64,000 nt of DNA from Knoellia sinensis KCTC 19936. Its GTDB lineage: Bacteria; Actinomycetota; Actinomycetes; Actinomycetales; Dermatophilaceae. Each line of letters opens with the position of its first letter. The first letter of the stretch is position 1. Position numbers and translations under genes: made by a program. Where the stretch lies: the NCBI RefSeq assembly GCF_000768705.1, contig NZ_AVPJ01000001.1, positions 248,001-312,000 of the forward strand. The letters run 5' to 3'. The notes beneath the pieces are model-generated. The model was not told the origin of the DNA. It saw only the letters and a list, made by a program, of their open reading frames with translations, and ran no database searches. This document shows positions 1 to 64,000 of the stretch, piece after piece.

Positions 1-999
1 CATGGTCTCCGCGGCGACGATGCCCTGTGCCTCGGCCACGTGGGCGAGCATGAGCTTGCCGGTGCAGTCGCCGATGGCGTAGACGTTCTCGACGTTGGTG
101 CGGCAGTAGTCGTCGATCTCGATGGCTCCCTTGTCGGTGAGCTTCACGCCGGCCGCCTCAAGGCCGTAGCCCTCGGTGCGGGGGGCGAAGCCGATCGCCG
201 AGAGGAACTTGTCTGCCTCGAGCACCTGGGCATCACCGCCAGCGGCCGGGGACACCGTCACCTTGACGCCCGAACCTGTGTCCTCGACGCCGTCGACCTT
301 GGTCGACAGCATGACCTTGACCCCGAGCTTCTTGTAGTGCTTGAGGAGCTCCTTGGAGACGTCGGCGTCCTCGGTCGGGACCATGCGGTCGAGGAACTCG
401 ACGATCGTCACGTCGACGCCGAAGTTCTTCATGACGTAGGCGAACTCGACGCCGATCGCGCCCGAGCCGGCGATGACGACGGAGCCGGGGAGCTGGTCGG
501 TGAGGATCTGCTCCTCGTAGGTGACGACGTTCTCCGACACCTGCATCCCGGGCAGCATCCGCGTCACAGCACCCGCCGCGATGATGAGCTTGTCGAAGCT
601 GACCGTGCGCTTCTCACCGGAGTTGAGCGCGACGTCCATCGAGGTCGGGCCGGTGAGAGTGCCCCAGCCGTCGATCTCCTCGATCTTGTTCTTCTTCATG
701 AGGAAGTGGACGCCCTTGACGATGCCGCTCGAGACCTGGCGCGACCGCGCGTGGGTCGGGCCGTAGGACATCGTCGCGTCACCCTCGATGCCGTACTTCT
801 TCTTGTCGTGCTGGAGCACATGCGCGAGCTCGGCGTTCTTGATGAGCGCCTTGGAGGGGATGCATCCGACGTTGAGGCAGACACCGCCCCAGTACTTGGA
901 TTCCACGACGGCCACCTTGAGCCCGAGCTGCGAGGCGCGGATCGCCGCGACGTAGCCACCGGGTCCGGCACCGAGAACGACAAGATCGAAGTCAGCCAT
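1..999 (-). CDS. lpdA: Dihydrolipoyl dehydrogenase (E3), partial at window edge
   Basis: Flavoprotein that reoxidises the lipoyl groups of 2-oxoacid dehydrogenase complexes with NAD+. The 333 visible codons run from ATG at 999 to the window edge with no stop, so the C-terminal interface domain lies outside. Near the N-terminus is the FAD-binding GAGPGG loop, then the redox-active disulfide motif [11 protein letters not shown] second dinucleotide fold ([10 protein letters not shown]) and the [15 protein letters not shown] motif follow. All key residues visible are intact. A -10-like TAGGCT ends 7 bp before the ATG with no Shine-Dalgarno, suggesting a leaderless transcript. Related flavin disulfide reductases are possible, but the [10 protein letters not shown] motif and helical context fit E3 best. 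Confidence 0.95.
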
Positions 1000-1006
1000 G
1001 CGGCAA

Positions 1007-1012
1007 AGCCTA
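1007..1012 (-). promoter_or_regulatory. -10 box of lpdA, leaderless arrangement
   Basis: TAGGCT on the minus strand, separated from the lpdA ATG by 7 bp. No ribosome binding site lies in between. The same spacing recurs before many genes in this window. Confidence 0.5.
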
Positions 1013-1050
1013 GAGGTATGCCGTCCGCTCTCGTCGCGCTCCCCCGACGA

Positions 1051-1102
1051 CGGGAACTTCACACACGCGGCAGAAGCTGCCCTGGGCTCCGTGAAGTTCC
1101 CG
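1051..1102 (-). terminator. Hairpin terminator downstream of mrdA
   Basis: A 12-bp perfect stem (CGGGAACTTCAC at 1051-1062 against GTGAAGTTCCCG at 1091-1102) encloses a second small hairpin (GGCAG-AAG-CTGCC). It sits 15 bp past the mrdA stop. There is no T tract, as is common for actinobacterial terminators. Confidence 0.7.
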
Positions 1103-1116
1103 GGCTTGGCGGAGTG

Positions 1117-3135
1117 TCAGCGGGGCAGGAGACGGAGGGCTTCGTGAAGCGAGCGGGAGATCGGTGCCGCCGTCTCGCTGCCGTGGCCGCCCTGACTGAC
1201 CGCGACGGACACGGCATACCGGGGCTTGTTCGTCGGCGCGTAGGACAGGAACCACGAGGTGTCGGACTTCCCGAAGACTTCGGAGGTGCCGGTCTTGCCG
1301 GACACCGGCCAATCAGCCGCCATTCCTCGGAACGTGGGTGCCGCCGTCCCGCTCACCACGACGGCCCGCAGCGCGGCGTGGAGGTAGGTCGCCACGGCCG
1401 GAGGCAGGTTCGTCCGGTGCTCGGGACCCGCCGGAATCGCCTGTGCCGCACCGGAGACCGGATCCACCGACCGCACGCCGACGCGTGGCGCCCGCACCAC
1501 ACCTCCGTTGGCGATCGCGGAATACGCCACCCCCATCTGGAGCGGGGTCGTCGCGACGTCTCCCTGCCCGATGGAGAAATTGACGGCGTCGCCGGCGCGA
1601 AAGTTCGCGCCATCGACACAGTTCTCCTTCGCGAGCGAGACGAGGTATGCCGCCCGCCCCGGATCCGTCTTGGCGACCTCGGGATACCCGGACTTCGCCC
1701 GCTCACAGGTCTCGTCCTTGGTCCGTTCCCAGGTGTCGCGCTTCCAGGCACGGTCAGGAATGCGCCCTGCGCTCTCACCGGGGAGGTCGATGCCGGTGCG
1801 AGCACCGAGCCCGAAGTCCCGCACCGTCGTCAGGAACGGATCCTTGGCATCGCTCCCACGAAGCCCACCCAGGGCCAGCCACGACCGGTAGGCCGCGTCG
1901 TAGAAGACGGTGTCGCAGGAGACCTCGAGGGCTTTGTGGAACGTGATCGGTCCGTAGGCTCGCGACTCGAAGTTGCGGAACGTCCGGTTGCCGATGCGAT
2001 AGCTCCCAGCGCACTCGTAGGTCCGGTTGAGAGGATTCCCGGCCGCCACGGCCGCCGGAACGCTCAGCGCCTTGAGCGTGGAGGCCGGCGCCAGCGCCGT
2101 CCCGGTGGCCCGGGACACCAAGGGTGTGCCGGCGGTCGGTGAGGTCAGGGCGGCGTACTCCTTCGCCGAGATACCTCCCGTCCACACGTTGGGGTCGTAC
2201 GTCGGCGCACTCGCGAGCGCCACCACCTCGCCGTTCGCGACGTCGAGGACGACTGCAGAGCCCGAGTCCGCCGGCAGACCCCGTGCGCGCGCCGACGCGA
2301 TCTCCCGGGTCAGCGCCTTCTCTGCTGCCGCCTGGACACCAGCATCGATGCTCGTGACGAGGTCACGACCGGGGACGGGGTCCGTGCGAGAGACGACGCC
2401 GGTGACGAGGCCGCGAGGATCGACCGACACCACCGTGCGGCCCGGGGTTCCGCGCAGCACTGCGTCGTACTGCTGCTCGAGGCCCGCTCTGCCGACGAGG
2501 TCGTCGGCAGTGATCGTGCCGTTCGACGCCGCGACCTCCTTGTCCGACGCGCGCCCCAGATAGCCGAGAAGGTGGGCGCCATTGACGCCCAGCGGGGCGG
2601 GATAGCTGCGCATCGGAACGGACTCCACCGCGACCCCGGGAAACCGGTCCGGTTGCTCGACCAGACTGAGTGCACGCTCCGGATCCACGCCGCTCGCGAC
2701 GGGGATCGGCACCTGGGGCGAGCCGGACCAGCATGCTGGAGCCGGCGGCGCATCCTCCTCACCGCAGAGGTGCGTGCGCGCCACCAGCTCGTCGACGGGC
2801 CGCTGGACCGTCGCCGCCACCCGAGCGAGCAACCCTTTCGCGCCGTCGTCGCTTTCGGCAACGATCCGACGCTCCAGCGTCACGACTGTGACAGAGGTGT
2901 TGTCCGCCAACGGTTTCCCGTTCCGATCGAGGATCCGACCGCGCACAGCAGGGACGACGATCTCGCGGGTGTTCAACGTCGCCGCGGCGGTGATGTAGTC
3001 CGCGTGGTTCGTGAGCTGGACCTGCCCCAGACGGGCGAACAGGGCGACGAAGAGCAGTCCCACGCAGGCCGCGACCGCGAGGAAGCGCCCCAGGTGTGCG
3101 GACCCGTCCCTCGGCCGCACCCCTGGGCCGATCAT
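1117..3135 (-). CDS. mrdA: Penicillin-binding protein 2 (elongasome transpeptidase)
   Basis: Class B PBP that cross-links peptidoglycan during lateral wall growth, anchored by one N-terminal membrane segment (about residues 17-37, VAACVGLLFVALF). It is 672 aa, the usual length. A dimerisation domain comes first, then the transpeptidase domain with the SxxK motif STLK (Ser352/Lys355), an SCD version of the SxN motif, and KTGT near residue 614. The start at 3135 overlaps the mreD stop as ATGA; a longer in-frame extension would run deep into mreD and was rejected. It is the last gene of mreB-mreC-mreD-mrdA. The SEDS glycosyltransferase partner RodA, usually next in this operon, is not present within the 117 bp before lpdA. 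Confidence 0.95.
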   Translation of the reverse strand: MIGPGVRPRDGSAHLGRFLAVAACVGLLFVALFARLGQVQLTNHADYITAAATLNTREIVVPAVRGRILDRNGKPLADNTSVTVVTLERRIVAESDDGAKGLLARVAATVQRPVDELVARTHLCGEEDAPPAPACWSGSPQVPIPVASGVDPERALSLVEQPDRFPGVAVESVPMRSYPAPLGVNGAHLLGYLGRASDKEVAASNGTITADDLVGRAGLEQQYDAVLRGTPGRTVVSVDPRGLVTGVVSRTDPVPGRDLVTSIDAGVQAAAEKALTREIASARARGLPADSGSAVVLDVANGEVVALASAPTYDPNVWTGGISAKEYAALTSPTAGTPLVSRATGTALAPASTLKALSVPAAVAAGNPLNRTYECAGSYRIGNRTFRNFESRAYGPITFHKALEVSCDTVFYDAAYRSWLALGGLRGSDAKDPFLTTVRDFGLGARTGIDLPGESAGRIPDRAWKRDTWERTKDETCERAKSGYPEVAKTDPGRAAYLVSLAKENCVDGANFRAGDAVNFSIGQGDVATTPLQMGVAYSAIANGGVVRAPRVGVRSVDPVSGAAQAIPAGPEHRTNLPPAVATYLHAALRAVVVSGTAAPTFRGMAADWPVSGKTGTSEVFGKSDTSWFLSYAPTNKPRYAVSVAVSQGGHGSETAAPISRSLHEALRLLPR

Positions 3136-3620
3136 GCGAACCGCCGACGTTCTGACCACTGCTCGGCCCAGTCGACGAGGGGCACGATCACCAGCGCCGC
3201 CGTGGCCGTCGCAGCCACGCGCCCCAGTGACGACGCAGCGTCGACAGGCACCCCCTGTGCCAGAGCCAGAAGGGCCCGCCCTGCCTCGAGGCCACAGCAG
3301 GCCACGGCGATCACCGTGACGATCCACACCAACGGCGCCTTCCCGGGACGGGCGGCGAGGCCGACGAGAAGTCCGCACACGGCATACAGGACGGCTTGAG
3401 TCCCGAGCACGGCGGAACCCGGCGGGAGGAGGTCGAGCAACCAGCCGCCGAGCAGACCCGTGGTGAACCCGGCGCGGGGTCCGGACGCGAGCGCCGCCGA
3501 CGCCACGATGACGAGGACCAGGTCGGGCAGTGGTGCGAGGTGACGTGCCGCCAGGGTGACACCCAGGACCCCACCGACGAGCAGCAGGACGCCGCGGAGG
3601 ACCACACCTGCCGGCGTCAC
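3132..3620 (-). CDS. mreD: Rod shape-determining protein MreD
   Basis: Small integral membrane component of the elongasome that works with MreC and PBP2. It is 162 aa and almost wholly hydrophobic, with about five membrane segments, as expected for MreD. Primary sequence in this family is poorly conserved, so the call rests on hydrophobicity, length and position between mreC and mrdA. It starts with ATG, overlaps mreC at its 5' end and overlaps mrdA by 4 bp (ATGA) at its 3' end, so the genes are probably translationally coupled. Confidence 0.9.
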   Translation of the reverse strand: MTPAGVVLRGVLLLVGGVLGVTLAARHLAPLPDLVLVIVASAALASGPRAGFTTGLLGGWLLDLLPPGSAVLGTQAVLYAVCGLLVGLAARPGKAPLVWIVTVIAVACCGLEAGRALLALAQGVPVDAASSLGRVAATATAALVIVPLVDWAEQWSERRRFA

Positions 3621-4477
3621 GACGCTCCTCCGGTGACCGAGGGACGCGGGGTCGACCGGGGTGCGGTGAGGAGGACCCCGACCACCGAGAGCGTCCCGAC
3701 GTCGACGGCCGGTTTCACCGTGCCGGTCGGAGCGAGCCGACCGCGCTGGGGCTCCACGGCGCTGACCGTTCCCACGAGCACGCCCGCAACGAAGGGTCGG
3801 CCATCCACGCTGCCGAGCGTGCGAACCTCGTCACCGACGCGAAGAGTCCCGGACTGCACGAGTGTCAGGCCGAGTTCACCCGGCTGGCGCCCGGTAGCAC
3901 TCGCTGCGCCACCGACCGTGGCCAAGGCCCCGGCCGACCCCACGCGGACCCCCACCGTCACCTCGGGCCCGCCCAGGACGAGGACGTCACTCGTCCACGG
4001 CCCCACGGAGGCCACTCGCCCCACGAGCCCCTCCCCCGACACAACGGTCCGATCCGCGCTCACGCCGTCGCGACTCCCGACGTCGATCGTCAGCCGCACG
4101 AGGCCCTGTGGGCCCGGCGCAGCCACCGCCACGACGCGGGCGGGGACGACGGTTGCGCCGACGGTCGAGGGCGAGCCGAGAAGTTCGGCCAGGGCTGCCG
4201 CGTCCTGGGTCGACAGCCGCGCCTCGCGCAGATCGCTGGCAAGACGATCCCGGTCCTGGCGGAGAGCGCCTTCTGCCTCGGGGCCGGACGGGGCGAGGGC
4301 ACGTTCGAGCGGGCCCAGCACCGTCGCCCCGCCCCGACGGAGCAGCCCCGGACCAGGTCCGCCCACGATGTCGACGACGACGAGCAGCAGCGTGGCGAGC
4401 GCCGCAAGGACCACGAGACGACGCCGACGCCGGTCGGGTGCATCGCCCCTCGTCACCGTCTCACCCCGAAGTCTCAC
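3617..4477 (-). CDS. mreC: Rod shape-determining protein MreC
   Basis: Bitopic scaffold protein of the elongasome. It has a cytoplasmic basic N-terminus, one membrane helix (about residues 23-43), a short coiled-coil region (about 70-100) and the two beta domains typical of MreC, including VVSGEGLVGRV and GGPEVTVGVRVG-like stretches. Its 286 aa is a normal length. It lies 9 bp after mreB and overlaps mreD. In the family, MreC activates PBP2 from the periplasmic face. Confidence 0.92.
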   Translation of the reverse strand: MRLRGETVTRGDAPDRRRRRLVVLAALATLLLVVVDIVGGPGPGLLRRGGATVLGPLERALAPSGPEAEGALRQDRDRLASDLREARLSTQDAAALAELLGSPSTVGATVVPARVVAVAAPGPQGLVRLTIDVGSRDGVSADRTVVSGEGLVGRVASVGPWTSDVLVLGGPEVTVGVRVGSAGALATVGGAASATGRQPGELGLTLVQSGTLRVGDEVRTLGSVDGRPFVAGVLVGTVSAVEPQRGRLAPTGTVKPAVDVGTLSVVGVLLTAPRSTPRPSVTGGAS

Positions 4478-4486
4478 ACCACTGCC

Positions 4487-5518
4487 TCACGGCCGGCGGT
4501 TGTCGACGAGGACGCGATGCAGCGTCTCGAACTCCTCGACGCACCTGCCCGCGCCGCGCGCGACGGCCCGCAGCGGATCGTCCGCGACGCTCACGGGAAC
4601 GCCGAGTTCGTGGTGCATCCGCTCGGCCAGGCCGCGCAGCAAGGCGCCTCCCCCGGTGAGGGTGACGCCGCGGTCGAGAATGTCACCGGCGAGCTCAGGT
4701 GGACACACGTCGAGGACAGCGCGAGCCAGCTCCACCATCTGGAGGACCGGCGTCTCGATGGCACGGCGCACTTCGACCGACGAGACCGACACCGTCTTGG
4801 GGAGACCCGTCACCAGGTCGCGTCCCCGGACCCGCTCGCTCAGCTCCTCGCGCAAGGGGAAGGCCGAGCCCACCGCAACCTTGATCTGCTCTGCGCTGCG
4901 CTCCCCCAGCAGCAGGGAGTACTCGGACTTCACGTGCGCGATGATCGCCTCATCGATCTCGTCGCCACCGACGCGGATCGAGCGCGACGTCACGATCCCG
5001 CCGAGGCTGATCACGGCGACGTTGGTCGTGCCGCCTCCGAGGTCGACGACCATCGAGGCGTTGGTCTCCTCGATCGGCAGGCCCGCTCCGATCGCGGCGG
5101 CCATGGGCTCCTCGATGACGTGCACCCGTCGGGCTCCGGCGCGCAGAGTCGAGTCCTCCAGCGCACGGCGCTCGACGCTCGTGATGTCACTTGGCACGCA
5201 CACGACCATGCGTGGCCGGAAGAGGCGCGACGGCGACACCTGGTCGACGAACCAGCGCAGCATCCGCTCGGTCACGTCGGCATCGGAGATGACCCCGTCC
5301 CGCAGAGGGCGGACCGCCGTGACCGAGTCCGGCGTGCGTCCGAGCATCTCCTTGGCGCGATGTCCGGCGGCGAGCAGCTGGGCCGTGCCAGCCCGAACGG
5401 CGACGACGGATGGCTCATCGAGCACCACGCCTCGGCCGCGCTCGTAGATCACCGTGTTGGCCGTCCCGAGGTCGATCGCGAGGTCCCGCGCTCGCACCCA
5501 CCGGTCCAGTCCAGCCAC
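4487..5518 (-). CDS. mreB: Actin-like rod shape protein MreB
   Basis: Cytoskeletal ATPase filament protein that positions wall synthesis. It is 343 aa. The N-terminal phosphate-1 motif DLAIDLGTANTVIY, the phosphate-2 region VVDLGGGTTNVAVI and the adenosine motif LTGGGALLRGL are all present. I chose GTG at 5518 because it gives the family's usual short lead before the DLGTAN motif and because a TAGCAT -10 box ends exactly 7 bp upstream (leaderless). The longer upstream extension is proline/arginine-rich and reads through a terminator hairpin, so it was rejected. First gene of the mre operon. Confidence 0.95.
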   Translation of the reverse strand: MAGLDRWVRARDLAIDLGTANTVIYERGRGVVLDEPSVVAVRAGTAQLLAAGHRAKEMLGRTPDSVTAVRPLRDGVISDADVTERMLRWFVDQVSPSRLFRPRMVVCVPSDITSVERRALEDSTLRAGARRVHVIEEPMAAAIGAGLPIEETNASMVVDLGGGTTNVAVISLGGIVTSRSIRVGGDEIDEAIIAHVKSEYSLLLGERSAEQIKVAVGSAFPLREELSERVRGRDLVTGLPKTVSVSSVEVRRAIETPVLQMVELARAVLDVCPPELAGDILDRGVTLTGGGALLRGLAERMHHELGVPVSVADDPLRAVARGAGRCVEEFETLHRVLVDNRRP

Positions 5519-5525
5519 GTTCGCG

Positions 5526-5531
5526 ATGCTA
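5526..5531 (-). promoter_or_regulatory. -10 box of the mreBCD-mrdA operon
   Basis: TAGCAT on the minus strand, 7 bp before the GTG start of mreB. It implies a leaderless mRNA and supports the chosen start. Confidence 0.5.
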
Positions 5532-5637
5532 CGCGCGGACCCGTGCCGCGCCTGTGCCCAACACGCAGCTCGCGCCCCTTGCGTCCGGGATTCTGGTCGC
5601 CCTGACGACCACACGTGCGGACACAAGCACAGACATG

Positions 5638-5674
5638 GGTATGCCGTCCGCGCACGGCGCGCGGACGGCATACC
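5638..5674. terminator. Hairpin built from facing GTATGCC repeats
   Basis: A 16-bp perfect stem: GGTATGCCGTCCGCGC at 5638-5653 pairs with 5659-5674 across a 5-base loop. It lies 30 bp past the M14 peptidase stop. Both arm ends carry the GTATGCC heptamer that recurs across the window. Confidence 0.8.
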
Positions 5675-5703
5675 GTCATGCTTTTCTCACCGAAGCGAGG
5701 GCG

Positions 5704-7791
5704 TCACTTCTCCTTGCGGTTGCAGGGGTTGCCGACGTCCACAGCCTGGCCGCGGTCGACGACGATGCTGCGGGAGCCGAGGACCTTGCCCTGCTTGTTG
5801 GTGCAGGTGAGGTTCCAGGTCTCCTTGACGCCGGTGACGATGGCCGGGGACGGCGCCTCGAACGACATGGTGCCCGTCCAGTCGGCCGCCGAGCCGCCGC
5901 CGTAGTTCACGGCCTCGACCCGGTAGCCACCGGGCACGGGGTCGAGAGCGGCCGCGATCTCCGGGTTGGCCAGGGTCGCCGCAGAGGCGACCTGGTTGCC
6001 CGCCGAGTCGTAGATGTAGAAGTCCCAGTCGACGTTCGGGTCCGGGTTGGGCCCCTCCCAGCCGAAGGTGAAGACGACCTTGCCGTTGTCGTACTTCGGC
6101 AGGCCCTCGATGGTGACGTCGGTGAACTCCGAGCCACCCCCGGATGCCGGGACTCCGGCCGGGTTCGCGATCGGCGAACTCGGCTGCTGCGGCGCGACGG
6201 CGTCGCGTCCGTAGCGTCCGGCCACGATCGGGCGGGTCGACGGGTTGACCGCCCACGAGAACTTGCCGCCCTTGCCCTCGAGCGAGGACGTGAGGACGTC
6301 CGTGTAGGTGAGGGGGTCACCCACGGTGCCGTTCGGCTGGATGACCGGCGAGGTGCGCCCCTCGTAGGTCTTGCGGATCGTGAGCTTGGTGTTGGCCGGT
6401 GCGGTGCCCTTGATGGTCGAGTGCATCGACGGGTCCATCGTGGCCGCGGCGATCCGGTAGTAGGCCTCGCGGTTGCCACCCTTGCCCGCACCTGCAGCCG
6501 GAGCCAGTCCGGCGTACTCGGCAACGACTCCGGTCTCGTACGGCGGGTGGAAGCCCTCAGTGCCGATCTCGAACGTGAAGCCGTAGCCACCGGTGTTCCA
6601 GTAGCTCCAGTCCTCGGTCCCACCGGAGGTGTCGTAGAGGCCGAACGACGGGATGTTGGCGTAGTCGTTGTGCGCGGCCATGTCGGCGCCGAGCTGGCGG
6701 TACTGGACCTCGTCCGGGGTGAAGCCCGTGGCCGCGATGGCCGGCGGACGGAGGACGAGGTTGCTGTAGGTGTGGTTGCTGATGAGCGTGGTGACCTGAC
6801 GACCGCTCACGAGCTTGCGGATGTTGTCGATCTCGGGCTCGCTGCCGGGGCCGTCGCCGCGGTAGGTGTCGCTGCTCCAGTTCGTCGACGCGCCGGGACC
6901 ACCCCAGAAGCCGGGGTAGTTGCGGTTCGGGTCGGTGCCGCGGAGGCGGCCCGCCAGGTTGTCGTCACACGTGCCGGTCGTGAACCGGGCCGGCGTGTTG
7001 GCGCTGATCGAGCAGTTCTTGCGCTTCATCTCGTAGTCGAAGGTGGAGAAGTCACCGATCGGCGAGGCACCACGCGAGATCTCGAACCCGTCGACATTGA
7101 CCACCGGCACGACGATCGTGCGCATGTTCTTGAGCAGTCCGGCGTTGCGCGAGTCGCCACTCTCGAGGAGGTCGTAGGCGAACTCCATCGCGTGCTCCGA
7201 GGACGGCCACTCACGCGCGTGGTGGGCACCCATGAGGAGGAAGACCGGCTTGCCGTCGTCGACCTTGGCCGCGTCGTTCGTGATCTCGATGCCATGGACC
7301 GGCTTGCCCAGGACCGAGGGGTTCTCGAGGGTGAGCGGCTTGACCTGGTTCGGGTACTTGTCGGCGAGCTCGGCCATCTCGGCGTTGAACTCGGCGAGCG
7401 TCCGGTAGGACGTCCGACCACTGGGCAGCTCGGACTCGGCAACGCTTGCGGCGTAGGCCTTGTCCATGGCGTTGTTCGCGCGGTCAGCTGCCCGCAGGTC
7501 CGCGACCTTCACGGTCCACTTGTGCCCCGCGGCACGCAGTTTGTCCGCGTCCTGACGGCCGTGCAGAACGACGTCGACACCGGTCTCGTCGGCATGCTCG
7601 GTGGTGTCGAGACCCAACTCGTTGACGGCGGACCGTTCAGCCTGGGTCTTGGCGTGGACGGTGACGATCTGGACCTTGTCGTCCGTGGTGTTGGGCTGGG
7701 GTGCCGCGGTGGCGACTCCGACGCCCGCCAGTCCTGCGATGGCCAGCGAGGTCGCTGCCACCACCGCCGGTCCGACTCGAGTGATCCTCAT
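5704..7791 (-). CDS. Secreted zinc carboxypeptidase, M14 family
   Basis: Extracellular metallo-exopeptidase predicted to remove C-terminal residues from peptides. The 695-aa product has a signal peptide (about residues 1-31, cut after VATAAPQ-like sequence). A propeptide-like region follows, then the M14 domain. The zinc ligands are in HHAREWPSSE (about residues 187-196) and the HTYSNLVLRPP region. The substrate-carboxylate motif NRNYPGFWGG and the catalytic Glu in GFTFEIGTEGFHPPYE (about 407) are present. A C-terminal beta-rich extension of roughly 200 residues resembles a pre-peptidase or carbohydrate-binding-like module. The start at 7791 has a strong AAAGGAG site 6 bp upstream; the longer ORF start was rejected. 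It separates ndk from mreB, which are adjacent in many relatives. Confidence 0.9.
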   Translation of the reverse strand: MRITRVGPAVVAATSLAIAGLAGVGVATAAPQPNTTDDKVQIVTVHAKTQAERSAVNELGLDTTEHADETGVDVVLHGRQDADKLRAAGHKWTVKVADLRAADRANNAMDKAYAASVAESELPSGRTSYRTLAEFNAEMAELADKYPNQVKPLTLENPSVLGKPVHGIEITNDAAKVDDGKPVFLLMGAHHAREWPSSEHAMEFAYDLLESGDSRNAGLLKNMRTIVVPVVNVDGFEISRGASPIGDFSTFDYEMKRKNCSISANTPARFTTGTCDDNLAGRLRGTDPNRNYPGFWGGPGASTNWSSDTYRGDGPGSEPEIDNIRKLVSGRQVTTLISNHTYSNLVLRPPAIAATGFTPDEVQYRQLGADMAAHNDYANIPSFGLYDTSGGTEDWSYWNTGGYGFTFEIGTEGFHPPYETGVVAEYAGLAPAAGAGKGGNREAYYRIAAATMDPSMHSTIKGTAPANTKLTIRKTYEGRTSPVIQPNGTVGDPLTYTDVLTSSLEGKGGKFSWAVNPSTRPIVAGRYGRDAVAPQQPSSPIANPAGVPASGGGSEFTDVTIEGLPKYDNGKVVFTFGWEGPNPDPNVDWDFYIYDSAGNQVASAATLANPEIAAALDPVPGGYRVEAVNYGGGSAADWTGTMSFEAPSPAIVTGVKETWNLTCTNKQGKVLGSRSIVVDRGQAVDVGNPCNRKEK

Positions 7792-7914
7792 GCTCGCTCC
7801 TTTGGTGACATGGGATGTGACCCGGTTGCGGGTCACGGTGCCCAAACCTAGGGCGCTACCGGTGGGTCGCAGCGGGGAACGATCGGGTCATTTGTGTTTC
7901 CGGCCACAGACGCA

Positions 7915-7950
7915 GGTATGCCGGCCGTTCTGGTGAGCGGCCGGCATACC
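7915..7950. terminator. Hairpin built from facing GTATGCC repeats, after ndk
   Basis: A 13-bp perfect stem (GGTATGCCGGCCG at 7915-7927 with its complement at 7938-7950) and a 10-base loop. It lies 26 bp beyond the ndk stop. Confidence 0.78.
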
Positions 7951-7975
7951 GGAAGTCGTTGTTGTGCGGGGTGGG

Positions 7976-8398
7976 TCAGAGGTTCGGGAACCAGATGCCG
8001 ATCTCGCGCGCGGACGACTCCGGGGAGTCGGAGCCGTGGACGATGTTCTTCTGGACCTTCTCGCCCCAGTCACGGCCGAGGTCGCCGCGGATGCTGCCGG
8101 GGGCGGCTTCCGTCGGGTTGGTTGCGCCGGCGAGGGCGCGGAAACCGGGGATGCAGCCCTGCCCCTCGATGACCGCGGCGGTCACCGGCCCCGAGGACAT
8201 GAACTCGAGCAGGGGCTCATAGAAGGGCTTGCCCTCGTGCTCGGCGTAGTGCGCGGCGAGCATCTCGCGGGTCGGGGTGGTGACGGCGAGGGCGACCAGG
8301 GTGTAGCCCTTGGCCTCGACGCGGCGCAGCACCTCCCCCGAGAGACCGCGGGCATAGCCGTCCGGCTTGACGATGACGAGGGAGCGTTCGATGGTCAC
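7976..8398 (-). CDS. ndk: Nucleoside diphosphate kinase
   Basis: Transfers the gamma phosphate of ATP to nucleoside diphosphates through a phosphohistidine. The 140-aa sequence opens with RSLVIVKPDGYARG and carries the active-site motif NIVHGSDS with His121. Length and motifs are complete. The start is GTG at 8398. TAGGCT ends 7 bp upstream, inside the end of the DUF4233 gene, so ndk probably has its own leaderless promoter besides any read-through from upstream. Confidence 0.97.
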   Translation of the reverse strand: MTIERSLVIVKPDGYARGLSGEVLRRVEAKGYTLVALAVTTPTREMLAAHYAEHEGKPFYEPLLEFMSSGPVTAAVIEGQGCIPGFRALAGATNPTEAAPGSIRGDLGRDWGEKVQKNIVHGSDSPESSAREIGIWFPNL

Positions 8399-8405
8399 GG
8401 CCGAC

Positions 8406-8411
8406 AGCCTA
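8406..8411 (-). promoter_or_regulatory. -10 box of ndk
   Basis: TAGGCT on the minus strand, 7 bp before the ndk GTG. It overlaps the stop codon of the preceding DUF4233 gene. Confidence 0.45.
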
Positions 8412-8810
8412 ACGAGCGGTGTCGGCGTCAGACTCGCGGGCCGCCATCATGGCGTCGACCTGTTGGCCCTTGACGAGGAACAGCACCCAGAGACCGGTGA
8501 AGATGAGGCCGACCGCGAACATCGCGGGCACGATGACGGCACTGGCGAAGGTGAGCACCTGGACGAGCCACCCGAGCGGGAGTCCCAGGGGGCCTCGCAG
8601 GAGGCCAGCCGCGATGACGGCAAGGACGGCGAGGCCGCTGCCGAGCCAGAGCAGCGTCTGGGCGTTGTCCGCACCGTCGGCGAGAGCAGTGGCGCGGGCG
8701 ACGAGCGCGCCGAAGAAGATCACCAGTGCCTGGCCGCCGAGAACCACGGCGAGCATCCGCCAGGTGAACTTGCCAAGTCGGCCCGTGACGGGGAGACGCG
8801 ACGGACTCAT
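8409..8810 (-). CDS. DUF4233 membrane protein
   Basis: Predicted integral membrane protein of 133 aa with about four hydrophobic segments (for example MLAVVLGGQALVIFFGALVA and FTGLWVLFLVKGQQVDAMMA). The WVLFLVKGQQVDAMMA ending is typical of DUF4233 proteins, which in actinobacteria commonly sit between folC and ndk. Function is unknown. The ATG at 8810 overlaps the preceding stop as ATGA, which decided the start; an ATG 12 bp further upstream is possible. Here two extra genes separate it from folC. Confidence 0.85.
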   Translation of the reverse strand: MSPSRLPVTGRLGKFTWRMLAVVLGGQALVIFFGALVARATALADGADNAQTLLWLGSGLAVLAVIAAGLLRGPLGLPLGWLVQVLTFASAVIVPAMFAVGLIFTGLWVLFLVKGQQVDAMMAARESDADTAR

Positions 8811-9073
8811 CCGCGCTTCCACTCCCGCACGTCGATGGCCGCCTTCGCGGCTTCGAGGGGCGCCTTGGTCGCCTGGCGGTAGAGCTTGATGGCGGTGACC
8901 TTCTTGTCGTGGGCGAGCGCGTGGTCGATCGACTGCTGCACGTCGAGCGGCAGGTCCTCGACCGGTCGGAAGCTGACCTTGTCGCCGCGGGTGCTCTCGC
9001 GCAGCTTGGTGAGCAGCCAGAACACCGTCGCCGCGATGGCGATGATGAGGAGCAGCTTCGTGAACGGATGCAT
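8807..9073 (-). CDS. Small membrane protein with ribosomal L7/L12 C-terminal-like tail
   Basis: 88-aa protein. One N-terminal membrane helix (about residues 5-22, LLLIIAIAATVFWLL) is followed by a cytoplasmic part whose end, KVTAIKLYRQATKAPLEAAK, resembles the C-terminal domain of ribosomal protein L7/L12. Such membrane-tethered L7/L12-like proteins are known in actinobacteria without an assigned role; an interaction with translation factors is only inference. I chose ATG 9073 because the helix then starts close to the N-terminus and TACCCT lies 6 bp upstream. It overlaps the DUF4233 gene by ATGA. Confidence 0.75.
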   Translation of the reverse strand: MHPFTKLLLIIAIAATVFWLLTKLRESTRGDKVSFRPVEDLPLDVQQSIDHALAHDKKVTAIKLYRQATKAPLEAAKAAIDVREWKRG

Positions 9074-9166
9074 GGGTCGAGGGTATGCGCCATGCGCCTG
9101 TTGCATGGACGGGTGTCCCTGTCCGTGAACCCCCTGCGGCGCGTGCCCTTCACCGTCGCACGTCTG

Positions 9167-9280
9167 GTTGCGTCTGCGGATTCGGTGGTTCTAGCGACGA
9201 CATTGGCAGACGCAACGGGTATGCCGCTCGCTTGCGTCTGCGGAATCGGTGGCTCTAGCGACCACATTGGCAGACGCAAC
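9167..9280. repeat. Two tandem 50-bp hairpin repeats
   Basis: Copies at 9167-9216 and 9231-9280 are about 90% identical and separated by 14 bp containing GTATGCC. Each begins with TTGCGTCTGC and ends with GCAGACGCAA, giving an 10-11 bp stem around a loop with GGTGG and CTAGCGAC. They lie downstream of the pentapeptide-like gene and upstream of the L7/L12-tail gene. They could serve as terminators or mark the edge of an inserted segment. Confidence 0.75.
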
Positions 9281-9305
9281 GGGTGCCGCGGTCAGGCGTA
9301 CGGGG

Positions 9306-9965
9306 TCAGGGCACATCAACGCGGGGACGATGACCCTCCGGCCAGAGCTGATCCGACACCGGAAAGCCGTTCCTCCACCCCACGTTGTGGGTCATCACCA
9401 CTTGGGTGAAGTCGTTGCCCCGAATGACGTTGCGTCGCCCGCCGCGTTCAGGATTCCCGGAATGGCCGAACCAGACGCACCCGTTCATGCGACCCGAGAA
9501 GGTGCAGTTGATGAGGTCCGCCGCGTGAGCGAAGTGACCCTCCCACCGGCAGTTGACGAACGTACAGTCCTCGAAACGCGCGTTCATCATGGAGAAGCCG
9601 CCAAGGCCCTTGAACCTGACTCGTTCGAACGTGCATCCACGATAGATGGATGGCCCGTTGCCGAAGGAGCCTTGAGCCGCGAAACCGTGCTCGGTGAGGA
9701 TCGGACGCACACGTTGCCGAAACCGACAATCGCTGAACTCGGACCAAGCTGAGGAGAGGCTCACGTCGTTGAGCCAGATCTCGGAGTTCCTCACGTCGGC
9801 TCGGAAGAATTTCAGGCTCCGAAGCCCAGTGTCAGCATCTGGCGGGTAGGCCTCGACCTCACCGTTCAACTCTCCCGTGAGCCACTCGTCGCGCCCGATT
9901 CCCCAATCGGCGGGGACCGATTCCGGCGGCTGCTCACCTCGCCACCAGTCCGGCTCGCCAGTCAT
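9306..9965 (-). CDS. Pentapeptide-repeat-like hypothetical protein
   Basis: 219-aa soluble protein with no signal peptide. The middle third has a beta-helix-like pattern of short repeats (RGCTFERVRFKG, ARFEDCTFVNCRWEG, LINCTFSGRMNGC), close to the A(D/N)LXX periodicity of pentapeptide-repeat proteins but imperfect. Ends are rich in Trp, Pro and charged residues. No catalytic motif is recognised. Base composition looks less GC-biased at third positions than its neighbours. It splits the usual folC-DUF4233-ndk order and is followed by tandem hairpin repeats. Both facts suggest a later insertion. Function unknown. Confidence 0.7.
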   Translation of the reverse strand: MTGEPDWWRGEQPPESVPADWGIGRDEWLTGELNGEVEAYPPDADTGLRSLKFFRADVRNSEIWLNDVSLSSAWSEFSDCRFRQRVRPILTEHGFAAQGSFGNGPSIYRGCTFERVRFKGLGGFSMMNARFEDCTFVNCRWEGHFAHAADLINCTFSGRMNGCVWFGHSGNPERGGRRNVIRGNDFTQVVMTHNVGWRNGFPVSDQLWPEGHRPRVDVP

Positions 9966-9992
9966 GCGGCGCAGTTCGTCATGTACGGAGCC

Positions 9993-11384
9993 TCAGCTGT
10001 CGGTGACGCCGAGGAGCATGCGGACCTCGGCTGCGGTGATCACCGAGCCGGTCGCGAGGACTCCCCCACCCACGCCACCCTCGTCCGCGATCCCGGCGGC
10101 ACGGTCGAGTGCATCGGGCAGGTCCTCGACGAGGGTCACGCGATGCTCCCCGAAGACGCCCTTGGCGATCTCCGCGAGGTCCTGGGGCCGCATCGCCCGG
10201 GGTGAGGTCGTGCGGGTGACGATGACCTCGTCGAGCACGGGTTCGAGGATCTCGAGCATCTCGGTCGCGTCCTTGTCCTTGAGGATCGCAATGACGCCGA
10301 CGAGTTTGGTGAAGGTGAACGCCTGGTTGAGCCCGTCCCGGAGCGCGATCGCACCCGCCGGGTTGTGCGCGGCATCGACGAGCACCGTGGGGCTGCGTCG
10401 CACGACCTCGAGTCGGCCCGGCGAGGTCGCGGCAGCCAGGCCGGCCTTGAGGACCTCGAGGTCGAGCGGCTGCTCGCCTCCCCCGACGAATGCCTCCACA
10501 GCCGCAATCGCGAGCGTGGCGTTCTGCGCCATGTGCGCTCCGTGGAAGGGCAGGAAGAGGTCCTCATAGGTCGCGGCCAGCCCGCGCACGCTCAGGGCCT
10601 GTCCGCCGACAGCGACGTCGCCACCCTCGATGCCGAACTGGTCGCCCTCGACGGCGATCTGGGCTCCGACCTCGGCGGCGCGGTCGCGCAGGATGGCGGC
10701 CACGGCGGGGTCCTGCTGGAGAGCGGAGATGGTGATGCCATCCGCCTTGATGATCCCGGACTTCTCCAGGGCAATGTCGGTCTCGGTGTCACCGAGGAAG
10801 TGCTGGTGGTCGATGGCGATCGGCGTGATGACCGAGACGACGCCGTCGGCGACGTTGGTCGCATCCCAACTACCGCCCATGCCGACCTCGACGATCGCGA
10901 CGTCGACGGGCGCGTCCGCAAAGGCGGCGAAGGCCACGGCCACGAGCACCTCGAAGTAGGTCATGCGCGGACCGCCCTCGGCCGCCGACTTGGCGTCGAC
11001 CATCTCGATCAGCGGGCTCACGTCGTCGTACGCCGCAAGAAACTTCTCCGCCTCGATGTTGCGACCGCCGATGGCGATGCGCTCGAGCATGGTGTGCAGG
11101 TGCGGGGACGTGAATCGTCCTGTCTTGAGCCCCATCTCACGCAGCACGGACTCGATCACGCGCGCCGTTGTCGTCTTGCCGTTCGTTCCGGTGAGGTGGA
11201 TGACCGGATAGTGGCGCTGGGGGTCATCGGCGAGTTCCATGACCGCCTGGATGCGTTCGAGCGACGGCTCGAGGTCGTGCTCCGGTGCGCGAGCGAGGAT
11301 CTCCTCCTCGACCTCCCGCAGCCGCTTCATGATCTCGAGGTTGCGTGCAGCCTCGCGCTGGGACGAGTCGGGAGCCGGTGCCAT
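9993..11384 (-). CDS. folC: Folylpolyglutamate synthase / dihydrofolate synthase
   Basis: ATP-dependent ligase that adds glutamate to dihydropteroate and folates. It has the Mur-ligase-like fold with the P-loop TGTNGKTTT, the SPHLHTMLERI segment, and MGGSWDATNV and AHNPAGAIAL motifs of the FolC family. Length is 463 aa from ATG 11384. I prefer this to the ATG 9 bp upstream because GAGAAT ends exactly 7 bp before 11384, matching the leaderless spacing of neighbouring genes. In relatives folC is flanked by valS and ndk; here valS is about 28 kb away and on the other strand. Confidence 0.95.
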   Translation of the reverse strand: MAPAPDSSQREAARNLEIMKRLREVEEEILARAPEHDLEPSLERIQAVMELADDPQRHYPVIHLTGTNGKTTTARVIESVLREMGLKTGRFTSPHLHTMLERIAIGGRNIEAEKFLAAYDDVSPLIEMVDAKSAAEGGPRMTYFEVLVAVAFAAFADAPVDVAIVEVGMGGSWDATNVADGVVSVITPIAIDHQHFLGDTETDIALEKSGIIKADGITISALQQDPAVAAILRDRAAEVGAQIAVEGDQFGIEGGDVAVGGQALSVRGLAATYEDLFLPFHGAHMAQNATLAIAAVEAFVGGGEQPLDLEVLKAGLAAATSPGRLEVVRRSPTVLVDAAHNPAGAIALRDGLNQAFTFTKLVGVIAILKDKDATEMLEILEPVLDEVIVTRTTSPRAMRPQDLAEIAKGVFGEHRVTLVEDLPDALDRAAGIADEGGVGGGVLATGSVITAAEVRMLLGVTDS

Positions 11385-11423
11385 GCCGCCCATTCTCTCA
11401 GGGGCACGACACCGGCTGGACCG

Positions 11424-11867
11424 TCAGTCGAACGAGACGCCCTCGAAGTCCTCCGGCGTGAATTCGCGCGGCTCGACGAGCACCATCCAGTTGCCTGAGT
11501 TGTCGCGCATGAGCGCCTCGACGCCGTAGGGCCGGTCCTCCGGTTCCTGGAGGAACTCGACGCCCTTGGACTTGAGGTCGTCGACCGTCTTGCGGCAGTC
11601 GTCGACGTGCAGACCAACGCCGGGGAGGCCGCCTTCGAGCTGCGCGCGCTGCATCGCCGCGATGAGGTCATCGGAGAGTGGCTTGCTCGGGGTCGTGAGG
11701 TGGAGCGAGAGTTCGGGCTGGGACGGGTGGGTCACGGTGACCCAGCGGAAGTCCTCGCCGAGGACGATGTCGTCGCCGGCCGCGAAGCCGAGGACGTCGG
11801 TGTAGAAGGCGAGGGACTCATCGAGGTCCTTCACCCAGACGGACACGAGACTGACGTTGGTGATCAT
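11424..11867 (-). CDS. VOC (glyoxalase/bleomycin-resistance-like) family protein
   Basis: 147-aa protein with two beta-alpha-beta-beta-beta modules: VWVKDLDESLAFYTDVLGFAAG at the start and GVGLHVDDCRKTVDDLKSKG in the second half, ending RDNSGNWMVLVEP. The VOC fold binds a metal and acts in dioxygenases, glyoxalases and drug binding; the substrate cannot be told. It follows an AraC regulator, whose stop overlaps an alternative GTG start at 11888. I prefer ATG 11867 because it matches the usual N-terminus (MITNVSLVSV) and TAACGT ends 7 bp upstream. Confidence 0.85.
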   Translation of the reverse strand: MITNVSLVSVWVKDLDESLAFYTDVLGFAAGDDIVLGEDFRWVTVTHPSQPELSLHLTTPSKPLSDDLIAAMQRAQLEGGLPGVGLHVDDCRKTVDDLKSKGVEFLQEPEDRPYGVEALMRDNSGNWMVLVEPREFTPEDFEGVSFD

Positions 11868-11884
11868 GGACTCGACGTTACGAG

Positions 11885-12382
11885 TCACCCACCGCTCGGC
11901 GCTTCTCCCGAATTGCGGCGTATGCCGTCCGCTCCCGTCCCGGGCTCATCTCGCCTCGCCGTGAGGTCCCGTCTTTCGACCAAACCGGTCATGAAGACCC
12001 AGCAGCCAGGGATCCGAGGAGCCCCGCGGACGGCATACCGAGCTTGAAAGGCGCTGGGAGTCTCGCCGACGATTTCGCGGAAGCGGGCACTGAACGAGCC
12101 GAGACTGGAGTAGCCCACCGCGTGGCAGACCTCGGTGACGGTGAGGTTCGTCGTGCGCAGAAGGTCCTGGGCGCGCTCGACCCGCCGCTCCCCCAGGTAG
12201 GCGAGGGGCGTCAGCCCGTAGACCTTCGCGAACGACCTCAGGAAGTGGAACTTGCTGAGCCGCGCGATGCCAGCGAGTTCGTCGAGATCAAGCTCCTCGG
12301 CGAAGTGGCGATCGATGTGGTCGCGCGCCCGGCGCAGGTGCACGAGGACGTCACCGGGGACGCGTCGGGTGGGCTCGGGCAC
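11885..12382 (-). CDS. AraC-family transcriptional regulator
   Basis: 165-aa DNA-binding protein made essentially of the AraC/XylS double helix-turn-helix (about residues 15-115), with the signature VTEVCHAVGYSSLGSFSARF. There is no N-terminal effector domain. A roughly 50-residue C-terminal tail contains a DNA-level pair of facing GTATGCCGTCCGC repeats (about 11920 and 12033). The repeat may have been absorbed into the coding region. The next gene on this strand is the VOC protein, a common partner, so regulation of it is likely. The GTG start has TAGGCT 6 bp upstream. Confidence 0.88.
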   Translation of the reverse strand: MPEPTRRVPGDVLVHLRRARDHIDRHFAEELDLDELAGIARLSKFHFLRSFAKVYGLTPLAYLGERRVERAQDLLRTTNLTVTEVCHAVGYSSLGSFSARFREIVGETPSAFQARYAVRGAPRIPGCWVFMTGLVERRDLTARRDEPGTGADGIRRNSGEAPSGG

Positions 12383-12391
12383 AGACTCAGC

Positions 12392-13258
12392 CTAGGTCTG
12401 GTCGGGCTTCCAGCCAGGCGGGCCGAAGAGGTGCCCCGCTCGTGCCCGCCACGTCGTGGCGTTCCGGACGTCGCGGATGGCCGCGAGGAACTCGCCGTAT
12501 TGCAACCGGAACGGGTTGTGCGTCGTGACCGGCACCGTGAGGCCGTAGATCGGGATGTCCTGCTCCTCGGCGTAGGTTCCGAAGAGCCGGTCCCAGATGA
12601 TGAGGATGCCGCCGTAGTTGCGGTCGAGGTACTGCTTCTGGCTCGCGTGGTGGACACGGTGATGGCTCGGGGTGTTGAAGACGAACTCGAACGGCGCCCA
12701 GAGCTTGGGGATCGTCTCGGTGTGCACCCAGAACTGGTAGATGAGGTTGAGCGAGAACGCGAAGAAGATCATCCACGGCGGGACACCAAGGAGCGGGAGC
12801 GGCGTCCAGAAGAGCAGCTCGCCCCACGGGTTCCACTTCTGCCGCAGCGCGACGGAGTAGTTGAAGTAGACCGACGAGTGGTGGGCCTGGTGGGCCGCCC
12901 AGAGGATGCGGATGCGGTGGCTGGCGCGGTGGTAGGCGTACCAGAGCAGATCCACGGCCAGGAGCGTGAAGACCCACGTCCACGGGTTGCTCGCGTCGAG
13001 ATGCCACGGGGCGATGGACCACAGCGCGAAGTAGAGGAACAGCGCCGCGAACCGCGCGCCGAGGTTGATGACAACCGAGCCGACACCGCTCGCGAGGTTC
13101 GAGGCGGTGTCGGGCTTCGAGTAGCCCTTGGCCGGAGCCTCGTCGTCGAGGTACTTGATCGCGAGCAACTCGAGCCCGATGAAGAGCGCGAAGAACGGCA
13201 GCGCGAACACAACAGGGTCGTGCGTCGGGTCGCTCATGATCGCCCACGGTGAATCCAT
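12392..13258 (-). CDS. Sterol desaturase / fatty acid hydroxylase superfamily protein
   Basis: 288-aa integral membrane di-iron oxygenase. About four to five membrane segments surround the histidine boxes HRASH, HQAHH and HRVHH (HxxxH, HxxHH, HxxHH), plus a further HTETIPKLW motif. This pattern defines the superfamily that hydroxylates or desaturates lipids and carotenoids; the substrate is not evident. It precedes AraC on the same strand by 9 bp, but AraC seems to have its own promoter. The ATG at 13258 has a near-consensus TAATAT box 7 bp upstream, so the mRNA is probably leaderless. Confidence 0.9.
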   Translation of the reverse strand: MDSPWAIMSDPTHDPVVFALPFFALFIGLELLAIKYLDDEAPAKGYSKPDTASNLASGVGSVVINLGARFAALFLYFALWSIAPWHLDASNPWTWVFTLLAVDLLWYAYHRASHRIRILWAAHQAHHSSVYFNYSVALRQKWNPWGELLFWTPLPLLGVPPWMIFFAFSLNLIYQFWVHTETIPKLWAPFEFVFNTPSHHRVHHASQKQYLDRNYGGILIIWDRLFGTYAEEQDIPIYGLTVPVTTHNPFRLQYGEFLAAIRDVRNATTWRARAGHLFGPPGWKPDQT

Positions 13259-13265
13259 GACGCGG

Positions 13266-13271
13266 ATATTA
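13266..13271 (-). promoter_or_regulatory. -10 box of the hydroxylase gene
   Basis: TAATAT on the minus strand, the best -10 match in the window, 7 bp before the ATG at 13258. Confidence 0.55.
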
Positions 13272-13320
13272 CCGACGGGTCAATTCACTCGCCGTAACCC
13301 ACGCCACACCGCGCCAGTGT

Positions 13321-13398
13321 CCGACTTCGTGCCCCAATGGGACCCGTCAGCGGCGGCCTTCGGCCGGAGCGGCGCGTCACATTGGGGCACAAAGTCGG
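13321..13398. terminator. Long hairpin downstream of ileS
   Basis: A 19-bp stem with one mismatch (CCGACTTCGTGCCCCAATG at 13321-13339 against 13380-13398) and a loop holding a GGCCGAAGGCC-type inner hairpin. It lies 7 bp past the ileS stop. Arm sequence and loop layout match the repeat at 20844-20924, so this is a dispersed repeat family used here as a terminator. Confidence 0.8.
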
Positions 13399-13405
13399 AG
13401 TTTGG

Positions 13406-16400
13406 TCAGGTGAGCTTCTTGACGGCGATGCGGACCTTCTCGCCGTCGCTGAGGTCGGCCTCGGAGACGCCGTCACCCAGCGCCAGCGCGTCGAGCTGAG
13501 GCGCCGAACCGAACTGCGTCGCCAGCGTCTCCTCAACGATGAGCGCCTGGTGGGCGACCGTCGCCTCCCAGACCGCCTGCGAGCCGGTCACCGTCAACGA
13601 GATGCGGTCCGACACGTCGAGGCCGGCGTCGCGACGTGCCTGCTGAACCGCACGGATGACGTCGCGGGCCAGACCCTCCGCAGCAAGTTCGGGCGTGACC
13701 TCGGTGTCGAGCACGACGAACCCGCCACCGGGCAGGACCGCCGTGGCGCGAGATCCGACGCCCTCTTCCCCGCCCTCGACAACCGTCTCGAGTGCGTACT
13801 CGCCCTCGACGAGTTCGAGCCCACCGCTGACCACGGTGCCATCCTCGGCCACGGACCAGTCACCGAACTTCGAGCCCTTGATGGCCGTCTGCACCTCGCG
13901 ACCGAGTCGTGGACCGGCGACCCGGGCGTTGACCGTGAGCTTCTGGGTGACACCGAAGTCGCTGTCCCCCACCGCATCCAGGTCGAGCAGGGAGACCTGA
14001 CGGACGTTGACCTCGTCGGCAATGATGCTCGCGAAGTCCTTGAGGGCGGCAGCATCCGGCACAGCGACAGTGAGGTCGCGCAGCGGCAGGCGCACCCGCA
14101 GCTTCTCGGACTTGCGCAGCGACGACGCCACCGAGCAGATGGCACGTGCCTGGTCCATGCGGGCGACCAGCTCGTCGTCCGCCGGCAACTCGTCCACGGA
14201 CGGCCAGTCGGTGAGGTGCACCGAGCGCTCGCCCGTCAGGCCGCGCCAGATCTCCTCGGACACAAGGGGCAGCAGCGGAGCGGTGACCCGTGCCAGCACC
14301 TCGAGCGTCGTGTACAGCGTGTCGAACGCCGCGCGAGTGTCGCTGGAGTCTCCAGAACCGGTGTCCCAGAAGCGTTCCCGCGACCGGCGGATGTACCAGT
14401 TCGTCAGCACGTCCACGAACCCGCGCACCGAGTCACATGCTCCGGCCACGTCGAGACTGTCCAACTGCTCCGTCGTCGTCGCGACGAGCTGGCGCAACTT
14501 CGCCAACAGGTAGCGATCGAGAGGCGCGGTCGAAGCGGTCGACGACGACGCGGCATACCCCTGTCCGTCCGCGCCGAAGGCGTTGGCGTAGAGGGAGAAG
14601 AAGTACCAGCTGTTCCACAACGGGATCTGGACCTGGCGCACGCCCTCGCGGATGGCCTCCTCGGTGACGATGAGGTTGCCGCCGCGCAGGATCGGCGACG
14701 ACATGAGGAACCACCGCATCGCGTCGGCGCCGTCACGGTCGAAGACCTCCCGCACGTCCGGGTAGTTGCGAAGCGACTTCGACATCTTCTGGCCGTCGTT
14801 GCCCAGGACGATGCCGTGGCAGATCACCGACGTGTACGCCGGCCGGTCGAAGAGCGCGGTCGCCAGCACGTGGAGGGTGTAGAACCAGCCACGCGTCTGC
14901 CCGATGTATTCGACGATGAAGTCGCCCGGGAAGTGGTGCTCGAACCACTCGGCGTTCTCGAACGGGTAGTGCACCTGCGCGAACGACATGGAGCCCGAGT
15001 CGAACCACACGTCCATGACGTCCTCGACGCGCCGCATCGTCGACTTCCCGGTGGGGTCATCGGGGTTGGGCCGCGTCAGCTCATCGATGAACGGGCGGTG
15101 CAGGTCCGGCTCACCATCAGCGTTCAGCGGCAGGCGGCCGAAGTCCCGCTCGAGCTCCTCGAACGACCCATAGACGTCGATCCGCGGGTGGGCCGGGTCA
15201 TCGGACTGCCACACGGGGACAGGACTGCCCCAGAAGCGGTTTCGCGTGATCGACCAGTCACGGGCGTTCTCGAGCCAGCGTCCCCACTGACCGTGCTTGA
15301 CGTGGTCGGGCACCCACTCGATCTGCTCGTTGAGCTCGACCATGCGGTCCTTGAACTTCGTCACCTCGACGAACCACGACGACACGCCCTTGTAGATGAG
15401 GGGCTCGCGGCAGCGCCAGCAGTGCGGGTAGGAGTGGTCGTAGGTCTCGCGGCGCAGCAGCACCGTTCCCGGCGTCACGGCGCCCGCGTCACCCGATCCG
15501 CGCGTGGCGGCCTTGAGGTGGTCGATGATCGGCGCGTTGGCGTCGAAGACGAGCATGCCTTCGTACTCGCCCACCGGGAAGGTGAAGGCGCCGTCGGCAC
15601 CGACCGGCATGACTGGCTCGATGTTCTCGCGGTCGGTGACCTCCTTGTCGACCTCACCGAACGCGCCGGCGGTGTGCACGACACCGGTTCCATCAGTGGT
15701 CGTCACGGCGTCGTCGGCCGCGACGATGCGGAACGCGTTCGCGTGCCCCGCGAAGTAGGAGAACGGCGGGGCATAGGTCCGCCCCACGAGGTCGGCGCCC
15801 TTGTAGCGGCCCAGGACCGTCGGGTCCTCGCCCAGTTCGCGCGCGTAGTGCGAGAGGCGCGCTTCGGCCAAGAGATAGCGAGCCGTCGTGTCGGTGTCGG
15901 GCACGGCCGCCTCGACGACGACGTAGTCGATGTCAGAGCCGACCATTGCCGCGAGGTTGCTCGGCAGGGTCCACGGCGTCGTCGTCCACACGAGCAGGTG
16001 CGCGCCGTCGAGCACAGCGTCCGAGCCCGTGTCGTCGAGCAGATAGCCCACCGTGACGGACGGGTCCTGACGCATCTTGTAGACGTCGTCGTCCATCTTG
16101 AGCTCGTGGTTCGACAGGGGCGTCTGGTCGTTCCAGCAGTAGGGCAGGACACGGAAGCCTTCGTAGACGAGCCCCTTGTCGTAGAGCGACTTGAACGCCC
16201 AGATGACCGACTCCATGTAGGGCGCGTTGAGCGTCTTGTAGTCGTTGTCGAAGTCGACCCAGCGCGCCTGGCGGGTGACGTAGTCGCGCCACTCGTCGGT
16301 GTACTTGAGCACGGACGTGCGGCAGGCGGCGTTGAACTTCTCGATGCCGAGCTCGACGATCTCGTCCTTGGTCTTGATGCCGAGCTGGCTCATCGCTTCG

Positions 16401-16729
16401 AGCTCGGCGGGCAGGCCGTGGGTGTCCCAGCCGAATCGGCGCTCGACCCGGCGTCCGCGCATCGTCTGGTAGCGCGGCACGAGGTCCTTGACGTAGCCGG
16501 TGAGCAGGTGGCCGTAGTGCGGCAGGCCATTGGCGAAGGGCGGCCCGTCATAGAAGACGAACTCGTTGTCACCGTTCTCGCCGGCTTCACGGTTCTCGAT
16601 CGACGCCCGGAAGGTGTCGTCGGCCTCCCAGAAGGCGAGGATTCGCTCCTCGATCTCCGGGAAGCGCGGGCTCGAGGGCACACCGAAAGCTGCGCCGGGC
16701 TGGCTGGTGGAGACCTTGGGGTAGGTCAT
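13406..16729 (-). CDS. ileS: Isoleucine--tRNA ligase
   Basis: Class I aminoacyl-tRNA synthetase charging tRNA-Ile. The 1107-aa protein has the HIGH-type motif in GLPHYGHLL (near residue 69), the connective-peptide editing domain with [12 protein letters not shown], and KMSKS in [10 protein letters not shown] (about residue 646). A long C-terminal anticodon-binding and extension region follows. Length fits the long eukaryote-like IleRS type found in many actinobacteria. ATG 16729 has GGAG about 9 bp upstream. It is preceded by a T-box leader, so expression should rise when tRNA-Ile is uncharged. Confidence 0.96.
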
Positions 16730-16744
16730 GTCGAGTGGCTCCTG

Positions 16745-16985
16745 CGGTCGTCGCTACGTCATGTCGACGAGGACGAAAGGCCTTCCGGCGTATGCCGGCC
16801 GGTCACCTCCGCGGTGCCACCTCGCTTGCCGCAGCCGCGCGCTCAACCCGAGCCCACGGCATACGACCGCTCTTGTCAAAGATCGTGACGTGACCCGGAC
16901 GTCCGGTTCTAGTGAGCGGGCGGACCCGCCGTTCTTCCGGAGGCTCGCCGCTGATGACGGCTCAGGCGCCTGTGAGCCCAGTCTA
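16745..16985 (-). promoter_or_regulatory. T-box riboswitch (tRNA-Ile sensing) and promoter of ileS
   Basis: Read on the minus strand, the leader has a -10-like TAGACT (16980-16985). An ultrashort Stem I region carries an isoleucine specifier ATC (plus-strand 16953-16955) in the loop CCG-TCATCAG-CGG. The block TAGAACCGGACG follows, and then the conserved T-box AGGTGGCACCGCG (plus-strand 16810-16822). These match the ultrashort-Stem-I ileS T-boxes known from actinobacteria, which mostly control translation by exposing the Shine-Dalgarno site. The loop contents and folding were judged by eye. Confidence 0.85.
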
Positions 16986-16992
16986 ACGGCAG

Positions 16993-17021
16993 TTGGGCGG
17001 GGGTCTGGAGCGCGTTAGACT
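16993..17021 (+). promoter_or_regulatory. Candidate promoter of the cobalamin-riboswitch operon
   Basis: TTGGGC at 16993-16998 and TAGACT at 17016-17021, 17 bp apart. The facing ileS promoter uses the same TAGACT about 30 bp away on the other strand. GTCTAACG and CGTTAGAC form an inverted repeat around the shared promoter core. Confidence 0.45.
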
Positions 17022-17027
17022 CTGCCC

Positions 17028-17212
17028 GTCGCCGACCCCTCGGTGACACCCAACCGCGTCCGCGGGGGAAAGCCGGTCGGAGTCCGGCGCTGACCCGCAA
17101 CCGTAGGCCACCCGAGAGGCTGGCGAGCCGGACCACCACGCTGACGCGAATGGCTCCAGATCACCCGTCGAGGTCGCGGGACGGAGCCCGGACAGCCTCA
17201 GGGCCGCGTTCG
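17028..17212 (+). promoter_or_regulatory. Cobalamin riboswitch
   Basis: The leader holds the conserved elements in order: GGTGACACC, GGGGGAAAGCCGG, AGTCCGGCGCTGACCCGC with AACCG (the B12 box, about 17072-17103), and the downstream GAGCCGGACCACC. These match the adenosylcobalamin riboswitch family, which represses expression when cobalamin is plentiful. It lies about 40 bp before the first gene of the ECF operon and gives the main evidence that the operon handles a corrinoid. The exact switching helix is not resolved by eye; occlusion of the GAGGAAGG ribosome site is likely. Confidence 0.9.
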
Positions 17213-17250
17213 GGCGAACGTCACGAACCGCCGAGGAAGGCTCGTCCCCC

Positions 17251-18840
17251 ATGCTCCGCTCCCCCCTCCGAGTGCGCGTCGTCGCACCGCTCGCGCTCGC
17301 CGCGTTGACCCTGGGTATGCCGTCCGCCGCCCTCGCCGAGACCGTGCCGGCTCCCAGCCCGACCGCGTCCGCTTCGGCCCCCGCCTCGGCTTCACCTTCG
17401 CCGACCGAGACCGCGGCTCCCAACACGCCGAGCACGACCGCGACAGCGACGCCCACGCCCGAGGTGAGCACGCCGGCCACGAAGCCTGCCGCACCCACCA
17501 CGACCCCAGCCGCTCCTGCCGCCCCGGCGCCCGAGGGCAAGGCGGTGCCGTTCGGTGCCGACCGGAGCAGCGCCCGCATCGCCGGCACTCCGTCTGACCA
17601 GGCCGGATACGCGGGCGGCTTCATGGTCCGCACGCTCGCGGAGCAGGGCAACCACTACACCTACCCGGGCAGCGACTTCTTCGACGGTGGGAACACCATC
17701 GACGCGATCCTCGGCCTCGACGGGGCCAAGGTGGGTCAGGACGGGGCCGACGCGGCCTTCGCCCACCTCGAGGACAACCTGGGCTCCTACATCGGCACGG
17801 ACTTCAGCTCCCTCTATGCCGGGCCGACCGCCAAGGCCCTGCTCGCCGTCGTCGCCCACGGCGGGGACCCCACCGCCTTCGGCGGCGTGGACCTCGTCGA
17901 CGAGCTCGTGAACAACTCGCTCGGTGCGGTCGAGCCGGGCCGCTTCTCCGACCTGCCTGTCGACTGCGGCTTCGACACGTGTGACTACTCCAACACCATC
18001 GGTCAGTCCCTCGCGATCATCGCCGTGGGTCGCGCGACGGGCGAGGTCCCGGGCGAGGCGGTCGACCTCCTGCTCGACCAGCAGTGCGCTGACGGCGGAT
18101 TCCGGGGCACGATCAACCCGGCTGGCGACGCCTGCGCCTCCGACCTCGACGCCACCGCATTCGCCGTGCAGGCGCTCGTCGGTCTCGGTGCCGACGAGGC
18201 AGTCGACGGGCTCGACTACCTCGCGTCGAAGCAGCAGTCCTCGGGCGGCTTCATCAACGGTGACGGTGTCGTGAACACGAACTCGACCGCGGTGGCCGCC
18301 CAGGCCTTCGCAGCCGCGGGCTGGACCGAGGAGCTCGGTGCCGCACAGGGCTTCCTCGCCGAGCTGCAGCTCGACTGCACCTTCACTGCCGGGCTCCGCG
18401 GCGGCATCGCCTTCTCGGCAGCCGACCGGGCCACCCTGCTGAAGACCCCGGGCGACCAGGAGGCCATCGACAAGATGCTCCGCGCGACGCCGCAGTCGAC
18501 CCTCGCCCTCGCCGGCGGATCTCTCCTCGACGTCACCGTGGAGGGCACCAAGGCGTCGGCCCCATCCGTCCCGTGCTCGACCAGCCCCTCCCCTACGGGA
18601 ACCTCGGCGCCGACCCCAACCGAGACGACCCCGGGCACCGGCACCGGCTCGGGAACGGCCACGCCGTCCGCGACCGCACCGACCGGCTCGAACCCGTCGA
18701 CGACCGCGCCGGCCACCGCTGGACCGGGCCTCGCCTACACCGGTGGCTCGCCGGTCGCCCCGCTCACCCTCGCAGTGCTCCTTCTCCTCGCCGGCGCTGC
18801 GACGATCCTCGCCTCGCGCCGTCGGGGTGCTCGTCAGTGA
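17251..18840 (+). CDS. Secreted, cell-wall-anchored alpha/alpha-barrel (prenyltransferase-repeat) protein, intrinsic-factor-like
   Basis: 529 aa. Signal peptide about residues 1-30, then a Ser/Thr/Pro/Ala linker to about 95. A globular region (about 100-435) of helical repeats follows, with QQCADGGF and KQQSSGGF, the signature of prenyltransferase/squalene-cyclase alpha6/alpha6 barrels. Cysteines are paired in CGFDTC and elsewhere, fitting an oxidised extracellular fold. A second Thr/Pro linker leads to LAYTGG, a membrane helix and RRRGARQ: an LAXTG-type sorting signal used by class E sortases. No catalytic Asp-rich cyclase motif is evident, so binding rather than catalysis is likely. ATG 17251 follows GAGGAAGG. 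Its place directly behind a cobalamin riboswitch suggests corrinoid binding, like the alpha domain of intrinsic factor (inference). Confidence 0.85.
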   Translation: MLRSPLRVRVVAPLALAALTLGMPSAALAETVPAPSPTASASAPASASPSPTETAAPNTPSTTATATPTPEVSTPATKPAAPTTTPAAPAAPAPEGKAVPFGADRSSARIAGTPSDQAGYAGGFMVRTLAEQGNHYTYPGSDFFDGGNTIDAILGLDGAKVGQDGADAAFAHLEDNLGSYIGTDFSSLYAGPTAKALLAVVAHGGDPTAFGGVDLVDELVNNSLGAVEPGRFSDLPVDCGFDTCDYSNTIGQSLAIIAVGRATGEVPGEAVDLLLDQQCADGGFRGTINPAGDACASDLDATAFAVQALVGLGADEAVDGLDYLASKQQSSGGFINGDGVVNTNSTAVAAQAFAAAGWTEELGAAQGFLAELQLDCTFTAGLRGGIAFSAADRATLLKTPGDQEAIDKMLRATPQSTLALAGGSLLDVTVEGTKASAPSVPCSTSPSPTGTSAPTPTETTPGTGTGSGTATPSATAPTGSNPSTTAPATAGPGLAYTGGSPVAPLTLAVLLLLAGAATILASRRRGARQ

Positions 18841-19727
18841 CACTGCGCCACCACCTTCGGAGGCTCCTCGTCATCGCGGGGAGCACGACCGTCGCGGCCT
18901 TCGGCCTCATCGGGGCGGCCGCCCCGGCGCAGGCTGCGGCCTGCTCGGGGACGAGCGGCGTCACCGTGGTCATCCAGTCCTCATCCGGCACGTCCACGCG
19001 CTGTGCCAGCGGCGACCCGTCGACGGCGATGGCTGCCTTGCAGTCCGTCGCCAACGTCACTCAGGTGCAGACGCAACCCGGGTTCATCTGCCAGATCAAC
19101 GGCTACCCCAACACCTCCTGCGTGCGGACCCCTCCAGCCGACGCGTACTGGGCCTTCTTCCACGCTCCTGCGGGAGGCTCGTGGACGTACTCCCAGAGCG
19201 GTGCCGGGAGCCACAACCCGAGGCCCGGTGGCTCGGTCGGCTTCCGTTTCGGTTCAGGGGCCGCGCCATCGGTGAAGCCGGCAGCTCCTGCACCAGCCGC
19301 GCCGAAGCCCAAGCCACCGACCGCCGCGCCCAAGCCGCCGACGGCAGCGCCCAAGCCCGCCAGCACGCCCCGGCGCACGACCGCAGCACCCAAGAGCACC
19401 TCGGGTGGCACATCCGCAGGCACGTCTGCCACGACGTCGAAGCCCGCGTCCAGCGCCTCCCGTGCGGGCAAGGCCGCCGCCAGTTCGCGTCCGTCCTCGA
19501 GCGCCCCCGCGTCCGCGACACCCATCGCGAGCCCGACCGCCTCAACAAGCGCGACCACGTCATCGACGCCCACGAACTCGGCCACGACCAACGTCCAGGC
19601 CGCTCCGCAGCAGGACGCGGACACGGGCACGACCGGCACGAGCCGCCTCGTCGGCGGCGGAGCCCTCCTGGCCGGCCTCGCCGCGGCCATCGCAGCCGTG
19701 GCGGTCCGTCGGCGCAGCCTCTCCTGA
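18837..19727 (+). CDS. SCO2322-like secreted protein with DUF4430-type domain, membrane-anchored
   Basis: 296 aa from GTG 18837, which overlaps the previous stop as GTGA; this and the signal peptide (cut near APAQAAA) fixed the start. Residues about 30-140 form a compact domain with GVTVVIQ, CQINGYPNTSC and YWAFFHAPAGGSWTYSQSG. This fits the DUF4430/transcobalamin C-terminal beta domain and the SCO2322-type proteins found beside ECF genes in actinobacteria. A long Pro/Ala/Ser/Thr linker follows, then a C-terminal membrane helix with a basic end (VRRRSLS). Function unproven; partnership with the preceding alpha-barrel protein is inferred. Confidence 0.82.
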   Translation: MTLRHHLRRLLVIAGSTTVAAFGLIGAAAPAQAAACSGTSGVTVVIQSSSGTSTRCASGDPSTAMAALQSVANVTQVQTQPGFICQINGYPNTSCVRTPPADAYWAFFHAPAGGSWTYSQSGAGSHNPRPGGSVGFRFGSGAAPSVKPAAPAPAAPKPKPPTAAPKPPTAAPKPASTPRRTTAAPKSTSGGTSAGTSATTSKPASSASRAGKAAASSRPSSSAPASATPIASPTASTSATTSSTPTNSATTNVQAAPQQDADTGTTGTSRLVGGGALLAGLAAAIAAVAVRRRSLS

Positions 19728-19748
19728 GTCCCACGAGATGCTGACCTC

Positions 19749-20936
19749 ATGAGTCCGGCCCTGCCCCGCGCGGTTCATCCCGTCGCGTGGTGGGGCTGGG
19801 CCATCGGGCTCGCGGTCGCTGTGAGCGCCGTGACCAACCCCCTGCTCCTCCTCACCGCGCTCGGAGTCGCCGCACTCGTGGTGACGTCACGGCGGGGAAG
19901 CTCACCGTGGGCCAAATCCTTCCGCCTCTACCTGTGGCTCGGCGCGTTCATCGTGGCCGTGCGCGCCCTGCTCCACGTCCTCGTGGGCCTCAAGTTCGGT
20001 GAGACCGTCCTCCTGCCCCTGCCGGAAGTGACCCTTCCGTCTTGGGCCGCGGGCATCAACATCCTCGGTGACCTTCGGCTCGAAGGCCTTCTCGGGGCCG
20101 TGACCGACGGCCTCCGGCTCGCTGTGATGATCGCGTGCATCGGGGCCGCGAACGCTCTCGCCAACCCCAAGCGCCTGCTGCGAAGCCTGCCCGGAGCCCT
20201 CAGCGAGATCGGCTCCGCCGTGGTCGTGACGATCACCGTCGCGCCGCAGCTCGCCGACAGTGTGCAGCGAGTCATGCGGGCGCGGGCCTTGCGCGGCGAC
20301 ACGTCCCGCGGCATCCGAGCCCTTCCCCGCATCGCGCTCCCCGTCCTCGAGGACACGCTGGACCGCTCGCTTCTCCTCGCGTCGGCGATGGATTCCAGGG
20401 GCTACGGCCGCCGGCGTGAAGTGACCGGCAGCCAGCGGCTGCTCACCGCGATCTGCACCTTCGGCGGACTGGTCGCCAGCGCCGTCGGCATCTACGGGAT
20501 TCTCGATGCGACCACTCCGGGATGGTTGGGCATACCTGCGCTGGCACTCGGAATTGCCCTGTCCCTCACCGGAATCTGGCTCGGCGGTCATGCCAACGCC
20601 CGCTCGACCTATCGGCCTGACCCGTGGCGCTGGCCGGAATGGTTGACCGTGGGGTCAGGGCTCGCCGCTGCTGTTGGCGTGCATCTCGTCGCCCGCACCG
20701 ATGCCGCCTCCTTGGGTATGCCGTTGTCCCCTCTCGCCGTGCCCGCCCTTCCCCTGCTTGCTGTGGCCGGGTTGCTCGTGGCCGCGCTCCCAGCGTTCCT
20801 CACCCCACCGCCCCCCTCAGCCTCAGCGACACGCAGTTCACACCTTCGACTTCGTGCCCCACTGGGACAGGCGCCTCGGGCCGAAGGCCCTCCCTCGCTG
20901 TCCCAGTGGGGCACGAAGTCGAAGAGGGAGACGTGA
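19749..20936 (+). CDS. ECF transporter T component (CbiQ/EcfT family)
   Basis: Transmembrane coupling subunit that links the ATPases to the substrate-binding S component. 395 aa with about six to eight membrane segments. The coupling-helix motifs of the family are visible: RVMRARALRGD and ASAMDSRGYGR, which contact the ATPases. The C-terminus is odd. The last ~30 codons (RSSHLRLRAPLGQ to KSKRET) are the translation of a 27-bp-stem dispersed DNA hairpin, so the protein tail was extended by repeat insertion. The gene starts 21 bp after the preceding stop. Its stop overlaps the ATPase start as TGATG. Confidence 0.9.
   Translation: MSPALPRAVHPVAWWGWAIGLAVAVSAVTNPLLLLTALGVAALVVTSRRGSSPWAKSFRLYLWLGAFIVAVRALLHVLVGLKFGETVLLPLPEVTLPSWAAGINILGDLRLEGLLGAVTDGLRLAVMIACIGAANALANPKRLLRSLPGALSEIGSAVVVTITVAPQLADSVQRVMRARALRGDTSRGIRALPRIALPVLEDTLDRSLLLASAMDSRGYGRRREVTGSQRLLTAICTFGGLVASAVGIYGILDATTPGWLGIPALALGIALSLTGIWLGGHANARSTYRPDPWRWPEWLTVGSGLAAAVGVHLVARTDAASLGMPLSPLAVPALPLLAVAGLLVAALPAFLTPPPPSASATRSSHLRLRAPLGQAPRAEGPPSLSQWGTKSKRET
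20844..20924. repeat. 27-bp perfect inverted repeat inside the 3' end of the EcfT gene
   Basis: Arms at 20844-20870 and 20898-20924 pair perfectly over 27 bp, beginning CTTCGACTTCGTGCCCC. The loop contains GGGCC-GAA-GGCCC. The core CGACTTCGTGCCCCA matches the hairpin after ileS (13321-13398). Here it is within coding sequence and just before the ATPase ribosome site. Confidence 0.88.
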
Positions 20937-22558
20937 TGATCGAGTTCGACCGCGTGAGCGTGACGTTCGACGGCGCCATGGAGCCAGCCCTGCGTGACGT
21001 CTCCCTGAGCATCGACGAGGGCGAGCTGGCTCTCGTCATCGGGCGCACCGGGTCCGGCAAGTCGACACTTCTCGGAGCCATGACCGGGCAGGTCCCCCAC
21101 TTCACCGGCGGCACCCTCGCCGGCCACGTCCGGATCGACAGGCGCGACACCCGGGACCACCGGCCGCGTGATCTCGCCGACCTCATCGGCGTCGTCGGGC
21201 AGGACCCTCTCGCGGGCTTCGTCACCGACACCGTCGAGGAGGAACTCGTCTACGGCATGGAGCAACTCGGCCTCGACTCGTCGACGATGCGCAAGCGCGT
21301 CGAGGAGACACTCGACGTCCTCGGCATCGCCGACCTGCGCGGCGCAGCCCTGCGCGAACTCTCCGGCGGTCAACAGCAGCGCGTCGCGATCGGTTCCGTC
21401 CTCACGGCCCACCCCAGGGTCATCGTGCTCGACGAGCCGACGTCGGCCCTCGACCCGACCGGCGCCGAAGACGTGCTCGCGACGATCACCCGTCTCGTAC
21501 ACGACCTGGCCGTGACCGTCGTCGTCGCCGAGCACCGCATCGAGCGCGTCCTCCAGTACGCCGACTCCATCATTCATGTGGGAGCCAACGGTGTTGTGTC
21601 ACAGGGCGATCCGGCGACGATGATGGTGACCGCCGAGGTCGCACCGCCCGTGGTCGAGCTCGGGCGGTGGGCCGGATGGTCGCCGCTCCCCCTGTCCGTC
21701 CGGGACGCCCGGCGTCGCGCCAAGGAGTGGCGTTCCCTCGACGCCCAACCGCTCCGTCTCCCCGGGGACCCCACTGGTGTCGTCGCACTCGAGGCGCAGG
21801 ACGTCATCGTCGCCCACGACTCCGTGGTGGCTGTCGCAGGGGTGGATCTGACACTGCGGGCCGGTGAGATCACGGCGCTCATGGGCCGCAACGGCGCCGG
21901 CAAGTCCTCGCTCCTGTGGGCCATTCAGGGCAGCGGATCCATGAGATCCGGCTCCGTGCGGGTCCCGGCTTCCGGTGCGGCACCGGACATCGACGTGCGC
22001 AGCCTCGACGCCGCACAGCGCCGCCGCCACGTCGGACTCGTCCCCCAGTCGGCCGCAGACCTCCTCTATCTCGACACGGTGGGTGCCGAGTGCGCCCAAG
22101 CCGATCGCGAGAGCGATCGCCAATCCGGCACCTGCCGCAGCCTTCTCGACAACTTGGCACCCGGCATACCGGACGATCGTCACCCACGGGACCTCTCCGA
22201 AGGGCAACGGCTGGCTGTCGTCCTGGCCGTTCAGTTGACCGCGGACCCACCCGTACTCCTCCTCGATGAGCCGACCCGGGGTCTCGACTACGCCGGCAAG
22301 GCGGCCCTCCGTCAGGCGCTGCGTGACCTCAGCGCGCGCGGACGCAGCGTCGTCGTCTCGACGCACGACGTCGAGTTCGTCGCGGGAACCGCGGACCGGG
22401 TCATCGTGATGGCTGCCGGCGAGGTCGTCGCCGATGGCACCGCGGCCGACGTCGTCGTCTCCAGCCCCGCGTTCGCCCCCCAGGTCTCCAAGATCACCGC
22501 ACCCCAGCCGTGGCTCACCGTCGACGACGTCCGGTATGCCGTCGGAGAACCCTCGTGA
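20936..22558 (+). CDS. ECF transporter ATP-binding protein, two fused ABC domains
   Basis: 540-aa energising subunit, equivalent to EcfA1 and EcfA2 in one chain. Domain 1: Walker A GRTGSGKST (about residue 35), signature LSGGQQQRVAIG, Walker B VIVLDEPTS. Domain 2: Walker A GRNGAGKSS, a degenerate signature LSEGQRLAVVLA and Walker B VLLLDEPTR. Both nucleotide sites keep their key Lys and Glu. ATG 20936 overlaps the EcfT stop (TGATG) and has GAGGGAG upstream. The longer upstream ORF was rejected because it is EcfT read in another frame. It powers uptake with the EcfT and S genes on either side. Confidence 0.93.
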   Translation: MIEFDRVSVTFDGAMEPALRDVSLSIDEGELALVIGRTGSGKSTLLGAMTGQVPHFTGGTLAGHVRIDRRDTRDHRPRDLADLIGVVGQDPLAGFVTDTVEEELVYGMEQLGLDSSTMRKRVEETLDVLGIADLRGAALRELSGGQQQRVAIGSVLTAHPRVIVLDEPTSALDPTGAEDVLATITRLVHDLAVTVVVAEHRIERVLQYADSIIHVGANGVVSQGDPATMMVTAEVAPPVVELGRWAGWSPLPLSVRDARRRAKEWRSLDAQPLRLPGDPTGVVALEAQDVIVAHDSVVAVAGVDLTLRAGEITALMGRNGAGKSSLLWAIQGSGSMRSGSVRVPASGAAPDIDVRSLDAAQRRRHVGLVPQSAADLLYLDTVGAECAQADRESDRQSGTCRSLLDNLAPGIPDDRHPRDLSEGQRLAVVLAVQLTADPPVLLLDEPTRGLDYAGKAALRQALRDLSARGRSVVVSTHDVEFVAGTADRVIVMAAGEVVADGTAADVVVSSPAFAPQVSKITAPQPWLTVDDVRYAVGEPS

Positions 22559-23433
22559 CCGCGCTCGCCACTCCGCCGCGACCGGCGACGCGGAGCGGGT
22601 CCCCACGTGCCATCCGGCTGAAGCCGCGATCCATCGCCGCCATCGCCGCCGTGAGTCTTGCCGGCGTCGTGGCCTTTGGCTGGCCACTCCTCGTCGACCC
22701 CGGCACGACGTTCTCCCACTCGACCGACGCGCCACTCCTCTTCTCGCTGCTCATGCCACTGCTGCTCGCCGTCGTGCTGGCCGAGATCTCGGAGGGTGGC
22801 CTCGACGTGAAGGCGATCGCCATGCTCGGAGTGCTCTCGGCCATCGGCGCCGCGCTGAGGCCCGTGGGAGCGGGCACTGCCGGACTCGAGACGGTCTTCT
22901 TCCTGCTCATTCTGGGGGGCCGAGTCTTCGGTGCAGGCTTCGGTTTCGTGCTCGGCGCCACCACGCTGTTCGCATCCGCTCTCATCACCGGTGGCGTCGG
23001 CCCATGGCTCCCGTTCCAGATGCTCGGTGCCGCGTGGGTGGGATTGGGAGCAGGGCTGCTGCCGCCCCTGCGCGGCAAGGCCGAGATCGCTCTGCTCGCG
23101 GCCTATGGCGCCGTGGCCGGGTTGCTCTACGGTGTGTGCCTCAACCTCATGTTCTGGCCCTTCACCACCGGACTCGACGGCGAACTGTCCTTCGTGGCTG
23201 GCGCGCCACTCACCGACAACCTGCAGCGCTTCCTCGTCTACTCTCTCGCGACCTCGCTCGGCTGGGACATCGGGCGCGCGATCACCAACATCGCCCTCGT
23301 GTCGCTCACCGGAACCGTGGTGCTGCGCACCCTGCGACGGGCCGCACGCAAGGCGGCGTTCGAGGCTCCGGTCGAGTTCACTCCGGCCGCCCACGGCACG
23401 ACGCGACCTGCCGGTTCGGACATGCGCGGCTGA
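22555..23433 (+). CDS. ECF transporter S component, predicted corrinoid-specific
   Basis: Substrate-specific membrane subunit of 292 aa with about six hydrophobic segments, including AIAMLGVLSAIGAALRPVGAG, LGGRVFGAGFGFVLGATTLF and GVGPWLPFQMLGAAWVGLGAG. The last resembles the P-F-Q-M-L-G motif of S components next to SCO2322-like genes. GTG 22555 overlaps the ATPase stop as GTGA. S components bind vitamins with high affinity. Because the operon starts with a cobalamin riboswitch, cobalamin or a corrinoid precursor such as cobinamide or a lower-ligand base is the likely substrate; the sequence alone does not say which. Confidence 0.85.
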   Translation: MTALATPPRPATRSGSPRAIRLKPRSIAAIAAVSLAGVVAFGWPLLVDPGTTFSHSTDAPLLFSLLMPLLLAVVLAEISEGGLDVKAIAMLGVLSAIGAALRPVGAGTAGLETVFFLLILGGRVFGAGFGFVLGATTLFASALITGGVGPWLPFQMLGAAWVGLGAGLLPPLRGKAEIALLAAYGAVAGLLYGVCLNLMFWPFTTGLDGELSFVAGAPLTDNLQRFLVYSLATSLGWDIGRAITNIALVSLTGTVVLRTLRRAARKAAFEAPVEFTPAAHGTTRPAGSDMRG

Positions 23434-23463
23434 CGACCTGACCGCTTTGGCACAATCGCGACC

Positions 23464-24003
23464 ATGGGCACCCTCGAGACCGACAGCACTCCCGCCTGGT
23501 TGAGCCGCGAGGAGCTCGAGAGCGCCCGTGAACGCCTGCCCATCCTCTACGTCGACGCCGTGCCGGTTCGTGTCGATGAGCGCGGCGCCGTCTCAGCGGT
23601 GGGTCTGCTCCTACGAGCCAACGCCGACGGCGAGATCCAGCGCGAGCTCGTCTCCGGCCGCGTGCTCTACCACGAGCGGGTCCGCGACGCCCTGCTCCGC
23701 CACCTCGAGAAGGACCTCGGCCCGATGGCGCTCCCGCAGGTCCCGACGTCGCCCGTGCCGTTCACCGTGGCCGAGTACTTCCCCACCCCGGGTGTCACGC
23801 CGTTCCACGACCCGCGTCAGCACGCCGTGTCCTTGGCCTTCGTCGTCCCCGTGACGGGCGACTGCGCGCCGCAGCAGGATGCACTCGACCTTGCGTGGTT
23901 GACACCCGATGAGGCTCTGGCACCTGGCGTGTTGGCCGAGATGGACCGCGGTCACGGCGTCCTTCTCCGGCAGGCACTCGCACACCTCGGTCACCCCGTC
24001 TGA
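23464..24003 (+). CDS. NUDIX-like protein (DUF4916)
   Basis: 179-aa soluble protein related to NUDIX hydrolases of the DUF4916 type. It begins LPILYVDAVPVRVDERGAVSAVGLLLRA and has a beta-strand pattern with VAEYFPTPGVTPFHDPRQHAVSLAFVVPV, but the canonical GX5EX7REUXEEXGU box is not complete. Hydrolase activity is therefore doubtful. It starts 30 bp after the S component. A CACAAT box 7 bp before the ATG suggests its own leaderless promoter, so membership of the riboswitch operon is uncertain. Confidence 0.8.
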   Translation: MGTLETDSTPAWLSREELESARERLPILYVDAVPVRVDERGAVSAVGLLLRANADGEIQRELVSGRVLYHERVRDALLRHLEKDLGPMALPQVPTSPVPFTVAEYFPTPGVTPFHDPRQHAVSLAFVVPVTGDCAPQQDALDLAWLTPDEALAPGVLAEMDRGHGVLLRQALAHLGHPV

Positions 24004-24019
24004 CGATCGGGTCGCTTTC

Positions 24020-24124
24020 GCGAACACAATGCTTGTTCGCCGCAGACCCATCCGCACTCCGCGCGCAAAGCGCACTCCGTGCTCCCGCCAGGCCCAGCCA
24101 GCGGCGAACAAGCATTGTCTTCGC
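24020..24124. terminator. Bidirectional long-stem hairpin
   Basis: A 24-bp stem with one mismatch (24020-24043 against 24101-24124; core ACAATGCTTGTTCGCCGC) around a 57-base loop with further inner pairing. It lies between two convergent genes (NUDIX-like and PlsC). Arm sequence differs from the ileS-type repeat but the long-stem, structured-loop design is the same. Confidence 0.75.
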
Positions 24125-24207
24125 TCGGCGTTCGGGAGCAGACCGAAGTCTCGCCGGCTCACGCGCGCCAGCAGTCAGCCCCCAAGGCCAGCGCGAGACT
24201 AGCCAGG

Positions 24208-24972
24208 TCAGGACTTGCGGCTCTTGTTGAACTTGTCGACGGTGCGGGTCATGTCGTGGTGGTCGTGCGCCGCAGCCTCTTCGGGAGTGGGAGCTGTGCC
24301 ACCGAGTCGAGCAGGCTGGTAGATCAGGTCGTCGCCCGTCAGGGGCGGGTACGCGGCCTGCTGCGCGTCGAGCTGGGCCTGCATCACTGCTTGCAGTTCG
24401 GCGGTGGCCTCGGCGCGGTTCGCGTCCGGGGCGACATGGATGGGCTCGCCCACGGTGATGAAGACGGGGATCTTGCTCCGCCCCATGTGCTTCGGGACGT
24501 TCTTGCTCCAGACGCGCTGCGAGCCCCACAGGGTCGTCGGCAGGATGGGCACGCCCGCCTCCTGGGCCATGCGCACCGCCCCCGGCTTGAACTCCTTGAG
24601 CTCAAACGAGCGTGACATCGTGGCTTCGGGGAAGACGCCGACGATCTCGCCGTCCTTGAGAGCCTGGACGGCGCGGTTGAACGACGCGCGACCATCCTTG
24701 CGGTCAACGGGAATGTGCTTCATCCCTCGCATCAGGGGCCCCGCCACCCGGTGCGAGAAGATCGACTGCTTGGCCATGAAGCGGACAAGACGCTTGTGCT
24801 TGAGAGCTGCAAGGCCGGCATACGTGAAATCGAAGTAGCCGGTGTGGTTGATGGCCATGACCGCGCCGCCGGTGCGAGGGACGTTGTCCTCACCCTCGAT
24901 GCGGAATTTCAGCCCCTGAGCGGCGAAAACGCCTCGGGCGAACGTGACGACAGGGGTGTACACGGGTTCCAT
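24208..24972 (-). CDS. plsC: 1-acylglycerol-3-phosphate acyltransferase family protein
   Basis: Membrane-associated acyltransferase of phospholipid synthesis or lipid remodelling. It is 254 aa. The catalytic HX4D motif is in NHTGYFDF, followed by FPEAT in place of FPEGT, and PTTLWGSQRVW near the middle. These are the PlsC blocks I, III and IV. The C-terminal tail is hydrophilic and His-rich (AAAHDHHDMTRTV). The gene is single. Its TAGGCT -10 box, 6 bp before the ATG, overlaps a palindromic operator, so repression by a dimeric (TetR-like) regulator is plausible. The family is broad and the exact acceptor is unknown. Confidence 0.88.
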   Translation of the reverse strand: MEPVYTPVVTFARGVFAAQGLKFRIEGEDNVPRTGGAVMAINHTGYFDFTYAGLAALKHKRLVRFMAKQSIFSHRVAGPLMRGMKHIPVDRKDGRASFNRAVQALKDGEIVGVFPEATMSRSFELKEFKPGAVRMAQEAGVPILPTTLWGSQRVWSKNVPKHMGRSKIPVFITVGEPIHVAPDANRAEATAELQAVMQAQLDAQQAAYPPLTGDDLIYQPARLGGTAPTPEEAAAHDHHDMTRTVDKFNKSRKS

Positions 24973-24978
24973 GGGGCC

Positions 24979-25028
24979 AGCCTACGGCTCCGTAGGTTGC
25001 GGAGCCTACGGAGCCGTAGGTTGCGAAA
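24979..25028 (-). promoter_or_regulatory. Double palindromic operator overlapping the plsC promoter
   Basis: Two 24-bp direct repeats (24981-25004, 25005-25028) each start with a near-perfect 16-bp palindrome, CCTACGGCTCCGTAGG and CCTACGGAGCCGTAGG, then TTGCG. On the minus strand the end of the first palindrome is part of the TAGGCT -10 box of plsC. The layout fits a repressor bound as two dimers. The cognate regulator is not in the window. Confidence 0.75.
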
Positions 25029-25085
25029 CGTGCCCTTCTTCACAGCGGACAACCGTCAGGTGATGACGGCTCTGCCATCTGCCCG

Positions 25086-28000
25086 TCACGAGTGCGTCGC
25101 GGGCAGCCAACCCAGCTGGACGACCTGGTTGCCCTGGTCACGCGTGACGAGCCGGCCACGACCGGGCGACTGCAGCGATCCCTTGACGTTGCCGACGAGC
25201 GCGCCCTCGTCGGGCGGGGTGCTCAGCATGATGCCCGGGCTCGCGAGGTCGCGCAGGGCCTGAAGGACCGGCTCGTAGCTCGCACGTGAGGCACCACCCG
25301 CGCGACGGGTCACGACGAGGTGGAGGCCCACGTCGGCGGCTTGCGCCAGGAGCGGAATCAGAGGGCGTAGGGGCGAGCCTGCCGACGTGACGACGAGGTC
25401 GTAGTCGTCCACGAGGATGAACGCCTCGGAGCCAGACCACCACGACCGCGCCCGCAACTGCTCGGGGGTGACGTCGGGTCCCGGCAGTCGGGTCCGGAGG
25501 AAGGCGGTCAGGCCCTCGATCTCGGCGGTCACTTGCTCTTCGGTCGTCATGTATTCGGCGACGTGGCCGTCGGGCAGCTCGCCGAGCAGGGCTCGGCGGT
25601 AGTCGACGACGAACAACTTGGCCTCGTCCGGCGTGTACAGTCGCGCGATCTCGCTCGCGTATCCGCGCAACATCGCCGACTTGCCCGAACCACTGTCGCC
25701 GAACAGATAGAGGTGGGACTCCTCCGCCACGTTGACGCCGACGGGTTCGAGGTTGCTCTCGTTGATTCCGAGGAGCACCCGCTTGTCGCCGGCGCCGGCC
25801 TGCGCCCGAATCGTCTCCAGCGTGATCCGTTCCGGCAGCAGTCGGAGCTTTGGCCCCTTCGGCCCGGGCCAGGCAGCCGACACCCTCGCGATCATGTCCT
25901 CGACACCTTCCCCGAGGTCCTCGACGCTGCCCGAGTTGTCGATGCGCGGGATGCCCGCGAGGAAGTGATGTTTGGTCGTCGTGATGCCGCGCCCGGGCCG
26001 ACCCTTGGGCACGTTCGCCGCGACCTTGCGGTCGATCTCCGAGTCACCGGGGTCGCCCAGACCGAGCTCGACGCGGGTGCCCAGGACGTCTCGGATCTGC
26101 ATGCGGAAGTCCATCCAGCGCGACGTCGTGATGACGACGTGGATCCCGAAGGTGAGGCCACGGCCGGCGATGCCACTGATCGTCTGCTCGAGTTCGTCGA
26201 ACTCCGCCCTGATCGTCGGCCAACCGTCGACGACGAGGAAGACGTCCCCGTAGCCGTCGTCGACCCGACCCTCGGCTCGGCGGCGGCGGTAGGTCTCGAT
26301 CGAGTCGATGCCGTTGGCCCGGAAGTAGGCCTCGCGCTTGTCGATGATGCCGGTGATCTCGGCGACCGTGCGGCGCACGACGTCGGGCTCGTTGCGGTTC
26401 GCGACACCGGCGACGTGCTCCAGCGCGGCGAACGGGGTGAAGGTGCCGCCGCCGAAGTCGAGAACGTAGATCTGGGTTTCGAGTGGAGTGGTGGTGAGCG
26501 CGAGGGAACTCACCAGGGTGCGGGCGAACGTGCTGCGTCCGGTCCGGGGTCCGCCGACGACGGCCACGTGACCAGCGGCACCACCCAGGTTCAGCACGAA
26601 CAGCTCGCGGCGCTGCTCGAGCGGGCGGTCGACGATACCCATGGGGAAGACGTAGGACCCCTGAGCACGCCAGCGCTGGCTCACCAGACCCAATGCGGGG
26701 TCGGGTGCGAGGTCGCCAAGGAGTTGGTCCATCGAGTTGGGGACGTCGAGTGGCGGCAACCAGACCTGATGCGCCGGGCGGCCATGGCCCTTCATCTTCG
26801 CGACGGCGATGTCGAACACGGCCCGGGTCTCCTCGGGCTCGTTGAGGGGCTGCGGGACTTCCTCGTGACGGGGCGCCGCGGTCACGGCCTTCGTGGAGGT
26901 GAACGGCAGCACCTGCATGGAGGATCCGCTCCCGCCGGTGGCCGCACGCCGACGCCTCCCCTTGGGCGGACCGGAGACGTAGGCCGCCTTGAACTTGAGC
27001 AGGGTGGTCTGGTCGGGCTTGAGGTAGCCCAGACCCGGGACGGGAGGCAGCTCGTAGGCGTCCGGCACACCGATGACGGTGCGGGACTCGCCGGCCGAGA
27101 AGGTGCGCAGACCGATCCGGTAGGACAGGTGGCTCTCGAGCCCGCGGAGGCGTCCCTCCTCGAGCCGCTGCGAGGAGAGGAGCAGGTGCATCGAGAGCGA
27201 CCGACCGAGTCGACCGATGGCGACGAACAGGTCGGCGAACTCGGGCTTGGCCTGCAGGAGCTCGGAGAACTCGTCGGCGACGATGAGCAGCGCGGGCAGG
27301 GGCTCGAGGTCGGCGCCCGCGGCGCGCGCCTTTTCGTAGTCGGTGACGTTGGAGAAGTTGCCGGCCGAACGGAGGAGCTCCTGCCGCCGCGTCATCTCAC
27401 CCTGGAGAGCATCCTGCATGCGCTCGACGAGGGTGAGCTCCTGACCGAGGTTGGTGATGACCGCCGACACGTGAGGCATGTCGGCCATCCCGGCGAAGGT
27501 CGCACCACCCTTGAAGTCGACGAGGACGAAGTTCAGTTGCTCCGACGAGTGGGTCATCGCGAGCGCGAGGACGAGCGTGCGCAGCAGCTCGGACTTGCCG
27601 GAGCCGGTGGCTCCGATCACGAGCCCGTGCGGACCCATGCCCTGCTGGGCCGACTCCTTGATGTCGAGTGCGACGACCTGCCCGCTGCCGCCCACCCCGA
27701 TCGGCACTCGAAGACGGTCGCGCTGGAGCCGCGGCCGCCAGGCGGTCGTGGGATCGAAGTCGCGGACGTCGCCCAGGCCGAGCAGGTCGACGAGCTCGGT
27801 GCTCGTCGTCAGTGCGTCGCGCACCTCGACCTCACCGCTGACGAACATCGGGGCCAGGCGTCGCGCTGCAGCCTCGGCCTGCGTGACGCTCATCTGGTCG
27901 GCGAGCCCCTTGGCGCCGCCACGACTCAGGCTGAGGATCTCGAACGGGACCTGACCGGACGGCATACCCTGCCGTGCGGCATCCACCGCGAGGCGCAAGG

Positions 28001-29054
28001 TGGACGCGGAGTCGAGTTCTCCCCACTGGTCCGGCAGGTCCAGAACTGTGACGCCGAGAACCCCGTCGTCCGTGACGAGCGGGTTGTTCCGGGGGACGCG
28101 CACGTCGTCGACGATCACGAGCACATGGGGTGCAGGCGCCTGACTGGTCGGACCGAAACGCGGCCGATCGGTGATGTCATCGGGCAGGAGTTCGAGGAGT
28201 TCGTCGATGGACTCGGCCACGAGCCGCCTCGGCCCGATGGCGTCGCGTTCACGTGGGCTGAGGGCATGGGGCAACCACTTGAGCCAGTCCCACTCCTCTC
28301 GCGAGCCATGGCTGGTCAGCGCCGCGACGATGAGCGACTCCGGCGAGTGCATGACCGCGGCGTTGACGACGAGAGATCGGGCCAAGGCGCGCGCGGGCCC
28401 GGCCTCACCGGTGATCTGAACCCTCGACCAGGCCGTCAGCGAGACCGAAGCCGGCAGTCCGTGTTGCACGCGGTGCGTCGTCAGCAGTCGGTGCAGCCCG
28501 GATGCCGCGACGGGGTCCAGCTGAGCCAGCGGCGGCGTCTCTGCTGGCTCGAGGGTCAGGCACAGCGGCTGCGACGTGGTGCCCATGCGCACATGGAGGA
28601 AGTCGTCGTCCTTGGGCAGCCGCTCCCAGACACGGCTCCGCTCCTCTGCGAGGAGGGCGAGGGAGGTCGGGGCGGGGTAGTTCCACAGCCCGGCCTCACG
28701 CTGCTTGGCCGCGGCGTCGCGCACGGTGCCGCGGACCTCGGCAAGGTAGGCAAGGTACTCACGACGGTTGGAGACAACCTCGGCCGTGTGCTGCTGACGT
28801 TGGCGCAAACCACTCGAGAAGACGAAGCCGAGGGACGCCAGGAGGAACATGCCGGCTCCGATGTAGCCCCTCGCGCCCTGACCGGAGATCGCGACGAAGC
28901 CCATGGATCCCACACTGCCGAGCATCGGCACCGCCTGCATGAGGACGTTGCTGAGGCCTTCGGCGGGCTTGATCTCCGGGGGTGGCTGCAGGACGATGCG
29001 GCCCGTCGGGACCGACGGAGCCTCCTGTCGGGTCCCTCCGACTGTTGCGGTCAC
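25086..29054 (-). CDS. eccC: Type VII secretion FtsK/SpoIIIE ATPase EccC (EccCa-EccCb fused)
   Basis: Motor and substrate receptor of the ESX-type membrane complex. 1322 aa in one chain: two N-terminal membrane helices (about residues 38-58 and 64-83), then three FtsK-like ATPase domains. Walker A sequences are GATGSGKS (about 481), GGPRTGRST (about 831, Lys replaced by Arg) and GDSGSGKS (about 1117). The altered second site suggests that domain binds but may not hydrolyse ATP. The last domain normally docks the EsxB C-terminus. ATG or GTG start near 29054 with GGGAGGGG upstream. It is divergent from the first eccD paralogue and opens the secretion locus. Confidence 0.95.
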   Translation of the reverse strand: MTATVGGTRQEAPSVPTGRIVLQPPPEIKPAEGLSNVLMQAVPMLGSVGSMGFVAISGQGARGYIGAGMFLLASLGFVFSSGLRQRQQHTAEVVSNRREYLAYLAEVRGTVRDAAAKQREAGLWNYPAPTSLALLAEERSRVWERLPKDDDFLHVRMGTTSQPLCLTLEPAETPPLAQLDPVAASGLHRLLTTHRVQHGLPASVSLTAWSRVQITGEAGPARALARSLVVNAAVMHSPESLIVAALTSHGSREEWDWLKWLPHALSPRERDAIGPRRLVAESIDELLELLPDDITDRPRFGPTSQAPAPHVLVIVDDVRVPRNNPLVTDDGVLGVTVLDLPDQWGELDSASTLRLAVDAARQGMPSGQVPFEILSLSRGGAKGLADQMSVTQAEAAARRLAPMFVSGEVEVRDALTTSTELVDLLGLGDVRDFDPTTAWRPRLQRDRLRVPIGVGGSGQVVALDIKESAQQGMGPHGLVIGATGSGKSELLRTLVLALAMTHSSEQLNFVLVDFKGGATFAGMADMPHVSAVITNLGQELTLVERMQDALQGEMTRRQELLRSAGNFSNVTDYEKARAAGADLEPLPALLIVADEFSELLQAKPEFADLFVAIGRLGRSLSMHLLLSSQRLEEGRLRGLESHLSYRIGLRTFSAGESRTVIGVPDAYELPPVPGLGYLKPDQTTLLKFKAAYVSGPPKGRRRRAATGGSGSSMQVLPFTSTKAVTAAPRHEEVPQPLNEPEETRAVFDIAVAKMKGHGRPAHQVWLPPLDVPNSMDQLLGDLAPDPALGLVSQRWRAQGSYVFPMGIVDRPLEQRRELFVLNLGGAAGHVAVVGGPRTGRSTFARTLVSSLALTTTPLETQIYVLDFGGGTFTPFAALEHVAGVANRNEPDVVRRTVAEITGIIDKREAYFRANGIDSIETYRRRRAEGRVDDGYGDVFLVVDGWPTIRAEFDELEQTISGIAGRGLTFGIHVVITTSRWMDFRMQIRDVLGTRVELGLGDPGDSEIDRKVAANVPKGRPGRGITTTKHHFLAGIPRIDNSGSVEDLGEGVEDMIARVSAAWPGPKGPKLRLLPERITLETIRAQAGAGDKRVLLGINESNLEPVGVNVAEESHLYLFGDSGSGKSAMLRGYASEIARLYTPDEAKLFVVDYRRALLGELPDGHVAEYMTTEEQVTAEIEGLTAFLRTRLPGPDVTPEQLRARSWWSGSEAFILVDDYDLVVTSAGSPLRPLIPLLAQAADVGLHLVVTRRAGGASRASYEPVLQALRDLASPGIMLSTPPDEGALVGNVKGSLQSPGRGRLVTRDQGNQVVQLGWLPATHS

Positions 29055-29187
29055 GCTTCCCCTCCCGAGTTCTTGTACCGGGCCAACTTAACCCGTGGAG
29101 CCAGACCGCTCGGAGGGCACCGCACCCGGAATCGGCACCGCCGCCTATCCTTCGATGAGCCGAGACAGCGGAGGAGGAGGGGCCGGT

Positions 29188-30828
29188 ATGCCGGGTACGG
29201 ACGTGAGCACGGGGCTTCAGATCAGCCTCACGGCGGGCGGACGTCGCTATGACCTCGTCGTTCCCCTCGGTGCGCAGGTCACCGAGGTGCTGTCGGTCCT
29301 CGGGATCGCCTCCCGTGCCAACCCGCACGCAGTCGCCACCCCCAGCGGTCGAGTGCTGGGCCCCCACGACACCTTCGACGACTCAGTGCCCACCGGCTCG
29401 GTCCTCAGCGTCGTCCCCGTCACGACGCACTCGATCACACGCGACATCCTCAATCTTGATCGCGGCCGCAGCGCTGGCGGGGCCCGCGCCAGCGCCCCCG
29501 GGGGGTCCGGTGGACGTCACCGGGACGAGGTCGAATCCCCGGTCCGCGCGCACGTGGACGAATCGACACGCCGACGCGGCGACGGCGTGGCTCCGGGTGC
29601 GACCGGCGCAACGGAGGCCTCCGACGTCACGGCGCCCCGATCCAGCCTCAGCGTCCAGGCCGAAGCCCCCCGGACACGTTCAGGCAGTCCCCGTCCGCCG
29701 GCGTCCGCACCAGCGCCCTCGGCAGCCTCACAACTGATCTGGCTCGCGGCCGCATTCGGCGCCATCATCGCGCTCGTCGCGGCATGGAATCTCGCCCACG
29801 ACGGCGCCCACACGTCGTCGCCCTCCACGTCGTGGGGCGTCTCCACCACGTGGATGCCGGCTGTCGCTGCGGCACTGCTCGCCGCGGGTGCCGTCGGTCT
29901 CGCGGCCCTCAGCAACCAGAGGTCCCACCAGTTCGCCGCAGCCGCCACCGCGCCCGCACTCGGGCTTGCGGCAGGCTTGACCCTCCCCCTCCCGGACTCG
30001 CCGGGACGCACCTCCGTGGCGGTCGTGGCAGGGTGCGCGGTGGCCCTCCTCGCGCTGGCCATCACACGCTCGCGCGTCGCCGCCGACTCCCCCGGCGACC
30101 GGACCGTCATGTCGGCGATCGGCGGCCTTGGGCTGCTCGTGGGGCTCGGGACGATCCTCAATTGGCCGGGCTCCTCCATCGCTGCGTTGGTCACTGGGCT
30201 GGGGCCGCTCCTCATTCGCCTGCTGCCAACGACGAGCCTCACGGTCGATCCCACTCAGCTGGTCGACACCGAGCGCCTCTCGACGACGATCTGGTCCGTC
30301 CGCGAGCGCAGTGCGGGGCGGCGAACTCGGATCAGGTCCAGCGACATGCGGTCACGATTCGACGCAGCCCGCGAGATCGTCGCGATTGGCACGGCCTACC
30401 TTTCGCTGGCCACCGCGGTGGGCGGATGGCTGCTGGTCACTGCGGGCGCGGATGATCCGGTGAGGCGCTGGGGCACAGTGGCGGTCCTCGTCGTCGCGGC
30501 CCTCGCCTGTGGCTACCAGTCGCGCTCTGTGCGTGACCGGCTCCCCCGCTACAGCATGTTGGCAGCCTGCGCGTCCCTCTTGCTTGCCGCTGCCTTCGCC
30601 CTGCTCGCGACCGGGTGGGCGGGCGCAACACCAGTCGTCTTCCTGGTCGGAACAGGCATCGCCTGGGTCAGTGTGGTGAGCGCCGCCGCCATCGTGCGGG
30701 GCTACCGGTCCACCCGCATGTCGCGGTTTGCCGACACCATCGAAGGTCTGACGGTGGCTCTGTCCCTCCCCCTCGGGATCGTTGCGGCGGGTGGGGTCGA
30801 AGCGATCCGGCGGATCACCTCGGGGTGA
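29188..30828 (+). CDS. eccD: EccD-like type VII secretion membrane protein (paralogue 1)
   Basis: 546 aa. Residues about 10-85 form a ubiquitin-like domain (LQISLTAGGRRYDLVVPLGAQVTEVL). A charged, low-complexity linker of about 100 residues follows, then about eleven membrane helices, the EccD layout. The linker makes it longer than EccD at 35523-36854. ATG 29188 is preceded by a very strong GGAGGAGGAGG site, so the upstream ATG was rejected. EccD forms the channel-vestibule dimer in ESX complexes. Two different eccD genes here could give a heterodimer (inference). Confidence 0.85.
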   Translation: MPGTDVSTGLQISLTAGGRRYDLVVPLGAQVTEVLSVLGIASRANPHAVATPSGRVLGPHDTFDDSVPTGSVLSVVPVTTHSITRDILNLDRGRSAGGARASAPGGSGGRHRDEVESPVRAHVDESTRRRGDGVAPGATGATEASDVTAPRSSLSVQAEAPRTRSGSPRPPASAPAPSAASQLIWLAAAFGAIIALVAAWNLAHDGAHTSSPSTSWGVSTTWMPAVAAALLAAGAVGLAALSNQRSHQFAAAATAPALGLAAGLTLPLPDSPGRTSVAVVAGCAVALLALAITRSRVAADSPGDRTVMSAIGGLGLLVGLGTILNWPGSSIAALVTGLGPLLIRLLPTTSLTVDPTQLVDTERLSTTIWSVRERSAGRRTRIRSSDMRSRFDAAREIVAIGTAYLSLATAVGGWLLVTAGADDPVRRWGTVAVLVVAALACGYQSRSVRDRLPRYSMLAACASLLLAAAFALLATGWAGATPVVFLVGTGIAWVSVVSAAAIVRGYRSTRMSRFADTIEGLTVALSLPLGIVAAGGVEAIRRITSG

Positions 30829-30899
30829 GGTCATCCGCCGGATGAGGCACTGACGCTGTCAGGATCGCTCGCTGACGCGCTCGCTCGCTGGACGCGGGG

Positions 30900-32504
30900 T
30901 CACTCCCACACCGAGGGGCTCGACTCCTCGGTGCCGTCAAACCAGGCCTCTTCGTCCTCGTGCGTCAGCCGGTCGACGTCCTGGGTCTGTGCCTTGTCGT
31001 CGGACCGGCGAGCGCCTGCGCTGCCGACGGCGCCCACCGCGGTCCCGCCGCGACCTCCGCCTCCACGAGGGCCCGGTGTGCTCGTGGACCGGCCGGGGCC
31101 ACCGACCGCGCCCGCCGTGGTCCCGCCGCGACCGCCACCGGCCCGAGCACCAGACTTGCTCGTGGACGTGTTCGCGCTGGCACCCTTGCCCGCCATGCCG
31201 CCACCCGCGGCAACGACACCGCTGCCGGTTCCGGTGAACTTCGGGACGCCGTAGCGACCCGATGCAGTCGCGCCCTTGACCGCGCTCGCACGCCCGGGGG
31301 CACCGCCCCGCGCAGAGGCGCCAGACCCGCCACCGGGGATGAGCTGCGGACCGCCGGGACGCCCGATGCCGGCTGCTCCGGACCGACCGGACGCGCCGCG
31401 AGCCCCAGCCCCGTTGCCGCGTGCCGAACCGGCTACGCCTGCCGTCCCGCCGGAAGAGAACATGCCACCTCCGCCGCGACGTCCGAGCAATCCGCCCAGA
31501 CCAGCCGCGCCGCCGACGCCGCCGGCAGCGACGCCGCCGGCACCCAGCCCACCAGCACCGCCCCCTGAGGGGCCGCCCTGTGAGCCGATGGGACCTGCGC
31601 CGGGCGCCAGACCAGTCGATCCCGTGACCTCGCCGTCCGAACTGATGACGATGTCGTCGTCATTGCCCCCGGTCTCGTCGTCACCATTGTCGATCACCGT
31701 GGGGTCCGGACCCTCCGTCTCAACCACGACGGGATCGTCATCCGTGCCACCCGTGCCATCGCTGTCGTCGTCGCCCGCGTCGAAGATCACCACGCCCGTG
31801 TTGGTCGTCTGGAAGAGCCCGGCCGCCGAGTGCGTCGCGGTGTTGGTGTTGCCCGGGCCCCTGCCCGCAGGCGCCTGAGCCTGGTACGGGGATTCCGCAT
31901 CGCCCGACACATCGATCGGCATCTCGCCTGTCGCCCTCTGGGTAGCGACTCCCAGCTTGTCGAGGATCCGCTTGGCCGCCCGGTTCCGCTGCTCCCAGAG
32001 CGCATCCTCGGCGGCGGCCGCAGCCTCCGGGTCCCGAACGCTGTACTTGTCGCGGTTCTCCTGGGTCGGGAGGTGTGGCGTCGGGAGACGCATGTGGTCG
32101 TCCGGGTCGACGTAGGTCGAAATGCTCGAGACGTCGCTGTACCACGCGGCCTTGGCGTCGGACACGGCTTGGTAGACCCCGCCGAGGCTCCGGTCCACGT
32201 CGCCGATCTCCGCTGCACGATCGTCGAGGGTCGATCCGAGCTTGTCGAGGCTCGCCAAGGCTGCCGTAGCCGCCGGTCCAGACCAGCCCTTGCTGCCGTC
32301 CGTCGGTGCCTCGAGTTCGCTACGTACGGCCCGGACATCCTTGGCGAGGTCCCGGAGTTGCTTCTTGGCGTCCTGCCAGTCCGTCTGAGTCAGGCTGATG
32401 GACCCCGTGTCGACCGCGAACACCTTGAAGAGTTCACGCTCGTAGTTCTTGGCCTTGGGGTTGAGAATCGGCCCGCCCCCGCCGCCGTCATGGAGCATGA
32501 CCAT
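30900..32504 (-). CDS. Large WXG-domain, Gly-rich putative type VII substrate
   Basis: 534 aa, no signal peptide. Residues about 35-170 are helical with GWSGPAATAALASLDKL, a WXG turn between predicted helices, as in ESX/PPE-type substrates. A charged Asp/Thr-rich region (DDDSDGTGG, DDETGGNDDD) and some 200 residues of Gly/Ala/Arg-rich low complexity follow. The tail, DEEAWFDGTEESSPSVW, is acidic and aromatic. It starts at ATG 32504 with GAAGGAGG 6 bp upstream and overlaps the end of the mycosin gene. It is probably secreted by this system or acts as a chaperone-bound accessory; no enzymatic domain is seen. Confidence 0.75.
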   Translation of the reverse strand: MVMLHDGGGGGPILNPKAKNYERELFKVFAVDTGSISLTQTDWQDAKKQLRDLAKDVRAVRSELEAPTDGSKGWSGPAATAALASLDKLGSTLDDRAAEIGDVDRSLGGVYQAVSDAKAAWYSDVSSISTYVDPDDHMRLPTPHLPTQENRDKYSVRDPEAAAAAEDALWEQRNRAAKRILDKLGVATQRATGEMPIDVSGDAESPYQAQAPAGRGPGNTNTATHSAAGLFQTTNTGVVIFDAGDDDSDGTGGTDDDPVVVETEGPDPTVIDNGDDETGGNDDDIVISSDGEVTGSTGLAPGAGPIGSQGGPSGGGAGGLGAGGVAAGGVGGAAGLGGLLGRRGGGGMFSSGGTAGVAGSARGNGAGARGASGRSGAAGIGRPGGPQLIPGGGSGASARGGAPGRASAVKGATASGRYGVPKFTGTGSGVVAAGGGMAGKGASANTSTSKSGARAGGGRGGTTAGAVGGPGRSTSTPGPRGGGGRGGTAVGAVGSAGARRSDDKAQTQDVDRLTHEDEEAWFDGTEESSPSVWE

Positions 32505-33960
32505 GGCTGGCCTCCTTCGTCGTGACGGCGGAGTGGTCTGCCGCAGTCGTGGGTTCAGATGTGTGGTGAGGTCTCTGGGGTCGCGTCACCCCATGGCGAC
32601 GGCGCAGGAAGAAGAGTCCGGCCACGAGCGCGAGAACGACGACTGCGCCCACGGCCAGCCACGGTAGGAGAGAGGACTCCGACCCTCCCGCCTCATCGGT
32701 GTCGTCCGCGGCCTCGCCGGCGGGATTGGGGCTGGCGTCCACGGACGATCCGCTGGTGGAGGGAGCCGGGGATGCCGACTCGGTGACCGCCTTGCCCGTG
32801 GCGGTGGCGATCTGCTCGGCGGTCGGGTCGCCGTCACCCTCCGTGTCGACCATGGGGTTGACGTCCGGCAGCGAGGACACATCGAGCTTCACCGCATCCG
32901 CGGGATCGAAGATGCCGAAGCCGTACGACTCGGTCTTGCCCGTGGCCTTCGGCAGGTTGGTTCCGATTCTCCGGAACCAGGTGAGATATTTGCCGTCCTT
33001 CTCGCGCATGCCGATGGAGTCCTTGGCCGCCTGGAGGACCTGATTCCCGGTTGCGGTCGGGTGCGCGGACCACATGGCTGCCAGACCGCCCGCCGTGATG
33101 GCGGTCGCCTGCGAACTGCCGTCCATGATGATGTCGCTGCGCCACCCTCCGGGCGTCCACAAGCCGGTCGTCACCTTGCTCCCGGGCGCGGCGAAGTCAA
33201 CCTCCGAACTCTTCCGCACTGCTGAGGTGTCGAGGTTGCCCTTGGCATCGACGTGGGTCACCGTGACGACCCCGTTGCCCAGGCCGGGCCAGAACACTTG
33301 CCGTTTCTCGTTGTTCGTGGACGCCACCACGATCGCGCCGGCGCGATACGCGTCGAGGAGCGCAGGGATCAACGCCTCGTCGAAGTCGACGCTCACGCTC
33401 ATGCTGATGACCTTCGCGCCGTCCTTGACCGCCTGCTGGAGGGCTCGCGCTGTGGCTTTCCCGCCGACATCCACGTCTTCGTACTCGAGGCCGCACCCCG
33501 ACTTCCCCGGCCGGTACGAGCTTTCGAACATGATCGCGTAATGGCGGATGCGCGCGTCCGGCGCGATGCCCGCGATGCCGCGCCCACCCGGCGCAGTCCC
33601 CCTGCCGCTGCCAGCGATGAGAGCGGCCATGCTCGTGGCGTGACTCGAATCGGTGGACCCCTTGTCGGAATCGTGGACCGACCCGTCACGTGCCACACAC
33701 TCGGTTGTTGACGACACCACCTTGCCGCGTAGTTCGGGGACGCTGGAGTCGATGGGCCCGTCGATGACGGCCACGGTGATGCCCTTGCCGGTCCCGCTGC
33801 GATGCAACTCATCGACACCCATCGCGGCTCGCCACCACTGGCCCTCGTCGAGGGAGGCGGCGGATGCCGACGGGATGGCTGCGATGCTGGACAGCACGAG
33901 CGCGCACAGACCGACCGTCGCGGCCGCCGTGGCAAGAAGGCGTGAGGTGCTGGGCGTCAT
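32488..33960 (-). CDS. mycP: Mycosin (S8 subtilisin-like serine protease MycP), copy 1
   Basis: Membrane-anchored protease of type VII systems that stabilises the secretion complex and can process substrates. 490 aa with a signal peptide (about 1-35), a peptidase S8 domain, an acidic Pro/Ser linker, one C-terminal membrane helix (LLPWLAVGAVVVLALVAGLFFL) and a basic tail. The catalytic triad is intact: Asp67 (VAVIDGP), His107 (SSHATSMAALIAG) and Ser about 281 in DGSSQATAITAGG, where GSSQ replaces the usual GTS. Its start overlaps the preceding gene by ATGA. Confidence 0.92.
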   Translation of the reverse strand: MTPSTSRLLATAAATVGLCALVLSSIAAIPSASAASLDEGQWWRAAMGVDELHRSGTGKGITVAVIDGPIDSSVPELRGKVVSSTTECVARDGSVHDSDKGSTDSSHATSMAALIAGSGRGTAPGGRGIAGIAPDARIRHYAIMFESSYRPGKSGCGLEYEDVDVGGKATARALQQAVKDGAKVISMSVSVDFDEALIPALLDAYRAGAIVVASTNNEKRQVFWPGLGNGVVTVTHVDAKGNLDTSAVRKSSEVDFAAPGSKVTTGLWTPGGWRSDIIMDGSSQATAITAGGLAAMWSAHPTATGNQVLQAAKDSIGMREKDGKYLTWFRRIGTNLPKATGKTESYGFGIFDPADAVKLDVSSLPDVNPMVDTEGDGDPTAEQIATATGKAVTESASPAPSTSGSSVDASPNPAGEAADDTDEAGGSESSLLPWLAVGAVVVLALVAGLFFLRRRHGVTRPQRPHHTSEPTTAADHSAVTTKEASHGHAP

Positions 33961-34559
33961 GGCAGCGTGAACGGCGACACCGACGGCCCAGCCCCGGCGT
34001 CTGGGACGGTCGTGGAGCCGGCGTCGCCCGGCAGCGTCTCAGCTGTGACCGGCACCGCGCCCTCCGACTCAGTGTCCGGGTTGGCTGCAGGGTCGCCGGT
34101 GGGCACCCCCGCATCGACATCGCCGCCCTGCGCCGGGGTGGTCTCTGCCGTGTCGGCCACCTGCGCGGCCTGCTGGGCCGATGCAGTGGACGCGGCTTCA
34201 GTGTGGTTGCGCGTGCTGTCGAGCGGCCCCTGCTCCCACCGTTGCCACAAGGCGAGGAAGTCGGCACCGGCCTGGTCGTCGTTGTCCCGCATCTGCTGCG
34301 CAGAGTTCCTGATCCCGGTGGCGACCGCCTCGAGATCGGTCTTGGCGCCACGCATCGTCTCGAGGTAGATCCGCCGGATCTCGGTGAACACCGTGCCGTA
34401 GCTCGCGAGCGCCGGGATCTCCCCGAACGAATCCTTGTCCGCGAGCGCGTCACGGATCTTCGCAATGCCCTCGGTGGAGTCGGTGGCCCACCTGGTCTGC
34501 CTGGTATTGGCCAAGGTGTTCATGTAGTCGGTCGGGTACTCGACGTGTTCGCCGGACAA
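33957..34559 (-). CDS. Helical ESX-associated protein, unrecognised
   Basis: 200 aa from a TTG start at 34559, chosen because GGGGAGGAAG lies 3-4 bp upstream and the ORF opens MSGEHVEYP. The first ~115 residues are predicted helical with Trp at WATDSTEG and LWQRWEQGPL, like ESX accessory proteins or WXG-like partners. The remaining residues are Ala/Thr/Pro/Glu-rich and disordered. It has no signal peptide and no catalytic motif. It lies after the two small WXG100 genes, separated by a terminator-like hairpin, and is coupled (ATGA) to mycosin. Function unknown. Confidence 0.65.
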   Translation of the reverse strand: MSGEHVEYPTDYMNTLANTRQTRWATDSTEGIAKIRDALADKDSFGEIPALASYGTVFTEIRRIYLETMRGAKTDLEAVATGIRNSAQQMRDNDDQAGADFLALWQRWEQGPLDSTRNHTEAASTASAQQAAQVADTAETTPAQGGDVDAGVPTGDPAANPDTESEGAVPVTAETLPGDAGSTTVPDAGAGPSVSPFTLP

Positions 34560-34630
34560 GGCTTCCTCCCCTGGAATGTTCTTGGGTCCTGCTCCCCGTG
34601 GCCGCTCTCGAACAGCGCGGTCACGCAGTC

Positions 34631-34663
34631 CGTGCCGACACCCCGATGAGGGGTGTCGGCACG
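34631..34663 (-). terminator. Hairpin after the WXG100 gene pair
   Basis: A 14-bp perfect stem (CGTGCCGACACCCC at 34631-34644 with 34650-34663) and a GATGA loop. It probably attenuates transcription so that the small secreted proteins are made in excess over the downstream protease genes. Confidence 0.8.
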
Positions 34664-34688
34664 GGTCAGCTGTTCATGACTCGGACGG

Positions 34689-34982
34689 TCAGCCCCAGCT
34701 CTGCTTGTTCTTGAGCTCACCCGCGAGGTAGGCCTCCTTGGACTGCTGCACAGCAGTCTTGATGTCAAGGAGGAGCTGGTTGAGGTCCTCGACCTCACCG
34801 TTCCACTTGCGCTTGACGTCCTCGAAAGCGTGCTTGGTCCCGGCCTCCCACTCACCCATGTGGGGCTTCATGTCGTTCTCCATGTCGGTGACCTTGCTCT
34901 TGAGGTCGTTGACACCCTTGACCATGGACTCGATCAGAGCGTCGAGGCCCGCACCGGCAACCTTGATGTTCTGGCCACTCAT
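34689..34982 (-). CDS. WXG100-family-size secreted protein (EsxA/B-like), WXXG variant
   Basis: 97 aa, the standard size, two long helices around a turn. The turn reads GEWEAGTKHAF, that is W-E-A-G rather than the canonical W-X-G. The C-terminal helix ends KSWG-like after EAYLAGELKNKQSWG. The start ATG 34982 overlaps the stop of the upstream WXG100 gene by one base (TGATG), so the two are translated together and probably dimerise. It is presumably exported by the EccC machine. No YxxxD/E signal is clear. Confidence 0.85.
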   Translation of the reverse strand: MSGQNIKVAGAGLDALIESMVKGVNDLKSKVTDMENDMKPHMGEWEAGTKHAFEDVKRKWNGEVEDLNQLLLDIKTAVQQSKEAYLAGELKNKQSWG

Positions 34983-35302
34983 CACTTACCACCCAACTGC
35001 GACGTGTACTTGCTGAGGAGGTCGGACGCACCCTGGTCATCCGCGGTGTACTGCTTGTCGTTGGCGATGAGGTTCTCGCGGAAGTTGTCGAGGATGTCGA
35101 CAAGGTCCTTCGCCTGGATGGTCCACGCGGACTGAACGTTCTGGAAGGCCCCTGCACCTGCACCCTCCCAGTGCGCCTTCACCTCTTCCATCTGTCCCTG
35201 CAGCGTGTTGAGCCGGTTCTTGAGGTCGGTCCTCGTCTGGTCGACGATGCCGGCGCTCTTGGCGATCGCACCAGCGCCAACGCTGTGTGTCGTGTTGCCC
35301 AT
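34982..35302 (-). CDS. WXG100-family secreted protein (EsxA/B-like)
   Basis: 106 aa, helix-turn-helix with a canonical WEG turn in KAHWEGAGAGAFQ. The C-terminal helix continues through YTADDQGASDLLSKY. It pairs with the next gene as the Esx heterodimer that is both substrate and part of the secretion apparatus. ATG 35302 has AAGGGAAG about 5 bp upstream; the longer ORF was rejected. It is divergent from eccD with a 220-bp promoter region between. Confidence 0.9.
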   Translation of the reverse strand: MGNTTHSVGAGAIAKSAGIVDQTRTDLKNRLNTLQGQMEEVKAHWEGAGAGAFQNVQSAWTIQAKDLVDILDNFRENLIANDKQYTADDQGASDLLSKYTSQLGGK

Positions 35303-35522
35303 GTCACTTCCCTTCTCTCGATGGCCCAGGGCCACGGTGGTCCTACCGACCACTCCTGGTGGTTGGACCCCGGTAGTGCTCTCCCCCGAAGTCCTGACGG
35401 TGAAGACCATACGTGGGACCCACGTGCGAGGCGATGGGGAGAACTCCCCGTCTATGCTCGAGTGCGATCTCGGCTGCGGCGGAGTGAACCAACACATGCA
35501 CCACCCGGGGAGGAACACACTC

Positions 35523-36854
35523 GTGAGTCAGAGCACGACGACGTCACTGGTCAGGCTGTCCGTGACATCAGGGACGCGTCGGGCAGACCTCGGCATCCCC
35601 GGCTCCATCCCCGTCGCCGAGGTCATCCCCGACCTGGCCCGTGAGCTGGGCGTCCTCGACGCGCACTCCGCCAGCATGGGCTACCGCCTCGTCCGCGCCG
35701 ACGGCCAGGTTGTCGAAGGCGACAGGAGCCTCGCGGCGCAGGGGATCGAGGACGGCTCCGTCCTGGCCCTCGAGTCCAACAGGGCCCATGACGAGAAGGT
35801 CTACGACGACGTCGTCGAGGCCGTCGCCGATCTGGTCGAGACCCAGTTCACCCCCTGGACCGCCGCCAACAGCGCGGGGACGGCGGTCGGGGCGGCCGTG
35901 GTCCTGTTCCTCGCCGCGGCTTATGCCCTGTTCACCGCGCGTGACAGCGGCATCCTGATTGCCGCCCTGGCCGGCGTGTCCGCCCTGCTGCTCGTCGGGG
36001 CCGCCGCCGTCCTCGCTCATGTGCGCACCCAGCCTGCTGCCGCTGTGGCGCTTGCACTCACTGCGGTGGCGTATGCCGGCGTCGCCGGCTACGCCGCTCT
36101 CCCCGGTGCGCCCCTGTGGGGCGAGGGCCTCCTCTACGCCGGAGCGGGTGTGGCCGTCGCCGGCGTCCTCGGCGCCGTGGCGGTGACTCGCCACAGGCTG
36201 CTCGTCGGTGCGACCGCTGCGGTCGGCCTGGCCATGGCGGCGCTGGGCGGCCTGAGCCATCTCGTCGGATGGGGCCTGACACCGATCGCCGCGGTGACCT
36301 TCGTCATCGCCGCAGTGGTCGGCAACGTGATCCCGTGGATCGGAATCTCGACGAGTCGGCTCACAACCCATCCGCCCAAGTCCGACCTCGAGATCTTCAG
36401 CGACGCCCCCATGGTCGAGCGCGAGGACGTCCACCGTCAGGTGGCGGCCGGACATGAACTCATGGTCGCCCTCGGTGTGGGCAGTGCAGCCGTGATGCTC
36501 CTGTGCACCCCCCAGCTGGTCGCATCCGGTGCGTCCGGTGCACTGCTGACGTTCGTGGGGTTCGTTGCGACACTGCTGCGCACCCGCCACAGCCGGACTC
36601 GCTCAACGGTCCTCATCGCCATGATCACCGGGGTCAGCGGTGTCGCAGTCGCGGCAGTGACCGCGGCGCACACGCACCCGGACTGGCGTCCCGTCCTCGC
36701 TCTCGGCCTCGCCGCTGCCGCAGCGCTCGTGGTCGGGTTGGCCCTGATCGTCCCTCGCACGCGCGTCCAACTAGGCCGGGTCGCCGATGCGATCGAGGGC
36801 GTGTCCCTCGTCGCCCTCGCTCCCCTGGCGGCCCTTGCCGTCGGACTCCTCTGA
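35523..36854 (+). CDS. eccD: Type VII secretion integral membrane protein EccD (paralogue 2)
   Basis: 443 aa with an N-terminal ubiquitin-like domain (about residues 5-80) directly followed by about eleven membrane helices, the classical EccD layout. GTG 35523 has GGGGAGGAAC 7 bp upstream. It leads the plus-strand module eccD-eccB-mycP. Each EccD dimer lines the ESX channel vestibule. The second eccD in the locus (29188-30828) is clearly a different sequence, not a recent copy. Confidence 0.93.
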   Translation: MSQSTTTSLVRLSVTSGTRRADLGIPGSIPVAEVIPDLARELGVLDAHSASMGYRLVRADGQVVEGDRSLAAQGIEDGSVLALESNRAHDEKVYDDVVEAVADLVETQFTPWTAANSAGTAVGAAVVLFLAAAYALFTARDSGILIAALAGVSALLLVGAAAVLAHVRTQPAAAVALALTAVAYAGVAGYAALPGAPLWGEGLLYAGAGVAVAGVLGAVAVTRHRLLVGATAAVGLAMAALGGLSHLVGWGLTPIAAVTFVIAAVVGNVIPWIGISTSRLTTHPPKSDLEIFSDAPMVEREDVHRQVAAGHELMVALGVGSAAVMLLCTPQLVASGASGALLTFVGFVATLLRTRHSRTRSTVLIAMITGVSGVAVAAVTAAHTHPDWRPVLALGLAAAAALVVGLALIVPRTRVQLGRVADAIEGVSLVALAPLAALAVGLL

Positions 36855-36863
36855 GGCTCTCGC

Positions 36864-38213
36864 GTGGCAACCAAGAAGGATCTCGTCGAGGCCCAGGCCT
36901 TCAGCAAGCGCCGCCTGACGACAGCGTTCGTCAGTGGTGCACCGGGCGGGCGAGAGGTCGAGCCGCATCGCCCCATGAAGGCCGTCATCGGTGGCGTCGC
37001 GCTCACCGTCATTCTCGTCATCGGCAGCCTGGCCTTCGGGTGGCTCAAGGGCTCGCTTCCGACCGACTGGGGCAACAACAAACTCGTCATCGCCAAGACG
37101 AGCGGAGCCCGCTACGTCTCCATCAAGGACACGCTGCACCCGGTCCTCAACACGACGAGCGCCCGCCTCCTCATCCCCGCCAATACGTTCGAGGTCATCA
37201 CGGTGGCCGACGACAAACTGGCCAAACAGAAGCGCGGCAGCACCGTGGGCATCCCCGGAGCTCCTGATTCGCTCACGCCTCCGGAGGACCTGACCAACAC
37301 CGGATGGGTGTCCTGTCTGGGTGCGGAGAACGGAGTGACCACTGGAGTGGGCGCCTCGGTCAAGAGCACGCCGGCCGGCGTCGGCGCGTCCCTGGTGCGG
37401 ACGGCCGGACAGACGTTCGTGATCGCGGGAGGCAGGCGCTTCCCTGTGTCCGCCGCCAACCTCTCGAGCATTGCCCTGGCCCTGCAGCTCGAGGGGCAGA
37501 CGCCGCGACCTGCACCCGCGCTGTGGACCAACCTGTTTGCGCTGGGACCCGAACTCGTCCCCCTCCGGGTGGCCGACTTCGGCAAGCCAGCGCCCGGTCT
37601 CCCTCCGGGCGCGTCGGTCGGGTCGGTGCTGGCCGTCGCGACCACGGGACAGGCTCCCCGTCGTTATCTCGTGAACCCGGTTGGGGACCTCGAGCCCCTC
37701 CCCGACTTCGCCTACGCCCTCTATCGCTTGGGATCCGGCAGCAGTACGGGCTCGGAGGCTGAACTTGCGGTGACGCCGGCCCAAGTGGCGCAGCTCCGGA
37801 TCCAACCGCAGCGCATTGCCCCGACGGCCTGGCCGACGCTCGTTCCCACCCCCCTCGCGGACCCGCCGTGCGCGACACTCACCGCTGCACGGGGCGCCCA
37901 GCCCGAGGTCACCCTCTCGACGTCGTCGAGCCTGCGTGCGCAGTCGGGCTCCACCCACGCCTCGGTCGATCTCGGTACCGGATCGTTGGTGCGCGCGGTC
38001 GGTGCCGGGTCACTCACCGCCGGGCCCGTGCTGGCGATCGACCAGACCGGCACCTCCTACGCGATCGACGGTTCGACACCTGACCTGTTGCAGCGCCTCG
38101 GCTACCAGCCCACGGACGTCGCCCCCGTGCCACAGGCGTGGGCCGAGTTGTTCCGCACAGGACCTGAACTCAGCGTCCGGGCCGCACAGACCACCGTGGT
38201 CGCCGGATCGTGA
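36864..38213 (+). CDS. eccB: Type VII secretion protein EccB
   Basis: 449 aa. Short cytoplasmic N-terminus with the family opening (KKDLVEAQAFSKRRLTTAFV), one membrane helix (about residues 40-60) and a large extracytoplasmic domain of repeats that assembles above the membrane complex. GTG 36864 lies 10 bp after eccD. It ends overlapping the second mycosin gene (GTGA). No separate eccE or eccA is present, as usual for non-mycobacterial ESX loci. Confidence 0.93.
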   Translation: MATKKDLVEAQAFSKRRLTTAFVSGAPGGREVEPHRPMKAVIGGVALTVILVIGSLAFGWLKGSLPTDWGNNKLVIAKTSGARYVSIKDTLHPVLNTTSARLLIPANTFEVITVADDKLAKQKRGSTVGIPGAPDSLTPPEDLTNTGWVSCLGAENGVTTGVGASVKSTPAGVGASLVRTAGQTFVIAGGRRFPVSAANLSSIALALQLEGQTPRPAPALWTNLFALGPELVPLRVADFGKPAPGLPPGASVGSVLAVATTGQAPRRYLVNPVGDLEPLPDFAYALYRLGSGSSTGSEAELAVTPAQVAQLRIQPQRIAPTAWPTLVPTPLADPPCATLTAARGAQPEVTLSTSSSLRAQSGSTHASVDLGTGSLVRAVGAGSLTAGPVLAIDQTGTSYAIDGSTPDLLQRLGYQPTDVAPVPQAWAELFRTGPELSVRAAQTTVVAGS

Positions 38214-39421
38214 CCGTGCGTCGCATCGGGGTGGCCGTGACGTTGAGCGCCATGGGGGTGCTGGCGAGCACTCTCGCGCCCACCACCGCACCCATGGCCC
38301 ACGCCGGCACGCGCGAGTGCGCCGAAGGTCGGAGCCAGTTCGTCCCCGACTCCCCGCCGGCCCTCGGACGCCTGGCTGCACCGCAGGCGTGGCGGCTGTC
38401 CACCGGCAAGGGTGTCGTCGTCGCAGTGGTGGACTCGGGCGTCTCGGCCAACAACGTCCACTTCCCCGCGGGCTCGGTCCTGCCGGGCAAGAGTTTTGTC
38501 GGTGGGTCCGCGACGACGGATGAAAACGGTCACGGCACAGCCCTCGCAGGCGTCATCGCCGCCCGCGACATCGGCGAGAAGTCCGGCGTCGTCGGAGTCG
38601 CCAGAGATGCCGTGATCCTGCCGGTCAAGATCAGCGGCGGCGAGGGTGGTGACGAGGAGCAGCAGCGGTCGGCCAACCTTGCCGGCGGCATCGCCTATGC
38701 CGTGTCCGCGGGCGCCGACGTCATCAACCTGTCGCTGTCCACGACGGGTGATCGGCGCGACGTTCGTGCGGCGATCGCTTCCGCTGTCAAGGCGGGGATC
38801 ATCGTGGTGGCCTCCGGGGGCAACCGTGAGCAGGCCTCCGAGGCCTCGGACGGCATGCGCTATCCCGCGGGCTACCCCGGCGTGATCGGCGTGGCTGCGA
38901 CGGACAACCGAGACGTCGTCACCGAGAACTCCATCCGTGGACCTCAGGTCGACCTCTCGGCACCCGGCGACAACGTCATCACGACCTTTCGCAGCTGGGG
39001 CGACTGTGTCTATTCGCAGCAGCAACAGTCGAGCAGTTATGCCACTGCGTACGTCAGTGGCGCCGCCGCTCTCCTGCGCCAGCGGTTCCCCAGCGCGTCT
39101 GCCGCAGACATCTCCTACCGCCTCACCGCCACGGCCTCGCGGGGTTCGCGTACCGCGCGTGACGACACGTCCGGTTGGGGTGTCGTGCAGCCCTACGAGG
39201 CCATGACTGCCGCTCTCGACAGCAGCGTCTCCGGCCCCGTGCCCCCCGGCGGCGTCCAGAGACCCAGTCCGGAGGCACAGGCCTCTGCCGTCGACCTCAC
39301 TCCGGCGCAGGATCCGCGCGCTCCCGACCGGGCCGCGGTCCAATGGCTGCTGCTCGGATCCGGCGCCGCCGTTCTCGGGCTCGCCATGGCCCGAATGCTT
39401 CGTCGCCCCTCGCGTTCCTGA
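38210..39421 (+). CDS. mycP: Mycosin (S8 subtilisin-like serine protease MycP), copy 2
   Basis: 403 aa with signal peptide (about 1-32), peptidase S8 domain, and one C-terminal membrane helix (WLLLGSGAAVLGLAMARML) with a basic end. The triad is complete: Asp75 (VVDSGVS), His108 (NGHGTALAGVIA), Ser about 276 in SSSYATAYVSGAAALL, with SSYA in place of GTSMA. Its sequence differs widely from copy 1, so the two likely have distinct targets. GTG 38210 overlaps the eccB stop; another GTG lies 6 bp downstream. Confidence 0.92.
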   Translation: MTVRRIGVAVTLSAMGVLASTLAPTTAPMAHAGTRECAEGRSQFVPDSPPALGRLAAPQAWRLSTGKGVVVAVVDSGVSANNVHFPAGSVLPGKSFVGGSATTDENGHGTALAGVIAARDIGEKSGVVGVARDAVILPVKISGGEGGDEEQQRSANLAGGIAYAVSAGADVINLSLSTTGDRRDVRAAIASAVKAGIIVVASGGNREQASEASDGMRYPAGYPGVIGVAATDNRDVVTENSIRGPQVDLSAPGDNVITTFRSWGDCVYSQQQQSSSYATAYVSGAAALLRQRFPSASAADISYRLTATASRGSRTARDDTSGWGVVQPYEAMTAALDSSVSGPVPPGGVQRPSPEAQASAVDLTPAQDPRAPDRAAVQWLLLGSGAAVLGLAMARMLRRPSRS

Positions 39422-39494
39422 CGCCAATCCACCGCACCGGGCGGACCGCGGGCACGTGGGCGGGCGGACGGCATACGGGACGGATGGAACCCGG

Positions 39495-39524
39495 TTGGGA
39501 GCACTGGTGACGTTCTGGGAGAAT
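39495..39524 (+). promoter_or_regulatory. Promoter of valS
   Basis: TTGGGA (39495-39500), 18-bp spacer, GAGAAT (39519-39524), then 7 bp to the ATG. The mRNA should be leaderless. A GGCATAC heptamer lies just upstream. Confidence 0.5.
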
Positions 39525-39531
39525 CACGCCC

Positions 39532-42219
39532 ATGTCTGTTGACCACACGCTTGTCCGCGCTGCCACGATTCCGGAGCGTCCCTCGCTGGACGGACTCGAG
39601 GACAAGTGGGGGCAGGTATGGGCCGAGCAGCAGACGTTCGCCTTCGACCGCGACGCGGCACTTGCCGGTGACCGCTCGCAGGTCTTCTCGATCGACACTC
39701 CCCCGCCGACCGCGTCGGGCAGCCTGCACATGGGCCACGTCTTCTCCTACACGCACACCGACTGCATGGCGCGCTACAAGCGCATGGTCGGCTTCAACGT
39801 CTTCTACCCGATCGGCTGGGACGACAACGGGCTGCCGACCGAGAAGCGCGTGCAGAACTACTACGGTGTGCGCGGCGACGCGTCGCTCCCCCATGACCCC
39901 GACTTCGAGCCGCCGTTCCGTGGGGACGCCAAGAGCCTCAAGGCCGGCGACGCCATGCCGATCTCGCGCCAGAACTTCATCGACCTGTGCGACGAGCTGA
40001 CCGTCCAGGACGAGAAGGCCTTCGAGTCGCTCTTCCGCCGCCTCGGCCAGTCCTTCGACTGGAACATCTCCTACCGCACGATCGACGACCACTCCCGCGC
40101 CACGGCGCAGCAGGCGTTCCTCCGCAACCTTGCCCGTGGCGAGGCCTACCAGGCGGAGGCTCCGGGGCTGTGGGACGTGACCTTCCAGACGGCCGTCGCC
40201 CAGGCGGAGCTGGAGGCCCGTGACTACCCGGGTGCGTTCCACCGTGTCGCCTTCCACATCCAGAACACAGGCGGCGGTACGGAGCCTCTGTACATCGAGA
40301 CGACCCGGCCAGAGCTCATCCCGTCGGTGGTCGCGCTCATCGCCCACCCGGACGACGAGAGGTATGCCGGCCTGTTCGGTTCCACGGTCCGCTCCCCCTT
40401 GTTCGGGGTCGAGGTGCCCGTGGTGGCGCACCCCCTGGCGGAGATGGACAAGGGTTCCGGCATCCTCATGTGCTGCACGTTCGGTGACCTCACCGACGTC
40501 ATCTGGTGGCGCGAGCTCCAGCTGCCCACGCGTTCGGTCATCACGCGGCAGGGTCGCATCCAGGCCGAAACGCCGGAGTGGATCGCCGGCGGACTGGGCG
40601 AGGGGCTCTTCGCCGAGCTGTCCGGCAAGACGGTCCACTCCGCCCGAGAGGCCGTCGTGGCCGCGCTCCGTGAGTCGGGTGACCTCGATGGCGAGCCGAA
40701 GGCGACCCAGCGCAAGGCGAACTTCTACGAGCGCGGCGAGAAGCCCCTCGAGATCGTCACCTCGCGCCAGTGGTACATCCGCAACGGCGGTCGCGATCAC
40801 GAGCACAACGGCACAGACCTCAATTCCGCCCTGATCTCCCGCGGCGACCAGATCGCGTTCCACCCCGACTTCATGCGCGCGCGCTACAAGAACTGGGTGG
40901 CCGGCCTCAACGGTGACTGGCTCATCTCCCGGCAGCGCTTCTTCGGTGTGCCGATCCCCGTCTGGTACCCGCTCGACTCCGACGGCGAACCCGACTACGA
41001 CAACCCGATCGTGCCGAGTGAGGCGTCCCTGCCCGTGGACCCCGCCGCGCAGGCGCCCGAAGGATTCGAGGAGTCGCAACGCGGTCAGGCCGGCGGGTTC
41101 ATCGGCGACCCCGACATCTTCGACACCTGGGCGACGTCCTCGCTCTCGCCGCAGATCGCAGCCGGTTGGCGTCACGTCGGCGACGACGGCTCCGTCACCA
41201 CGGACCCCATCTTCGACAAGGTCTTCCCGATGGACGTGCGCCCCCAGGGGCACGACATCATCCGCACGTGGCTCTTCGCGACGGTGGTCCGCGCCCACTT
41301 CGAACACGGCACCGTCCCGTGGACCAACGCCGCCATCAGCGGCTGGATCCTGGACCCGGACCGCAAGAAGATGAGCAAGTCCAAGGGCAATGTCGTCACG
41401 CCCGAGGACGTCCTCAAGGAGCACTCGGCCGACGCCGTGCGCTACTGGGCAGCATCGGGCCGCCTCGGCACCGACGCCGCCTACGACGTGGGCCAGATGA
41501 AGGTGGGCCGCCGCCTCGCCATCAAGGTTCTCAACGCCTCGAAGTTCGCGTTGACGTTCGGCGAGGTCGAGGGCGATCTCACGGCCCAGATCACCAACCC
41601 CCTCGACCGTGCGCTCCTTGCCGGCCTGCGCGACGTCGTCGAAAGGGCCACCGCCGGCTTCGAGTCCTGGGACTACACCCGCTCCCTCGAGGTCACCGAG
41701 ACGTTCTTCTGGACCTTCTGCGACGACTACCTCGAGCTCGTCAAGGACCGCGCCTACGGCTCGCACGGTGAGGCCGAGGCGGCCTCGGCGCGGGCGACCC
41801 TGCGGATTGCCCTCGACGTCGTGCTGCGCCTCCTCGCACCGTTCCTCCCCTACGTCACCGAAGAGGTGTGGTCGTGGTGGCACGAGGGGTCGGTCCACCT
41901 CACGACCTGGCCGACGGTCGAGGAGGTCGCCGTGGGTGGCGACGCCGCCGACCCCGCCATGCTCGGCGCGGTGGGCGCTGCCCTGGCCACGGTGCGCAAG
42001 AGCAAGTCCGAAGCCAAGCTGTCGATGCGCGCCGAGGTCGCCCGCATCACGCTCACCGGACCCGAGACACTGCTCGACCACGTGCGCGCCGGCGAGGGTG
42101 ACCTGCGCGCAGCCGGCAAGATCACCGGCGACCTCCGGCTCGAGGCCGGGGAGACCTGGGGTGCCACCGACGTCGAGCTCATCCCCGTGGAGAAGCCCAA
42201 GCCGCAGTCCGAGGCGTGA
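39532..42219 (+). CDS. valS: Valine--tRNA ligase
   Basis: Class I aminoacyl-tRNA synthetase charging tRNA-Val. 895 aa with HMGH in GSLHMGHVFSYTHTD (about residue 66), the editing region around IETTRPELIPS, KMSKS in DRKKMSKSKGNV (about residue 613) and a short C-terminal part. It has the compact archaeal-like ValRS form seen in several actinobacteria. There is no T-box here, unlike ileS. The stop overlaps the GTG of the YhhN gene. Confidence 0.95.
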   Translation: MSVDHTLVRAATIPERPSLDGLEDKWGQVWAEQQTFAFDRDAALAGDRSQVFSIDTPPPTASGSLHMGHVFSYTHTDCMARYKRMVGFNVFYPIGWDDNGLPTEKRVQNYYGVRGDASLPHDPDFEPPFRGDAKSLKAGDAMPISRQNFIDLCDELTVQDEKAFESLFRRLGQSFDWNISYRTIDDHSRATAQQAFLRNLARGEAYQAEAPGLWDVTFQTAVAQAELEARDYPGAFHRVAFHIQNTGGGTEPLYIETTRPELIPSVVALIAHPDDERYAGLFGSTVRSPLFGVEVPVVAHPLAEMDKGSGILMCCTFGDLTDVIWWRELQLPTRSVITRQGRIQAETPEWIAGGLGEGLFAELSGKTVHSAREAVVAALRESGDLDGEPKATQRKANFYERGEKPLEIVTSRQWYIRNGGRDHEHNGTDLNSALISRGDQIAFHPDFMRARYKNWVAGLNGDWLISRQRFFGVPIPVWYPLDSDGEPDYDNPIVPSEASLPVDPAAQAPEGFEESQRGQAGGFIGDPDIFDTWATSSLSPQIAAGWRHVGDDGSVTTDPIFDKVFPMDVRPQGHDIIRTWLFATVVRAHFEHGTVPWTNAAISGWILDPDRKKMSKSKGNVVTPEDVLKEHSADAVRYWAASGRLGTDAAYDVGQMKVGRRLAIKVLNASKFALTFGEVEGDLTAQITNPLDRALLAGLRDVVERATAGFESWDYTRSLEVTETFFWTFCDDYLELVKDRAYGSHGEAEAASARATLRIALDVVLRLLAPFLPYVTEEVWSWWHEGSVHLTTWPTVEEVAVGGDAADPAMLGAVGAALATVRKSKSEAKLSMRAEVARITLTGPETLLDHVRAGEGDLRAAGKITGDLRLEAGETWGATDVELIPVEKPKPQSEA

Positions 42220-42929
42220 CCTCGCTCAGGCCCGTCACCAGCCCCGGTCCGGACGCGACCCCCAGGACGGGGCTGGGACTGGGCGTGGCTGCGAAGGGTG
42301 CGCTGACGGCATACGCCGCCGTGGTTCTCGTCCACCTCGTGGCGCAATGGCGCGACGCGGACGGCGTGGCCAACGCCACCCAGTGGCTGGCTGTGCCGTG
42401 CCTCGTGGTGGCCCTCGTCGCTCAGACGCGGTTGGGATCACGCCTGGCACGCCTCACGGCCGCGGGGCTCGTCTGGTCATGGGTGGGTGACACGCTTCCC
42501 GACTTCGTTCCCGAGGCCGTGTCGTTCATCGTGCTCATGGGCGCGTTCCTGGTCGCGCATGTGTTCTTCATCGCAGGCTTCTGGCCGTGGCGTCGAGAAT
42601 CGTTGCTGCACAGCCGAATCGCATGGGTCTACGGTGCCGCAGCGGTCGTCCTCGTCGTGGCGTGCGCGCCCGAGGCCGGGCCTCTGGCCGTCGGCGTCGC
42701 CGTCTATGCCGCAGCCCTGGCGGTGATGGCGCTCCTGGCTGCCGGCATCGACCGTCTCGCTGGCATCGGCGGTGTCCTGTTCGTCGTCTCCGACGCGCTG
42801 ATCGCCATCCGTACGTTCGTGCCCTGGGTGCAGGTGCCGGAGAACGGGTTCCTGGTCATGGCGACCTACCTGGCTGCCCTCCTGCTCATGATCCTGGGAG
42901 TCCTGCGCCGCCTCGCGTCACGCGCTTGA
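42216..42929 (+). CDS. YhhN / TMEM86-type membrane protein (lysoplasmalogenase-like)
   Basis: 237 aa with about eight membrane helices and the family's conserved stretches WSWVGDTLPDF and LFVVSDALIAIRTF. Animal members hydrolyse the vinyl-ether bond of lysoplasmalogens; the bacterial role is not settled. It is coupled to valS by a GTGA overlap. Its 3' end overlaps the convergent minus-strand gene by 12 bp. Confidence 0.88.
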   Translation: MTSLRPVTSPGPDATPRTGLGLGVAAKGALTAYAAVVLVHLVAQWRDADGVANATQWLAVPCLVVALVAQTRLGSRLARLTAAGLVWSWVGDTLPDFVPEAVSFIVLMGAFLVAHVFFIAGFWPWRRESLLHSRIAWVYGAAAVVLVVACAPEAGPLAVGVAVYAAALAVMALLAAGIDRLAGIGGVLFVVSDALIAIRTFVPWVQVPENGFLVMATYLAALLLMILGVLRRLASRA

Positions 42930-43607
42930 GGTGGCTCGGACCCCTCCGAGGGATCGCTTCGACGAGAACTCCCGGACTCGCCGATGGCCGGTCGGCTGGA
43001 CGACGAACCACGGGACGTTCCAGCCGCTCAGACCCAACCGGTGCTCGATGACGGTGTCTCGGCGGAGGTGTGTGACGCGGCCCGATCCCGGGTCATAGAC
43101 GTCGAGCACGCGGTCGCCATCCCCGGGCAGGACCAGCACGACGTGGCGAGGAAGTCGGGCGCTCCCGACGTAGAGCAGACCCGGCTCCCCTTCCGAGACC
43201 ACATCGACCAAGTGCTCGAACGCGCCCCGCAGGCTCTCTCGCGACAACTGCCGCACGACGGAGACGTCGTAGAGCGTGCCCTCGGCCGAGGCGCCGTACT
43301 CGAGCTCCCGCTTCGCCCCCCACGGAGGCGTGCCCAGGGCACGTGGCCACGGCGTGTTGAGCCGATGGTGGCCGGCGAAGATGCCATTGGTGCGCCGCAT
43401 GACAACCCGCTCGTAGGCCGCGAACCTCTCGGCCTGAGTGGCTCCTCCGGGAGAGCCCGGCAGGTGGGGCGTGCCGGTGCGCACCCAACTGGCGAACACC
43501 GGGTCCACGAGCATGCGCGCGACCGTCAGGCAGGCCGATCCGCACGTCACCGGTGACTGCTGCACCGGGCCCGTGTCACCAGCGCGAAGTCGGTATGCCG
43601 TGCCCAC
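42918..43607 (-). CDS. Hypothetical protein with C39-like cysteine-peptidase fold
   Basis: 229 aa if the GTG at 43607 is used (AAGG upstream, opening MGTAYRLRAGDTGPVQQ). GTG codons at 43625 and 43649 are alternatives, the last being almost on top of the divergent gene. The order of motifs is QQSPVTCGSACLTVARML (Gln and Cys), RHVVLVLP (His) and VYDPGSGRVTHL (Asp). This is the arrangement of C39-like papain-fold peptidases. No signal peptide is evident. It sits where transglutaminase-like genes often accompany DUF4129/MoxR/DUF58 operons. Activity is inferred only. Confidence 0.6.
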   Translation of the reverse strand: MGTAYRLRAGDTGPVQQSPVTCGSACLTVARMLVDPVFASWVRTGTPHLPGSPGGATQAERFAAYERVVMRRTNGIFAGHHRLNTPWPRALGTPPWGAKRELEYGASAEGTLYDVSVVRQLSRESLRGAFEHLVDVVSEGEPGLLYVGSARLPRHVVLVLPGDGDRVLDVYDPGSGRVTHLRRDTVIEHRLGLSGWNVPWFVVQPTGHRRVREFSSKRSLGGVRATSSA

Positions 43608-43654
43608 AGCGCCAACCTTCCACACCCGGGGCCGGTGGCATAGGGTCACGTTCC

Positions 43655-44359
43655 ATGAAGCGTGGCGAGTGGGGGTGGGCCACAGGGTGCGCCCTCACCC
43701 TGTTGCTCGCAGCATGGGTCTCGGGTTCCGGACCGATCTCCGCGTTCACCACACCGACCCTGAGCGAGCCCACGGAGGACGAGTTCGGGGAGTTGGTCGA
43801 AGGCGACACCGGAGACAACCGCATGGGCGGTGTGGATGCCGGGCGAACCGCTGAGGCCAGCGACGCCGTGGTCGCGTTCGTCGCCTGGACCCTCCGCGTC
43901 CTTCTCGTGGTGATCGTGGTCGTCGTGGCTGCCCTGCTCATGGCCGCGATCCTGCGACGCCTGCGTCGCGACCCGGTGACCCCGAAGGAGGAGGTCGAGG
44001 CACCGGTCCTGCCCGATGTCCTGCTGGCCGGCCTGCGTGAGAGCGAAGCGCAGCTCGACCGTGGCACCTCAGAGGAGGCCGTCATCAACGCATGGCTGAC
44101 CCTCGAACGCACAGCCCTGGAGGTCGGCATCCCTGATGACGCCTCGCGAACCCCGAGCGAACTCGTGGCTGCGGTGCTCGGCGAGTACGACGTCGACAGA
44201 CCGTCCATCGACCGTCTTGCGAGCCTGTACCGAGAGGCACGGTTCTCGGTCCACCCCATCGGGGAAGGACACCGGGAGGCGGCGCGCGAGTCCCTGAAGC
44301 GCGTCCGCCAGGAGTTGACGCGTCCGCTCATGGCGATGGGTGGGAGCAGGCCAGAATGA
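43655..44359 (+). CDS. DUF4129 membrane protein
   Basis: 234 aa: N-terminal signal/membrane helix, extracellular acidic segment (TEDEFGELVEGDTGDNRMGG), second membrane helix (LRVLLVVIVVVVAALLMAAIL), and a cytoplasmic C-terminal DUF4129 domain with VINAWLTLERTALEVG and SLYREARFSVHPI. First gene of a five-gene coupled operon. ATG 43655 follows TAGGGT by 8 bp, so the longer ORF was rejected. The domain is usually linked to MoxR/DUF58 modules of unknown assembly function. Confidence 0.88.
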   Translation: MKRGEWGWATGCALTLLLAAWVSGSGPISAFTTPTLSEPTEDEFGELVEGDTGDNRMGGVDAGRTAEASDAVVAFVAWTLRVLLVVIVVVVAALLMAAILRRLRRDPVTPKEEVEAPVLPDVLLAGLRESEAQLDRGTSEEAVINAWLTLERTALEVGIPDDASRTPSELVAAVLGEYDVDRPSIDRLASLYREARFSVHPIGEGHREAARESLKRVRQELTRPLMAMGGSRPE

Positions 44360-44853
44360 TGCGCCGAATCATGGTGGCGCTGAGGGGTCGAGAGACCCTC
44401 GTTGCGATCGCAGCAGCCGCAGTGCTCGGGGTGTTGCTCACCCTTGCACCGGCTCTGGATCGCGTGCTGCTGCTCATCGCGTCCGTGGGAGCCCTGCTGT
44501 CGCTGGCCGCGCTCGGCACCTGGCTCGTGCGGGACCACCACGAGGTGGAGTGGACGACGAGCGCCGGCTCACCGGCTCGCGTCCGCGGCAGCGACCGTAG
44601 GGTCACCGTGCTGGCCCGGACCATCGACGGCGCCCTCTCCGGAGACGAAGCCGGGCGGCAGACCGTCCGGTCCGCCGTGCGGTCCGTGGCGGAATCCCGC
44701 CTCCACCAGCGAGGGCTCCCTCTCGACGTCTCCGACGTCACGGCCGCAGCCGCGCTGGGACCCGACCTCACGGCATACCTGAACTCTCCGACGGCACCAC
44801 AGGTCAACGAGAGACAACTCGCATCGTTCATCACCACCCTCGAGGAGATCTGA
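44356..44853 (+). CDS. Small membrane protein of the MoxR-DUF58 operon
   Basis: 165 aa with two adjacent N-terminal membrane helices (about residues 15-55) and a cytoplasmic C-terminal part of about 100 residues without recognised motifs. It overlaps the DUF4129 gene by 4 bp and is followed immediately by moxR. Proteins in this position are common in actinobacterial versions of the operon. Function unknown. Confidence 0.75.
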   Translation: MMRRIMVALRGRETLVAIAAAAVLGVLLTLAPALDRVLLLIASVGALLSLAALGTWLVRDHHEVEWTTSAGSPARVRGSDRRVTVLARTIDGALSGDEAGRQTVRSAVRSVAESRLHQRGLPLDVSDVTAAAALGPDLTAYLNSPTAPQVNERQLASFITTLEEI

Positions 44854-45861
44854 GTGACCGCAATGCCCACCCCCAGGCTCACCCTGAGCGAGGTCAGCGA
44901 CCTTTCGACGCGCATCCTCACCGCAGTCGAGGGAGCGGTCGTCGGGAAGCGCCCGAGCCTCGAGCTGGTCCTCGCCGGCATCCTGTCCGGTGGGCACGTG
45001 CTCATGGAGGACTTCCCCGGCCTCGGCAAGACCCTCGCCGCACGGTCCTTCGCGCAGGCACTGGGCATCGACTTCGCCCGCGCACAGTTCACCCCGGACC
45101 TGCTGCCGAGCGACCTCACCGGCGCCTTCATCTATGACCAGCGCAGCCACGAGTTCGTGTTCCGTCGGGGACCCCTCTTCACCCAACTGCTCCTCGCCGA
45201 CGAGATCAACCGCACACCACCCAAGACCCAGGCCGCGCTGCTCGAGGCCATGCAGGAGGGTCAGATCACCGTCGAGGGTGAGACCTTCGCCCTCGAGCAG
45301 CCGTTCCACGTTCTCGCGACGGCGAACCCGGTCGAGTACGAAGGCACCTACCCCCTGCCCGAGGCCCAGCTCGACCGGTTCCTTCTCCGTGTGTCCTTCG
45401 GCTACCCGGCCGCAGCGGAGGAGTGGGAAGTGCTGCGACGCCGTGTTGAGCGGCAGCAGGAAGCCCAGACGGTGCCTGCCGTCACGGACGCAAGTGGCCT
45501 CGTGGCGATGCAGGAGGCAGTCGAGACGGTGACGGTCGATGAGAGCGTTGGTCGCTACTGCGTCCGCCTCGCCGCCGCGACACGGTCGCACGAGAGTCTC
45601 GTCATGGGCGCATCTCCTCGCGGTTCCCTCGCGCTCATGCTCGTGAGCCGTGCGTATGCCGTGATTCAGGGCCGCGACTACGTCACCCCCGAAGACGTGA
45701 AGGCCGTTGCACACGCGGCGCTGGACCACCGGGTCACCGTGCGGCCAGAGCTCTGGATCAACGACGTCACCGCCGCGAGCGTCGTCACCGGGATCCTGTC
45801 CTCCGTGCCCACGCCGCTGCCGGCAGAGGGCGAGAGGCGGACCGGATTCGAGGGCCCGTGA
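44854..45861 (+). CDS. MoxR-type AAA+ ATPase
   Basis: 335-aa AAA+ chaperone-like ATPase. Walker A in [14 protein letters not shown], Walker B in LLLADEINR, sensor and pore region [17 protein letters not shown], and the [20 protein letters not shown] block of the MoxR family. MoxR proteins partner with DUF58 and von Willebrand-type proteins to help mature complexes. GTG 44854 follows the previous stop with no gap (an ATG 9 bp later is possible). Its stop overlaps the DUF58 gene. Confidence 0.92.
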
Positions 45862-47285
45862 GCGGCGAGCGCGAGGCACCCCACGACGACTCCGCCGACG
45901 GCGCGACCCTGTCGTCCGAGCCGCCGGCGGGCAGCGAGCTGTTCGGTGAGTGGCGCCCCACACCGGCCCACGCCCGCGTCGTCGTGGTGGGCCTGCTCCT
46001 GGTCAGCGCGGGGGTGCTCATGCGGCGCCCGGACGCGGTTGCGCTGGCCTCCCCGCTGGTCATCGTCGCCATGTGGTCCCACCTCCGACGGCCGACGACA
46101 GCACCGCTCGCCCGGGCGTGGCTGCGTCACACGGTGCTGCGAGAGGGGCAGACCACCGCGTGGACCGCGACGGTCGAGCCGGGTCCCGGAGTCGAGGAGG
46201 TCGGTCTGGCTGTCACCGAGACGGAGTTCATGCACTTCACCCCGACGAGTCAGGCTGTGGCAGCGGGAGACGTCCTCCAGGGACCGCGGCAACTCGACGT
46301 GTTCTGCCAGACCACGCGCTGGGGGCTGCGCGCCCTCGGGCCCGCGACGTTTGCCGTGAGTGGTGCCTTCGGTGCCCACGTGTGGGCGCCCGCGCCCGTG
46401 CATGCCCCACTCGTTCCGACTGTCCCCCTGCCAGAGGCCTTCTCGACCCGCTCCCCCACGCCGGACCCCGACGGACTCGTCGGTCGAAGTCGCTCGCGTC
46501 GTCACGGCGACGGCAGCGAACTGGCGGACGTGCGGGGTTTCCGGTTCGGTGACCGGCTACGCCGCATCCACTGGCCGGTCTCGGTGCGCACCGGAGAACT
46601 CCACGTCACCACGACCCTCTCGGACGAGGACAGCGAGATCCTGCTGCTCGTCGATGCCATGCAGGACCTGGGCCGGAGCACGGGCTACGACGGGGAGGGC
46701 AGCAGCCTCGACAACGGCGTGCGCGCAGCCGCTGCAGTGGCCGAGCACTATCTGCGCGCGGGAGACCGCGTCGGGCTGCAGGTTCTGGGCGCCCACCTGA
46801 GCCCACGGTTGTCGCCCGGGCTGGGGAGCAACCAACTGCGGCGCCTCCTCGACGTCCTGGCGCGGGTGCGGGTTGCCGACGGCGGCGTGGTCGACGAGAA
46901 GCGGCTGCGGGGTCAACTCCGGCATCCGATCTCGGCGGGAACGCTCGTCGTCTTCCTCACCCCCGCCGTGAACGTGCAGGTGCTCGCTCACGCGGCTCAG
47001 CTGGCGCGACGTGGCACATCCGTCATCGTCGTCGACACCTTGCCGCGGAGCATGGCGACCGGCGACCTCTCCGACGAGCAGCTGGGCGGTCTCGTCCCCG
47101 ATCAGGCGGTCACGGCGGGCGCCCGGTTGGCGTGGCGCCTCCGGCTCCTCGAGCGACAACGCGAGATGGCTCGAACCCTTCTCAGCGGCGTCCCGATCGT
47201 GACCTGGATCGGCCCCGGAACCCTCGACCTCGTCCTGCGCGACCTGTCCCGCAAGCGCCGATCACCGCGGATGGTAACCCGATGA
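45858..47285 (+). CDS. DUF58 domain protein
   Basis: 475 aa. Two N-terminal membrane helices (about residues 38-75), a beta-rich region, then the DUF58 signature RGFRFGDRLRRIHWPVSVRTGELHV and a von Willebrand-A-like fold (EILLLVDAMQDLG). DUF58 proteins are the usual partner of MoxR ATPases. Start GTG overlaps moxR by 4 bp and the end overlaps the next gene by ATGA. Confidence 0.9.
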   Translation: MSGEREAPHDDSADGATLSSEPPAGSELFGEWRPTPAHARVVVVGLLLVSAGVLMRRPDAVALASPLVIVAMWSHLRRPTTAPLARAWLRHTVLREGQTTAWTATVEPGPGVEEVGLAVTETEFMHFTPTSQAVAAGDVLQGPRQLDVFCQTTRWGLRALGPATFAVSGAFGAHVWAPAPVHAPLVPTVPLPEAFSTRSPTPDPDGLVGRSRSRRHGDGSELADVRGFRFGDRLRRIHWPVSVRTGELHVTTTLSDEDSEILLLVDAMQDLGRSTGYDGEGSSLDNGVRAAAAVAEHYLRAGDRVGLQVLGAHLSPRLSPGLGSNQLRRLLDVLARVRVADGGVVDEKRLRGQLRHPISAGTLVVFLTPAVNVQVLAHAAQLARRGTSVIVVDTLPRSMATGDLSDEQLGGLVPDQAVTAGARLAWRLRLLERQREMARTLLSGVPIVTWIGPGTLDLVLRDLSRKRRSPRMVTR

Positions 47286-47884
47286 CCTCACGTTCCCAGC
47301 ACGTGCTCCAGGGCGTGCTCGCGCTGACGTCCCTGGGACTCGCCGCCCTCACCCTCCTGACCGCATCGTCCGGGTCGTTTGTCCTCGCCCTCGTCGTCGT
47401 GGCCGTGACCCCGTTCGTGGCGCTCGAGCCGGGATCACGCCTCACGGCGTTGCTTCTCGGACTGCATGGAGCGCACTGGCTCACGAGCCACACGGTGCCC
47501 GACACGGCCCGTGAGTGGGCTCTCGTCTTCGTCACCGCCGCCGGGATGCTGGTGATCCACCTCGCCGCCTCGTTGGCCTGCACCCTCCCCAAGGCTGCAC
47601 CGATCCCGCGGGCGAGCGTGCGCCGGTGGCTCGCGCGGGCGGTCACCGTCCTCGCTCTGTCTCTCCCCGTGTGGGCGCTGCTGGTGGCGCAGTCCGCAGC
47701 GCTGCCCGACGGCGATGCGGTCGCCACCTACGGCGCCATCGCGGCCCTCGGCATCCTCGCATTCGCGCTCTGGTTGGCTCAGCAGTCCCACAAGGGTCAG
47801 TCGGCGATGGCACCCAAGGCGTCGGCTCTCGTGAGTTCCACGGGGATCTCGTCGAGCACGGACAGCAAGGAACGCTCCTCGTAG
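47282..47884 (+). CDS. Membrane protein at the end of the MoxR-DUF58 operon
   Basis: 200 aa with about five membrane segments; no family recognised. ATG 47282 overlaps the DUF58 stop as ATGA. The hydrophobic part ends near LWLAQQSHKG. The last ~30 residues (QSAMAPKASALVSSTGISSS to KERSS) are antisense to a decayed hemerythrin-like gene end on the minus strand, so the natural C-terminus may have been lost or extended. Confidence 0.7.
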   Translation: MTSRSQHVLQGVLALTSLGLAALTLLTASSGSFVLALVVVAVTPFVALEPGSRLTALLLGLHGAHWLTSHTVPDTAREWALVFVTAAGMLVIHLAASLACTLPKAAPIPRASVRRWLARAVTVLALSLPVWALLVAQSAALPDGDAVATYGAIAALGILAFALWLAQQSHKGQSAMAPKASALVSSTGISSSTDSKERSS

Positions 47885-47967
47885 CGGAAGTGGCTCTCCC
47901 AGATGCCTTTGCGCGGCCCTCAACTCGGCCGACCACGCCAGCGTCCGTTCGGCGTCGGTGTCAGGAG
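47797..47967 (-). pseudogene. Remnant of a hemerythrin-like (HHE) gene, 3' end only
   Basis: On the minus strand one frame reads TDAERTLAWSAELRAAQRHLGE. A one-base shift then continues as SHFRYEERSLLSVLDEIP up to a TGA at 47797-47799. HFRYEER with a preceding helix is the C-terminal signature of hemerythrin-like domains. No start or upstream part exists, because clpX begins its 3' end only 8 bp away. The fragment is frameshifted and overlaps the 3' end of a convergent gene. I read it as a relic left after a rearrangement. Confidence 0.5.
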
Positions 47968-47975
47968 ATGAGGGG

Positions 47976-49250
47976 CTAGGCCGTGCGCTTCCGCCGCTTG
48001 GGGCCGGACTCGCGCCGGACGATCGTCGGCAGGACGTTCTTGCGGACGACCTCGTCGGTGACGACGACCTTGGTGATCTCGTCGTCGCTGGGCACGTCGA
48101 ACATGACGGGCAGGAGGACTTCTTCCATGATGGCGCGCAGGCCACGAGCACCCGTGCCCCGGGCCAGAGCCTGCTCGGCAACAGCCTCGATCGCCTCGTC
48201 CGTGAACTCGAGTTCGACGCCGTCGATGCGGAACATCTTTTCGTACTGCTTCACGAGAGCGTTGCGCGGCTCGGTCAGGATCTGCACGAGGGCAGCCGTG
48301 TCGAGGGGCGAGACCGTGGTGATGACCGGAAGGCGTCCGATGAACTCGGGGATCAGTCCGAACTTCATCAGGTCCTCGGGCATGACCTCGTGGATCGACT
48401 CGGCCAGATCCTTCGGCGTGTGCAGCTCGGAGCCGAAGCCCAACCCCTTCTTGCCGTTGCGCGACTCGATGAGCTTCTCGAGGCCGGCGAACGCGCCGCC
48501 GACGATGAAGAGCACATTGGTCGTGTCGATCTGGATGAACTCCTGGTGCGGGTGCTTGCGCCCACCCTGGGGCGGCACGCTGGCCGTCGTGCCCTCGAGG
48601 ATCTTGAGGAGTGCCTGCTGCACGCCCTCACCCGACACGTCACGCGTGATCGACGGGTTCTCACTCTTGCGAGCGATCTTGTCGACCTCGTCGATGTAGA
48701 TGATCCCGGTCTCGGCCTTCTTGACGTCGTAGTCGGCGGCCTGGATGAGCTTCAGAAGGATGTTCTCGACATCCTCGCCGACGTAGCCGGCCTCGGTCAG
48801 AGCGGTCGCGTCGGCGATGGCGAACGGGACGTTGAGCATCTTGGCGAGGGTCTGCGCGAGGTAGGTCTTGCCGCAGCCGGTCGGCCCGATGAGGAGGATG
48901 TTGGACTTGGCGATGTCGACGTGGTCGGCGTCCTTCTTGCCGATGACGTCGCCGGCCTGGATGCGCTTGTAGTGGTTGTAGACCGCCACGGCGAGCGACC
49001 GCTTCGCGACGTCCTGGCCAATCACGTACTGCTCAAGGAAGTCGAAGATCTCGCGCGGCTTCGGGAGCTCATCGAGACCGCCGAGGTCGGAGGACTCCGC
49101 GAGCTCCTCCTCGATGATCTCGTTGCAGAGCTCGATGCACTCGTCACAGATGTAGACCGCCGGTCCGGCGATCAACTTCTTGACCTGCTTCTGGGACTTG
49201 CCACAGAACGAGCACTTCAGCAGGTCGCTGGTCTCTCCGACTCGTGCCAC
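47976..49250 (-). CDS. clpX: ATP-dependent Clp protease ATP-binding subunit ClpX
   Basis: AAA+ unfoldase that feeds substrates to ClpP1P2. 424 aa with the N-terminal C4 zinc-binding domain (Cys13, Cys16, Cys35, Cys38), Walker A in [15 protein letters not shown], Walker [13 protein letters not shown] and the pore and IGF-type regions further on. GTG start at 49250. In many actinobacteria it directly follows clpP2; here a secreted-protein gene and a terminator separate them, so it has its own promoter. Confidence 0.97.
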
Positions 49251-49398
49251 TTGGCTGGGGTCCCTTCATCCAGACGGCTGGTGTGCCGCGCCCGACTCAC
49301 TGGCCGAGTCGTAGGGCGACACGTCCGACGCTACCTTCCAGCACCGTCGACGCAACCCATTGAACGCCTCCCACGGCTCGCGAGTCGCGCTTGTCCGC

Positions 49399-50034
49399 TC
49401 AGGGCAGAACGTCCCCGTGCTCGCTGCGACCCCCTCTGCGAAGGAGCACGACGCCCGCTCCGACGAGCGCCACGGCCGCGACCGCCAGGACGATCGGTCC
49501 CCACGGCGTGCCCTCGTCCGCGGGGGGCTGTCGGTCCGTCGCCTCGCCGGGAGACGTGGACCCCGGCGCGCTCGTCGCGGGAGCCGGGCCCGATCCCGCG
49601 GGGATGACTGGACGACCTGGACCCGCGACGGCCTCGACCTCGGTGACGTAGTCCGCGCGCGCCTCTTGGGTGCCGGCGCACAGACCCGTGGATGCCCCGT
49701 CGGGCTCGTCCTTGACGAAGAACACCATCGGGCGCCCCACCTCCTCGTCGATCCCGCAGGAGGCCTCACCGCGCGGGGACCACACGACCTCCCGGCGCGC
49801 CGTGTCGCCCTGAATGCGCAGGCTGACGTCCACGGTGAAGGGCACAGACTTGAGGACTCCGCCGCCCCGCTCCGTCTTGCCGACAGCAGCGATGGTGCCG
49901 ACGAAGATCCGATCTGCTTGGGCGACATGCGTGTTCATGTCCATGCTCGCGCAGGAGCACGCCATCGCAGGCGGAGCGGGCGCCACGAGGAACCCAGCCG
50001 TGACGAGGAGAGCGAACACGAGAAGTCGTCGCAT
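49399..50034 (-). CDS. Secreted CxC (TIMP/NTR-like) membrane-anchored protein
   Basis: 211 aa. Signal peptide (about 1-25) followed directly by CSCASMDMNTHVAQADRIFVGTI, a start like that of netrin/TIMP-type domains, where the mature N-terminal CxC is buried in a disulfide. Two further Cys (EASCGIDEE, GLCAGTQ) could complete two bridges. After a Pro/Ser linker comes one membrane helix (GPIVLAVAAVALVGAGVVLLRR). ATG 50034 has GAAGGGG just upstream; the longer ORF was rejected. Function unknown. It interrupts clpP2-clpX. Confidence 0.75.
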   Translation of the reverse strand: MRRLLVFALLVTAGFLVAPAPPAMACSCASMDMNTHVAQADRIFVGTIAAVGKTERGGGVLKSVPFTVDVSLRIQGDTARREVVWSPRGEASCGIDEEVGRPMVFFVKDEPDGASTGLCAGTQEARADYVTEVEAVAGPGRPVIPAGSGPAPATSAPGSTSPGEATDRQPPADEGTPWGPIVLAVAAVALVGAGVVLLRRGGRSEHGDVLP

Positions 50035-50088
50035 GCCCCTTCGACGTCGGAGCAGCCGCCGGGGTTCCCCGGGGCCGGAAAACGGCGC

Positions 50089-50121
50089 ATGCCGTCCGCT
50101 CACGAGGTGAGCGGACGGCAT
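50089..50121 (-). terminator. Hairpin with GTATGCC-type arms after clpP2
   Basis: A 15-bp perfect stem (ATGCCGTCCGCTCAC at 50089-50103, complement at 50107-50121) with a 3-base GAG loop, 26 bp past the clpP2 stop. One arm ends GGCATAC; the other reads GCATGCC, a one-base deviation. Confidence 0.8.
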
Positions 50122-50147
50122 ACACCGGTGTCGTTCAGACGTGGGGA

Positions 50148-50807
50148 TCAGTCCTCGAGGGCGGCCTTGCGGGACGCGAGAACCTCGTCGATCAGGCCGT
50201 ACTCCTTCGCGGCGTCCGCCGACAGGATCTTGTCGCGCTCGATGTCCTTGCGGACGAGTTCGACGTCGCGCCCCGAGTGCAGGGCGATGGTGTCCTCGAG
50301 CCACTCACGCATGCGGAGCACCTCGTTGGCGTGGATCTCGAGGTCGGAGGCCATACCGCCCGTGCCCTCGATCGCCGGCTGGTGGATGAGGACGCGGGAG
50401 TTGGGCAGGGCGTATCGCTTGCCCGGGGCTCCCGCGCCGAGCAGCACCGCAGCAGCCGAGGCCGCCTGACCGATGACGAACGTCTGCACGTCGGGACGGA
50501 TGTATTGCATCGTGTCGTAGATCGCGGTCATCGCGGTGAACGAACCACCGGGACTGTTGATGTACATGAGGATGTCGCGGTCCGGGTCCTGCGACTCGAG
50601 CACGATGAGCTGCGCCATGACGTCATCGGCGGAGGCGTCGTCGACCTGCACCCCGAGGAAGATGATGCGGTCCTCGAAGAGCTTGGTGTAGGGGTCGGTC
50701 CGCTTCATGCCGTACGAGGTGCGCTCCTCGAACTGCGGCAGGATGTAGCGGCTCGACGGGCCGGGGACGGCGAGCCCGCTCGGGCGGGTCGGGTAGTTCA
50801 CGTTCAT
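50148..50807 (-). CDS. clpP: ATP-dependent Clp protease proteolytic subunit ClpP2
   Basis: Serine peptidase subunit of the ClpP1P2 tetradecamer. 219 aa with a long N-terminal propeptide-like part, catalytic Ser117 ([11 protein letters not shown]), His142 (LIHQPA) and Asp192 (RDKILSA). The [10 protein letters not shown] oxyanion motif is present. It follows clpP1 by 29 bp. Actinobacterial ClpP1 and ClpP2 are both needed for activity. Confidence 0.96.
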
Positions 50808-50836
50808 GTCTCTCTCTCGTCTCCCTGGTCGCCTGG

Positions 50837-51460
50837 TCAGTCGGTGACCGGGTTGTCGGACGCCTTGCCGGCCTGGTCCGCACGCGAGAAGACGTGGTCC
50901 ACGAAGCCGTAGTCCTTCGCCTCCTCCGCCGTGAACCAGCGGTCGCGGTCGGAGTCGGCCTCGATCTGCTCCGGCGTCTGCCCCGTGTGCTGGGCAATGA
51001 GGTCGGCCATCTGCTTCTTGATGTGGAGCAGCTGCTCGGCCTGGATCTTGATGTCGGATGCCGTGCCCCCGATGCCGCCGGACGGCTGGTGCATCATGAC
51101 GCGGGCGTGCGGCGTGGCGTAGCGCTTACCGGGAGTGCCCGCGGAGAGCAGGAACTGGCCCATCGAGGCGGCCATGCCCATGGCAACCGTCGCGACGTCG
51201 TTGGGCACCCACTGCATGGTGTCGAAGATCGCCATGCCGGCGGTCACCGATCCACCGGGGCTGTTGATGTAGAGCCAGATGTCCTTGTCGGAGTCCTCCG
51301 CGGCGAGCAGGAGCATCTGCGCACAGATCGCGTTGGCGTTCTCGTCACGCACCTCGGAGCCGAGGAAGATGATCCGCTCCTTGAGGAGGCGGTTGTAGAT
51401 GCTGTCGTCGAGGCCGAGCTTGTCGCCCGGACCGGCTGCGACGATCTCGTTGCTGCTCAC
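50837..51460 (-). CDS. clpP: ATP-dependent Clp protease proteolytic subunit ClpP1
   Basis: 207 aa, first of the clpP pair. Catalytic Ser99 ([11 protein letters not shown]), His124 (MMHQPSG) and Asp173 (DRDRWFTA) are intact, with [13 protein letters not shown] start with GCAGGAGCGA upstream. It normally follows tig directly; here an MFS exporter and a LacI regulator gene lie between. Confidence 0.96.
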
Positions 51461-51583
51461 GCTGGTCGCTCCTGCCGTGATGGGTGGTCTTGCCTTTCGC
51501 TGACCCTAACGCGCGGCTCCTCCCGCGCACTCCCGGTCCCGGCCCGTGTTCGCCCTGAGCACAAAAGCGCAGGGGTATGCCGG

Positions 51584-52852
51584 TCAGCTCGCGCCGCGCG
51601 CTGGTTCCGCCTGCGCGGTGGTCGGGTCCGTCCGAGCCGGCTCCCGCACCGACTCGAGGATGACCTGGACGAGCAGGGCCATGGTGCCCACGGCGAGCAG
51701 GCTGCGCAGGACGCCGACGTGGTCGCCCAGGAAGCCGAGGGCCGGCGGCCCGGCAATGAACGCGAGGTAGCCGATGGTGGCGACGACCGACATCCTCGCT
51801 CCGGCCCGCTGGGGGTCGTCGGCGCTGGCGCTCATGCCCACGGGGAAGCCGAGCGAGACGCCGACGCCCCAGATCGCGGCGCCGATGAAGGCCATCCACG
51901 GGGTCCCGAAGATGACGAGCACCGACCCGACGACGGCCAGCGCGAAGGTGGCACGCAGGACAGGGACGCGACCGTAGGTGTCGAGCCACCGGGTGCCGAG
52001 CAGCCGCCCGAGGGTCATGAAGCTGAGGAAGGTGGCGAAGCCGAGCACACCCGCCCAGGCAGGGAGCTCGTGGCCCTCGACGAAAGCCACCGCGAGCCAG
52101 TCGTTGGCAGTCCCCTCGGTGAACGCGGCGACCAGCACGACGAGGCCGATGCGGAGGGTGCGTGGCTCGAGCCACGCCGACCTCGCCGGGCTGCGGTCAG
52201 TCGTTGGCAGCCCGCCTGTTGCGGCGCGCTCGTTGACCGGTTCCTTCGCGTCACTGAACTCCAGCTCGCGCGGAAGGAAGCTGCGCAGGGCCCAGAAGCC
52301 GAGAGCCGTGACGGTCAGGGCCGAGAGGAGAAGGTGTGGGAGAAGTGGGATGCCCGCCCACGACATGCCGGACCCGACCAGCGCGGACGCGACTGTGCCG
52401 CCACTGAACGCAGCATGGAACTGGGGCATGACCGTCTGTCCGAGCATCCGCTCGACCACCGCACCCTCGAGGTTCATGGTGACGTCCCAGACCCCGATGC
52501 CCGTACCCACGAGGAACAGGCCCGCCGCCACGACAGCGGAGGACTGCGCGAGGTCGACGCCCAACCCGACGGTGGCAAAACCCAGCAAGCTCAGGAGCAT
52601 CCCCACCCGGATCGTGGGGACGACCCCGAACTTCGCCGCGATGCGACCCGTCGACGGCAGCGCGACGAGGGAGCCCGCCGACATCGCCAGGAGCACCATC
52701 CCGAGCTGGCCTGCGGACAGCCCCAGCGTTGCCTTGACGTCGGCGATCCGCGATGCCCAACTCGCGAACGCCACTCCGGAGGCAGTGAACACCACGAACA
52801 CGGCGGTTCGGGCGCGAGCGACATGTTCGCGGGGCAGGGTGGCGTTGCTCAC
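51584..52852 (-). CDS. MFS transporter
   Basis: Secondary transporter of 422 aa with about twelve membrane helices. The GxLxD-like loop after TM2 (SLVALPSTGRIAAKFG) and a central cytoplasmic loop (about 190-220) fit the major facilitator superfamily. It resembles predicted drug or sugar-efflux members; the substrate is unknown. GTG 52852 has GAAGGAA about 9 bp upstream. It is divergent from a LacI-type regulator, with two operator-like elements between them. Regulation by that repressor is therefore likely. The pair is inserted between tig and clpP1. Confidence 0.88.
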   Translation of the reverse strand: MSNATLPREHVARARTAVFVVFTASGVAFASWASRIADVKATLGLSAGQLGMVLLAMSAGSLVALPSTGRIAAKFGVVPTIRVGMLLSLLGFATVGLGVDLAQSSAVVAAGLFLVGTGIGVWDVTMNLEGAVVERMLGQTVMPQFHAAFSGGTVASALVGSGMSWAGIPLLPHLLLSALTVTALGFWALRSFLPRELEFSDAKEPVNERAATGGLPTTDRSPARSAWLEPRTLRIGLVVLVAAFTEGTANDWLAVAFVEGHELPAWAGVLGFATFLSFMTLGRLLGTRWLDTYGRVPVLRATFALAVVGSVLVIFGTPWMAFIGAAIWGVGVSLGFPVGMSASADDPQRAGARMSVVATIGYLAFIAGPPALGFLGDHVGVLRSLLAVGTMALLVQVILESVREPARTDPTTAQAEPARGAS

Positions 52853-52886
52853 GGTGATGCGGTTCCTTCTCGGCTTCCCGCCGCCT

Positions 52887-52930
52887 TACCGGGCAGTAAG
52901 TGCTGTGTGTACCTCACTTACGGCCCGGTA
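52887..52930. promoter_or_regulatory. Inverted repeat upstream of the MFS gene
   Basis: TACCGGGCAGTAAGTG (52887-52902) pairs with 52915-52930 with one mismatch across 12 bases. Each arm also contains a smaller dyad (CTTAC-N6-GTAAG; CTTACGG-CCGGTAG). It may be a regulator binding site for the MFS promoter or a leader hairpin. Confidence 0.55.
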
Positions 52931-52962
52931 GGGGCGGGGTTCAAGCGCGCGGTGGTTGGCGG

Positions 52963-52978
52963 ATCGAATCGATTCGAT
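52963..52978. promoter_or_regulatory. LacI-type operator, 16-bp perfect palindrome
   Basis: ATCGAATCGATTCGAT has a central CG like most LacI-family operators. It lies in the spacer between TTGGCG (52956-52961) and TAGTCT (52978-52983), the -10 box of the lacI-type gene, which ends 7 bp before its ATG. Autorepression and joint control of the divergent MFS gene are likely. Confidence 0.75.
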
Positions 52979-52990
52979 AGTCTGATCCTC

Positions 52991-54115
52991 ATGCCCCCCT
53001 CTCGTCAAACCCGCACGGCCCCCTCGCCCACGGTCCCCCCTCGCACGGGTCAGGCGCGCAAGGTGACCCTGCGTGATGTCGCCGACCGGGCCGCGGTGTC
53101 GATCAGCACCGCGTCACTGGTGTTCAGCGGGAAGGGGCCCGTCGCACCAGAGACTGCGGCTCGGGTCCGCGACGCGGCCGGTGAACTGGGATACGCCGGC
53201 CCTGATCCCCTCGCGGCCTCCCTGCGTCAGGGCAAGGCCCGCAGCGTCGCCGTCATCGTCGAGGACCGACTCATCCACGCCTTCCGCGACCCGTTCGCCC
53301 TCGCCGTCCTCGACGGAGTCGCCCAGGAACTCGACGCCATGGGCACGAGCATGCTCCTCGTCGCGGACCACGGTGACGGCCGACGGGGCGCCCTCGAATC
53401 GCACGCCGTCGACGCCGCGATCTTCCCTCTCTGTGGCCGCTCCGACAGCCCACTCACCGACCACCTGGTCGCGCGAGGCCTGCCGATCGTCGGCACCGGC
53501 GCCCCGTCACACGACTCGGTCGTCCACGTCGTCGTCGATGAGCGTGGCGCCTCTGCCCAGGCGACTCGCCACCTCGTCGACCTCGGCCACACGCGGCTCG
53601 CACACGTGGCGATGCCCCTCACGGCGGAGGCGCAGAACTCGGGCACCACACGCCGGGTGGAGATCAGCGCACTCGACTCAGCGGCCTACGCCGACGCACG
53701 GGAGCGGGCACACGGCTTCCTCGAGGTCGCCGCCTCGGGGAGCCCGCTCGTCGAGGCTCACCGCGCCGACGTCACCGAGGGAGAGAAGGCCGGGCTGCTG
53801 CTCCTCGACGCGCCGCCGGAGCAGCGCCCCACAGGGATCGTTGCCCAGTCGGATCTGCTGGCAGCAGGGGTGATTCGCGCTGCTGAGGCGCTCGGGCTGC
53901 GCGTTCCAGAGGACCTGTCGGTCACCGGCTTCGACGCGGTCGACCTTCCCTGGCTCGACCGCGAGCTCACCACGATCGTCCAACCGGGAGAGGCCAAAGG
54001 AAGGCTGCTCGGCGACCTCACGAGACGCATCCTCTCCGGCGAGCAACCCGGAGATGCTGCCTTCCCCGTGACCCTCCGTGTCGGTGACACGACGGCTCCC
54101 CCACCCACCGGCTGA
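52991..54115 (+). CDS. LacI-family transcriptional regulator
   Basis: 374 aa. N-terminal helix-turn-helix and hinge (about residues 24-75: VTLRDVADRAAVSISTASLVFSGKG), then a periplasmic-binding-protein-like effector domain ending in SVTGFDAVDLPWL and the LT(T)I(V)QP motif typical of the family. ATG 52991 was chosen because it precedes the HTH by the usual distance and sits 7 bp after TAGTCT; the long upstream ORF is antisense to clpP/MFS. The effector is unknown. It probably represses the divergent MFS gene. Confidence 0.92.
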   Translation: MPPSRQTRTAPSPTVPPRTGQARKVTLRDVADRAAVSISTASLVFSGKGPVAPETAARVRDAAGELGYAGPDPLAASLRQGKARSVAVIVEDRLIHAFRDPFALAVLDGVAQELDAMGTSMLLVADHGDGRRGALESHAVDAAIFPLCGRSDSPLTDHLVARGLPIVGTGAPSHDSVVHVVVDERGASAQATRHLVDLGHTRLAHVAMPLTAEAQNSGTTRRVEISALDSAAYADARERAHGFLEVAASGSPLVEAHRADVTEGEKAGLLLLDAPPEQRPTGIVAQSDLLAAGVIRAAEALGLRVPEDLSVTGFDAVDLPWLDRELTTIVQPGEAKGRLLGDLTRRILSGEQPGDAAFPVTLRVGDTTAPPPTG

Positions 54116-54123
54116 ACAGAGAA

Positions 54124-54171
54124 GCACGTATGCCGTGTGCTCACCGATCGGTGAGCACACGGCATACGTGC
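54124..54171. terminator. 48-bp perfect palindrome, bidirectional terminator
   Basis: The sequence 54124-54171 is identical to its own reverse complement, with centre CCGA/TCGG and outer ends GCACGTATGCCG and CGGCATACGTGC. It separates the convergent lacI-type and tig genes, 9 bp after one stop and 19 bp after the other. Its arms include the GTATGCC heptamer. Confidence 0.85.
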
Positions 54172-54189
54172 GTTGTCGTCTGGCGAAGG

Positions 54190-55560
54190 TCAGGCCTTGG
54201 CCGACTCCTCGGCCGGGGCCTCGTCGGTCTCGACCTCGTCGGCGAGGGCTTCGAGGTCAGCCTCGCCCTCGAGCTCGGGGTCGACCGTCTCGGCCTGGGG
54301 CACGAGCTCGTTGAGGTCGATCGCGTTGCCAGCGGTGTCGGTCACGGCAGCCTTCTCGAGGACTGCGGCGAGCGCCTTGCGGCGGGCGACTTCCTGAACC
54401 ATGGCCGGGACCTGACCCTGCTGGTCGATCGCCTGCGCGAACTGGTTCGGGTCCATGCCGTACTGCTGCGCACTCATGATGAGGTACTCGATGAGCTCGG
54501 GCTGCTCGACGTTGATCTCGAGCTTCTCGGCGAGGGCGTCGAGGAGGAACTGGCCCTTGAGCGCCTTGCGGGTGCTCTCGTCGACCTCGGCGCGGTGCTC
54601 GTCGTCCTCAAGGCGACCCTCACCCTCGAGGTGGCTGTGGACCTCGGCCTCGACGATGCCGTCCGGCACGGCGACCTCGGTGACCTCGAGGAGGTGCTCG
54701 AGAACCTTGTCGCGGGCCTGGACACCCTGCTCGAACTTCTTGGCCTGCTCGGCCTGCTTGGCGACGTCGTCACGGAGCTCGTCCAGGGTGTCGAACTGCG
54801 AGGCGAGCTGGGCGAAGTCGTCGTCGAGCTCGGGGAGCTCACGAACCTTGACGGACTGGACGGTGACGGTGCACTCGGCGTCCTCACCCTCCTTGTCGCC
54901 ACCGGCGAGGGGTGCGGTGAAGGTGACGGTGTCGCCGGCCTTGGCGCCGGTGACGGCGTCGTCGAGGCCCTCGAGCATGTTGCCGGAGCCGACCTCGTAG
55001 GTCACGCCCTCGACGCTGTCGATCTCTTCACCGTCGATGACGGCGGAGAGGTCGATCGAGAGGACGTCGCCGTTCTCGACCGCACGCTCGACGGCTGACA
55101 GGGTGCCGAAGCGCTGGCGCAGGGTGGTGAGGCGCTCCTCGATGTCCTCGTCGGTCGCCTTGACCTCGTCGACCTCGACCGCGATGCCCTCGAGCTCCGG
55201 GAGCTCGATCTCGGGACGCACGTCAGTCTCGACGGTGAACTCGAAGTCCTGACCGTCCTCAAGGGGCACGGCGGTGACATCGACCTCGGGCTGACCGATC
55301 GCCTTGATGCCCTCGGCGTCGACCGCCTCGGAGAAGAAGCGCGGGAGGGCCTCGTTGACGGCCTCCTGGACGACGGCGCCACGGCCGACGCGCTGGTCGA
55401 TGATGCGTGCGGGGACCTTGCCCTTGCGGAACCCGGGGATCTGGATCTGGGAGCCGATCGTCTGGTACGCCTTGTCGAGGTCGGGCTTCAGCTCGTCGAA
55501 GGGCACCTCCACGATGAGCTTGACCCGGGTCGGGCTGAGGGTCTCGACGGCACTCTTCAC
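54190..55560 (-). CDS. tig: Trigger factor, ribosome-associated chaperone
   Basis: 456 aa: ribosome-binding domain with the GFRKGKVP signature (about residue 45), a PPIase (FKBP-like) domain around GDTVTFTAPLAGG, and a helical C-terminal domain with an acidic tail (Glu/Asp/Ala-rich). GTG 55560 gives the usual start MKSAVETLSPTRVKL and has GGAG 8 bp upstream; a GTG 9 bp earlier was rejected. In actinobacteria tig precedes clpP1-clpP2-clpX, as here apart from an insertion. Confidence 0.96.
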   Translation of the reverse strand: MKSAVETLSPTRVKLIVEVPFDELKPDLDKAYQTIGSQIQIPGFRKGKVPARIIDQRVGRGAVVQEAVNEALPRFFSEAVDAEGIKAIGQPEVDVTAVPLEDGQDFEFTVETDVRPEIELPELEGIAVEVDEVKATDEDIEERLTTLRQRFGTLSAVERAVENGDVLSIDLSAVIDGEEIDSVEGVTYEVGSGNMLEGLDDAVTGAKAGDTVTFTAPLAGGDKEGEDAECTVTVQSVKVRELPELDDDFAQLASQFDTLDELRDDVAKQAEQAKKFEQGVQARDKVLEHLLEVTEVAVPDGIVEAEVHSHLEGEGRLEDDEHRAEVDESTRKALKGQFLLDALAEKLEINVEQPELIEYLIMSAQQYGMDPNQFAQAIDQQGQVPAMVQEVARRKALAAVLEKAAVTDTAGNAIDLNELVPQAETVDPELEGEADLEALADEVETDEAPAEESAKA

Positions 55561-55837
55561 TTCAGGCACTCCACAGGTGTGTTGGGATCACGGGTTGATG
55601 CGGGGCGCACCCCGCGCGATGAGATCAGGATCGGCCTGCCGGCCCGCACGGATGGGCGGACTCGCGCGCGGTGAGCGCACGGGCATACCGAAAGACTTCA
55701 CACTCGCGCCCATGCTAACGGCAGACGGCACGGCGCACGAATCCCGTGCTCCCCGCTCACCCACGAGACGGGGCCGCGCGGAGTACGGTCTCGCGAGCGG
55801 CCCGACCGGGCGCACATCCTCGAGGAGAACCACACAC

Positions 55838-56784
55838 ATGTCACGACGTGTCATCCGTCCCGTGCTGGGAGTCATCGCACTCGCAGCGTCCACCTTCGCC
55901 GTCTCCGCGCCCGCGACCGTGAGCGCGGCGTCCGCACCCTCCCCTGCCGTCGCCGAATGCGACCCAGCAACCGGCGCCACCTCCGCGGCGCGGGTGCGCG
56001 ACGACGCCAAGAACGTCAAGGAGCCTGCGCTCTACAACAAGAGCGAGGCCAACGCCTACGGCGTGCTCCCCGACGCGCCCCTGCTGGCCGCCGGCTCGGT
56101 CACGGTCCCGACGATCTTCCACGTCGTCTCCAAGGACACGCTCGACGCCGCGGGCAAGACCCGGCTCGAGACGATGATCGCCGACCAGGTCGACGTCCTC
56201 AACGACGCCTTCTCGGGGACCACCGCTCCTGATGCGTCCGACACCCCGTTCCGGTTCGACCACACCAAGACGACGTGGACGGCCAACCCTGTCTGGAACA
56301 CCGTCACCCCCGGCAAGGTCGAGCGCGACATGAAGAAGGCATTGCACGAGGGCGACTCCACGACGCTCAACGTCTACGTCGCCGACACGGCGACGGCCTG
56401 CTCGGCTGGGCCTACTTCCCCAAGGGCGTCAACAACAACGGCCGCGACTACATCGACGGCGTCGTCATGCTCGACGAGTCGATGCCGGGCGGCACCGCGG
56501 GCAAGTACTCGCTCGGCGACACCCTGACCCACGAGGTCGGCCACTGGCTCATGCTCGAGCACACGTTCGCCCACGGCTGCTCGGCCGCCGGTGACTTCGT
56601 GGCGGACACCCCTCGCGAGGCGCAGCCCCAGTTCAACTGCCCCACGGGCGCAGACACCTGCACCGCACCTGGCCTGGACCCGATCCACAACTTCATGGAC
56701 TACACGCAGGACTCGTGCATGAACATGTTCACCCGCGGTCAGGCCGAGCGCATGAGCGACGCCTGGCTCGCGTTCCGCGCCTGA
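55838..56784 (+). pseudogene. Secreted M43 (pappalysin-like) zinc metalloprotease, interrupted by a single-base frameshift
   Basis: The reading frame starts at ATG 55838 (GAGGAGAAC upstream) with a signal peptide (cut near TVSAASA), then TVPTIFHVVSKDTLDAAG and [12 protein letters not shown]. Just after that, at about 56391-56397 (GACGGCCTGCTCGG), one base is missing. Homology resumes in the +1 frame as [22 protein letters not shown] (HExxHxxxxxH zinc site) and [14 protein letters not shown], ending at 56784. Adding one G in the GG run restores a continuous protein of about 315 aa. It could be a true pseudogene or a base-calling error in a GC-rich run. Family M43 enzymes are secreted endopeptidases. 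Confidence 0.85.
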
Positions 56785-56807
56785 CACGGCGTCGACCACA
56801 CAGAAAA

Positions 56808-56843
56808 GGTATGCCGCCCGCGCTGGTGCGTGGGCGGCATACC
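56808..56843. terminator. Hairpin built from facing GTATGCC repeats, after the M43 gene
   Basis: GGTATGCCGCCCGCGC at 56808 onward pairs with the complement ending at 56843 (about 14-bp stem with one mismatch, GGT loop region). AAAA precedes it. It lies between the protease gene and the convergent tRNA-Gly. Confidence 0.78.
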
Positions 56844-56852
56844 TTCTCGTGG

Positions 56853-56923
56853 AGCGGGTGACGAGAATCGAACTCGCGTAATCAGTTTGGAAGACTGAGG
56901 CTCTACCATTGAGCTACACCCGC
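56853..56923 (-). tRNA. tRNA-Gly (anticodon TCC)
   Basis: Minus strand, 71 nt. Acceptor stem GCGGGTG/CACCCGC, D arm GTAGCTCAATGGTAGAGC, anticodon stem-loop CAGTCTTCCAAACTG giving TCC, and T arm GCGAGTTCGATTCTCGT. The cloverleaf is complete by eye. Confidence 0.95.
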
Positions 56924-57048
56924 ATGCTCGTCGTAGACGGTGTGGTCCGTCCGGCTCGGAGCAGGGGTTAGCCTAGTGGCCGCCCTCGCGGGATCCGAAA
57001 TCGGGCGGCACATGACGTGTCGCGCGAGTTCGATTGCCACGGCGGGGA

Positions 57049-57122
57049 CGGGGTATGGCGCAGCTTGGTAGCGCGTCCGCTTTGGGAGCGGAAGGTCGCC
57101 AGTTCGAATCTGGCTACCCCGA
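57049..57122 (+). tRNA. tRNA-Pro (anticodon TGG)
   Basis: Plus strand, 74 nt. Acceptor CGGGGTA/TACCCCG, D arm GGCGCAGCTTGGTAGCGC, anticodon loop CTTTGGGAG giving TGG, T arm GCCAGTTCGAATCTGGC. Complete cloverleaf. Its 3' end is echoed in the following 130 bp. Confidence 0.95.
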
Positions 57123-57124
57123 CA

Positions 57125-57168
57125 GGAAAATGGCTGGCACAGCGCGAAGCGCTCTGCCAGCCATTTCC
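57125..57168 (+). terminator. Terminator of tRNA-Pro
   Basis: GGAAAATGGCTGGCACAGCGC pairs with the complement after a GAA loop; stem about 19-20 bp with mismatches (57125-57168). An imperfect inverted copy of the tRNA 3' end (GTCGGGGAGCCGGAT, 57171-57185) lies just beyond, so a longer stem reaching into the tRNA T arm is possible. Confidence 0.8.
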
Positions 57169-57234
57169 AGTCGGGGAGCCGGATGACGGGAGTCGGAATC
57201 AGGGCGTGAGGAACGAACGCGCTGGTTCCGCGGC

Positions 57235-57249
57235 TCTGGCTACCCCGAC
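57235..57249 (+). repeat. Direct repeat of the tRNA-Pro 3' end
   Basis: TCTGGCTACCCCGAC at 57235-57249 is identical to 57109-57123, the T-arm/acceptor end of tRNA-Pro plus one base. Tyrosine-recombinase elements leave such copies as att sites. No integrase or cargo lies in the 110 bp between, so it may be an empty or collapsed site. Confidence 0.65.
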
Positions 57250-57274
57250 GAACGAGGGCCCGCACCGTCTGATC

Positions 57275-57958
57275 TCAGTCGCGAGTCAGGGCGAACTCGG
57301 CGACAGTGCGACCGGCGGCGAGTCCCTTCGCCTCGAAGCCGTCCCGGGGACGCCAGTCCGGCCGCTCCCCCTCGACGAGGGTCCACCCGCCATGGTGACT
57401 GACCTGCTCACGCACGTGGCCGGCATACACGGCATGGTCGGTGGCGATGCGCAGCACGCCACCGGGCTCGAGCCGGTCGGCGAGCAACGACAGGGTGTGC
57501 TGCTGGACGAACCGGCGCTTGCCGTGCTTGGCCTTGGGCCACGGATCGGGGAAGAAGAGGTGAATCGCCGCGAGCGAACCTCGCGGGATGCGATCGGTGA
57601 GGAGCGGCAACGCGTCACCGCGCTCGACCCACAGGTTGGTCAGGGACAGGGGTTCGGCGGCGGCGAGCATGCGCGCCACCCCGGGGACGTGCACCTCGGC
57701 CGCAATCAGGTCGTGGTCCGGAAGGGTGGCGGCATAGGCCACCGCCGCAGCACCGTGCCCCGAGCCGATCTCGAGCACTACCGGTGCCGTCCGCCCGAAC
57801 CATGCCTCCCGATCCAGGGGCCCGTCGGCCGGGATCGCATGACCGGGCAGGAGTCGCTCCATGCGCTCGGCCGTGAGGGGGGAGGTCCGCCATCTGGGCG
57901 TGAAGGTGCGCACGCCGTCGCGTGGCTCGTGGTGAAGGGTCGGACGCAACGAGGACAT
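57275..57958 (-). CDS. trmB: tRNA (guanine-N7-)-methyltransferase
   Basis: SAM-dependent enzyme making m7G46 in tRNA. 227 aa from ATG 57958. SAM-binding EIGSGHGAAAVAYA (about residues 62-75), the HLFFPDPWPKAKHGKRRFV signature, and the C-terminal FEAKGLAAGRTV block are present. The longer ORF start was rejected because TAACCT ends 7 bp before 57958 and the extension has no RBS. It sits beside two tRNA genes. Confidence 0.94.
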   Translation of the reverse strand: MSSLRPTLHHEPRDGVRTFTPRWRTSPLTAERMERLLPGHAIPADGPLDREAWFGRTAPVVLEIGSGHGAAAVAYAATLPDHDLIAAEVHVPGVARMLAAAEPLSLTNLWVERGDALPLLTDRIPRGSLAAIHLFFPDPWPKAKHGKRRFVQQHTLSLLADRLEPGGVLRIATDHAVYAGHVREQVSHHGGWTLVEGERPDWRPRDGFEAKGLAAGRTVAEFALTRD

Positions 57959-58188
57959 GATCTCGAGGTTAACCCCGAGCCAGTGTGAGCAAGGTCGCGT
58001 CCGGGGTGAAGTGACGGACACTTCACAGGTCGTGCTGCTACCGTCCCCCGATGGGTGTGGTACCTACCTGCCGTTTGCCATGCCCCCGAACGCCTCGCCT
58101 CCCGCATCACGACCGCGCGAGGCGCCGCTTGTTCCCAGTGGCCATCCACCATTGGGACGAAGGTCGAACAGCCTGAAATGAGGAGCCG

Positions 58189-61068
58189 GTGACTGAGCCC
58201 GTGAAGGTCGAGGACGCTCGATCAACACCCGAGGTCCCGTGGTACGCGATCGAGGAATGGTCCCTGCGCCGCAAGCTCGCGCTCGCGCTCGCCATCCCTG
58301 TCCTCCTCGCCGCCACGTTCGGTGGACTCCGCGTCGTCCGCGCGACCGGCGATGCCATCGAGTTCTCCAACCTCGAGTCCCGGGTGTCGGTCGTCCAGCC
58401 CGCGGTTCGGCTGATCGACAGCGCCTCGGCCGTGGCGGTCGCCAGCCGCAGCACCGATGAGGAGGCCGTGGAGCGGGCCCGGCAGGGCTTCGACTCCGCA
58501 ACGACCGAGCTTAGGTCCGCGATGCGCGAATCCGAGCTCACCGACGAGCAGATCACGAGCCTCGACCAAGCTCTCGCTGCCGGTCAGCCGTTGCGCGACT
58601 CACCTCCCACCGCCCCGGCGGCCACGGTCTCGGACCAGTTCGCCGAGGCGGCACGTCACATCACCGTCGTCCTCAACGACCTCACGAGCGAGACCTCCGA
58701 TGCCCGGCTCACCACCATCCGCGACATCATCGCCGGTCAGGTGGCTCTGACCGAGCAGCGCGTCCTGACGATCGGTGCGACGCCCGAGTCCCCCGTGGAC
58801 CCGATCACGCTCGGCAACGCCATCGGCGAGGAGGCGACCGCCATCGCGGCCCTCGAGAGCAGCCTCGGCGCCGACGACACCTTCGTCAGCACCCTGGCCG
58901 GGGGCAACGAACTCCGCCTCAGCTCGGCACCGGCCGTGGCCGCCGGAACCTCCGCCCTCCCCCGTGCCCAGGACGCCGTGAGCGTCTACACCACGCTCGC
59001 CAACCGGATCAACGACCAGGTCGTCGGAACGATGGCGGGCAAGGCGAGCGACTCCCGCGGGACAGCCATCCGCGACGCACTGCTCACGTTGGCCCTGCTC
59101 GCCGCCGCCGTCGTGCTGGCCCTGGCCGTGGCTCGCATGCTCCTCGAACCCATCAAGCAGGTGCGACTCGGAGCACTCGAGGTCGCGGAGGAGCGGCTCC
59201 CGACCGCGCTGCGTCAGATCCGTGAGGGTCAGGAACCCACGCCCGCGCAGCCACTGCCGGTGCATACCCGCGAGGAGGTCGGCCAGCTCGCCCGCGCCGT
59301 CGACGTTCTGCACGCCGAGGCCCTCACCCTCGCCACCGAGCAGGCCCGCCTGCGCGCCCAGGTGAGCGCCATGTTCGAGACGCTCTCGCGACGCAGCACC
59401 TCGCTCATCAACCAGCAGCTCGGCCTGATCGAGCGCCTGGAGAGCGACGAGCAGGATCCGCGCCGCCTCGAGAGCCTCTTCCGCCTCGACCACCTCGCCG
59501 CGCGGATCCGCCGCAACGGCGAGAGCCTCCTCGTGCTCGCTGGAGCAGCACCGCGCGGCGTCGCAGGTCAGGACCTCGCCCTGGGCGATGTCCTGCGCGC
59601 GGCGATCTCCCAGGTGCAGGACTACCAGCGCGTCCAGCTCACCGTGAACGACCTCATCATCCAGGCGAGCGCTGCACCCAACCTCGTGCACCTCTTCGCC
59701 GAGCTCATCGACAACGCGCTCGCGTACTCACCGCCGGACAGCACCGTCACCGTGAGCAGCGTCCGCGGAGTCGACGGAGGCACGCTCATCGAGATCGTCG
59801 ACTCCGGTCTCGGCATGGAGCAGGACGCCATGGACGACGCCAACCTCTCGCTCGCCACCGGAGGTGAGGTCACCCCCGAGACGGCCCGCCGAATGGGTCT
59901 CTACGTGGTGGGCCAACTCGCGCTCCGCCACGAGATCACCGTGCGGATTCGCGCCAACCAGGAGTCCAGCGGCACTGTCGTCTCGGTGTTCCTCCCGGCC
60001 ACCCTCTTGGCCACGGGTCGACCCACCGGGCCAGTGGGTCCCTCGCGCGACCGCTCGGTCGCGCCCGCCGACGCTCCCGTCGCCTCCCTCGAGGAGGGTG
60101 CGACCTCACCCACTCCTCAGGTTGGCCCGGGCCGCCCACGCGTCACCACCCTCACTGCGGTTCCCAACCTGCCGAGCGACGACGACGAGTCGACGCGCAG
60201 CCTGACCGCACTGAAGTCGAACGCAACCCCGACGGCCCTCCCCAGCGTGAGCTCGCTGCCGGTGCGCCGGGTTCCCGACACCCGGCCTCCTGCCGAAGGT
60301 GACGCGGCGACCCCAGGGGATGCGCGTCCCACTCCGACCGGACTCCCACGACGGCAGCCGGGCGTCAGCGTCGCCGGGTCGCCGCTCGCCGGGCCTGCCC
60401 GCCCTTCGTGGGCCAACTCCCCCTCGGCGGAGCCGAGCACGGGTCCCATCGCCCGGACGCCCATTCCGCCCCGACCGAAGCTCGATGCGGACGGACAGCC
60501 CACCCCGCCCGCCGCGCCGACGACGGCCCCGGAATCGGCCGCACCGGAGTCGACCACCCCTGCCACGACCATTCCAGAGGCGACCGCCACGCAGACGCCG
60601 TCCTGGCAGCCCGACGCCGTCGAGGCTGACCCCGTGACGTCGGCCCAGGTGTCAGAGGACTTCGACTTCGTGGCCTCCCTCCAACCGGCCCCGGTCTCGG
60701 ACTCCCCCATCTTCCGCAAGATGCAGTCGAGCTGGCTGTCCGAGAACGAGGAGGGCGGCGATCTGCCCTGGTCCTCCGACGACATCGACCGTGGCTGGGA
60801 AGCGGCCGAGCGAGCCCAGACAGGCACCTCCGCCGGCACCTCCAGCGCCGGCCTCCCGATGCGGCGGCCAGGGTCCACGCTGGTCCCGGGTCAGGCGGGT
60901 TCGGGATCTTCCGGGACCGTCGTGCGCGACCCGGAGGCGATCCGTGCAAGGCTCAACCGGCACCGCGCCGGCGTCCAGCGTGGACGCCGCAGCACCACCG
61001 ACACGACCGAATCCCGAGCCACCCCCAGCGGCTCGGTCCTGCTTGATGAGGAGACCGACCGATCATGA
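58189..61068 (+). CDS. cvnA: Conservon sensor histidine-kinase-like protein (CvnA)
   Basis: 959 aa. Membrane helix (about 30-50), extracytoplasmic sensing region (about 51-295), second helix (about 297-317) and HAMP-like linker. A helical region with [18 protein letters not shown] (about 433) is followed by an HATPase_c domain with N box [12 protein letters not shown] (about 505) and G1 DSGLGMEQD. The last ~330 residues are Pro/Ala/Thr/Ser-rich with little structure. Family members resemble eukaryotic-type scaffolding sensors and often work without a response regulator. GTG 58189 follows GAGGAG. First of four coupled conservon genes. Confidence 0.92.
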
Positions 61069-61481
61069 GTGACTCCACCTACGGAGCCGTGGGGCGCAAT
61101 CTCGACTGGGTGGTGTCGCGGTTCGTCGACGACGTCGCCGGGGCGACACACGCCATCCTGGTGTCCGCCGACGGCCTGCTGGTTGCGGGGTCGGCCCGGC
61201 TGCCGTCCGACCGAGCGGAGCAGATGGCCGCCGTGTCCTCCGGACTCGCGAGCCTTGCGACCGGCGCTGCTTCGCTCTTCGACGGCGGCACCGTCCTCCA
61301 GACCGTCATCGAGATGGAGAACGGTTTCCTTCTGCTCATGAGCGTCGGCGACGGTTCCAACCTCGCCGTCCTCACCGCCGGCAACGCCGACATCGGCCAG
61401 ATCGGCTACGAGATGGCCCTCCTCGTCCAGCGTGTCGGGCCGATGATCCAGGCCGAGGCCCGGGTCCACAGGCCCTACTGA
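61065..61481 (+). CDS. cvnB: Conservon roadblock/LC7 protein (CvnB)
   Basis: 138-aa roadblock/longin-type protein ([23 protein letters not shown] near the start, [17 protein letters not shown] in the middle). In conservons CvnB binds the GTPase CvnD and acts as a regulator of its nucleotide state. ATG 61065 overlaps the cvnA stop as ATGA. Confidence 0.93.
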
Positions 61482-61493
61482 AAGATCTGAACG

Positions 61494-61877
61494 ATGGCCC
61501 CGCACCACCACGACGAGGACGAACTCGTGCCGACTGCCGGCATCGTGCGTCCCTATGCTCTGACCTCCGGGCGCACACGTTCGTCGGTCGACCTCCCCGT
61601 GGAGGCGATCATCGAGCAGACCGACAGTGGTCGAGAGCGCGACTGGAACGGTCAGTCCCAGCTCGGAACGATCGTGGCGGCCTGCGCCAGCCGCACTTCC
61701 GTCGCCGAGATCTCGGCGGCAGCAAAACTCCCCCTCGGCGTCGTGCGTGTCCTCCTCGGTGATCTCGTCGAGCAGGGACATGTCAGGATCGCCGCCACGA
61801 CCCTCACCGACGCCTCCAGCCGTGACGTGCGTCAGGACCTCATCGAAAGGACCCTCCGTGGACTTCGGGCCATCTAG
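61494..61877 (+). CDS. cvnC: Conservon DUF742 protein (CvnC)
   Basis: 127 aa, DUF742. It opens with a His/Asp/Glu-rich segment (HHHDEDELV) and IVRPYALTSGRT, then a winged-helix-like part (SVAEISAAAKLPLGVVRVLLGDLVEQGHV). DNA binding has not been shown for the family. It lies 12 bp after cvnB and overlaps cvnD by 20 bp. Confidence 0.92.
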   Translation: MAPHHHDEDELVPTAGIVRPYALTSGRTRSSVDLPVEAIIEQTDSGRERDWNGQSQLGTIVAACASRTSVAEISAAAKLPLGVVRVLLGDLVEQGHVRIAATTLTDASSRDVRQDLIERTLRGLRAI

Positions 61878-62457
61878 CCCGCCTTCGGGCGCCGCGTCGA
61901 CCAAGATCGTCGTCGCGGGCGGATTCGGCGTCGGCAAGACCACCCTCGTGGGCGCCGTGTCCGAGATCGTGCCCCTGCGCACCGAGGCGCTCGTGACCAA
62001 CGAGTCTGCCGGAGTCGACAACCTGTCCAACACACCGATGAAGTCGACGACGACGGTGGCCATGGACTTCGGCCGCATCACGCTGGCCGACGACCTCGTC
62101 CTCTACCTCTTCGGCACCCCTGGTCAGAAGCGCTTCTGGTTCATGTGGGACGACATCATCAAGGGCGCCATCGGTGCGGTCATCATCGTGGACACGCAGC
62201 GCCTCGACGAGGCCTTTGCGGCGGTCGACTACTTCGAGGCCAAGCAGCTGCCGTTCATCGTCGCCATCAACGAGTTCGACGGCGCACAGCGCTTCCCCGC
62301 CGAGGACGTGCGCGAGGCCTTGGCCCTTCCCGTGGACACTCCGGTCATCGCCATCGATGCCCGTGACCGCAACTCTGCGAAGGCCGCCCTGATCCGGGTC
62401 ACCGAGTACGCCCTGGAGCGGGTCACCAGCCAGAGCACTTCGGCCGCGAGGTACTGA
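61858..62457 (+). CDS. cvnD: Conservon Ras-like GTPase (CvnD)
   Basis: 199 aa small GTPase related to MglA. P-loop GGFGVGKTT (residues 21-29), switch region TVAMDFGRI, G3-like LFGTPGQKRFWFMW, and NEFDG where NKxD is usual, which is typical for CvnD proteins. GTG 61858 has AAAGGA about 9 bp upstream and lies inside the end of cvnC; the longer ORF was rejected. It is presumed the output of the CvnA-B-C module. Confidence 0.93.
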   Translation: MDFGPSSPPSGAASTKIVVAGGFGVGKTTLVGAVSEIVPLRTEALVTNESAGVDNLSNTPMKSTTTVAMDFGRITLADDLVLYLFGTPGQKRFWFMWDDIIKGAIGAVIIVDTQRLDEAFAAVDYFEAKQLPFIVAINEFDGAQRFPAEDVREALALPVDTPVIAIDARDRNSAKAALIRVTEYALERVTSQSTSAARY

Positions 62458-62496
62458 GCCTCCACCGACGCGCGCGTCCACGACCCACGACACACC

Positions 62497-62532
62497 CGTA
62501 TGCCGTCCGCTCACCCGAGCGGGCGGCATACG
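62497..62532. terminator. Bidirectional hairpin with GTATGCC arms
   Basis: CGTATGCCGTCCGCTC (62497-62512) pairs with 62517-62532 with one G-T pair; loop of 4. It separates convergent cvnD and the SpoIIE-type phosphatase gene. Confidence 0.8.
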
Positions 62533-62549
62533 TCGTAGCGCGGCTTCCG

Positions 62550-63659
62550 TCAGCGGCGCGTGATGACGAAGACGGCTCGGTCGTCGGCCTCGCCCGAGCG
62601 GGCTGACGAGACGACGGCGTCGGTGATCGAGTCGCCGTGGCGAATCATCGCGCCGGACGCCGCTCCGAGCATCCGGTCCGTGCCCTCGGTCAGGTCATGA
62701 CCGCGGGACTCGATGATGCCGTCCGAATAGATCATCAGCGCATCGCCCATGGTGAGCGTCCCGCGCGTCCGGGCGAAGGTCACCCCCTGCATGATGCCGA
62801 GGACAGGACCACGCCCGCCCTCCAGGATCTCCCACGTGCCCGTGCCGACGGAGTAGCGGACGGGCGCGGGGTGCCCGGCGTTGCCGACCGAGAATTCGCC
62901 CGTGTCGAGATTGACGTCGACGTGGACGGCCGTGGCGAATCCTTCTTCCCAGCCCTGCCGCACGAGATAGCTGTTGGCGGCGTTCAAGAAGGCGCTGGGC
63001 GGAAGGGAACCGAGCAGGGCACCGAGGGCGCCGGAGAGCAGCAGTGAGCGCGTCCCCGCCTCGCGGCCCTTGCCGCTGACGTCGACGAGGGCCACCTCGA
63101 GATGCCGTCCGTTGTGGGTCAGGTCCGCGACCATGAAGTCGCCGGAGAATCCTTCTCCGTGCGCTGAGTAGACCGCCGACTCGGCGGTCCACCCCTGGGG
63201 CAGGCCGGGGAGCTGGGCCGATCGCGCGATGCGGTCACGCAGCTCCACGAAGAGGTTCTCGCCGTGGAAGCCGGTCGATCCCACCCGCACCCGCGACGAC
63301 GACACGATCACCATCATGGCCATGAGGGCGAACATCGAGGAGACCATCAGGGTGCGCACCATGGCGGTCCCACCCAGCTGCGGCACCGTCGCCAGCACCC
63401 CGATGCCAATGAGGATGTAGAGCCCCACCAGATGGCGGTCCGACAGATAGAGGCCACTGAGCAGGACGAGCGGCGCGAGGGACACCAACGGGATGCGGGT
63501 CGGCCAGACCATGACTGCGAGCACGAAGAGCAGGGCGACGAACGCCAGGATCACGAAGACGACGCGGTCGCGACGTGGACCGACCGCGATGGCCGGATGG
63601 CCGAGGCGTCGCGTGAGCGCCGGGGTCCTGCGGGTGAGGACGCTGACGTCCGTAGCCAC
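62550..63659 (-). CDS. Membrane-anchored PP2C-type (SpoIIE) serine phosphatase
   Basis: 369 aa. About four to five N-terminal membrane helices (residues about 33-120), then a PPM/SpoIIE domain with metal-binding Asp in GEGFSGDFMVADL, VALVDVSGKG, VGNAGHPAPV and SDGIIES. Such enzymes dephosphorylate anti-sigma-factor antagonists. GTG 63659 is preferred over GTG 63665 because the AGGAG site is then 8-9 bp upstream. It is convergent with the conservon; a functional link is only suggested by position. Confidence 0.9.
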   Translation of the reverse strand: MATDVSVLTRRTPALTRRLGHPAIAVGPRRDRVVFVILAFVALLFVLAVMVWPTRIPLVSLAPLVLLSGLYLSDRHLVGLYILIGIGVLATVPQLGGTAMVRTLMVSSMFALMAMMVIVSSSRVRVGSTGFHGENLFVELRDRIARSAQLPGLPQGWTAESAVYSAHGEGFSGDFMVADLTHNGRHLEVALVDVSGKGREAGTRSLLLSGALGALLGSLPPSAFLNAANSYLVRQGWEEGFATAVHVDVNLDTGEFSVGNAGHPAPVRYSVGTGTWEILEGGRGPVLGIMQGVTFARTRGTLTMGDALMIYSDGIIESRGHDLTEGTDRMLGAASGAMIRHGDSITDAVVSSARSGEADDRAVFVITRR

Positions 63660-63740
63660 TGGCACTTCTCCTGTCGTGGGCTGCGTGCGGTCACATTAAC
63701 CCACGGGTAGCCACCCGCGAAAGGCCCGAAATGGCCCCCC

Positions 63741-64000
63741 TCAGGGCAGGTCGGGGAGGGTGGCGCTCTCTTCGTAGCCGCTGACCATGTCGATCCGGCG
63801 CTGGTGGCGCTCCTCGCCCGAGAAGGACGTGCCGAGGAAGGTGCGGACCATGGAGCGCGCCTCGTCGACCGTGTTCATGCGGCCGCCGATCGAGATGACC
63901 TGGGCGTTGTTGTGCTCACGCGCGAGCTGCGCCAGTTCGTCGTTGTAGCAGAGGGCTGCGCGCACGCCCGCCACCTTGTTGGCCGCCATCTGCTCGCCGT
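63741..64000 (-). CDS. rpiB: Ribose-5-phosphate isomerase B, C-terminal part
   Basis: Pentose-phosphate isomerase of the RpiB/LacAB family. Only the last ~86 codons are in the window and the 5' part lies beyond base 64000. GEQMAANKVAGVRAALCYND, LAREHNNAQVISIGGR and FLGTSFSGEERHQRRIDMV match the C-terminal half of RpiB. The helix ending is followed by ESATLPDLP and the stop. Confidence 0.92.
   Translation of the reverse strand, partial: GEQMAANKVAGVRAALCYNDELAQLAREHNNAQVISIGGRMNTVDEARSMVRTFLGTSFSGEERHQRRIDMVSGYEESATLPDLP

Follow-up and report, generated by a model that had tools for sequence, protein, structure and literature searches.

A cobalamin-riboswitch-associated actinobacterial operon encoding a probable two-chain, transcobalamin-like corrinoid receptor and an ECF importer

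The window, as the whole analysed stretch of 64,000 nucleotides from Knoellia sinensis KCTC 19936 is called here, contains five closely packed genes that lie 3' of a cobalamin-riboswitch-like leader, all on the + strand and in the order A, B, EcfT, fused ATPase and S component (Table 1). The reading frames of A and B overlap by 4 nt. A coupled gene set with two secreted proteins and a full complement of T, fused ATPase and S had been proposed in an earlier sequence-only reading and was recovered by gene calling and Pfam; the ECF module, composed of EcfT, two ATPase domains and an S component that scores under the Pfam cut-off, is complete in one operon. The two tails described in that reading can also be read in the sequence: A ends with LAYTGG, a hydrophobic stretch and RRRGARQ, B with a hydrophobic stretch followed by RRRSLS. 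The end of A combines the LAXTG motif, hydrophobic stretch and basic tail of a sortase substrate, and four PF04203 matches are found in the genome; the curated LAVTG model of NCBIfam stayed under its cut-off on A. Genes that recur beside the operon in relatives looked like shared chromosomal context and were set aside.

Table 1. Features of the leader and the five-gene operon, in window positions
Feature	Position	Strand	Description and evidence
Cobalamin-riboswitch-like leader	17014..17167	+	Model R1 match; Rfam core match 17067-17137
Gene A, SCO2321-like	17251..18840	+	529 aa; signal peptide, P/T/S/A-rich linker, alpha/alpha toroid, second linker, LAYTGG-type tail
Toroid domain of A	17563..18552	+	AlphaFold2 pLDDT 95.7, pTM 0.94
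A tail: LAYTGG motif, hydrophobic stretch, basic end	18730..18837	+	Sequence; NCBIfam Microco_LAVTG 19.1 bits, cut-off 27
Gene B, SCO2322-like	18837..19727	+	296 aa, GTG start; signal peptide, small beta-grasp (transcobalamin beta-like) domain, P/T/S/A-rich linker, membrane tail
Globular domain of B	18930..19283	+	AlphaFold2 pLDDT 92.3, pTM 0.87
EcfT (CbiQ family)	19749..20936	+	PF02361 E 1.8e-9
Fused ECF ATPase, two ABC domains	20936..22558	+	PF00005 (ABC_tran) in two stretches, E 1.9e-50; best NCBIfam matches ECF_ATPase families, under cut-off
ECF S component	22555..23433	+	PF12822 E 1.7e-5, 25.4 bits, under cut-off 30.7

At the gathering score, an Rfam scan of the window returned no cobalamin riboswitch. 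A relaxed scan of 601 bases placed RF00174 on the leader with 20.6 bits (gathering score 31.5, E 0.0042), and model R1, which was built from 20 sequences including the window itself, matched it with 131.6 bits. The leader earlier taken for a cobalamin riboswitch is therefore below Rfam gathering in the window, and its identity is secured by relatives, which carry cobalamin-class leaders upstream of A. Such a match at E 0.1 or better lies 5' of A in 25 of 28 scanned sources, one of them as RF01482 (Rfam), and in 11 of the 28 the leader of the orthologues scores at or above gathering. The R1 leader is present in 50/58 related sources, and 53 of 56 R1 matches lie 5' of an A or B domain at a distance of no more than 900 nt; the loci L158-L161 possess B and ECF genes, yet no R1 match. 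The host genome has three further cobalamin riboswitches, and the genes behind them were read as cobalt-transport-like (CbtA) and cobalamin-synthesis-like. Since nine B12 riboswitches of S. coelicolor were listed by Borovok 2006, according to the accessible part of PMC4991794, the leader that precedes this operon in S. coelicolor may have been published already.

The AlphaFold models of both A and B are confident. For B the predicted fold is that of the transcobalamin beta domain, a beta-grasp fold: Foldseek ranks 1-16 went without exception to transcobalamin, intrinsic factor or haptocorrin, the best of them at E 0.012 with a probability of 1.00, and no match was at or under E 0.001. The modelled helix (33-40) and strands (43-45 and 53-56) were checked against an SLBB feature described in the accessible text of PMC1796856. 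Pfam DUF4430 (PF14478) reached only E 0.17 and 12.8 bits on the B of the window, short of the cut-off of 23.8, and a lenient limit of E 10 brought it up in 3 of 56 relatives, at 0.017 in the best case. A modest profile-profile match linked the B profile to 19 curated DUF4430 domains, with E 1.1e-4 and a probability of 55.8%. The DUF4430-type assignment made earlier can thus be kept because of the predicted fold and the profile match, not on Pfam alone. NCBIfam matched B to SCO2322_fam (E 7.7e-6, under cut-off). Searches of PDB sequences yielded antibody chains only with the B profile and nothing useful with the B sequence alone; Pfam matches such as Marek_A and SOG2 were taken as chance.

Protein A is predicted to form an alpha6/alpha6 toroid. 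Transcobalamin appears among the Foldseek matches of the model from rank 19 (E 5.7e-5), with six entries among the best 50 matches, and ranks 1-18 are occupied by squalene or terpene cyclases and an unsaturated glucuronyl hydrolase. The proposal of an alpha/alpha barrel of transcobalamin type is consequently sustained as regards the toroid and its transcobalamin matches, but cyclases and a glycosidase rank higher. At the sequence level the toroid is a generic fold. The A profile matches a squalene-cyclase-like terpene synthase (E 9.4e-14), 38 and 34 of 53 family members show weak matches to Pfam Prenyltrans and SQHop_cyclase_C, respectively, and the A of the window itself matches Prenyltrans at E 0.021, below cut-off. 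PF01122, the 'eukaryotic cobalamin-binding protein' family, did not match the A of the window; it was found in 2 of 53 relatives, the best match (E 0.0012, 18.3 bits, cut-off 25) being the A toroid of a fused relative. A fits SCO2321_fam of NCBIfam under its cut-off (E 7.2e-25), and its sequence alone gave nothing useful against the PDB.

The S component has PF12822 as its sole Pfam match at E up to 1 and is not called CbiM. By sequence it matched no solved structure in the PDB, and the sole NCBIfam match among its relatives was a folate-type S family (11/30, best E 2.2e-6).

In a survey of riboswitch co-occurrence, a check that had been suggested with the sequence-only reading, relatives proved to keep the A/B pair along with a cobalamin riboswitch and the full ECF set. 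Across 296 genomes of the class, 111 have A with a match of E 1e-10 or better, and 156 have B (E 0.001 or better); B accompanies A in 106 of the 111, and 50 genomes have B without a strong A. Of 55 loci, 39 have A beside B, T, ATPase and S, and six have A with no adjoining B. The A/B pair is not symmetrical: L155, L157 and L162 carry B beside T, ATPase and S without A, and because B is found next to ECF genes in such loci, B looks like the core and A like the lid. Encoded by two genes in the window, the two domains share one chain only in the relatives L046 (A-B), L091 (B-A) and L163 (B-A-A), and B is fused to EcfT in L093; these natural fusions tie the system's components to one another.

A further peculiarity is the circular permutation of B in nine Streptomyces-type loci, in seven of which A is permuted as well. 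B has no internal repeats and its swap is plain in the sequences. The A toroid does contain repeats, and a shift of register among them could account for part of its swapped order; rotating A left the score no higher in L150 and added only 2 bits in L151, which does not bear out a permuted A in these two loci. Matches of A and B to SCO2321_fam and SCO2322_fam lie at shifted coordinates, which is in line with circular permutation.

The host genome contains the B12-synthesis gene CbiC; it is therefore not an evident auxotroph, and the operon would serve salvage. Auxotrophy was rejected as the reason for the operon, as CbiC is found in 10 of 23 A-bearing relatives compared to 30 of 75 others. A MetH B12-domain match is present in 12 of the 13 A-bearing relatives without CbiC, and in 22/23 A-bearing relatives versus 52/75 others (Fisher p 0.011 in a test that ignores relatedness and with a partial match, 83 bits, in G096).

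Taken as a whole, B12-like molecules are probably caught outside the cell by a clamp of two separate proteins, which are likely to form a two-chain, transcobalamin-like corrinoid receptor feeding the ECF importer for the salvage of external corrinoids. The operon would be controlled by its cobalamin riboswitch and, when intracellular cobalamin is ample, would be shut off via the leader RNA. B, tethered outside the membrane, would take the corrinoid first in the manner of the transcobalamin beta domain, and A, attached to the wall or to the membrane, would then shut over it like the alpha domain. The loaded pair, docking on S or T, would hand the corrinoid to S, and EcfT and the fused ATPase would power uptake. 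Human transcobalamin domains, when separate, come together on cobalamin, to which the beta domain binds first, as described in the accessible parts of PMC5599065 and PMC11107200. A more specific version has about an even chance of being correct. It sees a split intrinsic factor, whose separately anchored B (beta) and A (alpha) chains come together around the corrinoid at the cell surface and attach to an ECF S component of their own; the clamp would evolve by moving its tethers, with both chains permuted in a large branch that keeps the pair, riboswitch and importer, and with the lid lost in some genomes where B alone serves.

The asymmetry of the pair lends some weight to a rather unlikely alternative, in which B is the sole corrinoid receptor of the importer, while A serves as a scaffold linked to the wall, stores corrinoid or partners with something else. 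It would suit the complete ECF loci with B and no A, the B-EcfT fusion, the genomes with B and no strong A and the six loci where A has no adjoining B, whereas the near-constant presence of B in A-bearing genomes and the A/B fusions in both orders speak against it. An enzymatic function of A, either terpene-cyclase-like or directed at glycans, with a transport role for B only, is very improbable. The top Foldseek ranks, the profile match and the weak Pfam matches of A are what such an enzyme would give, but A is a secreted protein whose gene shares an operon with an importer. Class II cyclases use a DxDD motif; the SDPDATA motif of A aligns with the SDPISTA repeat of a drimenyl diphosphate synthase, away from residue 303, which is changed in the entries for that enzyme.

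It is also conceivable, though improbable, that importer and surface proteins serve a different substrate from the same regulon, either a B12 precursor (for example dimethylbenzimidazole or alpha-ribazole) or cobalt. Cobalamin riboswitches control more than cobalamin uptake, as the CbtA- and synthesis-like genes behind the three others indicate, the host has CbiC and the EcfT is CbiQ-like; against this stand the predicted fold of B, which is that of cobalamin-binding domains, an S component distinct in its calls from CbiM, and a separate cobalt route that, from the reading of L124, seems to be present elsewhere. The two-chain corrinoid receptor would assign a role that experiments can probe to two widespread families of no known function, and in genomes its genes would mark actinobacteria able to take up corrinoids, a group in which the sharing of B12 is unsettled. 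The permuted branch offers a natural experiment on the tethering of the clamp.

The SCO2321 and SCO2322 families (NCBIfam NF053823 and NF040672), which A and B match under cut-off, have names that carry no function. In the open-licence literature the five locus names SCO2321-2325 were found only in work on transdermal peptides, DUF4430 turns up in work including that on vertebrate B12 binders, and neither a split bacterial transcobalamin nor the split, partly permuted actinobacterial form was found. The sequence-only reading knew of no described function for these genes; an idea of the same kind is present in the accessible portions of Burroughs 2007 (PMC1796856) and PMC5301498. The former predicted B12 scavenging by toroid plus SLBB surface proteins encoded next to CbiO/CbiQ genes. 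Like the proteins of the window, this transcobalamin-like SLBB clade is secreted and anchored, combines toroid and SLBB in either order and has CbiO/CbiQ neighbours; it was reported from low-GC Gram-positives, planctomycetes and euryarchaea, and the accessible text contains no split actinobacterial pair, riboswitch link or permutation. In acI actinobacteria, ECF modules behind cobalamin/AdoCbl riboswitches were considered putative cobalamin transporters (PMC5301498), sharing riboswitch and ECF genes with the window, with no surface proteins mentioned in the portion available. Animal transcobalamin, intrinsic factor and haptocorrin likewise consist of a toroid alpha and a beta-grasp beta domain, the latter being the nearest PDB fold to the B model. 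They are single soluble chains, whereas the window encodes two separate anchored chains, bacterial, equipped with their own importer and below the Pfam cut-offs; animal B12 carriers would thereby be linked to a bacterial system that keeps the domains as separate chains. ECF-CbrT of Lactobacillus, also an ECF importer, moves cobalamin and cobinamide, but according to the accessible text its membrane S component alone binds the substrate (PMC5997447), and a two-chain surface receptor, if true, adds a capture stage for corrinoids to importers described in this way.

The five coupled genes that the sequence-only reading had described, with complete ECF T, fused-ATPase and S components, were recovered as one run on a single strand of the 3.99-Mb source genome, overlapping or nearly touching.

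Genes of the A/B operon, in window positions
Gene	Position	Strand	Remark
A (toroid, SCO2321-like)	17251-18840	+	first of five overlapping or nearly touching genes
B (small transcobalamin-beta-like domain, SCO2322-like)	18837-19727	+	second gene of the run
EcfT	19749-20936	+	CbiQ family by Pfam
Fused ATPase	20936-22558	+	two ABC ATPase stretches by Pfam
S	22555-23433	+	ECF S family in Pfam, under cut-off

The A protein starts with a signal-like peptide, and its first 105 residues, ahead of the globular domain, are 70% P/T/S/A; its C-terminal part is formed by a second linker (65% P/T/S/A in the last 96 residues), then LAYTGG, then a hydrophobic stretch with a basic tail. B consists of a signal-like peptide, a single globular domain of about 118 residues and a 148-residue tail at 70% P/T/S/A, closed by a hydrophobic segment with a basic terminus. 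Two copies of a dispersed repeat of the GACTTYGTGCCCCANTGGGACA type also lie in inverted orientation in the 3' end of EcfT (window 20848-20869, plus strand, and 20899-20920, minus strand). This repeat has 56 matches in the genome at no more than two mismatches, 27 of them forward and 29 reverse, against 0 in the control; many are paired with about 50 bp between partners, and at G000:C61:46712-47057 the repeat occurs as seven direct copies with 54-bp spacing.

The transcobalamin-type folds proposed for both proteins were supported by the predicted model of B, and the A model is compatible with them. The AlphaFold2 model of B (56 sequences; pLDDT 92.3, pTM 0.87) opens with two strands and a helix, continues with a short hairpin and ends in another two strands, as the transcobalamin beta domain does according to the available excerpts of PMC1796856 and PMC11107200. 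In a Foldseek search of the PDB no match reached E <=0.001, and ranks 1-16 were all transcobalamin, intrinsic factor or haptocorrin, led by the apo human transcobalamin beta domain (5no0, E 0.012, probability 1.00) and followed by 3u7z from Ruminococcus gnavus. The A model (53 sequences; pLDDT 95.7, pTM 0.94) has 14 helices of at least four residues, 12 of which may be read as six helix pairs. Squalene and terpene cyclases and a glucuronyl hydrolase ranked first for it, and transcobalamin appeared from rank 19 (4zrp, E 5.7e-5, probability 1.00), with six of the best 50 matches. From these rankings, B provides the specific evidence and A is compatible with it. The link of A to the curated family of eukaryotic cobalamin-binding proteins, PF01122, appears weak: two of 53 A members were matched, the toroid of L091 under the cut-off (E 0.0012; residues 67-245 of 314, profile 87-250) and A of L101 at E 0.13. 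Conserved charged or amide residues lie near inner-helix starts of A in 10/19 cases versus 22% of positions (P 0.002), in a test devised once the model had been seen. The earlier description of B as DUF4430-like failed at the Pfam cut-off but found modest backing in a comparison of the B profile with that of 19 DUF4430 domains (E 1.1e-4, probability 55.8%).

A was found in 23 of 98 relatives, the source genome counted. In a species-level contig collection, 55 loci came from actinobacteria or actinobacterial MAGs: A adjoins B together with T, ATPase and S in 39, adjoins B with the ECF set incomplete or absent in seven, and lacks an adjoining B in six, a contig edge cutting the remaining three. 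Among 296 genomes across the class, in raw counts across kin, A occurs in 145, with E <=1e-10 in 111 of these, and B in 156; B is present in 106 of the 111 genomes with a strong A and in one of the 34 with a weak match, and 50 genomes carry B without a strong A. Multiplied genes were also seen: six Pseudonocardiales loci (L067, L073, L075, L077, L078, L083) have, in addition to a normal A, two B genes and a long protein of A type with at least two toroid matches, and L047 (G016) has one A and three B domains ahead of the ECF genes.

The two domains are joined in one chain as A then B in L046 and as B then A in L091, an Acidimicrobiales MAG. In L163 a 1228-codon frame (6733-10419, minus strand) encodes B and two A toroids along with additional sequence, with a second B and the ECF genes after it, and in Cellulomonas telluris (L093, 10856-12532) the B domain and EcfT share one reading frame. 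The order B, T, ATPase, S is followed by A and preceded by the leader in L152 and L153; the same order with the leader and no A is found in L155, L157 (both 1.3-Mb contigs) and L162. L158-L161 have ECF genes adjoining a B with a lipoprotein-like start, A and leader not being found there, and the 14 kb of L156 include leader and B and no ECF gene.

The two parts of the B profile match are exchanged (about 70-118, then about 8-72) in nine loci: the class search gave eight (L143-L147, L149-L151), and a Nanopelagicales MAG is the ninth (L102). A is swapped too in seven of them (about 138-298, then about 8-123) and matched in its later part only in L150 and L151. With the second part rotated to the front, B gained 6-22 bits in all nine and A gained 45-71 bits in seven (L150 no gain, L151 2 bits), and for canonical controls, five A and five B domains, the unrotated form scored best in all ten. 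Among the class matches listed, A matches later-part-first or later-part-only in at least 64 genomes, canonically in at least 49 and both ways in four, not all of the 64 being proven permutations since L150 and L151 belong to the same match type. The NCBIfam SCO2321 and SCO2322 models match A and B of the window at coordinates shifted in the sense of the permutation, so the Streptomyces families are probably permuted.

A cobalamin riboswitch had been placed at the head of the operon. With Rfam at gathering none was detected in the 64-kb window, but a relaxed scan of 16800-17400 gave RF00174 at 17067-17137 (20.6 bits, E 0.0042). RF00174 or RF01482 (the latter in L068) matched upstream of A at E <=0.1 in 25 of 28 sources, 11 of which reached gathering; the sole other match listed was a T-box at E 0.09, and no cobalamin-class match was obtained upstream of A in L017, L024 and L082, the last of which begins just before A. 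The proposed co-occurrence was supported by R1, a model built from 20 leaders, that of the window among them: it matched 50 of 58 sources, 14 of which were genomes that supplied training leaders, and 36 of the 44 others, many of them close kin. Matches were missing in L076, L078, L082, L091, L093, L096, L097 and L100; of the 56 matches, 53 were followed within 900 nt by an A or B domain. R1 also precedes 10 of 11 class-search operons (7/8 permuted-type, 3/3 canonical). Of the 19 stem pairs predicted, nine carry two-sided changes. L092 has a second B gene that stands alone with its own leader copy (16521-16683, minus strand), and each of the two A genes in L067 and in L075 has one as well.

The B fold, the riboswitch and the ECF importer, with an S component that is not identified as CbiM, together indicate a corrinoid as the likely ligand. 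In the available excerpts of PMC5599065 and PMC11107200, human transcobalamin domains produced separately assemble once cobalamin is added, the beta domain being the first binder. This makes a two-chain clamp of A and B physically reasonable, and beta-first binding fits B being the chain retained in the A-less ECF operons. By this analogy B would bind the corrinoid first, A would close over it as a lid and S would accept the corrinoid from the pair. The source genome has CbiC, and cobalamin riboswitches score above gathering at three other sites in it (G000:C17:8965-9151, C61:127861-127932 and C61:119427-119494; L124-L126), before genes that we take to be CbtA-, CobN- and chelatase/CobL-like; in this host the system would thus serve salvage, not sole supply. 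A CbiC match is absent in 13 of the 23 A-bearing relatives, and 12 of these 13 have a MetH B12-domain match, so that import would be needed there.

Systems of this general kind have been predicted before. As far as the available excerpts of these papers go, Burroughs et al. (2007; PMC1796856) described an SLBB clade with toroid fusions in either order, Gram-positive anchors and CbiO/CbiQ neighbours, and proposed scavenging of B12 or its precursors, and PMC5301498 presented riboswitch-preceded ECF modules as putative cobalamin transporters in acI actinobacteria without B12 synthesis. The surface anchor, the CbiO/CbiQ neighbours and the either-order fusions of those SLBB and toroid systems recur in the A/B loci. 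The split actinobacterial pair, its riboswitch link and the permutation were not found in the open-licence literature searched; thus the general B12-scavenging kind is known, though still unproven, and these three features would be what is new.
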